64,000 bases of DNA from assembly GCA_003194525.1 (NCBI GenBank), contig NBIV01000048.1:248001-312000 (forward strand), read 5' to 3'. This DNA comes from Gracilariopsis chorda (taxonomy: Eukaryota > Rhodophyta > Florideophyceae > Gracilariales > Gracilariaceae). The translations under genes were made by a program, and so were the position numbers. Position 1 is the first letter of the stretch, and each line of letters opens with the position of its first letter. This document shows positions 1 through 64,000 of the stretch, one piece after another. The notes beneath the pieces are model-generated. The model did not search any database. It saw only the letters and a list, made by a program, of their open reading frames with translations, and was not told where the DNA came from.

Positions 1-672
1 GGGAACAGACTGCACTGCGAAGTCACACCAGATAATTTCTTGTCCGGGTTTACACCGACTTCGTCGAGATTGAACATTCGTGAAGCGTCGATGTCACAGT
101 CCTTAATAATTTTACTGAGTGTGGCAAAGAGATGTGTTAAATTTTCGCCATTGAATGCTTTGTAGCGCTTGTTTTCCTGCGAAAGGGCCCAAACAAAAGA
201 CGATCTTTGCGTATGGCGTTTGCCAAATCATTGCAGATTATAATCGGAGACATTGGTAGGGTTGAGAGGCAATTTAGTTAGACGTTTGTGGGAGAGTTCG
301 CCAAAATGTTCGTATCGCTTCTTGTAAGTGGTGGTTGATTAACGGTGTTCTGCATGCAGCGAACCGCAGAAGAAAGCACAAAATTGTATCCTTTTCGTCA
401 ATCGTTAAGCCTCAATGCCGCCCAGGTCGAGAGTTTTGAAAGTGCTTTAGGCGGTAGTACAGAGTGGCGCCCGGCAGGCCAAACTCGCGTGGAACTGTGC
501 GATAGGGACGTCTTTCTCCTATGGCAGCAATAGCACTTTGAATGAGGGTCTCACGGGACTCCTTGGCTGGGTTTGCAATTTTCAGGGGCCTGGAACAAGG
601 TTGGCGATGAGAATGCCGTTGAGGGTAGTTGCCGAATGGTAAGGATTTGCATACAGTTGCATCTTTCCTCAT
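1..672 (-). pseudogene. pogo/Tigger-like (DDE_1) transposase fragment, cut by window start
   Basis: The reading frame at 412-672 (minus) contains a Psq-type helix-turn-helix: a run beginning ETLIQSAIAAIGERRPYRT, followed by a VPREFG...LYYRL recognition helix. At the window edge (about 1-118, minus) another open stretch reads DASRMFNLDEVGVNPDKKL. The NLDEVGV core matches the first catalytic Asp region of DDE_1 endonucleases of the pogo/jerky group. The order (DNA-binding domain, then catalytic domain, both minus) fits one transposase. The part between about 120 and 410 is not open in one frame, so the copy is decayed. The rest of the catalytic domain and the other terminal repeat lie outside the window. 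The family assignment rests on motif recognition only. Confidence 0.6.
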
Positions 673-1538
673 TTAAATCTCGCAAAATGCGTTCCATAAC
701 TGTTTTGAGTGATGTTGAATCGAATGGTGAGATTAGTTTTTATTATCATCCGCAGGATTTTGAGAAGTTTCTGACTTTCTACCACTGATCTGCATTCCAG
801 ATTCTTAAAATAGCGAAAAGATAAATTTTGGATGAAAGTTCAACGTCCAAGTATTATCGTCGCGTCCAAACATTGCTGCACCCCGCTTTACCCAATATTG
901 TCCATTACACTGCACTGCAGCGTGCGTGTACTCACTCCAAACGAGAGTGAACGGTGGAGATCGCACGCGAGCACCTCGGCCGGAGCGTGCGTCATTTTTC
1001 AGACGCAAAAGCGCGATCTCGGGACGCATAGCTAGATAGAGAGGTCAACCGTCACTCATCCCGCGAGTGTACGTTGCGCATATGCTTTATCTCGAGAGTG
1101 GAATACATCGTCCAATCACGGCCTTTAGAGGTTAGCCGTTACGTGGCGTACCAATTATAGTGGCCAAGGATGCTCCAGCCCTGATACTCACGGTTGGAGA
1201 CGATACATGTCCTCCCGGACTTAGCGGGGTCTGAGTTTACAACATTTAGACACCATCATGAAGCCTAAGAAATTGTTAGAAAACTCATATACTTGGTCTC
1301 TAAACCACATAGAGAGTAAATATCTTAAAACCTCCTATTCATTCATTTAGCTACACTTTTTGAAAGTCAGATCGTTGTTGTTCTGCGTTTCCTTGAAAAT
1401 TTTGTCACGGCAGTATTTTGAAATATAAATAGTTTTCTACGAATTGCACTCATTTTTAAATTTCCCTGCGTGTCTTAACGCAACGAGCCAATAGCTATAG
1501 AGAAAACACCGAACTGTAATTTCAGTCAGCCACGTCTT
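673..1538. other. No recognisable gene
   Basis: Short overlapping open stretches on both strands (573-1035) have no recognisable motif. From about 1040 to 1538 the DNA turns AT-richer and has no open frame of note. I see no tRNA, rRNA or transposon ends here. Confidence 0.5.
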
Positions 1539-2564
1539 TCATGGCTCACTTGCCTCTTTCTGTACTGGCTGTTCGTCGCCGCCAACACCATCTAAGCCGC
1601 GTGGCCTCCTCTGCCACTTCCGGGCGCCAACCGTTTGCGCATAACAAAGAAACAGCCAAGCGCTGGCGGCCACTTTTCCACGAATAACTTTATAGCGCGC
1701 CGCACCAACGCACAAACAACCACCACGCGCACAGCGGCGCCAGAGCCACCGTTTGCGACGCCGCGTGCAACAGCAGCCGCACTGCGCGCGGGTGGGCCGT
1801 CTCTGACGACACCAGCCACAGCGCGCACGCCTCCGCCGTCTCCAGCAGCAGCTGCCATAGCGTGCCCGCCTCCGCGACCTCCTGCAGCTGGAGCCGCAGC
1901 GCGCACGCCACCGCCGTCTCTTGCGGTGGCAGCCACAGCACGCGCGCCTCCGCCTCCTCCTGCAGCTGCAGCGGCAGCGCGCCTGCCTCTGGCGTCTATT
2001 GCGGTGGCAGCAGTATTGCGCACGACCCCGCTGTCTTCTGCTGCGGTAGCTGCAGTGTGCGCACCTTCGGCTTCTCCTGCGGCTGCAGCCGCAGCGCACG
2101 CGCCTCTGCCGTCTCGTGTGGCAGCAGCCACAGCGCCCGCCTCCTTGGTCTCCGGTGGCGGCAGCCGCAGCACGCGCTCGTCCGCCGCCTCCATGAAGTG
2201 CACATAACAAGTTTGTTGAAGCTAATTTTTCTTTTCTGCCGTCGATTTTGGTATGCATGTTGGCGTAAAAGCCCTTTCTGCAGCCGATCTTTTCGCAAAT
2301 GAAACACGAAGTTGTGTGCAGCACCCCCCTTAATGTCACACTACTTTCATCGGAAACACTTGTTGCTTCTACCGCACCCTTGACTTCCCCTCCTGTCACC
2401 ACAGCTGCCGCCATGGGTCCTCCCCGCGCGTTCACTTCGCTGCCACCGATGTGGCTCCCTGGCAGAATAGCCGCTCCTCTCTTTCTCTTCTCATCTAACC
2501 GCACCGCAGCATCGCCGGCACCATCCCGTTCCGCACGATTCTTTCCCTCCCTGCAGCTCCCCAC
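1539..2564 (-). CDS. Hypothetical Arg/Cys-rich ORF across a 39-bp minisatellite
   Basis: An open frame of 341 codons starts at an ATG at 2562-2564. The first 120 residues are ordinary in composition and include SCFICEKIGCRKGFYANMH. The middle 150 residues are a degenerate 13-residue repeat rich in Arg and Cys, produced by the 39-bp repeat beneath. The same DNA is open in other frames on both strands (for example 1592-2203 minus, 1635-2207 plus and 1862-2302 plus, mostly Ala/Pro-rich). Openness here is therefore weak evidence of a gene, because GC-rich repeats lack stop codons. I do not recognise a family and cannot say which frame, if any, is translated. Confidence 0.2.
   Translation of the reverse strand: MGSCREGKNRAERDGAGDAAVRLDEKRKRGAAILPGSHIGGSEVNARGGPMAAAVVTGGEVKGAVEATSVSDESSVTLRGVLHTTSCFICEKIGCRKGFYANMHTKIDGRKEKLASTNLLCALHGGGGRARAAAAATGDQGGGRCGCCHTRRQRRVRCGCSRRRSRRCAHCSYRSRRQRGRAQYCCHRNRRQRQARCRCSCRRRRRRACCGCHRKRRRWRARCGSSCRRSRRRARYGSCCWRRRRRARCGWCRQRRPTRAQCGCCCTRRRKRWLWRRCARGGCLCVGAARYKVIRGKVAASAWLFLCYAQTVGARKWQRRPRGLDGVGGDEQPVQKEASEP
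1730..2185. repeat. Degenerate 39-bp minisatellite, about 11-12 units
   Basis: Successive 39-base units of the form GCGCGCACGCCTCCGCCGTC followed by a TGCGGTGGCAGCCACA-like half line up by eye from about 1730 to 2185. Clear units include those starting near 1898, 1937, 1976, 2015, 2054 and 2093, and two or three units are 2 bases shorter. Because 39 is a multiple of 3, each frame carries a 13-residue repeat: Ala/Pro-rich on the plus strand, Arg/Cys-rich or Ala/Gly-rich on the minus strand. Confidence 0.8.
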
Positions 2565-3090
2565 CCACCCCTGCCGCCGTCGCGCTCCGCGCCGTCAGGT
2601 GCGCCAGCTGCGCCAACTCCGCCACCATTGCCCTCTGGCTGAAACTCAGGCGGCGGAGGCCCTCTCCCTCCGCCATCACCACCGCCGGTGACGAAGTCAG
2701 GCTCATCTGCTCCGCCACGGCCAACTCCACCACTGCAAACGTTATAGGGTGCAACGTCCAAGGGCGGAGCGCCTCCGCCGCCACCGTTTCTGACATCCAG
2801 GTCATTGCGTCCGGCGTCCATGCGTCCACAACGTCTGCCAAAGGAGCCGCTCGGTTCCAGGACTCCCGCTTCGCAGAACCCGGCAAAACAGGCAAGGCCA
2901 TTAGATGGGGCGGCTATGGCCATCAACGAGGAAATGAGAGAACACATGGACGACAAGAGCTATTCGGTTCGCGCACCTCCGAGCAACACTTTCTACGCAA
3001 CTCTAGTTGGTGGCTTGGTGCATTTCTCTTGGCTGTAGGTGAAGTTGGCAACTTTGCTTCACCCGGTTATGTGGACCCAACTCCATCTTG
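2471..3090 (+). pseudogene. Possible NIPA-like (DUF803) Mg2+ transporter remnant
   Basis: A plus-strand frame without an ATG is open from about 2471 to 3090. Near its end it reads SSWWLGAFLLAVGEVGNFAS, then PGYVDPT. This resembles the second membrane segment of NIPA-family magnesium transporters, whose conserved core is WW-x-G-(8)-GE-x-NF-(3)-Y-x-P. The frame stops a few residues later, where the family would continue with the next loop, so a frame change or truncation is likely. The 140 residues upstream are Ala/Ser-rich and do not resemble the NIPA amino terminus. No other membrane segments of the family are visible nearby. I read it as a single-exon remnant of a host gene. Confidence 0.35.
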
Positions 3091-3136
3091 ATTACATATA
3101 CTGTAGACACTCAACATTGACAATAGGAATGGAAGT

Positions 3137-4423
3137 CTATCCAAGCACGGTCAAAATCAGCATCAGAATATGACCTATGTTGCTCACGGGCCGCAGCCAA
3201 CGATCAAAAGTCAACAGCCATAAGGCGTTTCTTGCGCTCCCGGTACAGCCTTTGAAAATCGTTTCTCTTGTTCCCAAGTTCTTCTCCAATAGCATAGAAT
3301 CTTCGTTTGTACTTCCGATAAAACTCTCCACCTTCTGCACGAAGTGGATTCCATTTGACGTGCATGTTGGTTAAAGCGACGGCGAGGAAGAAGAAATGAT
3401 CATAGTAGCCTTTCTTCCAGCGATACTTAGAACCACAAATTTGCCATAAGGAACACAGGCACCCAAAGTACTTCTCGGTTATTATTCTATCGCTCGATAT
3501 ATTGCGATTCACATTTCGTTCAGCGACTGTAAGGCTCCCGTTTCGTGGCGTTTTTCTTCTGGAATCACTTCTAGCAGTTCTTGCTACCCTTTGTCCACAA
3601 TCACCGCTCACATATCCTGATATAGATCAGAATGTAGTTCTTCATCTATAATATTTTTTTCTTCCTTCTTTTCAACAGACTGTTCTTCTGGTACTCTAGG
3701 TTCTTGTAGTTAATATCCAAGTCCGAAATAGAGCCAGGCACATGGTTAGAGCAGTAACGCGCAAGCCCAAGAGGCAAAACAATCACCTCTACCTTATACT
3801 CATACAGCTTATGCTTACAAATGTAGTAGAGCCTTTTTTTCCTCAATATTCCTAGATTTTCGTTTGCTATGCTGAAAGGTTACAACCTTAGCATACAATG
3901 CAAACGGGTAGTGTTTGAAATTTTTCTTCTTTTCGTTGAATAGCTCCACATTGTACTTCTTTTTTAAGTCCTCAACAAACCGTTCATAACTGTACTCAGA
4001 CACAGCTTTGACAAAGGACATGATCATCTTTTCAAATGTGGACCCTTTGAAATTGAACATCTTAGCCATATATTCTAACTACGTAGCATGTTTTAGAAGC
4101 GAAAGAGTCATAAACAGCACATCCTTGGGTCCATATTTGCAAGGTTTTTTGCGTCCCATATTCCATCGAGTAGTAATGTGTCCAAATAGAAATCCGTATA
4201 GCTTTTCAAATTTGACACTTGTAAAATTCGTCATGCAGAGTATACTCTGGTTGCCCCCGTTGTCATAGAAGGAGTCAAGAAACGGGACTTTGAGAGTCCG
4301 ATTCGTTGTGGGTGCTACGTTGATCAGTATCAACCCCTTTTTTTCGATTTCTGCTGCCCACTCCGCAGCTTTTTCCGCCGGGAGTGCTAGTGCTGCGGTT
4401 GTTTCGCCGTATGTCAGCGCCAT
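3137..4423 (-). pseudogene. DDE_4-superfamily transposase relic (oomycete-type)
   Basis: Four minus-strand open pieces lie in family order: 4079-4423, 3815-4069, 3646-3846 and 3204-3611. The first ends KKPCKYGPKDVLFMTLSLLK. The second has FNFKGSTFEKMIMSFVKAVS, typical of the region before the catalytic core. The third has CKHKLYEYKVEV followed by SNHVPGSISDLDI, which carries the early catalytic Asp region. A short stretch around 3600-3640 reads VDKGYQELLEVI, the usual DKGYQG block. The last has SSDRIITEKYFG with the terminal Glu, then LTNMHVKWNPLRAEGGEFY. Pieces sit in different frames, so at least three frame changes separate them. Intact relatives are about 400 residues, so nearly full length is represented. 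It has an ATG at 4421-4423. Terminal repeats were not identified. Confidence 0.7.
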
Positions 4424-4606
4424 AATGTGCTAAATGCGATCGGTATAGTCTTGAGACTGCTTTCTCGGGAATTGATTCTGTGCTTTTCTACATGAGGCTA
4501 AAACTGCGCATCTCATCTACTGTTTTGGTGCAATCGAATTGGCGCCATTTTGCAGTTTGATTTCAAAAACAGGTTTGAAAATATTTTCTTCTCACTTTTG
4601 CCACAT

Positions 4607-5748
4607 TTATACTGTAAGTATCCTAGGATTACAGCTTCTATAATTTCTCGATAGGTTTTTCGGAACTATTTGATGAACTAACGAAATAGCGACAAACTGA
4701 GCAAGTGGTTTTAACACCGAGGAGGAAAAGGTTTTACAGATTGTGCTAAAGAAGTTAATGAGAAATCTTGCTACAGCAGAATATTCTTTACTATTGGTCT
4801 CATGCTTGGCCTCTCTAAATCGCTGCCAGCAGAGCTGAACTTTTTCCTCACAGGTGCTTACCTGTTTATCGCGGTCGACGTGCAGTTGGCTCCAGACCAA
4901 TGGCAGAGTCGGTCATGTTGCAAAACGAGGTGCAGAAGCTTTTGCATCAATGCACAGTAAGATAGACAAGCGAATGCTGCAGCCGGGGCCGGTTAGTTTT
5001 TGATTGCAATAGGATGAACAGTTTTTTGTTGCTGAAGCAGGCGTTTAACAGATATGGAGTTAGTGTTGGGCTTTTCGTTGGACGGTGACCTCACTTTTGT
5101 TAACTGGCCTGTCCGTATTTTTGGCAGTGATGGTCGACCGACCTCGTTCTCTGGTTGCTTGTGACTGCTTTTCGGCTTGTGTTCAGTACACTCAGTGGCT
5201 GAGTGTGAGGTCTCTGATTCCAACTGGGACGCTGTCCTTTAGGACTAGCTATCGCTTGTTGCGCTGGAGTTGGCCCTTTGAATGGCGATGCAGGGTTCTT
5301 GTCAAATACGTAATCATATTTTGTTCCGCTAGCTGGAATGCGGGCTTTCGATGTCACGAACCGGCCATTTGCTCGATTTGCGGGAGAGACGCACTGTTTC
5401 TTTCGGCTGCTATACCCGTGGTAACCTCTCTCAACGGCATTTGAAGAAAAATGTGTGAGAATGTTGGCTTCATATCCTCTGTGTCGTTCTGAGTCTCAAA
5501 AACGTGCTCACAAACGTTTCTTGTATCCTGCAAAACACTTGGTAGCTAACGATAGAGTCCTTCGAGCAGTTGGGTAACAACTCTCGGATTGTACTGATCG
5601 ATACCCATGGCGCGAAGAATGACCTCGAACAACAGCTAAGGCATTCACAACGAGATCTGATAAGATCTTTTTCACGTTCCTTCATTGGTCCGGTAGTCGC
5701 CGTGTATTTGGTAAGAGTTGCTCTATAGCAGTAGACCTGTTTATACAT
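4607..5748 (-). CDS. Unrecognised minus-strand open fragments
   Basis: Four small minus-strand frames (4607-4900, 4993-5223, 5100-5357 and 5470-5748; 76-97 residues each) follow one another upstream of the transposase relic, on the same strand. One is Lys/Ser/Pro-rich and polar (5100-5357); the 4607-4900 frame is amphipathic at its start. I recognise no domain. They could be pieces of an accessory protein of the neighbouring DNA transposon or of a decayed host gene. They do not form one continuous frame. Confidence 0.2.
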
Positions 5749-5973
5749 TTCTGCAAATGAAGATATTCAAATCGGACTAATTACAGATAGTTAAGGGTTT
5801 CTGTCATTAGAATGCTTTCGCAAAAACCCGAGTCGGTGTAGTTCGTCAGCCAGTTCATCCAGTAGCTTACTCTTGCTCTGTCTCTGATTTCGAGCTCGAA
5901 TGTGATCCCGTTCAGTATGCAATCGATCCTGGAAATGTACTACTGGACTGCCAATGACATGATTCAAGTCATG

Positions 5974-6960
5974 CTATGGTAACATGTCAGAGAGAGTGTT
6001 ATCTGCATGATCAGTAACAAAATTGTGCAACTCGGCCCAGAACGATAAGGCCGGATACCAGAGCGCAGACCAAAATATTCCAAACCGACGCACAAGCATC
6101 ACGAAAGCTTGCTCAACCACTCTTCTGCAAGAAGAATGATAGTAATTGAAATCATCCTGCTTTATACATAACCCTTTTTCAGGGAATGGCCTCAATAATC
6201 TGTCCTCATTACTGTATGCTTCATCGCCAAAAACAGTCGCCCATGACGGCAAAGTGTCATTCTTTAGCTGCTCGTACAACTTTGTTGCTGAAAAGGCAGT
6301 CGAACCATGCGTACCTCTGGCATGCTGAGCGGACAAGAAACAGAAGTTGTAGTTAGCCTGCACTGCGGCTTGTACGACCATTGGAAGAAAGCCTTTCCGA
6401 TTGTACTACTTTCGGGTATCAAAAGCCTCAGAGAGTCGAGGTCGGCGAATTTCAATGGGAATGCCATCTATTACTGCGATCACTCCGTCGAACGGACAGT
6501 TTCTATCAGTCTGGAACATTCTAGCACTTACGAGACATTCCGGCTCTGTACTAGGAAAGTGTAAACTTGGTACACTTTGATTCAACGCGTTTAGCGTTTC
6601 ATGGAATATGTGATACACCGTCGAGATGCCAACGCAATTCGGCCAGTACAAATCGAGGTGGCTTCCTCCTGCCAACAACTTCAACGTAACGGAAGCATAA
6701 GCGCAGGCGAAAGAGGCTTTGCAGTGAGAGAGTGCAGACGCTTTCTTCGTTGTAGGGCATGCCGTGTTTGACTTAAAAGTACGAAGAATTGTTCTTTTGT
6801 GAGGCAATACATTCTCGTAAATAACGCACTCGATAGGTTTGAGATGTGCTTTTGAAAGTAAAAAGAATTTCTTTGGACGACGGAACGGAAGTTGCGGTGT
6901 TCAATTCTGAACACCGAAGCAGCCAAAGCAGCGACATTAAAGAAAAAAGCTGCAAAGCTT
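5974..6960 (-). pseudogene. PIF/Harbinger-type transposase relic
   Basis: Minus-strand pieces show the three catalytic blocks of the DDE_4 nuclease in order. The piece at 6406-6807 ends with GVIAVIDGIPIEIRRPRLSE, which has the first Asp in the DG-x-P-I context. The piece at 5974-6381 has VFGDEAYSNEDRLLRPFP, with the second Asp in GDEAY. It then has SCRRVVEQAFVMLVRRFGIF, with the catalytic Glu in the usual R-x-x-V-E-x-A-F helix. An amino-terminal piece (6681-7058, minus) overlaps the middle one in another frame. At least two frame changes separate the blocks. Usual length is 350-400 residues and most of it is represented. It differs in motif detail from the 3.1-4.4 kb transposase, so it is a separate element. 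No terminal repeats were identified. Confidence 0.75.
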
Positions 6961-8840
6961 CTTAGGTGTTGACAGCGTTGGTGGCGTCGCGGTGGCTCGC
7001 GACGCGATGGAGAGAGAGGTAGGTTCATGGTGGGGTGGCTGACAATGAATGCTAGCACGCATGCGTTCAGTTTCCTTCAGATGCGGCCCATGAATGCAGC
7101 GCTCAGTGTACGAGTTTGCTCTACAAATGGATATGGCATCGTTGCCCGAGCAGTTCCCAGAACGACGTCGGTGAAGGAAATTGCGAATTTGTTGATGTAT
7201 GCACACTCGGTTTCGCATACATGACATAGAATAGAAACATATGCTTAGCTGAGGGCACCAAGGTAGGCTTCAAGCCGGAAGAGCTTGAAGTGGACGCAAC
7301 TGTGATGGCTTGCAGTGAGAGATCGGGTTAGCCGTGAGAAATTTCAAGCGGGTAGAGCGTGAACTGGACGTAACCGAGCTGGCTCATAGTTCTAGGCCAG
7401 CCCTTTGAAATCGCGGAAACAGCAAGAAGGCTTGTACTACATGTAGCAGTACAGAAACCTATGCTATTGTACCCAGTATATGAAGCTCGATCCCTCGTGG
7501 AAGACGAAGGATAGGAGGCATCCTTAGAGGGACCTCCAAGGTCCTTGTGCCTGTTCGTTTGCCCGCGCCATCGCCACTGCGTTACCACGACATACTGTCG
7601 GATTCCCCGTTCTGATCAACAAAGCGCTTTGCTACTAAAAGAGTAACAGAACGGAACTGGAACAAGATGTCTTCATACGGAATAGAGAATACAATTCAGG
7701 CCCCAGTTCTAGCTGGAGCTTGCCAGCCAGAGTTAATCAAGTTCGAGGTCGATTTTGCAGCGTACAAAGATCGTATCTAGGATGTGAATTCGGCAAGACC
7801 TCCAAGTCAGCGGAGCAAAGCCGCGTCCATTAGGCAGTGCATAAAGCCAAGGCTATTACACAGTCTATGTATACTAGGGCAAATCAAGGGCACTGCGACA
7901 TAAGAAGAGGCAACGGATGAAGCTGTTAAAGCATGGTTTGATGCATGTTTATCCCACTATTTGTGATTTCAGTGACTGCATAGAAGAAGCTCTGTCAACT
8001 GTGAAGTACAAGCATTTGCACCGAGACCCATCTGGAGCCGCCTAGAACCCAGTCTTGGAAACTATCTCAACGTTGGACGAGTATAACGCTTCGATCATAA
8101 TCACGGATAGTGATCAGTGTAAAGAGCTGATTATAAAGCTTGCGCAGAAGCTGGAGCCAGATGAACTTCGGCAAATCGTGACCGACCAGATGCACCTTTC
8201 GAAAAAGGAGCAGAAAGGGGATCTCAAGTTTTTTACCAACACAATATCTATAATAGCAGCACAAATACACATTGTACAGTGAGAAACTTGGAAACTTAAG
8301 CGCGAACACACGCATATGCGCCGATCTGGAGAATCATTGGCGAAAATTGAAGAGCCAGAGAGGAAGATATTGGGAAGAAGCCCGAGAACGCAAAGGAAGC
8401 AGGACATCAGTGGCGACAAGACTGACGGGAAAAAGCCCAACGAGAAGTTCGAAGCAGGAGAGTGGGATAAGCCATGTTTGAAGGTAGGAGAATGTTCAGC
8501 AATACACCGGATGAGCAAGGTCCCGGTTACAACGAAGCAAGAAAGACGAGAGCACCTTGAAAAACATTTCGGCATCAAGAGGAAAAAGAGGAGTGCGAGA
8601 GCCGCCGTACTGTGCTTAGCATCTGAGCTGGCCCCGAAGGCAGAGAAATGGAGGTACAAGATACTGCTGAACGACATCGAGGCAGTTGCCTTGGGAGACT
8701 CTGGCACGGACTACTCCACGATTCCGTCCAACGTTTTCGAATCCATCTCGGCAAAGTACCTTAGGGTATTAGCAGATCGCCTCAAAGTACCCATGAAGCT
8801 CAATAACCGCACTGAGAACAGATAGAAGACTCAAGACAGT

Positions 8841-9151
8841 TGTTGAAATAATAGGTAGGATGTCTGAGTAGGAACATTGGTTCTAGTTCCAACGTCGCCA
8901 GTTTACTTTCAGAGCTACTCTATTTAACGTTCTCTAGCTTCCAGTACCTACGGAGCAGACTCGTTTGAACATTTGTATCTTTCGGTGCTTGCTCCATTTG
9001 CTCGTTGGAGCAACACCGGACATTCCGTTTTGGAATGCTTTACACGAATACTTGGTGCAACTTAGCACCAAACATGCTGTCCGCGCAGCACAGAACTTTG
9101 TGATGCGCTTTACACCAGATGGTGCCATACGGACGTTGCAGTTTTCTCACA
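8841..9151 (-). repeat. 3' LTR of copia element F
   Basis: This 311-bp repeat matches 13583-13894 along its length. Read on the plus strand it runs from TGTTGAAATA to TTTTCTCACA, so the ends are TG...CA. The preceding five bases, ACAGT, resemble GCAGT beyond the other LTR. Confidence 0.85.
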
Positions 9152-12100
9152 CTCCCTCTCGTTCCAATGTCACAATCTTCAAACCAACATGACAGCCAAC
9201 GTTTCAAGGGTTGCTCGGTTATGAATCTTTGTCAGCAAATCCGCTACCAATTCAGAACTTTTGCGGTAGAGTACTCTCACAATTCCGTGTTAAACAGCAT
9301 CACGAACCAAGTGATATTTGATTTCAATATGTTTGGTTCTTTCGTTCGAAACCTCGTCTTTGCCTAGTGATATCATTCCCTGGTTATCTCCATAGATCGT
9401 GATCAGTCTGTCCTCATGTCCAAACAATTTGTTCATCAGTCTTCTGAGCCACACTCCCTCTCGAACTGCAAAAGACATTGCCACATACTCGGCTTCCAGT
9501 GTTGATTGGGGAACTACTGTTTGCTTCTTGCTACGCCAAGATATTGCAGCACCTGCATATTGGAACACAAACCCACTGGTGGACTTGCGATCGTGTTTGT
9601 CCCCTGCAAAGTCAGCATCAGATGTGCCAACAAGTCCATCATGATTGTTTGCACGGTAGATCAAAGCGGTATTCTGTGTACTGAGTTAGTACTTCAGCAC
9701 ATGCTTCGCTGCTTTCCAGTGTGCTTGAGTGTAGCTTCGCATGAAACGGGCAAGGTAAGACACTGCAAAGGCTATGTCAGGGCGTACAGTGTTGCAAATA
9801 TGCATCAACGAACCCACCAGAACTCTGAACGGTATTGTCACGGGGTTTCGTTCTTCATCGTCTTCTTCCATGATGACTGCAACTTGTAGTGGTACATGCA
9901 TAGCAGCAGCACGTTCGACCTCAAACTGAGTAGGAAGACGAGAAATCATCGGTGCGTTATGACGCTTGAGTTCCTTCCGGTCGCTACTGCGCTCAATAAT
10001 CATGCGTAAGAACTTTCACAGCTCATCGTAGATTCGAATGTTGACATGTTCTTCCAGTTTCTTACCAAATTGGTAGAGGGTGGCCTTATCCTTGCCAATG
10101 AAGATTCCATCGTCTACTTACACGAGAATAATGATCTTTTGCGCGCCTTGTCCAAGAAAGAACAGTCCAGGGTCATTCTCGGATACAGAGCAGCCAAATT
10201 TCTTCATGATTTTCTTGAAATTAGTCCTCCAGGCTTTAGATACCTGCTTAAGGCCGTAGATAGTCTTGTTCAGTTTGTACATGCAATTTGGATTTGCCTG
10301 ATTCACAAAGCCCTCAGGTTTTTTCATGTAGAGATCTTAGTTGAGTTCGCCATAAAGAAATGCAGTGCGTACGTCGAACTGAATACTGTTCAAATCTTTG
10401 TTTGCCATCAACGCCAGAACGGTGCGAACTGTGCTATACTTAACAACAAGAAAACATAGCTCTTCGTAGTCCAGGCCAAGCCGCTGGGAGAATCTTGGAG
10501 CTACCAATCGCGCGCATTACCGTTCAAGATTACCACCTTCGTCGCGCTTCTTCAAGAAAATCCATCTGTTGCTAATAGGCTTGCAGTTGCGTGGAGATTG
10601 TACGAGTGTCTACACAGATCTGATTTCCCTTTATGTCATCTCTTGGCGCATCGCAGTCTTCCACTGCCGGGCTTCCGTACCCCGTAGAGCATCACGCACA
10701 GTCAGAGAATTGTCATCATCGCAGTTTCCCAGCGTATCACCAGTTAGCATGGCTAGCTCTGTGTTTGGTGAGAATTGCTGCAGCTTCTGACGCGTTCTAG
10801 TTGACCTCCTGGGCTCCGCAGGGTAGTGAGTCACCACTTCGGGATCGTAGGGAAGGTCTCCTTGTGCATCGACGGGTACCTCCTCATTCTTCACATGTCC
10901 TGCGGCCAATTGATCATCTTCATCCAGGGCCATATTCTTCACCTGCGAATCTTCTACGACTTCTTCATGCTGGACCCCAGCCATGTCCACTTCTTTTGCT
11001 GTGGCTGTGTGTTGTTGGTTCCAGCCTATAACGCTCTCGTTTACGGCTACATCCTTCGAAACCATCATACGATTCTCGTTGGGGATGTACACTTTGTAAC
11101 ATTTCCCGCTTTCGTAACACGCCAATATTTCTTTGATAGTTCTGTTGTCGTACTTCGCGCTGCGTTGGCGTCGTTCGCAAGGAATGTGACATAACATTGT
11201 GCACCAAATGGCATAACATAACCCATGTCAGGCTTCTGTCCCGTGAATGCCTGGAACGGAGTCTTATCCGGTTTGCCTTCTCTGTGAACGAATGTACGGT
11301 TTCGTATGTACTTCGCAGTATTGACTGCTTCAGCCCACAGTTGACGGCAGTGAGATGTGCCATCAATTGTCCGTAGCATGGTCCGCGCTTTGTCGTTCGG
11401 AGTTCGGTTGGGGCGCTCGGCCTTCCATCAGATTCTGGACTGTATGGAGGGGAAGGTTCAAGGTATACTCCTTTGCTCTTGAACCAGGTCGTCAGCGAAT
11501 TCGATAGATATTCCTTTGCATTATCAAACCTAAAACGCTTGACCTGAGGACCAGACTGCGTTTCAAACATCTTGATCATGTCGTTCACCATGGTTTCCAC
11601 TTGGCTACGGTTTCTCCTGAACCGTAGGGCAGACATGCAACTCTTTTCATTGTATGCTGTCACGATATACTTCGACTTACCGAGCCTCTCGAAGTTTATC
11701 GGACCCATTACGTCCGAGTGTACGAGGTCGAGCACCTCCATGTCTTGGCTCGACGCTGGGTTCACACGGCGTGGCTTATGGTGAGCGTTTGCCTTCGCAC
11801 AAGGTTCACAATAGCCGATTTCCTGGATGGGTTCTGGTCCACACCGCTGACTAGCCTTAGAGTTCTTCTAATGTAGTCTGCAGTGGCATGTCCAAGGCGT
11901 CTGTGCCAGGTTACCGTAAAGTTCTCTGGCGTACAAGTAATGAGTGACTTGTCCCAGTGGTCATGGGGCTCGAGGTCCATCTCTTAAAGCCCTTCAGAAA
12001 GCTCCTTGCCCATCATCAGAATATTGGAGCTCTTCTGCTTCAGTACGGCACTTCCATTCCCATCATCGTCTGACAGGAACGATGTCATAAAGCCTCTGCG

Positions 12101-13582
12101 GCGTATAGCACTAACGGAGAGCAGGTTACAAATGAGCTTTGGAACATACAAAACATCATATAGATGGATCTTGACGAGTTCACCTTGTCCATCGATTGCC
12201 CAGCATTGTACTTCTTCTTGGCCATTCTTGTATCGTGCTTCCATCGCCCACAGATACATGCTTCTTATCTGAAGACTGTAGCCCGTGTACAAAGTAATGC
12301 ACATTGTTGGTCATGTGCTTCGATGAACCAGAGTCCAAGTACCAACGAGTCTCCTGTCCTGATCGTGCTCTATGGTTCGCAAAGAATCCTGTTCCTCTTA
12401 ACATCACGTTTTGCTTCGTATGTTGGGCTTCACATTGGAGATCAATTTCTTCATCTTCATTAGTCTTCTCGTTTCCTAAGAGAACTACATTCAAACAGGC
12501 AACTGCATCATGATCATCATCATTACCCCCGGTTGTCATGATCTTTGTCACAGCGCTTCTTTTCATCCTTGTAGTTCTTACTCTCAGGATTATGCCAACA
12601 GTTCCTCATCTTATGGCCTTTCTTCTTACAGAAGAAACATCGACTATCATTCTGGGACTTGGTCCCAGACTTCTTAGTACGTGTGTGGAGGGCTCTAGCA
12701 TGGCCTTTAACAATGTTGCACGTCCTGTCCTGCTTCGACAGTTGCGATTCCTTCGCGATAAGCCTCGGTACAGCATCATTTAATGATGTCGCAGTGTGGT
12801 TGACTACCTCAGCTGTAACATCAAAATCATTCGTTAGTCCTCTGAGGATTGCACGAAGTTTCCCAGCGTCCGATACAGTATGGCCTACCGCACCAAGCTT
12901 CATTTGTATGACTGCAAGACGGTTGATGTAGTCCAAAACGCTTTCGGATGCGTCCATGCGCATGTCCTGATACCTTTCCAGTAGTGCGTCGATGCTTGCT
13001 TGCGATAACATCTCATAGTCAGACTTCACTCTGGCTGTAATATAATGAAGGCTGATGCAAACTGGTACTGAACATCTTTAACAGAACCAGTATCGACACA
13101 TTGCCGATGACTGGAACAAAGCAGAGCGTCACTCCATCAGTGACCTCTGTACTTATACTACTTGTACGGTCGTATGTAATCATATGGAATGGTCGTAATG
13201 CTAAGCGGGTGTTATTCTATTACACTGGCCCAAATTGCAGATGGATCACGCATGTTCATAACTGGAGCGACACATGATTCGTGAACTGAAAGCAGAATGC
13301 ACGACAATGCAGTGTCACGTCTTGTCTAGAACTTCAGCATCTCTTCATCTGTTTCTGGCTTCACCTCAGTCCCCGTCACCAGTCATCAAACATCCTTCGA
13401 TCGTAGTACCAACTCAACTTTGTGGGACCATATGAAGTAGTTGTCGGCCTTCAGCAGCGCAATACGTAGTTTTGCCACGTCAAACAGACTTTCAGCCATC
13501 GTGGATGTTTGCAGAGCGAACACCGGGAGTGAGTAAGAGAACCTGAGAGCTCGATAGCAGTGCGTAAGGGGGCCCAATAACC

Positions 13583-13894
13583 TTTTTAAATCATAGGTAG
13601 GATGTCTGAGTAGGAACATTGGCTATAGTTCCAACGTCTCCAGTTAACTTTCAGAGCTACTCTAATTAGCGATATCTAGCTTCCAGTAACTACGGAGCAG
13701 ACTTGTTTGAAGGTTTGTATCTTTCGGTTCTTGCTCCATTTTCTAGTTGGAGCAACACCGGGCAATCCATTTTGGAACGCTTTACACAAGTACTTGGTGC
13801 AGCTTAGCACCAAACATGCTGTCTGCGCAGCACAGAACTTTTTTGCTGCCCTTTGCACCAGATGGTGCCATACGGAGGTTGCAGTTTTCTCACA
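13583..13894 (-). repeat. 5' LTR of copia element F
   Basis: This 312-bp repeat partners 8841-9151. On the element's own strand it starts TGTGAGAAAACTGC. The base run that follows its 3' end, GGTTATTGGGCCC (13570-13582, minus), sits where a primer-binding site belongs and resembles the GGTTATGGGC run after the 5' LTR of copia element E. Confidence 0.8.
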
Positions 13895-16800
13895 GCAGTC
13901 TGTAACCGCGTCGAGAAGAGTAAACCTCGACCTTGCGATAATACTTCCACAGACCGGGCTATCAGTGCGTATCAGGGGAGTGCAGTTTCTGATCGCAGAC
14001 ACGGAAATGGCGGAAATCCTGCTTGGACGGCCACTTCTCAAAGCCATGGGTTTTGATTTTAACGAGCATTTACAATGCATAGCACCATTCAGCCACAGAG
14101 AGTCGGAGGAGGAGTTGCAGGAAGGGAAGTGTACACTAGCTCTAGCAAGCTACCGTGGCGTAAACTTCAGTGACATCGAAGAAGACCCTATCCAACTCTC
14201 GGAGTGCCTACAAGCTCGTTTTGGATCTGATACTGTTACGGATATAGCAATCATGTGTGCAGTAGATGATGCAAAGAAGAACGGCCTGTCTGCTGCAAGC
14301 ACGGAAAAGCTGCAAGCTCTTCTGAAAAAAACCGTCGTGGTTTTGGAATCAAGCTGGGATCACACCCAACTGCAGACGTATGCGCGCTCTCGATCAAACT
14401 TACACCGAACGCCAAGCCGTATCACTCCACAACGACCCGTACTCAACTACACAAAGAGTGTTCATCAAGCATAGTATCAAGCAACTAGAAAGAATTGGCG
14501 CCATGTGCAAGAATTATCAAGCACGATGGGCGTGCCCTTGTAGGCAGACGCGTCGTGAGCTGTTTCGTACGGTCCGTAACGCTGGTGTCCAGCAAGGACA
14601 CCAGCCGCCGTCGCCGGCCGCCGCCGTAGAGCGTAGGTAGATAAGCCGGTAGACGGTAAAGCCTAACAGGCATCGACTATCGAACACCTCTGAGCCCGTT
14701 CCGGCCACTTCCCAGACCGCAACGGACTACAGCCCTGCATTAGTTCCGAAACCCGGCACCGACACTCTACGTTTTACTCTCGATTGGCGCAGAACCAATT
14801 CCAGAACCTTACCTCTTCAGTCCGCAATGCCTCACCTGGAATCATTGATGCAGGACTGTGCAGGAAGTAAGTGTTTCGCCAACATTGATTTTACGCACGG
14901 GTACTGGCAGCTACATATGGACAACGTATCGCAGGAAGTAATATCTATACAGACACCATTGGGAATCTACTCCCCAACCAGGACTCTCCAGAGAGGTATA
15001 AACTATGGAAATCACTTCCAAGCTGTAATACGGGAAAAATTCGAGAGCATAGTGCAAAGAATGCTGCAATGGCTAGATGATTTCCTCATACACGCCCAAA
15101 TTGAAGACCAACTGCTAGCAGATATTGCAGCGTTTCCCGATGTGTGTAATGAAGTTGGATTCAAAGTGAATCCAAAGAAGTCCGGTTTCTTTACAGCAGA
15201 AGTCAAGTTCTGTGGCAAACTTATTTCATCAGAAGGAGTGCGATTTTACCCAAGGAACTTTGAAGTCTTATTTGGCGATGAAAACACCGCAAATCGCAGA
15301 CCAGCTGCAGCATTTGTTGTGCACGACAAATTGTATGAGGATATCCATCCCGGACTATCCGCGCCTCATATAACCACTGCATAGGCTTTTGGAGGAAGTA
15401 TGCAGGAAAGTTGGTAAACGGACCAAAACAGCACTGAAGAAAGTGCAGCTCGTCTGGGCCGTCGAGCACTCCGAAGCATTCGATCTGGTAAAGAAGCAAT
15501 TTGCTGCAGTAACTAAACTTGCGCTCCCTAAGGAAGTCTACAGAACTTGCCTATTCACCGATGCATCAGAGACACACTGCGCTGGCATATTGACTCAGTC
15601 ACCAGAGAACGATAAGGACAAGAACCTCGAAGACCAAACACACGAGCCACTGTGTTTCTTATCCGGTGTGTTCAGTGGATCCTCTGAAAGATGAAGTGTA
15701 CCTGAGATGGAAGGATTCGCCATTGTGGAGTCCATGTGCAGACTGGACTACCTTACTATCGGACGAACGGTGTCAATATACACTGACCACGTCAATGTAG
15801 TGTACATCTACGACCCATAAGGACGAAATCCTGGTGTACCACGGCACATAGCAAACAAGCTCACCCGATGGGCCTTGAAGTTGAATGCTTTCCGCTTCAT
15901 TATTGAACATGTGTCTGGAGAACGCAATGCCTGGGCCGATATGCTTACGAGATGGGCATTTCAAGCTAAAAAGACTGTGGAGGGGACTAGGTTGGGACGC
16001 ATTCGAGTACTGATGTCCGCATCTATCAGCCGGGGAACGAACGATGATTACGACTGGCCATCTATGCAAGACATCACCCCGTGACAGCAGAGAAGCGATA
16101 CTGTGCCCCCGAAGCTATACAAGACGACTGTTGGAGTAGTTAGAACGCAAAAAGGACAGGTTTGGATACCGGACGGTGATGCCAAGCTTCAGCTTAGAAT
16201 CCTGGTTGCCGCTCACACTGGAAAAGGAGGACACCGAGCGACAGATCCCACATTCGATACTGTGGCCACCCACTTGTTGTTGAAAGACCTCAGGAACCCT
16301 ACCGTCGAGTTCACCCGTTCTTGTCTTCACTGTGTCCGTACTGAGTCTGGAAGAGTCGTCCCAAGACCTCTTGGCCATACAATGCACGCCAACAAACCAA
16401 ACGAGCTCTTGCATTTTGACTACTGCTATATGACTAAAAACGATAACGCGAAACTGTAAACTCTTATCATTAAAGATGATCTCTCCGGCTATGTGTGGCT
16501 GAGAGGGGCGGAGGACTCTGACGCAGAAACGACCACCGAAAAACTGGTAAACTGGGTTGCAGCATTTGGCGTTTCGATTTCATGGGTATCAGATCAAGGC
16601 AGGGATTTCAAGAACAAGCTGATCAAGGTACTCGCACAGAAGCTGAGAGCACATCACCATTAGACATTACCGTACTGTCCATGGAGCAATGGCTCAGTGG
16701 AGTTGGTCTGTCGTAAAAGTCTGAAGACATGCCGAGCACTTCTTTCGGAGTTCCAACTGCCTCAATCCGGCTGACCCTATGTACTACCGCTCATCCAGTC

Positions 16801-17071
16801 AGGCCTTAACAGCGCACCGACGAAGAAGCACAACGGAAAATGCCTGCTCACTGTTTTCACAGGACTGCCCGAAGACTCACCACTCAACGACATTCTTAGC
16901 ACGCGCTGCGATTGGCTAATCTTAGAAGGGACACCGACGCGTGACGCACGCGAGTGCTGTAAAGCGCGGTCTTTCAGTGCTTTTGATGAGCGCTGCCTCT
17001 TAACCGAACGCGTACCACCCTCGTACCATTGCCGCCGTCCTCCTCCCGCTGTCATCATTCGACCCCTTCCC

Positions 17072-17686
17072 ATGATGTGTCCAGATGCTCCACCAAACGT
17101 CACCGCTCACACCGCCCTAACTTTCCAGACCGCCCAAGTCCCCCAAGCCCCCCAGGCCGCTCAAGCCGCTCAAGCCGCTCAAGCCGCTCAAGCCGCTCAA
17201 GCTGCTCAAGCCGCTCAAGCCGCTCAAGCCGCTCAAGCCGCTCAAGCCGCTCAAGCCCCCAAAGCCCCCAAAGCCCCCAAAGCCCCCCAAACCACACAAC
17301 CCGCCATCGCGTCGCTGATCAACGCTCGCATTGCCCAATACTTACCCCTCGACAAGTTTTTTACCCCGGAAGAGTCATCTTCGCCTTCCGCAACAACCGC
17401 TATATCGTTCTTAACAATGATAAGAAGTAAGAAACGGTCACACCTTCTGTCGAGCGTTTTCGTATCCGGAGCGCTCTTCCAACACAAAATTCTTTCACAG
17501 TACACACTCCTCTCTCCCTTACTCACATACCGCCGCTCTTTCCCCCTTTCAAACGATACTGTCGAAGGTATTGGCGTTCAAAACGCTCGAGAACACACTG
17601 CTCGCCCTCTCCGAAGAAACATTCTCACGATTTATGTGTATCCGTCACGGAGGAATCTAGACAACCAGAGAAGAATTCGGGTTTGA
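17072..17686 (+). CDS. Hypothetical 204-residue ORF with (AQA)n tract
   Basis: The ORF starts at an ATG at 17072-17074. Residues 1-25 are ordinary. About residues 26-75 are a run of Gln-Ala-Ala triplets turning into Lys-Ala-Pro triplets, encoded by a 9-bp tandem repeat. The remaining 130 residues are non-repetitive, with a basic patch (MIRSKKRSHLL) and no recognised domain. The repeat is also open in two other frames (a Ser/Arg tract at 17029-17430 plus, Leu/Glu and Gly/Leu tracts on minus), so openness across the tract is not strong evidence. It sits just past the decayed 3' end of gypsy A1, so it may equally be chance or part of an unrecognised element. Confidence 0.25.
   Translation: MMCPDAPPNVTAHTALTFQTAQVPQAPQAAQAAQAAQAAQAAQAAQAAQAAQAAQAAQAAQAPKAPKAPKAPQTTQPAIASLINARIAQYLPLDKFFTPEESSSPSATTAISFLTMIRSKKRSHLLSSVFVSGALFQHKILSQYTLLSPLLTYRRSFPLSNDTVEGIGVQNAREHTARPLRRNILTIYVYPSRRNLDNQRRIRV
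17143..17290. repeat. 9-bp tandem repeat (AAGCCGCTC)n with variant flanks
   Basis: About a dozen consecutive AAGCCGCTC units lie between roughly 17155 and 17250, one of them AAGCTGCTC. On each side are related 9-base units with CCC in place of GCTC-type triplets (AAGCCCCCA at about 17250-17285). The array is nearly homogeneous in the middle, as expected of a recently expanded minisatellite. Confidence 0.85.
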
Positions 17687-17689
17687 TCC

Positions 17690-18000
17690 CTTAGTATAAT
17701 CCATTGGCTTTTATACATTTCACGTGCATACGACAGAAATGTGTGCTCTCTTTAGTAGAATATGCAAACTGGTAAACTTCATGTTTCATAATCTACCCTA
17801 GCGTTGTTTTCCATTCCGATCCAACCTTCTCCAAAGTTCAATCTTTTGGTTATGCTCGGGTCCGTTGTACCTTCCCCTAGATTAACAAGAGAGAGAGTGT
17901 GTGTTTTGAACCCCCTAATTCCATGACAGCCGTAGGGCTGATCTAGGAGGAACCTCTCATTTTCTAATCAGACCAGCAACTTTGATTGCTCATGTTCTAA
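17690..18000. other. No recognisable gene
   Basis: AT-richer DNA with no long open frame, terminal repeat or RNA gene that I can recognise. A short (GA)n run lies near 17888-17897. Confidence 0.5.
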
Positions 18001-18408
18001 CTATTGCTTGGACGTTAAAGGCTTGCTTTTCCACAAAGGGATGCCGTTCTTTTCGTCGTAATATTGCTCTATGGCGACATCGTGGAAATAAGTGATCAAC
18101 AGTATGTTGTGTGTTGAGTCAGATTCCGAGCGGACAAGATATGATCTTTGTGGAGGCATGTAGACATCGGATGTGTGGTTGAAAAATGCCTGGTAAACAG
18201 CTGCTCCAGAGTTGTCTGTGCTCTTCGGAGAGATATATTCCCAACCACGGCTGTGGATCTTCAGTTGTTGGCTCAGCACTTGAAAAGCGGACATGACGCC
18301 CTTGCCTATCCTCCAAGAAATCGATCTTTCTCTCCAGCTGCAGTTGGGTAGGTATGCCAAGGCTTTTCTCCGATATAACATTTTCAATAGTTCATGGGTT
18401 TGGCACAT
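18001..18408 (-). CDS. Unrecognised 135-residue ORF, possibly host gene fragment
   Basis: The open frame reads, in part, RSESDSTHNILLITYFHDVA and SRGWEYISPKS. Its composition is that of a folded globular protein rather than a chance frame: balanced hydrophobics, few repeats. A nearby minus-strand piece at 18511-18711 (basic, Asn/Arg-rich) and another at 19044-19313 could be upstream exons or remnants of the same gene, but the frames do not join. I considered START-like lipid-binding domains from the general pattern and cannot support it. No membrane segment or signal peptide is visible. Confidence 0.3.
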   Translation of the reverse strand: MCQTHELLKMLYRRKALAYLPNCSWRERSISWRIGKGVMSAFQVLSQQLKIHSRGWEYISPKSTDNSGAAVYQAFFNHTSDVYMPPQRSYLVRSESDSTHNILLITYFHDVAIEQYYDEKNGIPLWKSKPLTSKQ

Positions 18409-19043
18409 TTTCCCTCAGTTCTGTCTCTACTACCTCCTAAATCTAGAACCATCACCTTCTGCGACTATCATTTCGTCTTGTTATGCATTATCAGGGAACT
18501 CGTCGTACGTTCAGCGCAGTTGTACGGATGTGTTGGTCTGAAAAGGGCTGCGAAAGATCCTGCAAATCTTCGCATCTATCCCAGTTAAGGGGGTATAGCT
18601 GATATGTCTACTCCGCTCCTTGTGCTTGTTGACGGCTCTGTTCTTGTTGAAACGTGTTCTCTGTTCAGCAACTGCATCCCGTACACTCAAGCTCCAGGGC
18701 TGCACCAGCACCGTGGCTGCTAGGGAACCAAGAACCGCATGTGTTGCTCTCTACTACCATCATGTCTTGTTTGCAAAGATCGGTGACCCAAGTTTCGGCC
18801 TTATGTTGGGAAGGTACGTATACCTTCGAAAGTCGTAAGACGGCTCTCACTGTCTCACTGTGGCATGAACTGTGTATATTCCTGGACTAATATGTTTTGC
18901 CTCAACGAGACAAGCCGCGAGGCCGCGTCTTCTGTAGATAGCCGCTCTCCCTCCTGTTCATTTACCATGTCGTAGTGCTGCTGTCGATCGCATCTTCCTA
19001 CCACTGTATATTCTTGTATGGCGTTCCCAATTGTACTTTTGTA

Positions 19044-19313
19044 TTAGAGCGCAGTGACTGTTGACATCGAGAGACTCACCAAAGAACTTGAAAGTACTTG
19101 TCGTTCTTCTTCGGGATGAGTAGAGCGGACTGGTTGTTGGACGTAAACCTCACGGGCCTTTATGCTCTGTGCTTCCGGATCTCTTTCTACCGCCTCTCGT
19201 GGTTTAATTGTGAAGTTTTTGGGTTCGTAATGTTTAACATCCCCATCCAACAACGGTTTGCTTGGCCCCAGCACATTCGAACTGCTGCTGGTAGTTTTCT
19301 TCCGCAAAGTCAT
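19044..19313 (-). CDS. Unrecognised 89-residue ORF
   Basis: A polar, Ser/Lys/Glu-rich open frame starts with an ATG at 19311-19313. No domain is recognised. It lies on the same strand as the 18001-18408 frame and may be an amino-terminal remnant of the same host gene, which is inference from position only. Confidence 0.2.
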   Translation of the reverse strand: MTLRKKTTSSSSNVLGPSKPLLDGDVKHYEPKNFTIKPREAVERDPEAQSIKAREVYVQQPVRSTHPEEERQVLSSSLVSLSMSTVTAL

Positions 19314-19319
19314 ACGGTA

Positions 19320-20117
19320 TAATACTGGCAGAATTGCTTGGTATATTCCTTAGCCTTTGGTGAAACTTTCAAGCAATAACAACACAGCTAGCGACCGTGC
19401 TTTACGTCCTACATTGAAATATTAGCAAAGAAATCTGACAGGTTCACTTACCCCAACAACATGACATAGAAGTTGCAGAAAGCAGGAAGGCCTTCAGAGT
19501 TCAATACTTCGCAGGGAACTCGTTGTTGGGAGTCAAGATTAAGAGTTAAACGTATATTTTTACCACATTGGCTTCTACGTAGAGTATGAACACATATATA
19601 GGGAATATGCGGTCTCTGGCATAGAGGATAAAAACCCGTAAACTAAGTGTCACGCAACCTATCACATCGCCGATAGGCCTTCTCCTCCGTCGACATTGCT
19701 CCGACTCAATGATATCTACCGTCAACTTGCGCTGCACGAAAGTCCTTCTTTCAGAAATAGCCGATACGACACCGCGAACTATTATGTCCATTAGAAACTT
19801 CACTGAAACTTCCTAAACACTTTTGTATCGAACAAAATCCAGTCTGCATTGGACTAAACAAGAACTTGCGTTGCCTCTCGAAGGACACTATCATCTATGC
19901 TGTGGATGTAGATCTGCACATTACATTTGAAATGTTCGCCTCGTTATCATATTGAAACATCCTTTCATGGTTTTCTCAACAAGTGTCTACCATGTCTCCT
20001 CTCCCGATCTGTAGCGCCAGCCGATGCAAAAGGATCCTTCCTACAGAAAACTGCACCGCTGAAGATTCATTACTGTTCGAGGTCGTTCGGTGGATGGTTG
20101 GGTCACCAAGACGCCAT
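19320..20117. other. No recognisable gene
   Basis: Only short frames (for example 19546-19803 minus) without motifs. The left end of gypsy element C is lost somewhere near 20118-20235, and neither its 3' LTR nor the missing upstream part of element D is found here. Confidence 0.4.
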
Positions 20118-23100
20118 TTAGGAAGCTAACGAATTTTCAAGCTTGCCACTCAAGATAATTTTGTTCGGGTACGCTACGAAAGTGAGTGCAGACCGTGCTG
20201 CGGTCTGAAAGGGAAAATGTTCGACGAGGGACTTCCAGAAGTTCGAGGTTACCTTGGGATCGCGATCACTGACCAGTGTATGCGGTACACCGTGGACAGA
20301 AAACAGATGAACGTCGAACAAATGGGCGGTTTCTCGGGCTGTGGCGGTCTTCGTAGTCGGTACGAAAATTCCTTGTTTGGACAGCTTATCAACCATCACT
20401 AAGATCGCGTCATTTCCGGCACTGGAAGTTGGGATTTCCGTGAGGAAATCAAAGGTTACGATCTCCCAGCAACGGTTTGGGATAGAGAGAGTTTGTAGCA
20501 AGCCTTGCCGGAGGCGGTTTGATGACTTGTTCGTCTGACAGTCGCGACAGTTGCGTACGTGTTTGGAGATCATCTCATACATGTGAGGCCAGAATACGTA
20601 CTTCTGTGCCACATAATGCGCTTTGTCGGCATGTACATGTCCTATTCCATGGAAGTAATGCGTCACTGTATGACGAAGATCGGTTGAAGGAATATACAAT
20701 CTGAGCGAACCTGCGCCAGTCCAATACAGCATGTCATTCGCGATTCGAAAATTGCATTGATGACGCAGGTGTCGCGAAGCGTGGGGAGCATTTCGGTAGC
20801 GAACGAATCGTCACTGTAGGCATTACGGACTGATGCCAAGAGTTTAGGGATATGTATCCCGATGGAGCGAAGGTGGGGGGCGTGGTCGGGTCTTCGACTG
20901 AGTGCATCTGGTACAACGTTCAACCGTCCGGCAATGTGTTCGATGTCGAAGGTGTACTCCTGAATTTCGTCGAGCCATCTGCACTGCCGGCCGGTAAGCT
21001 TCGGCTTCGAGTGCAGATATCGAATCGGGTCATGGTCAGTGCGTAAAACGAAATGTCGGCCACGTAGATATGGGGCCCAAGCACGAAGGGCAATCATTAC
21101 AGCAAGGAGTTCTTGGTCTCCAGTGTCCCATCGCGACTCAGTATCCGAGAGGCGATGGGAAAGGTATGCGATGGGGTGACTGTCTTGCGAGAGGGTCGCC
21201 CCGACTGCGTACTTCGAGGCGTCAGTTGTCAAGACCAACGTCTTGTCTGGAGAATAATGGGCGAGGACGGGAGCGGTGGTTAGGGCTAGCTTGATTGCAT
21301 CAAACGCTGACTCCTGTTGGGCAGTCCACTTGAACTCATGTGATCGCAGTAGGTCCGTCAGTGGCCGGAGTATGTGAGCGTAGCCCTTAATGAAGCGGCG
21401 ATAGAAGTTCGTGAGGCCCACAAACTGTTGAATGTGACGTAAGTTCTGTGGGGTAGGCCAGTCTCTGACTGACGCAGTTAATCTTTCCTGGGGGGATACT
21501 CCCTTATCCGACACATGAAACCCAAGAAAATCTACTTCCTTCACACCAAAAGCGCATTTGCTGAGCTTGGCGTATTGTTTGTGCTTACGTAAAGCCACGA
21601 ACACCTTTAGTAGATGCTCTTTGTGTTCTGTTATCGATTTGCTGTATACCAATATGTCATCAATATACAGAACCAGACATTCTCCATTTAGGTCCTTCAG
21701 TGCTGATGCAATCAGCCTTGAGAAGGCGGCTGGAGCATTCGTTAGTCCAAAGCATAGGACCTTCCATTCGAACGATCCGAAGCGGGTTCGGATGGCTGTC
21801 TTGTGACAATCTTCGTCACGAATGCGCATCTGATGATACGCACCTACTAAGTCAATCTGGGAGAACACTTTCGCGCCAGCAACTTGATCCAGAGCCTCGT
21901 CGATGACGGGTAATGGGGTGGAATCAGGTATGGTAATTCGATTGAGAGCGCGATAGTCGCATACCATTCGTAACTGACCACTCTTCTTCCTGACAAAAAA
22001 CACCGGTGCACCAAACGGGGAGGAAGAGGGTCGAATGAGCCCTTTGCGGAGGAGCTCATCCAAGGCGTTGCGAAGCAGCTGAAGTTCTTCATTGGACAAT
22101 CGGATGACTGGAAGAACTGGCAGTGGCTGATCCTGGTTGAGATTTATCTCAAAGTTCTGTTCCCGGCGTGGGGGAAGCTCGTACGGAAGCTCTTCCTTGA
22201 AGACATCGCGGAATGTGTCAACGATGGCTGCCAATTCCGGATGACAGTCAACAGCGGTTGAAGGATGTTGTAACCGCAGTGCATACAACTCACAAGCTCG
22301 TTGCTTGACGAGCTTGCGCAGTCGTTTAAGGGAGATTGTTTTCATCGTGCGAGGCTTTGGTCGGGCTGACGCCGCCGTATTGTGACGGGGATATAGTGTA
22401 GCCGTTGAACCATCTGCGCGCTTGATGGTCATTGTGTGTGTCTTCCAGTCTACGTGCGGGTTGAGTACGCCCAACCATTCACGTCCTACTGTCATGAGAG
22501 GAGCACCGTCATGCTCTTCGTTCATCTCGATGACAAAGACAGATACTGTGGCGTAAGTTTCTTGCAGGTCCACTTTGGCTGAAGTTTCATGCAACACAGG
22601 AATCAAGCTGTGATCGCCAAGTTGCGCGTGAGCGCATGCAGAAGAATGGAGTCGGAGTCCGCATCGTTTTGCGGCAGCCGGGGACATAAATGCGTGCAAA
22701 GCGCCGGGATCCAGGTGGAATGCAACACGGACACCGTTGACATATGCGTGGTATATTATGTCCTCGGAGTAGTGCGCATTGACTTCGGAAAGGCAAGGAA
22801 AGGTGTCAACTCGAACTGAACGAGCCGCACTGGCGTGCGGCGTGGTTAGTTTTTTGGTTTGTTCTTCAACGGCTTCTGCGCGGAAGCAGTAGCAACTGTC
22901 ATACGACAAGGATGCTTCGGATCACTCCAGGGTTTCTTTTCACATTTCATACAGCGGTTGTGGCTGCGGTATTTGTCAAGCTCAAGATGGTTCTGGAAAT
23001 CGGCTGGATCCCACGTTTCGTCGTCTGGATCTTTGTTGATTGCCACAGCACTTAGCGGTTTCGTGCTACGGCGGGCTGGACGTTGCGAGCGATTGACGTC

Positions 23101-24416
23101 CTTTGCGTGCGATCTCTGCCATCTTGAAGGTTGGGACTGGTTCCCAGAATCTTCCCAACGCTCAGAGATGTACACCGTGCGGACAAAGTTGAACACCTCC
23201 GACATGGGGCGGCTGTCCAGACGGGTACCGCTCAGACAGCTTCTTACGAAACAGGGTTGGCAAACTGAGTTGGAAATACGTAAAGGATTCAATGATCGGC
23301 GTTCCGCAAATATCGGTGAGCTCGCGGAACTTCGAGATATGGGGTTCAAGTGGCCCGTTCATTCGCAGTTTGATTAGCGAGAGCCGAGCGTTTGCGTGTT
23401 CGTTTGCAGGGACAAACTCTTGGATCATGGCGGCTTGTAGCTGTTCAAGAGAGGCAAAGTGCTCTCCAGTTAGAGTTACACGATTGTACCAAAGATCGGC
23501 GTGATCACGCAGGAGGCAGACGGCGATATCAACCTCTTCTCGTGCGGTAAGTCCTCGACAAAGATTGCTCACTATGCGAATGCTTGAAATGAATGACCTA
23601 ACCTTCGTTGAGTTTCTTTCATGGTCTTTGCCACAGTAGGGAAGAAAGTTGGACGATTTGAGGACTTGCAACGGCGTCTGATTCGGTTTTGACTGTTCCT
23701 GAAACGTAGAGTGCAATTGCAATGGGTCATGCTGTGCAGTTCTTGCATCTGGTGGTGCTCCCTTTTCCTGGACTATGGCTGGCACCGAACTTGAATGGGT
23801 ATTGTCACTTGCGCGTAGTGCGGATAATTGTGACCTGAGTGCTTCGATGGCCGCTTGTTGTGTTTCAAGCATTTGCAACAGGACGGGCCCACTTGTTGCT
23901 CTTGCGAAGTCGTCTGGGTTTGTCACTGGCGGGAGTGAACGAAATTCGGAGAGAGCACTGGGCTGCTCATCGTTGGCGATTTTTGTTGAGCGAGCTGAAG
24001 AAGACGCGGCATTCTTAGCAAGCAAGGTGGACGCCGGCTGCATTGACGACGAAGCTCCACATGATTTAGACCTCGTAAGCTTGGCTGCTTTCGATCGAGT
24101 GGCTATTAAGCTTTCTGAGGCCAACGGCATTGCGTAAACTGAGCGAGACTGAGCGAGTTCCGAGCGGTGGGAACTTCAAAAAGATGCTACTAAATGTAAC
24201 ACAAAAGCAAATACGAAGGTGTAGAATGTGCTTGTGGCTGGTGTCTGGCCGAGCTCTGCCAGAATCAGCTGTTCAAGCCTTTATGTAGTGTTAGCTTCTC
24301 TACATAAAGGTAAAGTTCCATATCTTCTATTCTATCGTCGTAAGTAGATGGATAACGATCACGAACTCTAACGTAACAGGAGAAGAGTCTGTAGCGTACT
24401 GCAACGTATTGTTACA
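20118..24416 (-). mobile_element. Ty3/gypsy element C, truncated at its 3' end
   Basis: On the minus strand a 5' LTR (24195-24416) is followed by gag (about 22850-24130) and then a long protease, reverse transcriptase and RNase H frame (20663-22909, 748 codons). The reverse transcriptase carries RMVCDYRALNRITIPDSTPL, FGLTNAPAAFSRL and LVLYIDDILVYS. RNase H carries TTDASKYAVGATL and DALSRRPDHAPHL. Integrase (20118-20732) has a zinc-binding block and TFDFLTEIP, and stops short of its carboxyl half. No 3' LTR is present. The pol part is well preserved. The element has one large end deletion and only a few breaks in what remains. Confidence 0.85.
24195..24416 (-). repeat. 5' LTR of gypsy element C
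   Basis: The boundaries are set by the inverted ends TGTAACA and TGTTACA, and by the start of element D coding DNA at 24417. There is no second copy in the window to confirm the length of 222 bp. Confidence 0.6.
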
Positions 24417-26340
24417 CGCTTCATCCTCCATACTGACCATGATCCATGCGCTACATGCAGTCAAAGGCGAAGCTCACCGGACGTCAGATTCGCTGGCTCG
24501 ACGAGATCCAGGAACATACCTTCGGCGTCTACCACCTCCCAGGGAAGCGCAACATCATCTCCGATGCCCTAAGCCGCACACCAGGCCACACCCCGCATCT
24601 CCGCTAGCTCAACATCCACCTCCCCGATCTCCGTGATCGCGTTTGTGCACTGTATGCGAACGACCCACTTGCTCGAGTTGTCTTGTCTCGCAGAAATCAT
24701 CACGCCCCCACGCCCCGCAGCACAAAACCCGGCCCTAACCCCAACCTTACTGTCTCCGATGCTCTCAATTATTAGACAGGAGCAGGCTTCTTTCGCCTGT
24801 ATATCCCGGAGGTGTCTCTACGTGACGAACGTACGCACTATTTCCACGGTGTTGGTCACACTGGAGCCGATAAAACTTTCTTTTCCACCGCCCGCTGTGT
24901 CTACTGCCCACACATGTACTGTCATATCCCGCGTTTCGTCCATATCTTTCGCGAATGGCAGTCCAACAAAGCAGTATACAAACCACTACAAGGAATTCTA
25001 CAGCCACTCCCAGTCCCAAACCGTTGCTGGGAAGTAGTGACGTTCGATTTTCTGACAGAGCTTCCCGTCTCTCGCTCTGGTTTTGACGCCATCCTTGTTA
25101 TCGTAGACAAACTGTCAAAGTAGTGGATCTTTATCCCAAAGAAGTCAGCAGTTGCCAAGGACATCGCGTTTCTGTTCGACTCCCACCTTTTTCCAAACAT
25201 GGTGTACCCCACACTCTCATCTCGGACTGAGACTCTGAAATCGCGATTTTGGAAGATTCTCACAGAGTTCTGGAACGTTCGAAGCAATATCTCTACCGCC
25301 GATCACCCGGAAACCGATGGACAATCCGAGAACATCATTTGCACTATCTCCACCATGTTAAGATCATCTACCCAATCCGCACCTTCCGATTGGGACACGC
25401 TGCTCCCTACCTTAGAATTTGAGTACAACAGCTCACGCCATAGCAGCACCCGCCTCTCCCCATTTTAAGTCGCTCTTGGCTAGATTTTACATATTCCTGC
25501 TACCCGGACTCTAGAGCAATGCACCGAGCGTTCTCAGTCCGCATCAGAATAAGTGCAAAAGCGCCAAGCGATGGTCTCAGTTGCAAGGGAACATCTAGCT
25601 AAAGCACGCTCCAATCAGAAGTTTTACGCTGACCGTTCTCGGCGTTATGTATCCTTCAACCCCTATGATTTTGTTCTTTTACAGGCAGACAACCTTTTTT
25701 TAACTCGCCGCTCCACCCTTCCCAAAAAGTGGCAACCTCGGTTTGTCAGTCCTTTTCGTATTTGTGAACGTCTCGGACCCATCACATATCGTATCGAGAT
25801 GCCACCTACTATGCGCCGCGCTCAAACCGTCTTTCACATTGCGAAACTGCGTCTGTTTCACCACGACAACAAGGGCCCGTTTTAAATTATGATCGACAAC
25901 AATGGCGCTGTAGAACAGGAGGTTGGCAGTATCATTTCATGCAAATGCTTCCATCGCCGCGTTTAATACCTCGTTCGTTTTGTTAGTGAGTCTAAATATC
26001 AGGCTACTTGGCTACCACGTGCTGCTCTTTGCAACTGCGCTGATGCTTTTCGCTAATTTTCTGCTATACCGGCTTCGATAAGGACGTCATAAGCCTAACA
26101 AAGGGCGAATATAACAAGTGGCTACACACAACAAGCTATACTGTCTGTTTACGTGCCATACAATATGTTCGTGTGACGCTACAAGCTAGATCTGTGTTAC
26201 AACGAAACCTATCGTAGTTACAAGCACTTTTTGAGAAGCAATATAAATAAAGAGCCACTACCTGGTCTGAACCTCAGAAAGAAAACCAGGATCAAACGAG
26301 CAACTCATCAATTACTTTTCTAATACACCGAAGACCTCTT
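24417..26340 (+). mobile_element. Ty3/gypsy element D, 3' half only
   Basis: The first bases at 24417 already read RFILHTDHDP, the RNase H connection region, aligning with the same block of element C. Then come GRQIRWLDEIQEHTFGVY and an integrase (about 24812-25470, CWEVVTFDFLTELPVS and the YNSSRHSSTRLSPF end). A carboxyl part (25553-25885) follows with KWQPRFVSPFRICERLGPIT. A chromodomain-like stretch lies near 25925-26050. A probable 3' LTR starts at TGTTACAACG (26195), with a TATAAATAAA run at about 26244. Everything upstream of RNase H is missing because element C begins there. The remaining part is broken in several places. Confidence 0.75.
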
Positions 26341-26350
26341 TTTGTACTAC
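26195..26350 (+). repeat. Probable 3' LTR start of gypsy element D
   Basis: It begins TGTTACAACG, like the TGTAACAATACG start of the element C LTR, and contains TATAAATAAAGAG as a TATA-like or polyadenylation signal. The right end is uncertain. No partner LTR exists in the window. Confidence 0.35.
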
Positions 26351-26483
26351 ATGTAGTGTTCTCCTGGGTGAGAAACTGGGGCCTTAGGTTGTGGTTTTTT
26401 TCCATTCCATTGCGTGACCTGTTTTTCTGCCTTGTTTGCCACTTTTGGGTTTGTAGTCATGCATATTCGTGTTGAAACAAATA

Positions 26484-28566
26484 CAGTGGGTACTACTATA
26501 TAGTGCTACCCTCGTACAATACCGAGATGGTGGCACTATACCGAATTGGGAAATATATAGTTCAGAGCAAAACTACTTACAATATAGCTACTCCAGCATC
26601 TCGGTAATCAACAACTGTCGCGTACTACCAGAAACCTCACGTCTTTTTGCTGGCAAGAACCCTTGCCTTGCCTTTCGCAACGAGTAGGAGACGTCGGAAA
26701 GGTTATTGTCAAACGCCCATTTCTCTAATTCGCGCAGTTTGACGATTATCTCAGCTTCAGGGGGCAACGCTTCCGCCATAATAGTGTCCCCATCATCATC
26801 AGACTCCACTTCAGGCGATGATGCGCTCTCTACCGCTCTCAGTTCGTCAAAATACAGAGCATCTTCGACCACAGCCTCACTCACTACTGAGTTCTCTTCA
26901 ATCGTCAACCAGCGCTCGACCTGTTCTTGATTCACAGGTTCAAACACTTGTTCATAAAAGGGATCACGGCGATCCAGTGAAATGCTAAGCTGCTCCACCA
27001 TCTTAGTCATAGCCTTCACGTCCTCACTGTTTTGCGTATTAGACATCTTTCCTTCACTGGACGTGATATCGCAGGCATGTGGCAATGGTAACACATTAGC
27101 TTTCACCCAACACCGTGCAATGGTTGATTGCAAACATTACTCCAAGACTCCTCCACCATTTTGGAAACATCAAGAAGGTGAGGATCATGCCCTTCGTCGA
27201 TTCCCTTCATTCCTGCAATCAGAGCCGGATTGCTCTCTCGCCTTTGCTGCCGCGTCTCGATGTCCAGCACTATCTTGCGCAGTAGCAGCCCGCGATACCG
27301 CACTTTCCAAGCAGCGATTATGCCCAAATCCATGGGCTGATAAATAGCGGTACAATTCGGAGGAAGCGTCATGATAGTGACTTGGTTACGGCTATCCTTC
27401 CAGTCAGTACCGTGTGGCCCACAGTGATCCATAAGAAGAACGCAAGGACGGGATGTTGCTTTGCGAATAAATGGTAGAAATACTTCATAGAACCACCGTT
27501 TAAACGTTAGCGTATCAGATCAAGAGTTCTTTTGACTGAAGTAAGGCACCGGGGGTTGGCCAAGACGGAAACAGCGAGGGTTTTTTGCTTTGCCTATAAT
27601 CGCCATTGGCAGCTTCCGCGAACCGTCTCCGTTGGTTCAGACATAAGCTGTGATTCTATCCTTCGACTTCATGGCCTTAGTTCCGCGAATTGTTTTCCTG
27701 TTCTCCTCTTCTGTTATATACGTACGGCGAGGCAAAATTTTGTAGAATAACCCTGTCTCGTCAACATTATAAATGCAATCCACATCGTAACTGCGCAGCT
27801 TTGCTTTCAGCTCTGACATTTTGTCCGCAACTTTTGCAGCAGATGCACTCCCGCCTTCGCCGTGAAGACCAACGGAGCGCAACGCATGTCTGGGTATGAA
27901 GTTCTGAACCCAACCAATCGATGCCGTAAACTTGGACAGTTTGTGATGTTCTAAGATTTGATTGCTCGCTATGTTCTTTTCCAGATTGTCGCGTATCATA
28001 AGCGCCTTGTGCTGTAACACAGCTTGCGTGATTGGCAACTTGCAGCATCGTGCAAAGTTAACGAATATTAGAAGTTCATCTTCGATTTTGGGAAACGCAG
28101 GGGGCCGCAATGATTTTCTTTGCAGCGATAGGGAAGTGGTTTCAGCAAGTTCAATGATTCGCGATGCATTCTTCTTAAGATTGGTTGCCGTTCGACGGGA
28201 AATAGAGAATTTCTTCATCACGGTGGCTGCGGAGATGCCAGAGCTCAGCGACCGAGCGGCTTCAATCTTCTGAGAAAGATCTAGACGTGTTCGTCTCGTC
28301 TTAGGATTAGTGCGTGATGGTGCCATCTTTCGAGCTTGGTCAGATGGAGAAGCGTTCGTCTCATCGGGGGGACGTTTGGAAGCCCTGGTGTGGGTGCTAG
28401 GAAGGAATCTGTAATGGGTTTGCTTGTTTTGGCGGGGGTTTGTCACGTTTATGGCCGAGTGTTACGTTTGTTTCAAATACGCGCCATTTTTGTGCCACCG
28501 GGTTGATGGTGGCACAATATAAAGGTTAGCACTATTCATCTAGGCACTATATCGCGACCCCCCCTG
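26484..28566 (-). mobile_element. Tigger/pogo-like DNA transposon with TIRs and TA duplication
   Basis: The ends are imperfect inverted repeats of about 25 bp: CAGTGGGTAC...ATATAGTGC at the left, and CAGGGGGGGT...ATATAGTGC on the opposite strand at the right. Each end is flanked by TA (26482-26483 and 28567-28568), the target duplication of the Tc1/mariner superfamily. The 2,083-bp length is normal for a Tigger carrying one transposase gene, which occupies most of it on the minus strand. Confidence 0.85.
26588..28446 (-). pseudogene. Tigger-like transposase (DDE_1), lightly broken
   Basis: The ATG is at 28444-28446. A basic amino-terminal tail leads into a Psq/CENP-B-type helix-turn-helix (about residues 55-98, LDLSQKIEAARSL to ISRRTATNLKKNA). 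A second HTH_Tnp_Tc5-type DNA-binding domain follows (about 115-205, ending GWVQNFIPRHALRSVGLHG). The DDE_1 nuclease then has its first Asp in YNVDETGLFYKILP (about residue 230), its second in LLMDHCGPH, and the third block in PPNCTAIYQPMDLGIIAAWK. Two in-frame TGA codons occur (just before TNGDGSRKLP and after YFSQKNS), and one frame change near 27110-27133 precedes the acidic carboxyl tail. Otherwise all domains of an approximately 600-residue transposase are present. It cuts and pastes the surrounding element in the nucleus; this copy could not do so unaided. Confidence 0.8.
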
Positions 28567-28568
28567 TA

Positions 28569-29044
28569 TACTCTTGGCGCAGAGCGTGTACATGTTTGGT
28601 TTGGGGAAGGTGTTTTGTTGTTTTCGCGCAATAGGACGAACATAAAACCCAATAAGCGCCTTGCACGTGGATGGCTGCACGTGGATGGCTTTTAGCTTCC
28701 AAGTTTCTGAACAAGTTTAGATTCCCGAAGCAAATGGGAAAAATTTAGTTCGGAAAGCTGAACCTGTTCAAAAATTTTGCTCTGTTCTTTGCCGAGATAA
28801 AAAATGAACAGCGAGCCAAGTTACTTATTTTATCATTTGTTTCTCTCAGTGGAGATGCTCTAACGAGAGAGAGAAAGCATATTGATATAGAATCGAACTC
28901 CAAATAGATGTATTATTCAGTCGACAAGCCATACGCTTTTAGAACCGTATTTGATGCGGCGCGCTATTTGCAACTGTGTTTACAGCGCAAAAGCCGCAAT
29001 CGTGGCTCTGGGACCTGAAACCGACGTCATGGCCGTGAATGCAC
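28569..29044. other. No recognisable gene
   Basis: Intergenic DNA between the Tigger element and copia element E. It contains a small tandem duplication of GCACGTGGATGGCT near 28663-28691 and no open frame with recognisable content. Confidence 0.5.
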
Positions 29045-29136
29045 TGTGAATCAGCATTACAGTAGAACAAAAGATATAACACAGAGCAGGGCAATTTCAC
29101 GAAGTAAAGCAAGACGAGCAGAGTCTTCCTCTCACA
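29045..29136 (+). repeat. 5' LTR of copia element E
   Basis: Only 92 bp, from TGTGAATCAG to CCTCTCACA, with inverted TGTGA/TCACA tips. It matches 33507-33598. Confidence 0.8.
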
Positions 29137-32100
29137 GGTTATGGGCACACGCGACCACTCAAGATACCAACCCCCACGACGTATCCTCTACCCCACCACG
29201 GAGGCCTACAACCGACTAGCCAGACGGCTCCGCAGAGAGCTAACACGCGATATTAACGAAATCACTACCGAACTCTACGCCAACGCCATCACAAACGAAT
29301 AAGACCATCATCAACCCACAGACACTACTAAAGCTACACACAGCAATGTGTAAGCACAAACCTCCAATGCGTACCCCTCCCTACCAAAGAATCCGGCTAA
29401 TTATGCCCCATGGCTATTTGCCATCAAAAATCACGCCCAAACGCTAGAAGCCACAGCACACCTCACGTCCAATCCTCCAGTTCCCATCGATCTAGCAGAA
29501 CAACAAGTACACACCCAACGGAAAACGAGACTCACCACAGCCATACTCACCAGCGTTCCTTCAGATATCCTTGGCCAAATACTGGTACCAGACGACGAAC
29601 CCACACCCTTAGAGTTGACAAGACGCATCATCAATCATATCAATCAGACAACGAAAGAAGATCACTAATTTCTGAAAACCGAGGCAGAAAGTATCCACTT
29701 CAAAGAAGACACGAAAATAGCAGATTACATCAAAGACCACAAGGAAGTTCGTTAACGCATGTTGGCCGCCAAGTACCCCAATATCTCAGAAGAGGCCACA
29801 ACGGTCGACTTTCTAATCGAAGGCCTCAAGCGGAACACCGCTATCTCGAATTTCGTATTTCAGTTTCTAGCACAAAAACCAACAGACATCAAGGACTTCA
29901 CACGTAAGTTCAAAGAACTGCACACATTCTCACAAACCTTCTCCACACCCTCTTCCAGCACACACCCACCACCGAGAATAACCGGGGACTATGGAAGCCC
30001 CCGCTAATACCGCCGATTCGATAGGCGCCCCTTTTACACCAACCGCACTCGACCCCCGTTCACAGGAAAGCCATACCAGTTTTATTTATCAATTGGAATA
30101 CCGCCACAACACACGGATGCTGAATGCTGTGACCTCAGGCACCCCAAGCATCGCCATCAGGTTAACTACGCGGCAACACCATGGACCTATTCGCACACAC
30201 CCCAACACTACCACAGCCCGGCACCACACCTACTCCCACAACCAAACACACTCCACACCCCCCCGCCACCGCCGGACGTAACCTCCGAGACGGGAACTGA
30301 CACAAATGGTAAGTTTCTCCTCGACAGTGGAGCCAATGTATCTCATGTCACCATACCAACATCAGGCATGAACCCACTTACCACCCCAATCCTAACCACC
30401 AATGCAACCAACCAACAGAGCAAATGCTCCCACCATGGACTCCTGCGCATCCATTCCCACAAGATTAATCGAACTCTAACCACTTATGCTGTTGCAAACA
30501 GCCAAGTCAAACACAACCTCTTATCCGTCCATGACTTAGCTCAGCGGTACAGACTCGTAAGCTTGACCGCAAATAAAGGATCCATCTTCGACATGACACG
30601 TCACTCTCCATCTCTGATCGCTACAGCCCCATGGAACGGCAACCAGTACCAAATGAAAGCCTACATTTCCCCCACCACGGCCTTCACTGCCCGCACAATC
30701 GCAGCAAATTTTCGAAAACACAGAGCAAAACAACAACTACCTCCACCCTCCGACTCAACGACCAAGTCCGCCAACCCCCGTACACCCATAATCCCTGTCA
30801 CAACCAACAAACGAAGTCCTAAACCACAGCTACATCTCCACACCCTACACAATCCAGTAGGAACCCACCCAACCACTCCAACGAATCTCGCAACACACCA
30901 ATGGCATCTCCGCCTCAACCATGCTCATCCGGCAAAATTAGCCCTCACTGCCAAACAAAGACTCATCTCAACAATGCCAGCAAATCTACCCACAGACACA
31001 ATCTTGACATGCTCAGCATGCCACACCGCCAAACTGCACCCGGCTCCTTATCATCCTACACAGCATCACTACCACCCAGGCGCATATGTCAGCTCTGACA
31101 CATGCGGCCCAATTAAGCCAACATCAACACATGGCAACAACCACGTGCTCTTGGTTATTTGCGCGGCCACACGCTTCGCCATCGCTCATTTCATACGAGA
31201 TCGCAAAGATATCCCTAAGCATATCGACCAAACGCTTCACCACATACGCCATAAAATGCAACACCCGATCACTGACGTTCGAAACGACAACGCCAAGGAG
31301 TATACCTCAAAGACTATGCTGGAAATATAAGACAAGTATCAAGTAACACATCATCTCCGCACTCCACACCAACCGCAAGAAAATTCGATCGCGGAGCGCT
31401 TCAATCGTACGATCATGGAGTCGGTACGGGCTCTCTTAACAACAGCTAGACTTCCCCCAGAATACTGGGAAGATGCAGCCCGAGATACTATTTTCAAGTA
31501 TAACCTCCTGCACCACACAAGCATACAAACTTCCCCATACCACAGGTGGTACGGAACCAAACCAAAAATATCACGCCTGTACACCTTCGGACAGATAGGA
31601 ACCATACCCATCTACGCACCGAAGAAAAAGATGCAACCCAGGGCCACCATAGTACGATATATGTACGCCACCTCTCTAACCATGATTATGGTACTCAACA
31701 TTCAAACCAAACAATACCACCACATAAGAGCGCAAGACTTCCATCCCTATCACAAGGCAAAGGACCCCACAGCTACAACGACACAAACTTTCAAAACTAA
31801 CAAAAATACTCATCAGCGCCCGCCGCCAACCATACAACTTGACACCCCTCGCCCTACCAATCTTGCCCACGCACTAAAGTACCCCGATGCTGCACAGTGG
31901 CGATCGGCACATGACACAGAACTCGCGAACCTAGACCAATACAAAAGTATTGAATGGCTACCACCACATTTTCAACCCCCAGCGGAAGCGGTCATCCCCT
32001 TTATGATGCTTTATCGCTATAAGCGATCGGCGGAAGGTGTCGTTACCGAATGTAAGGCAAGGTGCAACCTGCGTGGAGACCTCATGAAACCAGGACTTCA

Positions 32101-33506
32101 CTACGATCCCAACCATCACACCACTTACACAGCAGACAGAACCACACAGCGCCTTCTAATCGCCCTGCATGCAACGTATAAATACCCTATGGAGCACTTT
32201 GATATCAAATCAGCGTACTTACATGAACAATATAAGCACGATCGACCATTGTACGTGAAGCAAATGCCCAAATTCAACGGATCATACCGGCACAACAGCA
32301 CCTACGGGAAATTAACAGCAACATATACGGATCCCCGCCAGCTGCCTATTACTATAACCAAGGCCTGAAAACGTTCCTTGTTAAGCTCGACTTTACACCC
32401 TCAGAACACGATCCGTGCCTCTATACCAAGCGAATAGACCACGGCTTTATCCTGGTCAGCATCACGATAGACGATTTCCTTATACTCGCGTCTCACCAGA
32501 AGGCCATTGACGACATACACATTCAACGCCTACAGAAGTATAATGTCAAACGCCTCGGACAACCCACAAGGTTCTTAAACTGGACAATAGAACCCACCCC
32601 AAGAGGACTTCTTCATGTGTCCCAACCGGATACCATCGAGGCTATACTTGCACAAACAAACATGAAAAACTGCAACCCGACCCTCACTCCATACAACAAC
32701 CTTAACCATATCGATCAGCAGTCCAAAACAGAAAATCTCAGCAAAGAGAACGCCACACGATACCGGCAAATTCTAGGTGACCTGCGATATATCACAAACA
32801 GCACCCGTCCAGATATCCTGTATATAACCAACCGGCTAGCCCAGCATATGTAAAGTCCACAGCAACATCATTGGAAGGCCCTGAAAACAGTTCTGAGATA
32901 CCTCAAGGAAACGAAAACGCATGGTATTCTCTATCGAAATAAACAAGCTGACGAAAGAACACCGCTCCTCACAGTCTACAGCGATGCGGACTTTGCAAAT
33001 GCAACCAACCTCAAATCGGTCACTGACAGTCTTCATATGATCTCCAATACTCCGATATCATGGACATCCACCAAGCAGAAAGTGGTTGCACTCTCTACAA
33101 CCAAAGCCGAATACATCAAGGCTACAAGTGCCACTCAACATACACACTGGCTTCGTAATTTACTCAACACCGCTACCATCCTATGCACGTCACCCACTAC
33201 TCATTACATTGACAATCGGTCTGCACTGCTTATCGCCGCCAACCAGGCTCCAACAAAACGAAGGAAATATATCGATCTTAGGCATCATTACCTGCAGCAC
33301 CACATAGCCCAAAATCAGATCACGATCAAACGAGTGTTTTCTACCGACATGATTGCGGACATTTTCACGAAACTGTTACATCGAGACAGATACCGATCGT
33401 TCCGTCAACTCCTCAATGTTACACCCTTTCCACCTCAAAATGCAAACCAGCAACCGGGGACTGTCAATCAGCAAACACACTTCTGCTGATTTACATTTTT
33501 CAACAA

Positions 33507-33598
33507 AGCCAACCAGCATTACAGTATAACACAAGATATAACACAGAGCAGCGCAAGCTCACGAAGTAAAGCAAGACGAGCAGAGTCTTCCTCTCACA
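33507..33598 (+). repeat. 3' LTR of copia element E
   Basis: It matches 29045-29136 from its eighth base (CAGCATTACAGTA) to the final TCTCACA. The first seven bases have diverged. It is followed by the target duplication TGCAC. Confidence 0.8.
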
Positions 33599-33603
33599 TG
33601 CAC

Positions 33604-35090
33604 AACAGAGTGGAGGCAGACTTAGAGAGAGAGAACTCCTTGATTTTTCATGGCTGTTCGTTCGCCATTTAGTAGTCGGTAGTCTTCCGCGTGTTCGAGC
33701 AACCGATGGGTTTGGCGACGGAGCGAACGGGACGCAGAACCGGGGAGCTAGCTATTGCGAGCGGCAATTAAGTTGTTTGTCGAAAACGGAAACACAGAAG
33801 CGCGCCAAGAAAGCACCGTTTCAACTCGACTTTGCAAGAGAGCACGGCTCTGTAAGGGTGGGCGGTGACGGAGAGAGACACATGTCCACGTGCGAGATCT
33901 CAACCGGCTCTTCCCGCAATCGCCTCAACTCCGACCCCGCCGAAGATGTGAGTAGGAAGCATTACCCCCCTTTCATTTCCGCTCGTCGACGCATCTGCTC
34001 TAGCTAGCTTAAGTAGCTTAGGTACCAAAGGTACCAACGGTACCCTTGGTACTGTTCGTGCTGTAATGTTTGAGAAGAAGAGGAGAGACATTTAGACAGC
34101 ACAGCAGGCCTTGCTCGCCTCGGTTTTGGCGCAAATGCTGACGCCGCCACCTCTGATATTCCCGTTCCTATCGTCAATCTGATCAAAACACCCTCGCTTT
34201 TCGGCGCGTTTGGTCTCCTACCCCACTACATTCTCTTTGACAGAGATGATCTCGACCCCCTCGAAGACATAGTTGATTATGACGCAGACTTCGTTGAGAA
34301 CCACTTTTGCAGCGCAGCATGCCATCGATTTCCAGGTCCTCGAGCACTTGAGCACTCAGTGTAGTGGCCAAACCCTTAAGCCATGTCAGATTCTTTATTG
34401 AGCAGTTCCGCTTAGTGGCCAAATTCTTCAGCCATGTCAGGTTCTATCTTAAAAAGGTCCCTCCTGCCCCGCACGTGCCTCTATTTGCGATAATGCGGTA
34501 TTAACTTTCTAGAAGTAGAAGGTTAATCATCTATTCGACGGCTAAATTTCACTAATAGACCCAATCCCATCTCCATTTGGCTCCCTCTTCCGGTGTAACT
34601 TCAGTCTTTTGTCGCCTTTTCGGAAGGTCGGCACACCTCGACCGTCGGAACTGCTTGTGCCCAGCTTGAAGTGTAATGCCGGTGTCTTGCCGTTTACAGC
34701 TCACGTTCGCCCATCGAATAATGATGCACTCAACAAGCTTTGTGATACGACAGTCGCATCGTGGCTTTCTTTGTTTATTTTTGGCGTTACGCAGCGTAGC
34801 AATCTCACATGCTCTAGCCGAAACTGAGAAAAGAGATTTTCGCCCTTCACGTTGTTCTAACGCGAAAGTGCGTCCTACTTGGCGCTCGTTCCTGCGGTGA
34901 GAGACGGCGTTGCTTGGAACAGACAACTAAAGAACAAAGGATTAGTGTGGCACGTTTGACTCTGCAGAGGTCAATACTAACTGCCAGATTAGGCGCTGAC
35001 TTCACACTTTTGACGCCGTAAATGAGAACTACAACAATTCACTCACGCGTACGATAGTACATTCGACTTGCAAATTTTATAGAGACCAGA
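33604..35090. other. No confident gene; short direct repeats
   Basis: Several plus-strand frames are open (33777-34007; an ATG-less frame at about 34105-34363 reading LFGAFGLLPHYILFDRDDL), and one minus frame (34552-34926, 124 residues, basic, Cys/Arg-rich). None is recognised. A cluster of GGTACC-type units lies at 34020-34052. An approximately 50-bp direct repeat (AGTGGCCAAA...CAGCCATGTCAG-type) occurs twice at about 34361-34440. The polar DFVEN...acidic stretch could be a host exon, but I cannot support that. Confidence 0.35.
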
Positions 35091-35227
35091 GTCCATATTA
35101 CCAGGTCTTCAGCACCCGTCACTGTATCCCAGGCCCATTCTACGGCAAATGCTTACCGGCACTACCCGAATCGAATCGAATTGAATGGCTCGGTACCTCG
35201 ATCATTCACCTTTGCCGCATTGACAAC
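35091..35227 (-). pseudogene. Decaying fifth cysteine module, downstream of the stop
   Basis: Immediately 3' of the stop codon of the 35228-36343 gene, the DNA still matches the linker part of the 228-bp repeat (VVNAAKVNDRG, then PFNSI). It then matches only loosely to the cysteine part. The stop arises where the other repeats have CAA (Gln) and this copy has TAA, so the gene once ran on into this module. The rest of the module has lost its cysteine pattern. Confidence 0.7.
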
Positions 35228-36343
35228 TTACTTGCTGGATGTTGCGCCTAGCTTGCCGGATGTTACGCCTCGCAGATTCGGCTCTAGCATGTGCATGGCC
35301 CTGCAAATCTTACACAGATCAGTGTCGCCAGCATCCGAGTTCCAGCACCCGTAACTGAATCCGCCGTCCAATTCACGGCACATGTCTAACAACACTCCTC
35401 GAATCGAATTGAATGACTCGATACCTCGATCATTCACCTTTGCCGCATTGACAACTTGCTTGCTGGATGTTGCGCTTAGCCTGCCGGATGTTACCCCTCG
35501 CAGATTCGGCTCTAGCATGTGCATGGCCCTGCAAATCTTACACAGATCAGTGTCGCCAGCATCCGAGTTCCAGCACCCGTAACTGAATCCGCCGTCCAAT
35601 TCACGGCACATGTCTAACAACACTCCTCGAATCGAATTGAATGACTCGATACCTCGATCATTCACCTTTGCCGCATTGACAACTTGCTTGCTGGATGTTG
35701 CGCTTAGCCTGCCGGATGTTACCCCTCGCAGATTCGGCTCTAGCATGTGCATGGCCCTGCAAATCTTACACAGATCAGTGTCGCCAGCACCCGAGTTCCA
35801 GCATCCGTAACTGAATCCGCCGTCCAATTCACGGCACATGTCTAACAACACTCCTCGAATCGAATTGAATGACTCGGTACCTCGATCATTCACCTTTGCC
35901 GCATTGACAACTTGCTTGCTGGATGTTGCGCCTAGCTTGCCGGATGTTGCGCCTAGCTTGCCGGATGTTACCCCTCGCAGATTCGGCTTCAGCATGCGAT
36001 AGTCCATGGCCCTGCAAATCTTACACAGATCAGTGTCGGCAGCACCCGAGTTCCAGCACCCGTAACTGAATCCGCCGTCCAATTCACGGCATATATCGGT
36101 CAGATCTCCTGGGATGATGTTGCCGCGGGAGGACACAAAAGTACGAGTCCAGTGGAAACGGCCAACGTCAACATGACGAAGTGTTACCATCGCGATCAAT
36201 GCAACTGCTGCGAGGCACAGGACGGGGCGCAACCCAAAAGACATGCGTTTCAAAAACGGTCTGGTATGAGAAGAGCCGACTTGGCTCGGAAGCTCTCGAT
36301 CCACCTGGACGGGAATCGCCTCATACTTACCTTCGGTGTTCAT
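35228..36343 (-). CDS. Membrane-anchored protein with four tandem four-Cys modules
   Basis: This is a 371-residue protein from the ATG at 36341-36343; the frame is open for 20 more codons upstream but without an ATG. The polar amino end (1-37) is followed by one hydrophobic segment (about 38-55, LRPVLCLAAVALIAMVTL), a signal anchor or uncleaved signal. Four modules follow with spacing C-x10-C-x10-C-x2-C: Cys 85/96/107/110, 170/181/192/195, 246/257/268/271 and 322/333/344/347. Core wording is CRELDGGFSYGC then DTDLCKICRAM. Modules 2-4 repeat every 76 residues (228 bp) and are almost identical in DNA; module 1 is longer by 9 residues, 7 of them a duplicated SGKLGAT. The even cysteines suggest either disulfides in a secreted or lumenal domain, or metal binding. 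No RXLR or other known effector motif is seen and I do not recognise the family. AAG/GTAAGT occurs at codons 4-6, so an intron cannot be excluded. Confidence 0.75.
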   Translation of the reverse strand: MNTEGKYEAIPVQVDRELPSQVGSSHTRPFLKRMSFGLRPVLCLAAVALIAMVTLRHVDVGRFHWTRTFVSSRGNIIPGDLTDICRELDGGFSYGCWNSGAADTDLCKICRAMDYRMLKPNLRGVTSGKLGATSGKLGATSSKQVVNAAKVNDRGTESFNSIRGVLLDMCRELDGGFSYGCWNSGAGDTDLCKICRAMHMLEPNLRGVTSGRLSATSSKQVVNAAKVNDRGIESFNSIRGVLLDMCRELDGGFSYGCWNSDAGDTDLCKICRAMHMLEPNLRGVTSGRLSATSSKQVVNAAKVNDRGIESFNSIRGVLLDMCRELDGGFSYGCWNSDAGDTDLCKICRAMHMLEPNLRGVTSGKLGATSSK

Positions 36344-36484
36344 CTCGTCCTTTCGACGGCGCTGGCGGTCAAGACTTAAGGGCGAGGCGAAGAACACGAA
36401 CAACAGAGTGCAGCCAAGCTGTTAATTCCAAGAGTGTACAACCAAGCGACTTGTTCCAGAGGGATTCAAAGCGAAAGGCTGCCC

Positions 36485-36492
36485 TATTTATA
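36485..36492 (-). promoter_or_regulatory. TATA box of the cysteine-module gene
   Basis: On the minus strand the sequence reads GGTATAAATAGGGC, a strong TATA match, about 140 bp upstream of the ATG at 36343. That leaves room for a start site and a 5' leader of about 110 bases. No other gene start is near. Confidence 0.6.
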
Positions 36493-36645
36493 CCACACAC
36501 CACTTGGTGCTCTTAACATATGGTCCAAGCACTGCAGATCACGATCTCGATTCAAGGTGTTGCAACCAAGCCACCAGAGCGTGTAATGGTGTGCACCACA
36601 CAGAGTTGCACGATTACAAAGCCGAGTCAAACGTTCTTTCTTACT

Positions 36646-36745
36646 GGAAGCAGTTTGCTTCTTGCTTCCTGGAAGCAGTTTGCTTCTTGCTTCCTGGAAG
36701 CAGTTTGCTTCTTGCTTCCTGGAAGCAGTTTGCTTTTTGCTTCCT
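36646..36745. repeat. Four 25-bp direct repeats upstream of the cysteine-module gene
   Basis: Four head-to-tail copies of a 25-base unit start at 36646, 36671, 36696 and 36721. The first three are identical and the fourth has one substitution. Each unit contains the inverted repeat GAAGCAGTTTGCTTC. The array lies 150-260 bp upstream of the TATA box of the minus-strand gene. Confidence 0.9.
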
Positions 36746-36759
36746 GTAATGAGTACGGC

Positions 36760-37609
36760 CTAAGCCAGTGATGCGCTTACACTATGTCAAATATGTTGCT
36801 GCAGAGATATCATTGGTATACGTGCACGACATGCTGGCGTCTTGGGTCTCGCGAGCAGCAGCGGCGAAGCGCAGCCGGACTGTTACTCCTTGAATAAAGG
36901 GGGGGTGCAGCAATGTTCGCGACGAGAATACTTGAAATTTCATCCAAACATAAGCTTTTCGCTATTTTAAGAAGCTGGAATGCAGATCAGTGGTAGAAAG
37001 TCTAAAACTTCTCAAAATCCTGCGGATAAAAAAAATAAAAATCTCAAGTAGGAATATCTTTGAGAGGGTGACCGGTAGTGTAATGCTATGAAACATACAG
37101 TATTTGCCACATCGAAGTAAAGGGCTGAGAGTGATGGTAGTGATTCGATGGATTCGAAAAGGCTTGGGTTTGGTAAGAAAGTGTACGGGGGATCCGGGAG
37201 AAGGTGGTTTTGGATCTTTGGCCAAGATATTAGTCTATCGTCCTGAGGGGACTTAGTAACTAAAAAAAAAAGGGTGAGTTGTATCATGTCCGCCAGCTGA
37301 GAGTACCGCTCGTCTTCTTGGGCGACTACCGACCAGGTGAGCCTACCAGCTGTGCGGACTCTTTCAAGGAGTTTCCTGTATTGGGTAAGTGATGCATGAG
37401 TGATTGGCTTCAGCTGTTGACAAAAGTTGATGACAGGTTACGTTCTTATCGCTTAAGAATAATTGTGGATTACAGGAGAATAATATCTTTCTCTTCTATA
37501 TATAGTTACAGAGACTTGAATTGTTTTGAATTGTTCATGTCAGGTTTACAGACCAGTTTGGACATGAAGTCTTATTTTTTGTCTACTTAAGGCGAAGTCA
37601 ACAGTATGC
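36760..37609. other. No confident gene
   Basis: Minus-strand frames at 36962-37225 and 37012-37287 overlap in different registers and have no recognised content. The rest is AT-rich. Confidence 0.4.
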
Positions 37610-38251
37610 TCAGAGCAAAGGTGAGATATCCAAGTCGTGATCAAGTAACATCGGCAACATTTTGCAGAGCTTTGCTGCTTTCGAAGAACCGAATAGATCT
37701 TTAAGAAGCATCCGCTGAAACGGCGAATCATGATGGTTGATGAATGGAGGTTGGAGTTCGGAGGGTAGTCTTGAGATCCATTGCATGGCGTTGCATAGGT
37801 TAGGAAGAGATCTGTTTGCTGGGAGAGCGATTCTATCGGCGTTGAATCTGTTGAAGAGACCTCGGGAGAATAAGCTGGCTGAATTCACAAATATTTCTTG
37901 AAGTTGATCCTGAAGGGGTTTTGTGGAATTTGGGTGAAAGACGTAGCTTGGAGTGAGTTTTGTGTCAAATTGAGAGTCATGGAAACGTGACCAAAGTGTA
38001 GATTGGGTTGAGATGTGCAAAGGGGTAAGCCTCTCCCCGTTGTGATATGCAGAAGACGGTAGGGTGGGACCATGGTAAAGGTGGGAGAGTGCGACGAGTG
38101 CCAATCTTACTTCAACGACATCTGCAGTTCTGGAGTTGAAGTGATGAGGGATGTGCTTCTTAGCCCGATACTTGGCTTGGCTTACTTCTGCGCGTGGACT
38201 TTCTTCTCTCTCAGAGAGTGGTCGCTTCGTCTTTCCTGTCTTCCGAATCAT
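37610..38251 (-). CDS. Unrecognised 213-residue ORF
   Basis: An open frame with an ATG at 38249-38251 has a basic, charged start (KTGKTKRPLSEREESPRAE) followed by a globular-looking sequence with regular hydrophobic spacing (for example NLCNAMQWISRLPSELQPPF). No membrane segment, signal peptide or known domain is recognised. At 642 bp in moderate-GC DNA it is longer than expected by chance, so it may be a host gene or a single exon. Its start lies 113 bp from the LTR of gypsy element A2, which may have replaced its promoter region. Confidence 0.4.
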   Translation of the reverse strand: MIRKTGKTKRPLSEREESPRAEVSQAKYRAKKHIPHHFNSRTADVVEVRLALVALSHLYHGPTLPSSAYHNGERLTPLHISTQSTLWSRFHDSQFDTKLTPSYVFHPNSTKPLQDQLQEIFVNSASLFSRGLFNRFNADRIALPANRSLPNLCNAMQWISRLPSELQPPFINHHDSPFQRMLLKDLFGSSKAAKLCKMLPMLLDHDLDISPLL

Positions 38252-38363
38252 GATTGGTATTGGTCTATCGAGCGAATCAGAACGTTGCCGGAAGTCAAGA
38301 GACCCTTATTAGGAAGCTATTGTTTCCATTTCGGGGTGTGGAACTCAGATAGTTCAAATTTAA

Positions 38364-38574
38364 TGTAGCGCTAGCTGTGCAACCTACGCAGTAGTAGGTG
38401 GAACCTAGTACGTTCCGCAGGACGCAGCCCACGCAACAAGCGACGAGGAGTTCTGGGCGAGTTACAGAGCAGAATAAAAGCCCGACCTCCAGGTGCAGGT
38501 GCCTGGAGGACGGAGGCAGCCTCGGATAGTCCTCTGAGGACTTGTGCATGTTCTTTGTGCCGCTCTAGCGCTAT
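38364..38574 (+). repeat. Probable 5' LTR of gypsy element A2
   Basis: It starts TGTAGCGCTAG and ends near CTAGCGCTAT, so the tips are inverted. It contains long stems such as CCTCCAGG/CCTGGAGG (38486-38509) and AGTCCTC/GAGGACT (about 38528-38542). The partner LTR lies outside the window, so the right edge is approximate. Confidence 0.5.
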
Positions 38575-38637
38575 GCGAGTCTACTGTCGGCTATTTTTTC
38601 TGCGCAGCATACCGGATCAGCAAAGCGGTCTGGTTTG

Positions 38638-39433
38638 TGAAGTGCAATACCCTCAGAGGGGGATTCTTGGTACTTTGTTGATTTCCCGAATGTTTCGGTG
38701 ATGTAGTCATTGCATGAACTACAACCACTAATAGTGGATTTGACACGTGAGACACGGAAGAGTCAATTGGCGGTTGGCCACAGTAGTGGGCATGAACCAC
38801 CAAAGTGGAGTAATTTAGATAATTCTATTTATTATTTTTACACCCATTTCTGGGATTGTTAGTACTTAGTGCGCCGGCGGGTTGCCATCGCACTAGTAAA
38901 CCTTCCCCAACAAGGGACCCCAACCTGGGGAATTGTCTATAGACCTCACCGCCTTCGCTTGTTCTCTACTCTTCTTTGGAGGGAAGCACCGTCGCATACG
39001 GGAAGTCTAACCCCCTTGCATATTCAAAGGACCCGAGCATTCGGATTTTTATTCCAGCTGTCTTGGTGTTCGCCTTGTATAAGGTTTATTTACCGGCACT
39101 GCCGTTAGTCTTCGTCACGATACTCGTGACCCAGCTCCTCCTTATTTTTCCCTTTACAGGGTGGCTTTCCCGCTACCCACGGCTTGTGTTCACGCGTTCC
39201 ACTAACGATGAAACCTCACCTTTCTAGAAGAAGACCATCCCCATACACTGCTCCTGCGGATACCGGATTATTGCCTCAACCTCCCTGCGCAAGTCGCGAC
39301 GGGTGGCCTCGGCCTTACAATCCGACATAGTCATGCCACTCCTGGGAGGGCTTTATCCAACTGGGCTCACCTCCAACGAGGAAAGATTTCGAACGTCTTT
39401 CGGTGCATTCCCGCTTCCGGGAATTGCACTACA
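38638..39433 (+). repeat. 5' LTR of gypsy element B1
   Basis: A 796-bp LTR from TGAAGTGCAATACCC to TTGCACTACA, the same length as and about 97% identical by eye to 59313-60108. The inner tips AGTGCAAT/ATTGCACT are inverted. Confidence 0.95.
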
Positions 39434-40165
39434 AAGTGTTCTCCTGACGTGGAATGTGTTTTGGTGTTTGGTTCGCTCTTACGAGGTTTTGTTTCTTTTG
39501 TTTGTTTTCCGGAAATTCCGTTGTTTTCCCGTCGTAACGTTTGGCCGTCATTTCGAGGAAGCACTCCTCCGCGGAGCCTGCGACTACGCGCAGTCGCTCC
39601 CACAATGGTGGAGATAACCGCGATTTTCGGTTCGTTTCTCGGATCCCGACTAGGGCTAAATCCAGCCATGCTAGGGGTGCCTCGTCTAGGACTCCAAACC
39701 CACCCCGGGAACCCCGGAACTCCACGTCGACCCCGTTATCGAATGCCGTGGATGGTGCTCATCCGGCTCTGGCCGTGGCCGCCGCCGCACCTGCACCCCT
39801 TCTGACGGCCGATAACACACCCAGGGGAATTTCCTGGAATCTCAGGTTCACGCTTTGTGGACCGCCCACGACACCCGTGTCGGGGAATTACAAACCCTCT
39901 GTGAGGTAGTGCTGGACACCCCTACAAAGGGGGTCGAAGAGGATCTCCGTATCTTACGGTCCGACGTCAACTCTATGTTAGAGAGTTTGGGGCAACCCGC
40001 CACCTTCATAGAAGGAGTTGACTCTCGATTTGATCGAGTTCCTGCCCGTCTGGAGACGTTAGAGCAGTTTATCCTCATGAAAAAACCGTCCCCGGATGAT
40101 CCGGCACCAGCTGCGTCACACCACAACCAGCATGTTGGAAGAAAGAAGCGCCGCTATAAGCGGAA

Positions 40166-41047
40166 TGTGGTGCAACGCCCCAAAGGGGAGAAGCACCGAA
40201 AGACGTTCGGGATCTTTCCTCCGTGGAGGTGAACCCAGTTGGGTAGAGCCCTCCCAGAGGTGTCACGGCGAAGCCGGTTTGTAAGACCAGGGACACCTGT
40301 CGCGACTCGCGCAGGGAGGTGAAGGCGAAGAATTGGTATCCGCGTGAGCGGGGTGTGATCCTCAGTAGAGGTATGTTTCCACGTAATTGGGGGTGTGTGA
40401 GCGGATGCGCACACGAGGGCCGCGGATAGCGGGAGGTGCTACCCTAAAAAGGGGAAAAAGAAAGGGCGAAGAGGAGGAAGAGAGGACGAAGTGAGTCGCG
40501 AGAGCGACGGGGACGAACGGCAATGCCGGTAACAATATCCCTATACAGGGCGAAACACCAATGCATTGGAATAATATGACTCCCAGTGATGGGTCGCTTT
40601 AGATGTGCAAGGGGGTTAGATGTCCCGTGGTTCACGGCGTTTCCCTCCAAGTAGGAGTAGAGCACGCGCGAAAGCGGTAACAACTAGAGCCAATTCCCCT
40701 GGTTGGGGTCCCTTGTTGGGGAAGGTTTACTGGTGCGACGGCAGTGCACCGTCGCACTAAGTACTAGCTTCCCAGAAATGGGTGTGAAAATAATAAATAA
40801 TATTAATTAAAATACTCCACATTTCGTGGCAACATCCACTACTGTGGCCAACCGCCAATGAACCCAAAACCGTGTCCCACGTGTCCATATCCACCATAGT
40901 GGGACGTAGTTCATATACACACTACACATTGTGTAGTGTGTATATGAACTACGCTTTCCTGATATTATCGGTTGTGTAGTACACAACCGATAATATCGGG
41001 AAAGCGTTCAATTACCAAGAATCCCTCCCTGAGGACGTTGCACTACA
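40166..41047 (-). repeat. 3' LTR of gypsy element B2 (882 bp)
   Basis: On the plus strand it runs TGTGGTGCAACG to GTTGCACTACA. It is 56 bp longer than its partner because of a double palindrome at 40906-41006. The CGGAA duplication precedes it. Confidence 0.9.
40906..41006. repeat. Two adjacent palindromes in the B2 3' LTR
   Basis: Palindrome 1: perfect 23-bp arms (40906-40928 and 40930-40952) around one base. Palindrome 2: 26-bp arms (40952-40977 and 40981-41006) with one mismatch around AGT. The 5' LTR (near 50052-50094) has only the single unfolded sequence from which all four arms derive. Confidence 0.95.
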
Positions 41048-41289
41048 TAACCCCCCCTAAGACGGGAAAACGACCCCGGACGCGGAGGGTTCCCAGACGA
41101 AAATGAGTGATAAAAGCGCGTGCGCCGTCTCCGGTTCGTCTCTCCTGGCATAGCCAGCTATTGTAGTATAGTGTCGTGGGGAGCTAGCTGCTCCCTTGAA
41201 TAAACTTTCCCGTTTAGAACGGTGCTTCTCGGTTGAGTTCCCCGTCTTCGACGGACCTTGCCTTGTTATCATTTCCTATCGCTCTCCGC

Positions 41290-41520
41290 TCGCGCGGCAA
41301 CGTTACCCAACTTGGGCATTAACCAGCGTGGCTGGGGCTGCAGTTCCCGTTTGACGGTGGTATCGCAGGACCTGCGACCGTGGGAGGTGTTCAATTGGCT
41401 CCCACGTATCCCCACTGGGGTCGTACCCGTACCAGCGGACGCGGTATTGTAGAATACCATCCTGGTCCCAGGTGTGTCCGACAAGTCGGTCTACTACGAA
41501 CTCTCGTTCGTAGACCTGCT
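41290..41520 (-). CDS. Chromodomain at the Pol end of element B2
   Basis: The minus-strand reading gives QQVYEREFVVDRLVGHTW, then GILQYRVRWYGYDPSGDTWE and PIEHLPRSQVLRYH. This is the chromodomain pattern: three aromatic-rich strands, then a W-x-P-x-x-x-L helix. In chromoviruses such a domain at the Pol carboxyl end targets integration to marked chromatin, which is established for the family. Here it is separated from the integrase core by an unusually long disordered tail of about 500 residues. Confidence 0.75.
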
Positions 41521-44500
41521 GGCCGTGCCGGGTGGTGGTTGTACTTCCTTGCGGGTGCTACCCGCTGTGCGGTATAATGTCCCTTAGCAGGGTGTTCGGC
41601 GATAACTCCGGCGTTGCCCTGCGCTGTGATAGCGGCCGCTGCTCATGCGGGAAGATATCCCTCAAGAGGGTGTGTGGTGCCACGGTTTCCACCGGTAAGT
41701 CATTCCCCATTGGGGCAAGTTCATTTCCGCTTTCGCGGTATTGCGGGCGAACCGCCAGTCGGCGGGGGACTTGAACTCCACGAGTGCTGTCTTCTTCGCA
41801 AACCGCGAGCTTGCGGGGTCTTTGCCGCGTATGCGGGAACGGCGTTTGCGACATCCACTGCCGGGTCCCGTGTGACACGGTGATTGGTAAGCGTTCCGCC
41901 TCCCTGCCAGGTGCACGAGCGCTCTGCACCATACGTTCCGGCGACGCCGTGGTGTCCCCGGCTACTGACGGGTTGGCTGGGGCTAACTCCGGTACACCGG
42001 TATTTTGGTCAAAATTCCCCTTTGGGGGGTGCCGGGCAGGTGCCGATGACACCCTTTTCAGGGGAATTGCGGCTAAGCGCGGTGCACCGTCTCCGTGAGG
42101 AGGGGCAGCTTCCGGTACGACCGGTTTCGAGCGTGCGATGGCGCGCGTTTTTCCCGAGTTCCGCGGTTCTTCGCCGCGGCGTTGCGGGGGTTTGCGCAAA
42201 TTATTCCCCGGAGCTGGGGCTTCGATTCCGTCGACGACGGGAGGCGTTTCTGTCGCTTGCGCGCCAGGGCCTGAAGCTTCGACTGCGGCTTGGCAGCCTT
42301 TTCCCCCAAGAGCGGTGTGGGTATTTCCCTGTGAGGCTGGCGTATCTGGACGCCTCTTCTCCGCGGGGCGCGGGTCTGCTGGACCTAATTGAACCACTTC
42401 CGCTGGGGCTTCCGCCAATGGCGGCTTCGATGCATCGCTCTGCTCAGGGGATTGGGGGCAATCGTCACCATACTCCCTTATCGGGGATCCTTCCCTGACA
42501 GGGGTGTGCGGTAGTTTCGCTTCAACTTCCCGTGTAGCACGGTATATTTCCCGCGTTTTTGGCGATGCCTCCGGGGATGGATCGGGCGATTGCATTTCCG
42601 CTGCTGCGCTATTGGAGGGAGGCTTCTCGTTTTCCCGTGACAAAAGGTGTATTTGCCGCTTTTGCGGGGCCTGCGCGTCTGGTTCCTGTTGCACAGCACT
42701 GCCCGAGAACGGGGGATTAGTGTCGCGTGACATACTTTGTGCTCCACGGTCGGTGTTCCGTATGTTACGGTGTGTTTCCCGTTGCGACGGCGATATCGTT
42801 CCTCGAAAACGAGTGTTCTCCTCCCCCTCCTTAGACGGAGCGGCGGGATAGGGGATAACATTCCCCGCCTGGCGGATATAAATTCGGCCAGGGGGGCGGG
42901 TGTGGTAGGGGCGGGCGCTGAGAGGCGCGAATTACCCGGCTGAGCCGGTGAGTCCGACAGGGTCGGTAGGTCTGAGAGTCCCTGGCTGGGGTGTGGTAGT
43001 ACCGTAGGCCTAGTATTCCCGGATGATTCCGGTGTTGCAGAGTCCGTAGAAACGGGGTTGCCTGGATCCAGGACTACCTCTGATGAGGGAGGAGGGGCAA
43101 GGACAACACGATCACGGGAAATCCGCTCGTGCGTGTCGCCCATCTCTACCACGACAGTGTCGGTGTTTACAGAGATGACCTTGAATGGTCCATCCGCCAC
43201 AGGCGAGAGTTTATGGCGCTTCTCCAGTTCCGGGTTGTAGTACTCCTTCCTGATGAAGACGTAGTTATTCGCCCGAATCGGGGACGGTTTCCCTCGCAGG
43301 CGAGCATCAAAATCCCGCTTGTAAGCGGCTTGGGCCCGTGCCATCGACATCCGCGCAGCGGGGACCAGCTTGGAAAGCCATTGCTTCCATTGCTGCCGGT
43401 AGATACCCACAGATGGGAAATTGTCCAAGGTAGCTTGGGGTTTCAACGCCACAGGCGGGGGTGTTCTAGATAGAACCAACTCGAATGGCGAAACTCCGGT
43501 AGTCCGGTGTACCTGTGTATTGTACGCGTAGGTTACCGCATCAGCGTACATGTCCCAGTTCTTTGGGTGGTCTGCGACGTAGGAACTTAACGCTGCGAGT
43601 AACGTCGAGTTAAACCGTTCACCTTGCCCATTACACTGGGGGTGGTAGGTAGTCGTGAACAAGTTCTTGACATCCAGGATGCGACAAACATCCTGGAAGA
43701 ACTTGCTAACGAACTTTTTCCCGTTATCGGAGAGCACCTCCACAGGGGGACCGTAGACGAAAATCCAGTGCTTCACCAGAGCCTGGGCCACCGTGAGAGC
43801 GGTTATCCCCGAAGAGGGACAGTCCGTACCAGCTTAGAAAAGCGGTCGGTAATGACAAGTAGAAACTTGTTTCCACGTTTCGTGGTGAGTAGTGGTCCGA
43901 GAATATCGATCGCGATAAACTCGAGCGGCGCCCTTGCGGGGAATAGTTTCATCTTCTTAGCATTTTTGCGGGGTTTCACGCGATTCTTCGCGCATTCGCT
44001 ACAAAACCGCACGGTTGCGTAGCAATCCATCGCCATGGCGGGCCAATAGAAATCCCTTCGCAGGGTTAGGTAGAGTTTCCTCCCACCTGGGTGACCTCCA
44101 ATGGGGGCGTAGTGTGATAGATGTAACACCCGCGACTGCAGGGAATGAGGTACCACAATCTGTGGGTGGGCTTCGACCTTCCGTACGAGGTAGCCTTTGT
44201 CGTTTACCGCGAAAGGGAGATCTTCACCACCGTTGATACGGGCATGAACCCTCGTACAGAATGGGTCTCCGAAGTCTTCTCGGATCATTTCTTCCCGTGA
44301 TACCGGTACAAAGTTTCCCGGTAACGGGTTCTCAGATTCATCTCGCGATGCGAGTAGTTCGTCAAAGTCAGCATCCTCGTCCCAGTTTTCTGGCCCAGCC
44401 TCGACGGCACATTCCGGATCATCCGGGTCTATAGCCATGAAACATGGGACTTCATCATCCTCCGTTGGGAGTGCTTCCCCACTTGTGGGTAAACGCGACA

Positions 44501-47500
44501 GGGCGTCAGCTTGGGTGTTCTGCGCGCCCTTTTTATAAATGACTTGAAAGTCATATTCCGCGAGGCGGAGTCTCCAGCGCATGAGGCGTCCCGACGGGTC
44601 GGAGATATTCATTAACCACCTCAATGAGGAATGATCCGTGTACACGGTGAAGTGAACTCCCATAAGGTAGGGGCGCAGAGTGGTCATCGCCCATACGACG
44701 GCGAGGCACTCTTTCTCCGATACGGAGTAGTTCCGCTCATGAACATTGAGCGAGCGCGACCAATAACCGATTGGGTGTCGTTCCCCGTCGGGGGTGGTTT
44801 GAAAAAGAGCACACCCGACTTGGTAGTCGCTCGAGTCCGTATCTACGGAGTATGGCAACCCACGTTTTGGGAGATGTAGGATTGGTGCTGATGTGACAGC
44901 CTCCTTCAAGGAGTTAAAAGCTTCCGATTGCTCGGGCGTAAATGTTCCCAGTTTTGGGGGGTTCCCCTTTCGCCACAACGTGTTTAGGGGCGCCGCGGTA
45001 TTCGAAAAGTTCTGGATGAACAGTCGATAGACGTTGACCAGCCCCAAAAAGGAGCGCAGTTCCGTTTGAGTACGGGGCTCTTTCGCTTCAGCGAGGGATT
45101 TGACTCGAGCTTTCTCGATCGCTAACCGTCCAGGACGGATAATGTGACCCAGATATCTCACAGTATCTGTGAAAAACTCGCATTTTCTCAACTTGAGGGT
45201 AATTCCCGCATCGCGGAGTACGGTCAGCAAGTCTCGAACGTGAGTGAGATGGTCGTCCAATGAGTTGGAGAAGATGATAATATCATCAAGGTAGACCAGA
45301 CAACTCCGCCACTTAAAGCGGTTGAGTAGAATATCTAATGCACGCTGAAAGGTGGCGGGGGCGTTGGTTAACCCAAATGGCATCCGCTTGAAGCGGTACG
45401 TTCCTGCGTGGCAGGTGAATGCAGTTTTGTCGCGATCCTTCTGTCTGACAGGTACTTGCCAATATCCCCAATTGGCATCGAGAGCCGTGAAAACGGTGGC
45501 GTCTCCGAGGGAGTCAGTACACTCGTCCATACGAGGGATAGGGTACGTGTCCCTAACAGTCACGGCATTGAGCCGGCGGTAGTCGACACAGAACCTCCAG
45601 GTTCCGTCGGCCTTCAAAGCCAGTACAACTGGGGATGCCCAGGGTGATTGAGCGGGCTCAATCACACCTGCGCGGAGCATCTTGTCCACTTGGGACTGCT
45701 CCTCTTCCCAAGCTTTCGGACCTGCCCTGTAGGGGGGTTGTGCAACCGGTCGCGCACCGGGGATTAAATCGATCCGGTGTTCCGTTGCATTAATCTCGCC
45801 AAGCGAGCCATCCCACATTGTGGTGAATTCCCGTAACATAGTACGGAGTTTGTCGCGGTGCGACTCTGGCACGTGGCTGAAGTCAAGCGCTTCAAGTGCC
45901 TTTTCCGGATCAATCCGGTCGTTGCTCGATGGAACATAGTCCTGTGGAACAGGTGTGGTTCGCAATTCCGAGCTACTCGGTATGTTCGACGCTGAAGTAG
46001 CGGTTTCCTCCCCCTCCTTAGACTTGACGTCTTCGGACGGCGGGGCGAACTCCTCAGAAGAGGTGGTAACTCCCAGTACATTGGCGGCTGTCATCTTCGT
46101 TGGCAGCATTCCCATAGGATGGGGGTTACACTCCCAACTACTTGGTGTTTTACCAGATACTGGGGGTGTTTGCCAAGGTTGGCAACCAATATCCGGAAAG
46201 GAACATCCGGGGAAATGGAGACAATTCCATTAGCCAGCGCCAGCTGGGATTTCTCGTACAGCGAGGCGAGGGGTTGTATAACCCGAAGACGTTGTTGACG
46301 GGAATTTACCTGCACCCAGACTTGGGACTCAGGCGGTATAGAAACCGAGGCCGCGACGCGGAGCTTGGTGGACTCGCGGGATGCGGGCGGTAGTTCCTGC
46401 GCAGCAGGGAGCGGAACTTGTTTCCGAGAGGACCGCTCTAGCGGGCGGCGAACAATCGGAACCGATGATCCCTTGTCAAGCTCTACACGCCTGAGGCGGG
46501 GCCTGATTGCGTCGACAAATCTGTCGCAGTAATCGCATCCCAGTATGACTGGTGCTGCCAATGAATGGCACACGACGAAGTCCAACTTCACCACAGAGGT
46601 ACCACGTCTCACGACGAGGTCCACTATGCCCACCGTTTGTAACGGATTGTTGTTCGCATCCGAAATGTCGGGGACCGCGTCAGAGCGGATACAAGACCGC
46701 ACAAGCGGGTGTATCAATGATTCCACAACAAAGTTGGGGCCGGCACCTGTATCCAGGACGGTGAGAAACCTCACCATAAACTGGGGATCAAGGCCAAGGT
46801 CGGCATAGACCTTGTAATTGCGCTTGGCCAAGACCAAGACTCTACCGGGAATCCGGGGATTTTTACTCCGTATCCACGGGCGACGCAACACACCGAGGTG
46901 TGCAGAGTCCGCATCAGCGGTGTCTTTCCTCGAGAGGACTTTCACCGGGGAGCGAGGCGAGGACGCCTCGGGCGTCAACAGCCTCTTGTCTGAGGACGCC
47001 TCTCCCCTTTGAGACTCCCTCAGTTAGTTTTCCGCCTTCGGCGGTTAGTTGGGTTCCTCGACAACGAGTGCTTCATCCCGTTGACGGGGGTTTCTATCCG
47101 CATAAGCGGGGGTTGCAACGGATGGTTGCGTGATCTCCTGAATCGGGGTGTATGAAGCTTGCCGCGCACGCAGGGTCTGTCGTAGGCATGGGAAAAGTAC
47201 GTTTTAGCACGGAGGTAGGAAGCCGTCGGGACGGAACCGTTTCTCCTCTGGAGTGAGGGCCTCATAATTTGCCACTACGTTGGCCATATCCTTCAGTGAA
47301 CAAATACACTGAGGTGAGGTATGGCCATGGGCATAGCACAGGTGGCAAATGAGAGCCAATACCGCGACACGCGGATTATTATTCCGAGTATCGGAGAGGC
47401 GAACCGCAGGGCGGGTGTCAGTCCATCCAGGCCGTTGATAACGGGATTGACCGTTTGAAAACGGGAGTCGTTGGGGTTGGACCCGACTGTTACCACTGTA

Positions 47501-49311
47501 CAAAACGGGATCTTCTGTTCCCGTATCACGGGTCATCTCCGTCGTCGACGGCAAATCACTGGTGGGTATCGACACACCATCCCTCTGCACTAAATGCACG
47601 GTATCAAATCCCTGTCCAGGGTTCCCATCCGCGGTGAGCGGGATTGAGGAAGCTTCGCCTTCCAGCAACAACGCCTTGGCGGATTTAGACCGATTGTTCG
47701 GAGTTCTTGCACGGAGTGCATCCCCTTCCGCTCGAGCGTGTTGAACCAGCTCGGGATAGGTGATCCTCCGCTTGTCCTCCCGATAACGGGTAACTAAACT
47801 CCGGATTGCCAGATCAAGACCATCGATGAACATGGTACTGCGCTCCCCAGCGGGGTATACGTTACCACATCTGTGGAAAGCCTTGTTAAGGCGCACCGAG
47901 TAATCGGTCTCGGTCTCTCCAGCACGCTGGCGTGTATCTCGCAAAGAGAGGATAGCCTGCTGAACAGCGGTTTTTGTGGCGTAGGAGCGCAGAAGATACC
48001 ACACAGCCTCCGGCCAGCAAGTAAACCCTCCCTCGGAGGCACGAAAAGATCCTCTGACAGAGTTGTATTGGTCCTCCGCCACTCCCCGTAAGAAATACGG
48101 TAAAGCCAAATAGGCTTGTCCGTCATTCATACCGAGAATATCGGCCTCCGCTACAAAGCGGGATAGGAAATCCAGTACTAGGACTGGGTCCTCTCCAGTA
48201 AAATACTGGTTGCGGAGCGAGAGCTGCATTCGCTTAATGCATTCTCGCACCTTTCCCGTACCACGGGGCGTACGTCCAAGTGACGAATCTTCGAGCCGGT
48301 AGTACCGGTATGATAAAAGCTTCCGGTAATCCGGGTTTGTCGGTTTCAATTCCCGGAGACCGGGGTGTCTTCTCCCCTTCTGGCGGGTTCGGTTCACACC
48401 TCCAGTGGCCGATGACCGCTTCGAGCGGGAGGAGTAGCCTCGCTTGTCGTCCTCCGAGTCGGAGTTCGAGGAGCCCGAGCTAACCGAATGGTTTCGGGAT
48501 GAGTCCGACGATGTCAAAAAATCGGAGTCCGAATATTTTCGGTGGTGTTTCCGTCGATGACGGCGTTTCTTCTTCCCAGAAAGCTGGTCGTTGTGCGATG
48601 CCCCGTTTACTGGATCATCCGGGGATGGTTTTTCCATGAGAACTAACTGCCCCAGCGTCTCCAGCCGGGCACCAATCCGATCAAATCGGGCTTCAACTCC
48701 TTCGATGAAGGTGGCGGGTTGTCCCAAACTCTCCAACACGGAGTTGACGTCAGACCGTAAAATACGGAGTTCCTCGGCAACTTCCTTTACGGGGGTTGCC
48801 AAGACCACCTCACCACCTCTTGGAGGGATTTTAGTTCCCCTACAAGGGTGTCATGGGCGGTCCACAGAGCGCGGACCTGGGATTCCAGGGAAGTCCCGTG
48901 GGGGGTGTTATCGCCCGTTCCACGGGCGCTTGAAGCCGCGACAGCGGGAGCGGGCCGGGGTGCCTGGGGCACTGCGACAACAGCCAGAGTCGATGCTGCA
49001 TTCCCCTGCGGGGGTGATAACGAGGGCAAAAGGAGGTTCCGGGGTTCCTGGTCGGGGGTATCATTCCGTAATGAAGCGGCGCCAGCACGGCTGGAACTTG
49101 TCCGTATAGGGATACGGGGTACGAACCGAACTTCGGAAGTGTCCCCCTTGTCACGGGAGCGACTACGCGTCACCACTGGCTCCGCATCGGAGGGATTTCT
49201 CGACATGAGAGAATACCGTTACGACGGGAAACGATCACGGAACTTCCGGTGAATTAAAACAAACCTCGTAAGAGGGAAAACAAAAACCGATTCTAGGTCG
49301 GGAGACCACTT

Positions 49312-50137
49312 TGTGGTGCAACGCCCCAAAGGGGAGAAACACCGAAAGACGTTCAGGATCTTTCCTCCGTGGAGGTGAACCCAGTTGGGTAGAGCCCTCC
49401 CAGAGGTGTCACGGCGAAGCCGATTTGTAAGACCAGGGAAACCTGTCGCGACTCGCGCAGGGAGGTGAAGGCGAAGAATCGGTATCCGCGTGAGCGGGGT
49501 GTGATCCTCAGTAGAGGTATGTTTCCACGTAATTGGAGGTGTGTGAGCGGATGCGCACACGAGGGCCGCGGATAGCGGGAGGTGCTACCCTAAAAAGGGG
49601 AAAAAGAAAGGGCGAAGAGGAGAAAGAGAGGACGAAGTGAGTCGCGAGAGCGACGGGGACGAACGGCAATGCCGGTAACAATATCCCTATACAGGGCGAA
49701 ACACCAATGCAATTGGAATAATATGACTCCCAGTGATGGGTCGCTTTAGATGTGCAAGGGGGTTAGATGTCCCGTGGTTCACGGCGTTTCCCTCCAAGGA
49801 GGAGTAGAGCACGCGCGCAAGCGGTAACAACTAGAGCCAATTCCCCAGGTTGGGGTCCCTTGTTGGGGAAGGTTTACTGGTGCGACGGCAGTGCACCGTC
49901 GCACTAAGTACTAGCTTCCTAGAAATGGGTGTGAAAATAATAAATAATATTAACTAAAATACTTCACATTTCGTGGCAACATCCACTACTGTGGCCAATC
50001 TCCAATTGGCCCAAAACCGTGTCCCACGTGTCCATATCCACCATAGTGGGGCGTAGTTCATATACACACTACACAACCGATAATATCGGGAAAGCGTTCA
50101 AGTACCAAGAATCCCTCCCTGAGGGCGTTGCACTACA
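49312..50137 (-). repeat. 5' LTR of gypsy element B2 (826 bp)
   Basis: The partner of 40166-41047. On the element's strand the bases after it read AAGTGGTCTCCCGACC, with a TGG three bases in, where a tRNA primer site belongs. It is related to but clearly diverged from the B1 LTR, so B1 and B2 are different subfamilies. Confidence 0.9.
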
Positions 50138-53100
50138 CGGAAATACAAACAAGATCACTCTGATTCTGATTCTACGATATCATCGGATTCAGCCCAAAAC
50201 GGGTCAGATGGTTCTAGTTCCTCGGACTCCGATTCGGAGGACGAGAAACGAGGCCGTTCTTCCCGCTCTAAGCGGTCATCCGCCACCCAAGGTGGAATTC
50301 GGACCCGGGGCAAGGGGAGAAGACACCCTGGCCTAAGGGAGTTAAAACCGACGAACCCGTTGAATCGGAAAATATTGTCCTACCAGTACTATCGGCTGGA
50401 CGATTCCTCTTTAGGACGTACACCCCGTTGCACGGGGAAGTTGAAAGAGTGCATAAAACGTATGCAACTCTCACTGGGTAACCAGTATTTTACTGGAGAA
50501 GACCCAATTATGGTGTTGGAATTTCGTTCCCGCTTTGTAGTGGAAGCCAATATCCTTGGAATGAACGAGGGGCAAGCCTATTTAGCATTACCGTATTTCT
50601 TGCGGGGAGTGGCAGAGGAGCAGTACAACTCTGTCAGAGGATCATCTCGTGCCTCAGAGGGAGGAGTAACCTGCTGGCCGGAGGCGGTGCAATACTTATT
50701 GCGCTCCTATGCCACCAATACCGCCATTCAGGGGGCAATCCTCGCTTTGCGAGATACTCGTCAGCGCTCAGGCGAGATTGAAACCGATTACTCGGTGCGC
50801 CTTAACATCCACCGTTGTGGGAATGTATACCCCGCAGGGGAACGTTGTACCGTGTTCATCGATGGCCTTGACCCGGCAATCCGGAGTCTTTTAACTCGTT
50901 ACCGCGAGGACAAGCGGAGGGTCACCTATCTCGCGCTTGTTCAACACGCTCGAGCGGAAGGGGAAGCACTTCGTGCAAGAACTCCGAATCCTTGGTCTAA
51001 GCCCGCCAAGGCGTTGGTGCTGGAGAGGGACTCCTCATCGCCCTCGCGTTTTGTGGATAGAACCCCCAACAGGGATAAGACGCCGTGCATTTTGTACAGG
51101 GAGATGGTGTGTCTATACCAACCACAGACTTACGGTCAACGACGGAGGACACGTTCGAAACGGCGCAACACAACCCCGTATTGTACGTGGGGAACAATCG
51201 CGTTCAGCCGCCACGAGTCCCGTTTATGAACGGCCAATCCCGCTATCAACGGCCTGGATGGAATGACACTTGCCTGGGGCTACGCTTCTCCGATGCTCAG
51301 GATACTAACCAGCGCGTCCCCGTGTTGGCTCTACTTTGCCACCTTTGCTACACTCATGGCCATACATCCCTCAGTGTCTTTGCTCACTGAAGGATATGGC
51401 CAAGGAGGTGGCAAATTACGAGGCCCTCACTCCAGAGGACAAACGTTCCGTTCCGACGGCTTCTTACCTCCGTGCTAAAACGGAGTTCTCGCATGCCTTG
51501 CCACATATCGCGCGTGCACGGCTAGCTTCAATTAATCCGAATCGGAAAGTCGCGCAAACGTCCGACGCAACCACCACTTATGTGGATAAGAACCCTGGCC
51601 CCCGGAACAAAGCTCTCGTGTTCGAGGATCCTGGACTACCGCCTACGGCGGGAACCTCCCAGGAAAACTAACTGAGGGAGTCTCCCTTTGGGAGAGGCGT
51701 CCTCAAAGATGAGGCTGTTGACGCCCGAGGCGTCGCAGCCTTGCTCCCCGGTGAAAATCCTTTCAAGGAAGGACATTGCAGACGCGGAATCTGCACACCT
51801 TTCTGTGCTGCGTCGCCCTTGGATACAGAGTAAAAACCCCTGGATCCCGGATAGAGGCTTGGTCATGGCCAAGCGCAACTACAAGGTTTACGCCGACCTT
51901 GGCCTTGACACCCTTTTTATGGTGAGATTTCTAACAGTCCTGGACACGGGTGCAGGCCCCAACTTCATCGAGGAATCATTACTAACCCCCAGGTGCGGTC
52001 TCGTTTCCGTTCCGAAACGGTTCCCGAGGTCGCAGATGCAAACAACAACCCGTTAAAAACGGTGGGTACCGTCGAATTAGTCTTGCAGTTGGGCACCACC
52101 GTGGTGAGGCTCGACTTTATTGTTTGTCGGCCATTGGCCACTTCAATCATACTGGGATGTGATTACTGCAACAGATTTGTCTTCGCAACCAGGCGTGTGG
52201 AACTCGACGACGGATCGTCAGTCCCAATCGTCCGTCGCCCTCTCAAGCGTGCTTCGCAGAAGCAAGTCCCACTACCTGCTGCGCAGGAACCACCGCCCGC
52301 GTCTGGCGAGTTCATCAAACTTCGAGTCGCAGCCTCGGTTTCTATACTGACTGAGTACTAAGTCTGGGTGCAAGTCAATTGCCGTCAACACGGTCTTCGG
52401 GTTATTCAACCTCTTTCCTCGTTATACGAGAAATACCAGCTCACGCTGGCGAACGGAATTGTTCACGTTAGCAGTTGCTCCTTTCCGGATACTCGTTGCC
52501 AATCTTGGCTAACGACCCCAGTGTCTGGTAAAGAACCAAGTTAGTTGGAAGCGTCACTCCACACCCCCTTGGGATGCTCCCAACGAAGATGACGACCGCC
52601 AATGTTCTCGGAATTGCCGCCTCTTCTGAGGAAGCCACCCCCACCACTGACGAACTATCGTCAAAGAAGGGAGAGGAAACCGTTGTTTTAACTTCGAACA
52701 ACCCGAATAACTCAGAACCGACGGCCACACCTGTAGCACAGGACAAGGTTACAGCGCGTTCAGATTGAGTGGACCCCATAAAGGCACTCGAGGATATATA
52801 CCTCGGCCATGCGCCAGAGTCACACCGCGACAAACTCCGTGCACTGCTACGGGAATTTACCACGATGTGGGATGGCTCGCTCGGCGAGATTAATGTTACG
52901 GAACACCGGATAGATTTGTTACCGGGTGCACGTGCGAAGGAACAACCCCTTTACAGGAAAAGACCGAACGTTCGGGAAGAGTAGCAGTCCCAAATGGACA
53001 AAATGCTCCGCACAGGTGTGATAGAGCCCGCTCAATCACCCCGGGCATCCCCAGCTGTACTGGTTTTGAAGGCTGACGGAACCTGGAGGTTCTGTGTCGA

Positions 53101-56100
53101 CTATCGCCAGCTCAATGCCGTGACTGTGAGGGAAACATATCCCATCCCTCATATGGACGAGTGCATCGACTCCCTTGGAGATGCTACCGTATTCACGGCT
53201 TTGGACGCCAATTGGGTTAATGGCAGGTCTCTGTTAGACAGGAGGATTGTGATAAGACCGCTTTCACCTGCCACGCAGGAGGATCGTACTGCTTCGAGCG
53301 GATGCCGTTTGGTTTGACCAACGCTCCCGCCACCCTTCAGCGTGCAATAGATATTCTATTAAACCGCTTCAAGTGGTGGAGCTGTCTAGTCTACCTGGAT
53401 GATATTATCATCTTCTCCAATAGTTTGCACGACCATCTCACCCATGTCAGGGACGTTCTAACCGTGCTCCACGATGCGGGAAATACCCTCAAGTTGAGGA
53501 AGTGCGAGTTCTTCACAGATACTGTCAAGTATCTGGGACATATCATCCGTCCGGGGCGGTTAAAGATCGAGAAGGCTCGAGTCAAGTCCCTCGTTGAGGC
53601 TAAGGAACCCCGCACTCCAACGGAACTCCGCTCCTTTTTTGAGCTTTTCAACGTCTACCGACGGTTTATCCCGAACTTTTCGGATATCGTGGCACCGTTG
53701 AACGCGTTGTTACGCAAAGTAAATCCCCCAAAATTGGGATGATTCACGCCCGAGCAATTGGAAGCGTTTAACTCCTTAAAGGAGGCTGTCGCGTCAGCAC
53801 CTATCTTATCGTTACCCAACTTGGGACTCCCGTACTCTGTGGACACGGACTCGAGCGACTACCAAGTTGGTTTTGCTCTTTTCTAAACTACCCCAGAGGG
53901 GGACCGAAGGCCAATTGGTTATTGGTCACGCTCGCTCAATGTCCTTGAGCGGAACTTCTCTGTATCGGAGAAAGAGTGTCTCGCCGTCGTGTGGGCACTT
54001 TCCACCCTACGCCCTTATCTTATGGTAGCTCAGTTTACCGTATACACGGATCATTCCTCGTTGAGGTGGTTAATGAACATATCGGATCCCTCCGGCCGCC
54101 TTATGCGCTGGAGACTCCGCCTTGCGGATTATGACTTCCAAGTCATATATAAAAAGGGGGCACTCAAATCCCAGGCCAACGCTTTGTCGCGTTTACCCAC
54201 AAATGGGGAAGCACTCCGAACGGAGGATGACAACATTCCATGCTTCATGGCTGAAGAACCGGATGACCCGGAGTGGAAGTTCGAGGAATGACCAGAAGAC
54301 TGGGATGAAGATGCTGATTTTTACAACTTACTAGCATCCCGCAAGACCCCTGAGAACGCCTTACCGGGAAGTTTTGTACCGGTTTCACCGGAGGAATTGA
54401 TCCGAGAACAATTCGGTGACCCCTTCTGTATGAGTATTCTTGCCCGTTTAAACGGTGGCGAAGACCTCCCGTTCGAGGTGAACGATAAAGGCTACCTCGT
54501 TCGATTGGTCGAAGCTCGACCACAGATTGTGGTACCTCATTCCCTGCAGTCGCGAGTGTTAAATTTCTCGCACTATGCGAAGCTCGGTGGCCACGTAGGT
54601 GGGAGGAAGCTCTACCTCACCCTTCAAAGGGCTTTTAATGGCCCGCCATGGCGGTTGATTGCTACGCAACAGTGCGGTTTTGTACCAAATGCTTGAAGAA
54701 CCGGGTGTAGCTCCGCAGGAACGCGAAAAAAATGAAGGTATTCCCTGCTAGGGCGCCACTCGAGTTTATCGCAATCGATATTCTCGGACCTCTCCTAACT
54801 ACAAAGAGAGGCAATAAGTTCTTACTTGTGATCACCGATCGCTTTTCAAAGCTTGTTCGGACTGTCCCTCTTCGGAGGGTAACCGCTTTCACGGTGGCCC
54901 AGGCTCTGATAACGCAATGGATTTTTGTCTACGGTCCTCCTGTGAAGGTGCTCTCCGATAACGGACGGGAGTTCGCGTCCAAGTTCTTCCAGGATGTTTG
55001 TCGCATCCTGGACGTGAAAAACGTGTTCACGACTACCTATTATCCCCAGTGTAATGGGCAAGTCGAACGGTTCAACCGGACTTTGTTGGCCTCTCTCCGT
55101 TCCTACGTTGCTGATCACCCCAAATCTTTGGACTTGTATGCAGATTCTCTAGCATTTGCATACAATACACAAGTTCACCGGACTACCGGAGTGTCAACGT
55201 TCGAGTTGGTTCTATCTCGTTCACCCCCGCCTGTGGCGTTAGAATCCCAAGCCACCTTGGGCAATTTCCCATCTGTGGGTCGATACCGCCAGGAATTGAA
55301 GCAATGGCTTACTAAGCTGGTCTCAACAGCGCGGAAGTCTATGGAACGCGCGCAAGCCGCGTACAAGCGGGATTTCGACGCTGGTTTACTAGATAATGCT
55401 CCCCGCAATACGGGCTAGTACCTACGTCTTTATACGTAAGGAATATTATAACCCGGAACGGGAGAAGCGTCACAAGCTTTTGCCTGTGGCGGATGAACCG
55501 TTTAAAGTGGTATCGGTTAACTCCGACACTGTCGTAGTGGAAATGGGCAAGACACACGAGCGGATTTCCCGCGATCGTGTTGTACGTTCCCCTCCTCCCT
55601 CGTCTGAGGTCGTCCTGGAAACAGGGAAACCCGTCTCTACGGACTCGGCAACGCCAGAAACCCTGGGACTAAATAAACCGACTACTCTACCACACCCTAC
55701 TCGGGGCTTCTCAGATTTACCGACTTTGTTGGAACTCCCGGCTCGGCCGGATCGTTCAGGTTTAAACGGACCTGTCTCTACTCCTAACACTACCGCCCCT
55801 TCGGCGCGAATTTACACCCGCCATGCAGTATATCCTACTATTACTCCCCTTGCTCCGTCTAAGGAGGGGGAGGGGACCTATCGCCACGCTGGAAATTTAT
55901 TACCGTCGCAACGGGATTTGAGCCGTGAAACACGGAAGGTCGATGAAGGCTCGCAATCCCCCACACAGGGTTCCCGAACGACGCAGTTACACCGTATGAT
56001 ACGGGAGAGTGGACCAACATCGCAGTACGCACCCCTGAACCAGGGCAATCCCCTGAATCAGGATAGCGATATCGTTTCGCAGACCCTCACCAGAGTGTCG

Positions 56101-56984
56101 TCGCAGAACCGTCGTCAACGGAATTTCCCGCCAAAACGGATTCCTCAGCACCATCCATGCCGCTGGTAGCAGGCAACGCACGCCTTGGAAAACCAGCAAC
56201 GCCGGAAAGTGAAAAGACCCTCTTGAGGGAGGAAGGCAGGAATGCACATCTTGCAACTCAAGTCCCTGGCTCTACAGCCCCGGACTTGAGAACCGTTCAT
56301 AACGGGAATGTTGTCAGAACTTCGGAGATAGAAGTTCCAAAGTCTCCGCGCAATCGCGGTAATATACCGAGCGTCTCGGAAAAATCCGGCTTCGTCGCCA
56401 TGGTTAAACTGGTCGTCCCGGATGATGCACCTCTTGAGGAAGACATCACACCTCAATTAGAGGCAACGTCCCCGAACAGGGTGTCCAAGGCGCCAGCTGT
56501 CCACGCCCCATCAGGGAGGTTGAGGTAACACACCGGAGCACCGGAAGTAACTGTCGGATACCGGGTGCCAAAACAGCAGTGCACGGCTCAGCTGGACAGT
56601 GTAAGGTCCAAGCCAAGGGAGGCAGAACGCAAAGAGGCGGTTTAGAGCCACATGCCGTGAGAGTCAGGTGAACGCACGGAGATTGTGCGCCCCGCACCAA
56701 TCACCGCGCGACGCGGGAAGCCCCACAAGGGAGTGACCTCCACAACTCCGCCAAAGCGGCAAGTTGCCCGCAAGCTCGCGGTTCGACCGGACTACCGTCA
56801 ACATGGACGGAAGACCCTCGCAAACTAGTGGTACGACCCAAGTACCACGGTACGCGGCAACCGTTCCACGAAGACACCCTCTTGAGGGATATTATTTCGC
56901 ACTCTGCCCCGCATCCGTCCGGCCGAAGCCGGCAAGTTGCATCCTGACGCACCCCTGAGGGGAAGTATCCCGTCCATCGGGCAA

Positions 56985-57200
56985 CCCCTGACAAGCGAGG
57001 TCACCATAACACGGCAAGGCCGGCAGGTATACAAACAAGAGTTTGTGATTAACCGAATCGTCGGGCACACCTGTAATCAGGAAGGCATTCTAAGATACCG
57101 AGTCCGCTGGTACGGATATGACCCAAGCTGGGAGACAATGGAACCCATCAAACACCTCTCTCGTTCGAAGGTGATCCTATATTACCGCAGTGCGGGTACC
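56985..57200 (+). CDS. Chromodomain at the Pol end of element B1
   Basis: Residues read FVINRIVGHTCNQEGILRYR and VRWYGYDPSWETMEPIKHLS, a clear chromodomain matching that of B2 position by position. It follows a Pro/Ser-rich, low-complexity Pol tail (about 55420-56900) and lies about 230 bp before the antisense block. Confidence 0.8.
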
Positions 57201-57427
57201 GCAAATCCAGCTACGCTGTGCAACGCCCAAACGGGATAAAAACGCCACGAAGCCGGGGAAGGTAGGAAAGAAGGAGTACACCCCCTTTTTGTATGGACTC
57301 CGTCAAGGACGGGAATGAAAGAGAAAACGCCGTTCTAAACGGGAAAGTTTACTCGGGAGGCTCGCGCTCCTGTGTGATGCTAAGCTACATTACTGGCTAA
57401 GCCATGGAATGAGACCAGGATACTGGA

Positions 57428-59478
57428 TTAGAGGTTCCACCCCTCCCCATCGTCCGGGACGTGACCACCCGCAAGGCGGTACGCCAAGGCATCCGCCATC
57501 GCGGTGACGTCACCCGAAACCTCGGCAGTGCTTAAACCCGCTTCGCGGAGGAAGCGGGCAATGATATCGCTTTCATTGACTGTACCCCCGCTGGGGAGTG
57601 AAGGCCCGGCGCTCGCCGTCGGAGGACTGGGAACCGGAGGCACCCCCTCGGGGGATTCGTCTACGACCATCTCGGCAACGTCTAGTTCCATGTCCCCCGG
57701 CTCTTCGGGTTCGTTATCGACCATCGGGTCATCCCCGCTATACGCGCGGTAGTAATCGTCGGAATTGACGTACCCAATCGGGTGGTCGTCCGGCACGTGC
57801 TGCGGTGCGTCGCGGAGTTCCCTCGCCTCCTCGGAGGAAATCTCCCGGAACTCCCAGGGATCGAAGTAAATGAAATCCCCCGCAAAAGGCGGTGTTTCTA
57901 CCAAGACCCGCACCACCGGTACCGCCACCGCCGCCGTCAAGCCGACCGCTCTGTTCCAGCGGGACCTCGCGCCAGTCAATACTGTCGATCAAACCAAGTA
58001 ATTGGAGTACTTCGTCATTATTGGCAATACCCCCAAAGGGGGACGCTGAGGTCCAGATTGCGAATAGCGGCCCGCAAACGCGGTTGGATGAACCACAGTC
58101 GATACTGGTCATAAACCTCAGCGAGGATATACGCCGCAGTGCGGGCAGCCCACTCGGTTACAATTCCTGACCAATGCCCCGACCGGGAATCCTGAATCAA
58201 AAAGGAACGGAGGTACATGAGTGCCGGCGGGAGTTCAACGTAGCAATTCCGGCACGCTTCAAAGAACCTCCACCACTCGGGGAGTGCGACATACCGACCG
58301 TGTCAGTGAGGGGGAGCAATCCGCTCAATTTCCACGTTTTGATACGGGACAAAGTACCCGAATCGGGATCGCCAGTGCCGTTCATAACGGATGACGTTTT
58401 GGAGGAAGTTGGACCGGAACTGCCGGGAAAGGTACCGGAATTCAGCCTGAAGTATCGGTCGTTCCCAACACAGGGCTTCTTGCCGCGCAGCGGGAAAGTT
58501 CCTCCACGCGATGGTTTTGAGGCTTGCCAGGCGTTCGCCGTAACCGATCTCACCGCGCGTGCGGAATAGGCTGACGTCGAAGCCAAAGCCGGTAGGCACC
58601 GGGAATTCGAAAGGCGCCCGGCTCTGCCGTTGATATGCAATCCGCACCAGCGCTGAATGAGTCACAATCGCGAATTCTCCCGAGTTTCTTCGGATATGGT
58701 GCACTGGGATGGCGATTCAATGCAGCCAGTTCCACGACGAGGTAAAGAGGCTGTGTAGATCCCCGGGCAAAGTACCGGAATCATCCGCGTAGGCCGTAAC
58801 CAAATCCTCGTTGAGGGCAGCGATGGGATGGAACCACGGCGCAAGCCGGAGCCGAGAGGCGTGACTCCGATTCATCGGATCTAACCCTACATGGGCGTTA
58901 TAAGAAGGCCAAGTCGCCGCCGGGATCAGTCCGGAAGGAGCCATCGCTGGTGGAATTTGGAACCCATGCTGGGACGCTGCGCCAATGTTGGCCGGCTGTG
59001 CCGGAGTTCGCCTCCCTTGTAGCAAGGGTACCGACCGGAAACCGGTTGTGAAGTTCCCAACTGGAGTCGGTCTTGGAGGCTGGTTGTTGTTGTTGTTCAT
59101 ATTCCCCTTCGAAAGGGCGTGATCTGACTGAGTTGAGCAGGAAGAGGAGGAGCGTGCACTTGTGGAAGGTTGGTTTGCTGTTTTTGTAGGAGGTTGTTTC
59201 TCTGAGGCAGAGGCTTGACCTGGTGACCCAGAAAGGTTTGGACTTTTATCACCCAGTTTCCGCTGCGATTCGCCCGCGTTTGCGGTTGCTTTCCCGACTA
59301 AGGAGGGCGATATGAAGTGCAATGCCCTCAGAGGGGGATTCTTGGTACTTTGTTGATTTCCCGAATGTTTCGGTAATGTATTCATTGCATGAACTACAAC
59401 CACTAATAGTGGATTTGACACGTGGGACACGGAAGAGTCAATTGGCGGTTGGCCACAGTAGTGGGCATGAACCACCAA
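57428..59478 (-). pseudogene. Antisense coding block of element B1
   Basis: Between the chromodomain and the 3' LTR, the minus strand carries long open parts, the largest at 58717-59478 (253 codons) and 57428-57979 (183 codons), with others between. The first is Ser/Gln/Pro/Asn-rich (includes GNMNNNNNQPPRP) and then turns globular (SRLRLAPWFHPIAALNEDLV). A middle part is Arg/aromatic-rich (YERHWRSRFGYFVPYQNVEI). The last is strongly acidic (DPMVDNEPEEPGDMELDVAE). No known domain is recognised. It reads against gag-pol and begins inside the 3' LTR. B2 has only about 240 bp between chromodomain and LTR and lacks it. It is a fossil, broken in a few places. Confidence 0.6.
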
Positions 59479-60108
59479 AGTGGAGTAATTTAGATAATTC
59501 TATTTATTATTTTTACACCCATTTCTGGGATTGTTAGTACTTAGTGCGCCGGCGGGTTGCCATCGCACCAGTAAACCTTCCCCAACAAGGGACCCCAACC
59601 TGGGGAATTGCCTCTAGACCTCACCGCCTTCGCGTGTTCTCTACTTTTCTTTGGAGGGAAGCACCGTCGCATACGGGAAGTCTAACCCCCTTGCATATCT
59701 AAAGGACCCGAGCATTCGGATTTTTATTCCAGCTGTCTTGGTGTTCGCCTTGTATAAGGTTTATTTACCGGCACTGCCGTTAGTCTTCGTCACGATACTC
59801 GTGACCCAGCTCCTCCTTATTTTTCCCTTTACAGGGTGGCTTTCCCGCTACCCACGGCTTGTGTTCACGCGTTCCACTAACGATGAAACCTCACCTTTCT
59901 AGAGGACGACCATCCCCATACACCGCTCCTGCGGATACCGGATTATTGCCTCAACCTCCCTGCGCAAGTCGCGACGGGTGGCCTTGGCCTTATAATCCGA
60001 CATAGTCGTGCCACTCCTGGGAGGGCTCTACCCAACTGGGCTCACCTCCAAGGAGGAAAGATCCCGAACGTCTTTCAGTGCACTCCCACTTCCGGACATT
60101 GCACTACA
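59313..60108 (+). repeat. 3' LTR of gypsy element B1
   Basis: A 796-bp LTR partnered with 38638-39433 and followed by the target duplication GTTTG. An antisense frame opens inside it (from 59478, minus) and runs out of the LTR into the antisense block. Confidence 0.95.
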
Positions 60109-60117
60109 GTTTGTCGA

Positions 60118-61680
60118 ATGGTATCGCGACGTTATAACGAGGAGATGTTGACATATGGACTGGTGAACAAAATACAAGCTCCTAAACTGGGGAAAGCAAC
60201 GCAACCTGAGCTCATCCGTTTTAAGACGGTATACGCAACCTACCAGGAACGCGTGGATGATATCAATATCGGAAGGCCAAGCAGTAAAAAGATCAAGGCA
60301 GCATCTATCCGCCAATTCATCAAGCCAAAACTTTTGCATAGTTTGTGTATTCTAGGCTACATCACCGGCGACTCGAAGGCAGAAGAAGACACAGATGTAG
60401 CAGTCAAGGACTGGTTTAACTCACGCCTTGCCCACACATCCCGAGTTCTGAACAACCGTGTCAAAGAGGCACTATCCAGTGGCACATACAAACCACTTCC
60501 TAGGTACCACGCTGGGGCAGCCGAACAGTTTGTTTTGGATGTCATTGCTGCTTTGGACGAGCATAACGCTTCATTAGCCATCACCGAAACGGACCGATGC
60601 AAGCAGTTAGTCACGAAACTAGTCCACAAAGTCGAACCACCGGAGCTCAGGCAGCTCGTCTGCGACCAAATGGGGATGTGGACTTCAGAGCAGAAAGGGA
60701 GTCTCACATTTTTTGCTAACACTGTTTCAACACTTGCGGATCAAGTGCAAGCTGTGCAGGCTGCAACACTAACACTGAAGAGGAAGCACGTAAATGGACA
60801 GCCGAAAAGCAGCCAAGAAAGTAGCAACTCAGAACTTCCGAAGAAGTTACAAAAAACCAGCCGCTCAGTTCACAACAGGCTCGATCAGAAGAGAAATTCT
60901 AGCACCCAAAAAACGAAAGGGAAAAAGCGCAACTGGGACAAGCCGTGTTTAAACGAAGAGTGCGACGGTATCCAAACTATCAGAAAATGTCCCATCACAC
61001 CCAAAGAGATGCCGAACCAACTTCTGGATGACTTTTTTGGCAGCAAAAAGATGCGCGACAGAAGCACCAAACTTGCTGCTCTCCGTTCCACGCCTACCGG
61101 AATCCCGAACGAGGAAGAAGGACGCTACGCAATCTTGATGAACGAAGTGCACGCAATAGGTCTGGGAGACTCAGGCGCCAACATGTCTGCAATTCCGATT
61201 TCTGCATTTAATGGAATCCGCCGAAAGCACCCAAAAACTCCGTTTCAACAGTTCGAGAAACCACTCGTACTCGAACTTCTGGTTAAAGTAAGGGGACAAA
61301 CTGGAGTTTCGACAGCCTCGGGAAAGACTAAATTGTTTTTAACAATCGTCCTGCCCAACACTGTCCTACCTATCCGCATCAGAGATGTAGACTTCCTCAT
61401 TTCAGACGAAGAAATGGCAGAAGTGCTCTTGGGAAGACCATTACTCAAGGCCATGGGATTCGATGTCGCGAAGCACTTGCAAAAGGTAGGTGGAGCGATC
61501 GACGGAAAATCCGAGGAGGAATTAAAGGCAAATACTATCCGGATCTCCTCCACATCCTTTAAGGGGCTGAGTTATAGCAATGCAAAAGATGAACCAGTGG
61601 AGCCCCCCCAGTGCCTACAAGCTGGATTTGGAACCGACTCCGAAGCCTTTATATTCAAGAAGCAATGGATAAGACAGTAG
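60118..61680 (+). CDS. Gag-protease part of gypsy element A2
   Basis: This is a single open frame of 520 codons. The amino two-fifths is a capsid-like helical region (for example ERVDDINIGRPSSKKIKAAS and SIRQFIKPKLLHSLCILGYI). A basic Lys/Arg/Ser stretch follows (about residues 220-275). A Cys/His-poor region WDKPCLNEECDGIQTIRKC contains a CX4C-type cluster rather than a standard knuckle. The aspartic protease block is GLGDSGANMSAIPISAF, followed by the flap and LLGRPLLKAMGFDV. The same order is seen in A1 at 7665-8836 and 13900-14070. Its start lies within 10 bp of the B1 target duplication, so B1 inserted in the untranslated leader just upstream of gag. Confidence 0.7.
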   Translation: MVSRRYNEEMLTYGLVNKIQAPKLGKATQPELIRFKTVYATYQERVDDINIGRPSSKKIKAASIRQFIKPKLLHSLCILGYITGDSKAEEDTDVAVKDWFNSRLAHTSRVLNNRVKEALSSGTYKPLPRYHAGAAEQFVLDVIAALDEHNASLAITETDRCKQLVTKLVHKVEPPELRQLVCDQMGMWTSEQKGSLTFFANTVSTLADQVQAVQAATLTLKRKHVNGQPKSSQESSNSELPKKLQKTSRSVHNRLDQKRNSSTQKTKGKKRNWDKPCLNEECDGIQTIRKCPITPKEMPNQLLDDFFGSKKMRDRSTKLAALRSTPTGIPNEEEGRYAILMNEVHAIGLGDSGANMSAIPISAFNGIRRKHPKTPFQQFEKPLVLELLVKVRGQTGVSTASGKTKLFLTIVLPNTVLPIRIRDVDFLISDEEMAEVLLGRPLLKAMGFDVAKHLQKVGGAIDGKSEEELKANTIRISSTSFKGLSYSNAKDEPVEPPQCLQAGFGTDSEAFIFKKQWIRQ

Positions 61681-64000
61681 CCGATGGCAGAGAGAACGGT
61701 ATGTCAGATAAAAGTTCAGAATCGCTGAAGTTACTGCTGGAAAGGCCCCGTGATTGTTTTAGGATCAAGCTCGGTCCAGACCCCCCGGCGAAGGTACGAC
61801 CGTTTTCCGATAAGCTTAAGCCAAACGCCAAGCCCTTCCGTTGCGTGCGGCTTCGTTACGCCCCAAACCAGACAGTCTTTATCCGGCACACGATACAGCA
61901 GCTGGAGAAAATTGGAGCAGTCTACAAGAACCCCGGGGCGCGTTGGGCTAGTCCTGCACTTGCCGTACCAAAACCCCGAACAGATAAAATCCAATTCACA
62001 GTCGACCTCCGAGGGACAAAAGCAAGGACGATTCCGCTACAATCATCAATGCCGCACATGGAGTCACTGCTTCAGGACTGCAGCGAGAGGGAATGTTTCG
62101 CAAACATCGACTTCACGCACGGCTACTGGCAAATCCCTCCAGACGCCAAGTTTCAGGAGATCATGGCAATACAAACTCTAGACGGAGTCTACTGCCCAAC
62201 TCGGACCCTCAAGGGTGGAACTGACTCTGGTAATCATTTTCAATCCGTCACCAGCGAACACTTCACCGAGAAGGTGAAGTGCATGATATAGTGGTTGTAT
62301 GATTTTCTAATGTACGCAAAGTCGGAAGATAAGCTGCTGGAAGACATCGAAGCGTTTCTTAAAGTATGTAACGAAGTTTGTTTCAAGGTCAACCCAGCCA
62401 ATTCCTGTTTCTATTGCAAAGAAGTTAGGTTTTGCGGACGTATCATATCCAAAGATGGAGTTCGCTTCGATCCACGCAAAAGCGATGCCTTGCTTCAGAT
62501 GCGGAAACCCAAGATGGGTAGCGAACTTCAACAGCTTATCTGTACCACAAATTGGATGAGAACCTCGATCCCGAACTTTTCGAAGATAATCCAACCGCTT
62601 CATAACCTGCTCGACGAAGCGTAAAAGAAGGCTGGCAAAAGGACCAAGAAAGCAGTGGGAAAGATACGCATTAGCGACTCGTGGGGGACCGATCACACTG
62701 CTGCATTTGAGAACGTGGTACCACAACTGGCCGCAGCTACTAGACTTTCACTTCCGAAAAACGGTCACCGGGTTTGTTTGTTCACCGAGGCCTCTGACTC
62801 TCACTGGTCTGCTATTCTCATGCAATCCCCTACTGACGACGAGTCTAATCCAGTGGAAGAACAGCAGCATGAGCCTATGTGCTTCCTCTAGGGTGCATTT
62901 AAGGGATCCTCAGAGCGACGGAGCGTCCTGGAGAAAGAGGGTTATGCCATTGTCGAAGCGATGTGTCGTATGAACTACCTGACAGGCGGAATAACTACAC
63001 CTATCTACACAGAAAATGCAGATCTTATGTATGTATACGATCCATACGGTCAAAACCCCGGTATCGCACGGGAGAAGGCGAATAAGCTTATGCACTGGGC
63101 CTTGCAGTTGAGTCCGTTTCAGTACATTATCGAACATGTCCCAGGAGAGAAGAACGTCTGGGCGGAAATATTGACCAGATGGGCCGTACAGCCAAAGAAA
63201 ATCGTGACTCCAACAGGAGTAGGAAAACTCTGTGCGCTAATGGTCGCACTAACTAACCCCACTCTCACCGACAAACTCGACTGGCCCACGGAGCAGGATA
63301 TCAAAAATTGGCAGGTCTCCCACTCCATGGAAGCTCCTCCAGCACTCTCCAAGATATCTAGGCCCTGGAAGTGCCGTGCTGGAAAAATCTGGATCCCCGA
63401 GTCCGATTCCCATCTCCACCTTCGAATCTTGGTTGCAGCGCACACCTGGAGAGAAGGACAACGAGCATACGAGCCAACGAAGGCATCAATTGCCCAGCTG
63501 TTCTGGTGTAAAAATCTCACAAAGGACATTCATCAGCTTGTCAGATCCTGTATCCACCGCATAGCAAGGCAGTCAGGCTCCGTGGTGCCGAGACCCCTTG
63601 GTCATGCTCTACACGCCAGCATGCCAAACGAGATGATCCATTCTGACTACTGCTTTATGAAGAAGGGTAATGGAGATTTACTGATGTTTTGATTATTAAG
63701 AACGACCTTTCCGGATATGTATGGTTGAACGCTACCACCTAGGCTGACGCGCACACTATAGCTGCGGCAATTTTGGAATGGTTCGCCTCCTTTGGCGTAT
63801 CAAGGTGCTGGATATCGGACCAGGGTAGTCATTTCAAAAATAAGCTTATGGAACGAGTCTCAGAAGCTCTGAAAGCCGAACATCATTTTACATTACCCTA
63901 TTGCTCGTGGAGCAACGGACCCGCAGAAGTCGTATGCCGCAAGCTATTGAGAACAACACGCGCTTTACTTTCCGAATTCCAGCTTCCACATACCGCTTGG

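What the first reader, a model, noticed from the sequence alone, without database searches (positions are those of the whole stretch)
35228..36343. New-looking membrane protein built of near-identical four-Cys modules
The only convincing host gene in 64 kb has a single hydrophobic anchor and four C-x10-C-x10-C-x2-C modules. Modules 2-4 are nearly identical in DNA over 228 bp. Such recent or homogenised duplication, in a repeat-rich region of what is probably a plant-pathogenic oomycete, is the setting in which fast-evolving surface or secreted proteins are found. The family is not one I recognise.
Basis: partly seen in the sequence, partly recalled or inferred. Interest (0 to 1): 0.75.

Follow-up and report, generated by a model that had tools for sequence, protein, structure and literature searches.

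The report
Orphan four-module cysteine-rich seaweed protein
A gene in the red seaweed Gracilariopsis chorda appears to encode a membrane-anchored protein with four nearly identical cysteine-rich modules and no relatives that we could find; it is a plausible orphan gene of unproven function, not an oomycete virulence gene.

Summary
In detail: an ORF of 371 codons (36343-35228, minus strand) has one hydrophobic segment and four C-x10-C-x10-C-x2-C modules; three successive 228-bp units differ at 3-6 positions. The organism is wrong: an LHC protein of the same assembly is identical to a Gracilariopsis chorda protein, so this is a red seaweed. Searches of the 91-Mb assembly found this locus only. 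No relative was found among 5.8 billion proteins, which include Gracilaria and Agarophyton proteins, and no accepted match in Pfam, NCBIfam or PDB sequences. Coding evidence is supportive, not decisive: a TATA box, a strong anchor, the best codon score of six frames (not significant), pN/pS 0.46-0.62 (not significant). Best reading: an orphan secretory-pathway or surface protein with disulphide-bonded modules, its array shaped by tandem duplication and homogenisation. Function is inferred. A functionless open frame remains a serious rival.

The parts
35228..36343 (-). ORF of 371 codons plus stop, ATG at 36343
   Evidence: the protein collection lists a 371-aa protein identical to it (self match)
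36227..36343 (-). N-terminal tail, residues 1-39 (6 K+R, 4 D+E); contains YEAI, which fits the YxxPhi sorting-motif pattern (recalled, not tested)
36179..36226 (-). hydrophobic anchor, residues 40-55
   Evidence: best 19-residue Kyte-Doolittle mean 2.13, residues 37-55
36014..36091 (-). module 1 Cys core, residues 85-110
35759..35836 (-). module 2 Cys core, residues 170-195
35531..35608 (-). module 3 Cys core, residues 246-271
35303..35380 (-). module 4 Cys core, residues 322-347
35243..35926 (-). three successive 228-bp units (linker plus module) with 3-6 pairwise differences
35058..35171 (-). decayed fifth module: 64% DNA identity, out of frame with the array, in-frame stop, third Cys lost
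   Evidence: by protein search only E 1.68 and 0.495; by DNA with part of its linker 79% to the other units, E 3e-31 or better
35911..35996 (-). 21-bp nested duplication in the module-1 linker (extra GKLGATS)
36485..36492 (-). TATAAATA, starting 149 nt upstream of the ATG
36634..36758 (.). 25-bp tandem repeats upstream of the TATA box
34663..36891 (.). stretch with no match elsewhere in the assembly, next to dispersed repeats on both sides
   Evidence: the DNA search skips simple repeats and very common words

Best explanation
A protein-coding orphan gene of Gracilariopsis chorda (or of a narrow group around it). The product enters the secretory pathway through an uncleaved N-terminal signal anchor (type II, short tail in the cytosol). 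It displays four small, probably helical, disulphide-bonded modules on flexible Ser/Thr/Gly/Lys-containing linkers in the Golgi lumen, the cell wall or outside, where they act as a multivalent binder, most likely of a wall polysaccharide or another glycan. The array was made by tandem duplication of an in-frame 76-codon unit and kept alike by unequal crossing-over or conversion; a stop in the fourth linker leaves an older fifth module untranslated and decaying. Shown: ORF, hydrophobic segment, modules, near-identity, no second locus found, no relatives found, decayed fifth module. Inferred: translation, topology, disulphides, location, ligand.
For:: ORF, anchor, four Cys per module; all four Cys and most of the core invariant in 4 of 4 modules; module 1 and the decayed module 5 share a short segment that modules 2-4 lack, so modules 2-4 look like the derived, amplified set; module 5 has lost its frame and a Cys, while module 1, also outside the amplified set, has kept all; of 682 simulated ORFs of at least 100 aa, 3 had an equally strong hydrophobic segment in the first 75 residues, 5 a TATA match within 200 nt upstream, 0 both; frame 0 has the best codon score of six frames (0.020 against -0.028 to -0.143); the ORF and its near flanks have no match elsewhere, so it is not a dispersed transposon; weak helical model of one module.
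Against: No transcript evidence was available. The codon score is not significant (95th percentile of 2,000 random 720-nt stretches of the window 0.039; host ORFs median 0.079). pN/pS of module 1 against modules 2, 3 and 4 is about 0.46, 0.62 and 0.50; for module 4, resting on about 14 changes, Fisher p is 0.31 on rounded counts. Only 1 of 32 host ORFs (open frames of at least 250 codons, not verified genes) has a TATA match within 200 nt, so the box is not a usual mark of genes here; the window has 15 such matches against 7.3 expected; and the comparison with simulated ORFs was chosen after seeing the gene. Structure models are of low confidence (mean pLDDT 60 and 40). Charges lie on both sides of the anchor, so orientation is open, and there is no N-glycosylation sequon.
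Confidence: 0.42

Rival explanations
1. A recently arisen or decaying open frame without function: a tandem repeat whose 228-bp unit is a multiple of three stays open once one unit is open.
For: No relatives found; codon score and pN/pS not significant; repeat-rich surroundings; stop inside the fourth linker and a decayed fifth module; 42 ORFs of at least 165 aa arose in 3.84 Mb of simulated single strand.
Against: Strong N-terminal anchor, TATA box and Cys spacing kept in 4 of 4 modules; module 1 keeps frame and all Cys although it is outside the amplified set.
Confidence: 0.33
2. A Golgi- or ER-resident type II protein with a luminal role in wall synthesis, not a surface binder.
For: Short hydrophobic segment of about 16 residues after a short N-terminal tail, the usual shape of Golgi type II proteins (recalled).
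Against: No enzyme domain above cut-off in Pfam or NCBIfam; location not testable here.
Confidence: 0.15
3. Metal-binding modules: each four-Cys module binds zinc on the cytosolic side.
For: Four Cys per module including a CxxC pair; sub-threshold Pfam matches to zinc-finger models, summed over the repeats (zf-C3HC4_5, E 7.1e-5, 23.1 bits against a cut-off of 27; RecR_ZnF, E 0.0029, 17.8 against 22).
Against: No single stretch of these models passes (0 stretches); spacing x10-x10-x2 is not a usual zinc-ribbon spacing (recalled); the modules follow a signal-anchor-like segment.
Confidence: 0.1

Closest known systems
Tandem cysteine-module proteins such as progranulin (chains of granulin modules; start of the abstract of PMC4527844 seen in the listing)
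   Same: A chain of small Cys-rich modules
   Different: Different Cys number and spacing (recalled), no sequence match found, membrane anchor here; no common ancestry is claimed
Pfam zinc-finger families zf-C3HC4_5 (PF17121) and RecR_ZnF (PF02132)
   Same: Short CxxC-containing stretches score weakly
   Different: Below the curated cut-off, no single stretch passes; not members
Oomycete secreted or surface effector families
   Same: Repeat-rich region, duplicated Cys modules
   Different: The organism is a red alga

Membership tests
Pfam / NCBIfam families | Score above the curated cut-off | tested here: not met
   10 matches at E up to 10, none above cut-off (best 23.1 of 27 bits); 4 matches at E up to 1, none above cut-off (best 24.8 of 90 bits)
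Solved protein families (PDB) | Sequence match to a solved chain | tested here: not met
   0 matches at E up to 10; (module profile): two serotransferrin chains at E 0.31, chance level
Solved folds (PDB, Foldseek) | Fold match of one module | tested here: inconclusive
   one match at E 9.3, from a model of mean pLDDT 60
Transposon-encoded protein | Dispersed copies or a transposon domain | tested here: not met
   no other copy found, no transposon domain
Type II signal-anchor membrane protein | Single N-terminal hydrophobic segment after a short tail | tested here: met
Type II signal-anchor membrane protein | C-terminal part in the lumen or outside | not testable with these tools
   charges on both sides of the segment
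Disulphide-bonded module protein | Even number of conserved Cys per module | tested here: met
   4 of 4 modules (the decayed fifth has lost one Cys)
Disulphide-bonded module protein | Disulphides formed | not testable with these tools
   needs protein

The most novel reading that the evidence does not exclude
The founding member of a Gracilariopsis-specific surface protein family whose module number changes quickly among individuals by unequal crossing-over, serving recognition (gamete contact, epiphytes or parasitic red algae).
Probability: 0.08. Interest if true: 0.55.

Novelty: new member of a known kind. Interest (0 to 1): 0.25.

Why it matters
If expressed, it is a compact case of a lineage-restricted gene with three stages side by side: an older module, a freshly amplified set and a discarded module. 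That would let array evolution be followed among isolates of a seaweed. As it stands it is one more unproven orphan gene.

Tried and rejected
Oomycete origin: rejected; the elicitin search carries no weight. Paralogues: the whole ORF (E up to 0.001), a 44-residue module and the N-terminal 124 residues (both E up to 10) found only this locus. Relatives in viral contigs: 32 pattern matches, none confirmed. The C43 stretch that resembles window 33705-34348, and 10 kb stretches of C48 near the window on either side, were checked for a relative of the gene: only chance-level tblastn matches, E 7.3 or worse, on L028 and L029 and none on L030. Structure: models too weak for a fold statement. The paper on the G. 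chorda draft genome (doi 10.1093/molbev/msy081, recalled) is not held. Literature: listings only, 10 of 19, 15 of 32, 12 of 30 and 5 of 5 papers; no title or abstract start among those listed is on this protein; of PMC10853006 only the passages were seen. A splice-donor-like GTAAGT overlaps the stop region (sequence printed); a spliced C-terminus was not pursued.

Full report
The observation. The minus-strand ORF at 36343-35228 encodes 371 residues. It has a 39-residue N-terminal tail, one hydrophobic segment (residues 40-55; best 19-residue Kyte-Doolittle mean 2.13) and four C-x10-C-x10-C-x2-C modules; there are no N-glycosylation sequons. Three successive 228-bp units differ at 3, 3 and 6 positions. 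Module 1 differs more: its Cys core is nearly the same, its flanks differ, and its linker carries a nested 21-bp duplication.

A fifth copy of the module lies just downstream (35058-35171, 64% DNA identity). It is out of frame with the array, has an in-frame stop and has lost the third Cys. As protein it scores only at chance level (E 1.68 and 0.495); as DNA, together with part of its linker, it matches the other units at 79% with E 3e-31 or better. The ORF ends at a stop inside the fourth linker; that linker differs from the first at 2 of the 70 nt printed, although it continues past the stop. Module 1 and the decayed module share a short segment absent from modules 2-4, so modules 2-4 look like a later amplified set between two older end modules.

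The organism. The window is 248001-312000 of a 383,193-bp contig in a 91.3-Mb assembly of 1081 contigs. LHC-type sequences are present: 15 matches over the cut-off, some of them probably pieces of one gene, 7 at E 2e-20 or better. One LHC protein, on a 261,561-bp contig, is 100% identical to a protein named by NCBI as Gracilariopsis chorda and listed on a contig of the same length; Gracilaria domingensis and Agarophyton chilense come next at 83% and 80%. This is a red seaweed.

Relatives. In the assembly the ORF DNA has one match, itself, and protein searches find only its own modules and the decayed one. Among 5.77 billion proteins the 371-residue query finds only itself at E up to 1 (only the 7992 candidates sharing most words were scored), and a 164-residue query finds nothing at E up to 10 (78 candidates). 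The same collection returns proteins of Gracilaria and Agarophyton for the LHC control, so near relatives are represented, how completely is not known; the method needs shared exact 5-residue words and limits length. Pfam, NCBIfam and PDB sequence searches give no accepted match; the best Pfam match, zf-C3HC4_5, has E 7.1e-5 summed over the repeats but stays under its cut-off and no single stretch passes.

Is it a gene? In favour: the collection lists a 371-aa protein identical to this ORF on a contig of 383,193 bp, which suggests that a gene finder called it; a TATA box starts 149 nt upstream of the ATG; of 682 simulated ORFs of at least 100 aa, 3 have such a hydrophobic segment in the first 75 residues, 5 a TATA match within 200 nt upstream and 0 both (a comparison chosen after the fact). 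The codon score is best in the true frame (0.020; other five -0.028 to -0.143) but below the 95th percentile of 2,000 random 720-nt stretches of the window (0.039); 31 host ORFs have a leave-one-out median of 0.079. pN/pS of module 1 against modules 2, 3, 4 is about 0.46, 0.62, 0.50; for module 4 Fisher p is 0.31 on rounded counts. Only 1 of 32 host ORFs has a TATA match within 200 nt, and the window as a whole has 15 such matches against 7.3 expected. I put the chance of a translated gene at about two in three.

Surroundings. The stretch 34663-36891 gave no match elsewhere in the assembly, apart from matches among the gene's own modules. To both sides lie dispersed repeats, a copia-type element to the left (RVT_2 above cut-off, rve and gag_pre-integrs below it; 88-bp direct repeats of 93% identity at 29049-29136 and 33511-33598) and gypsy-type ORFs with reverse transcriptase and RNase H domains at 20663-22909 and 43803-46115.

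Structure. A model of one module from the four-row alignment is helical (helices 3-19, 23-29, 31-34, 36-46) with mean pLDDT 60; the full-length model has mean pLDDT 40. Foldseek gives one match at E 9.3. No fold can be claimed.

How it most likely works. The most likely reading is a signal-anchored secretory or surface protein displaying four disulphide-bonded modules as a multivalent binder. Orientation, disulphides, location and ligand are inferences. That the array evolves by in-frame tandem duplication and homogenisation follows from the near-identical units and the shared states of linkers and modules, although an assembly error in copy number cannot be excluded.

Verdict. A sound observation with a wrong organism; an orphan gene candidate of modest interest.

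Noticed in passing
window 33705-34348 and L028:4785-5838: Window DNA resembles (three pieces, 69-86%) the stretch between two ORFs on contig C43, one of them Rad21-like by eye (not tested): a decayed segmental duplicate beside the gene.
   Followed up: partly
window 34471-34662: Repeat of about 190 bp with at least 13 other copies at 86-89% identity in the assembly.
   Followed up: no
window 36892-37047: Repeat of about 150 bp with at least 14 other copies at 73-89%, one of them inside this window (contig position 248728-248884).
   Followed up: no
window 38802-40823: Nested inverted repeats (arms 54-194 nt, 77-87% complementary, 0.7-1.9 kb between arms), foldback-like.
   Followed up: no
window 37610-38251: 213-aa ORF without a Pfam match, in DNA with copies of 76-85% identity on C75, C111 and C369: probably part of an undescribed transposon.
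   Followed up: no
L029:2659-3627 and L029:804-1328: Outside the window on the same contig: a eukaryotic-type carbonic anhydrase gene (Pfam Carb_anhydrase, 98.1 bits) and a second Cys-rich ORF with no Pfam match.
   Followed up: partly
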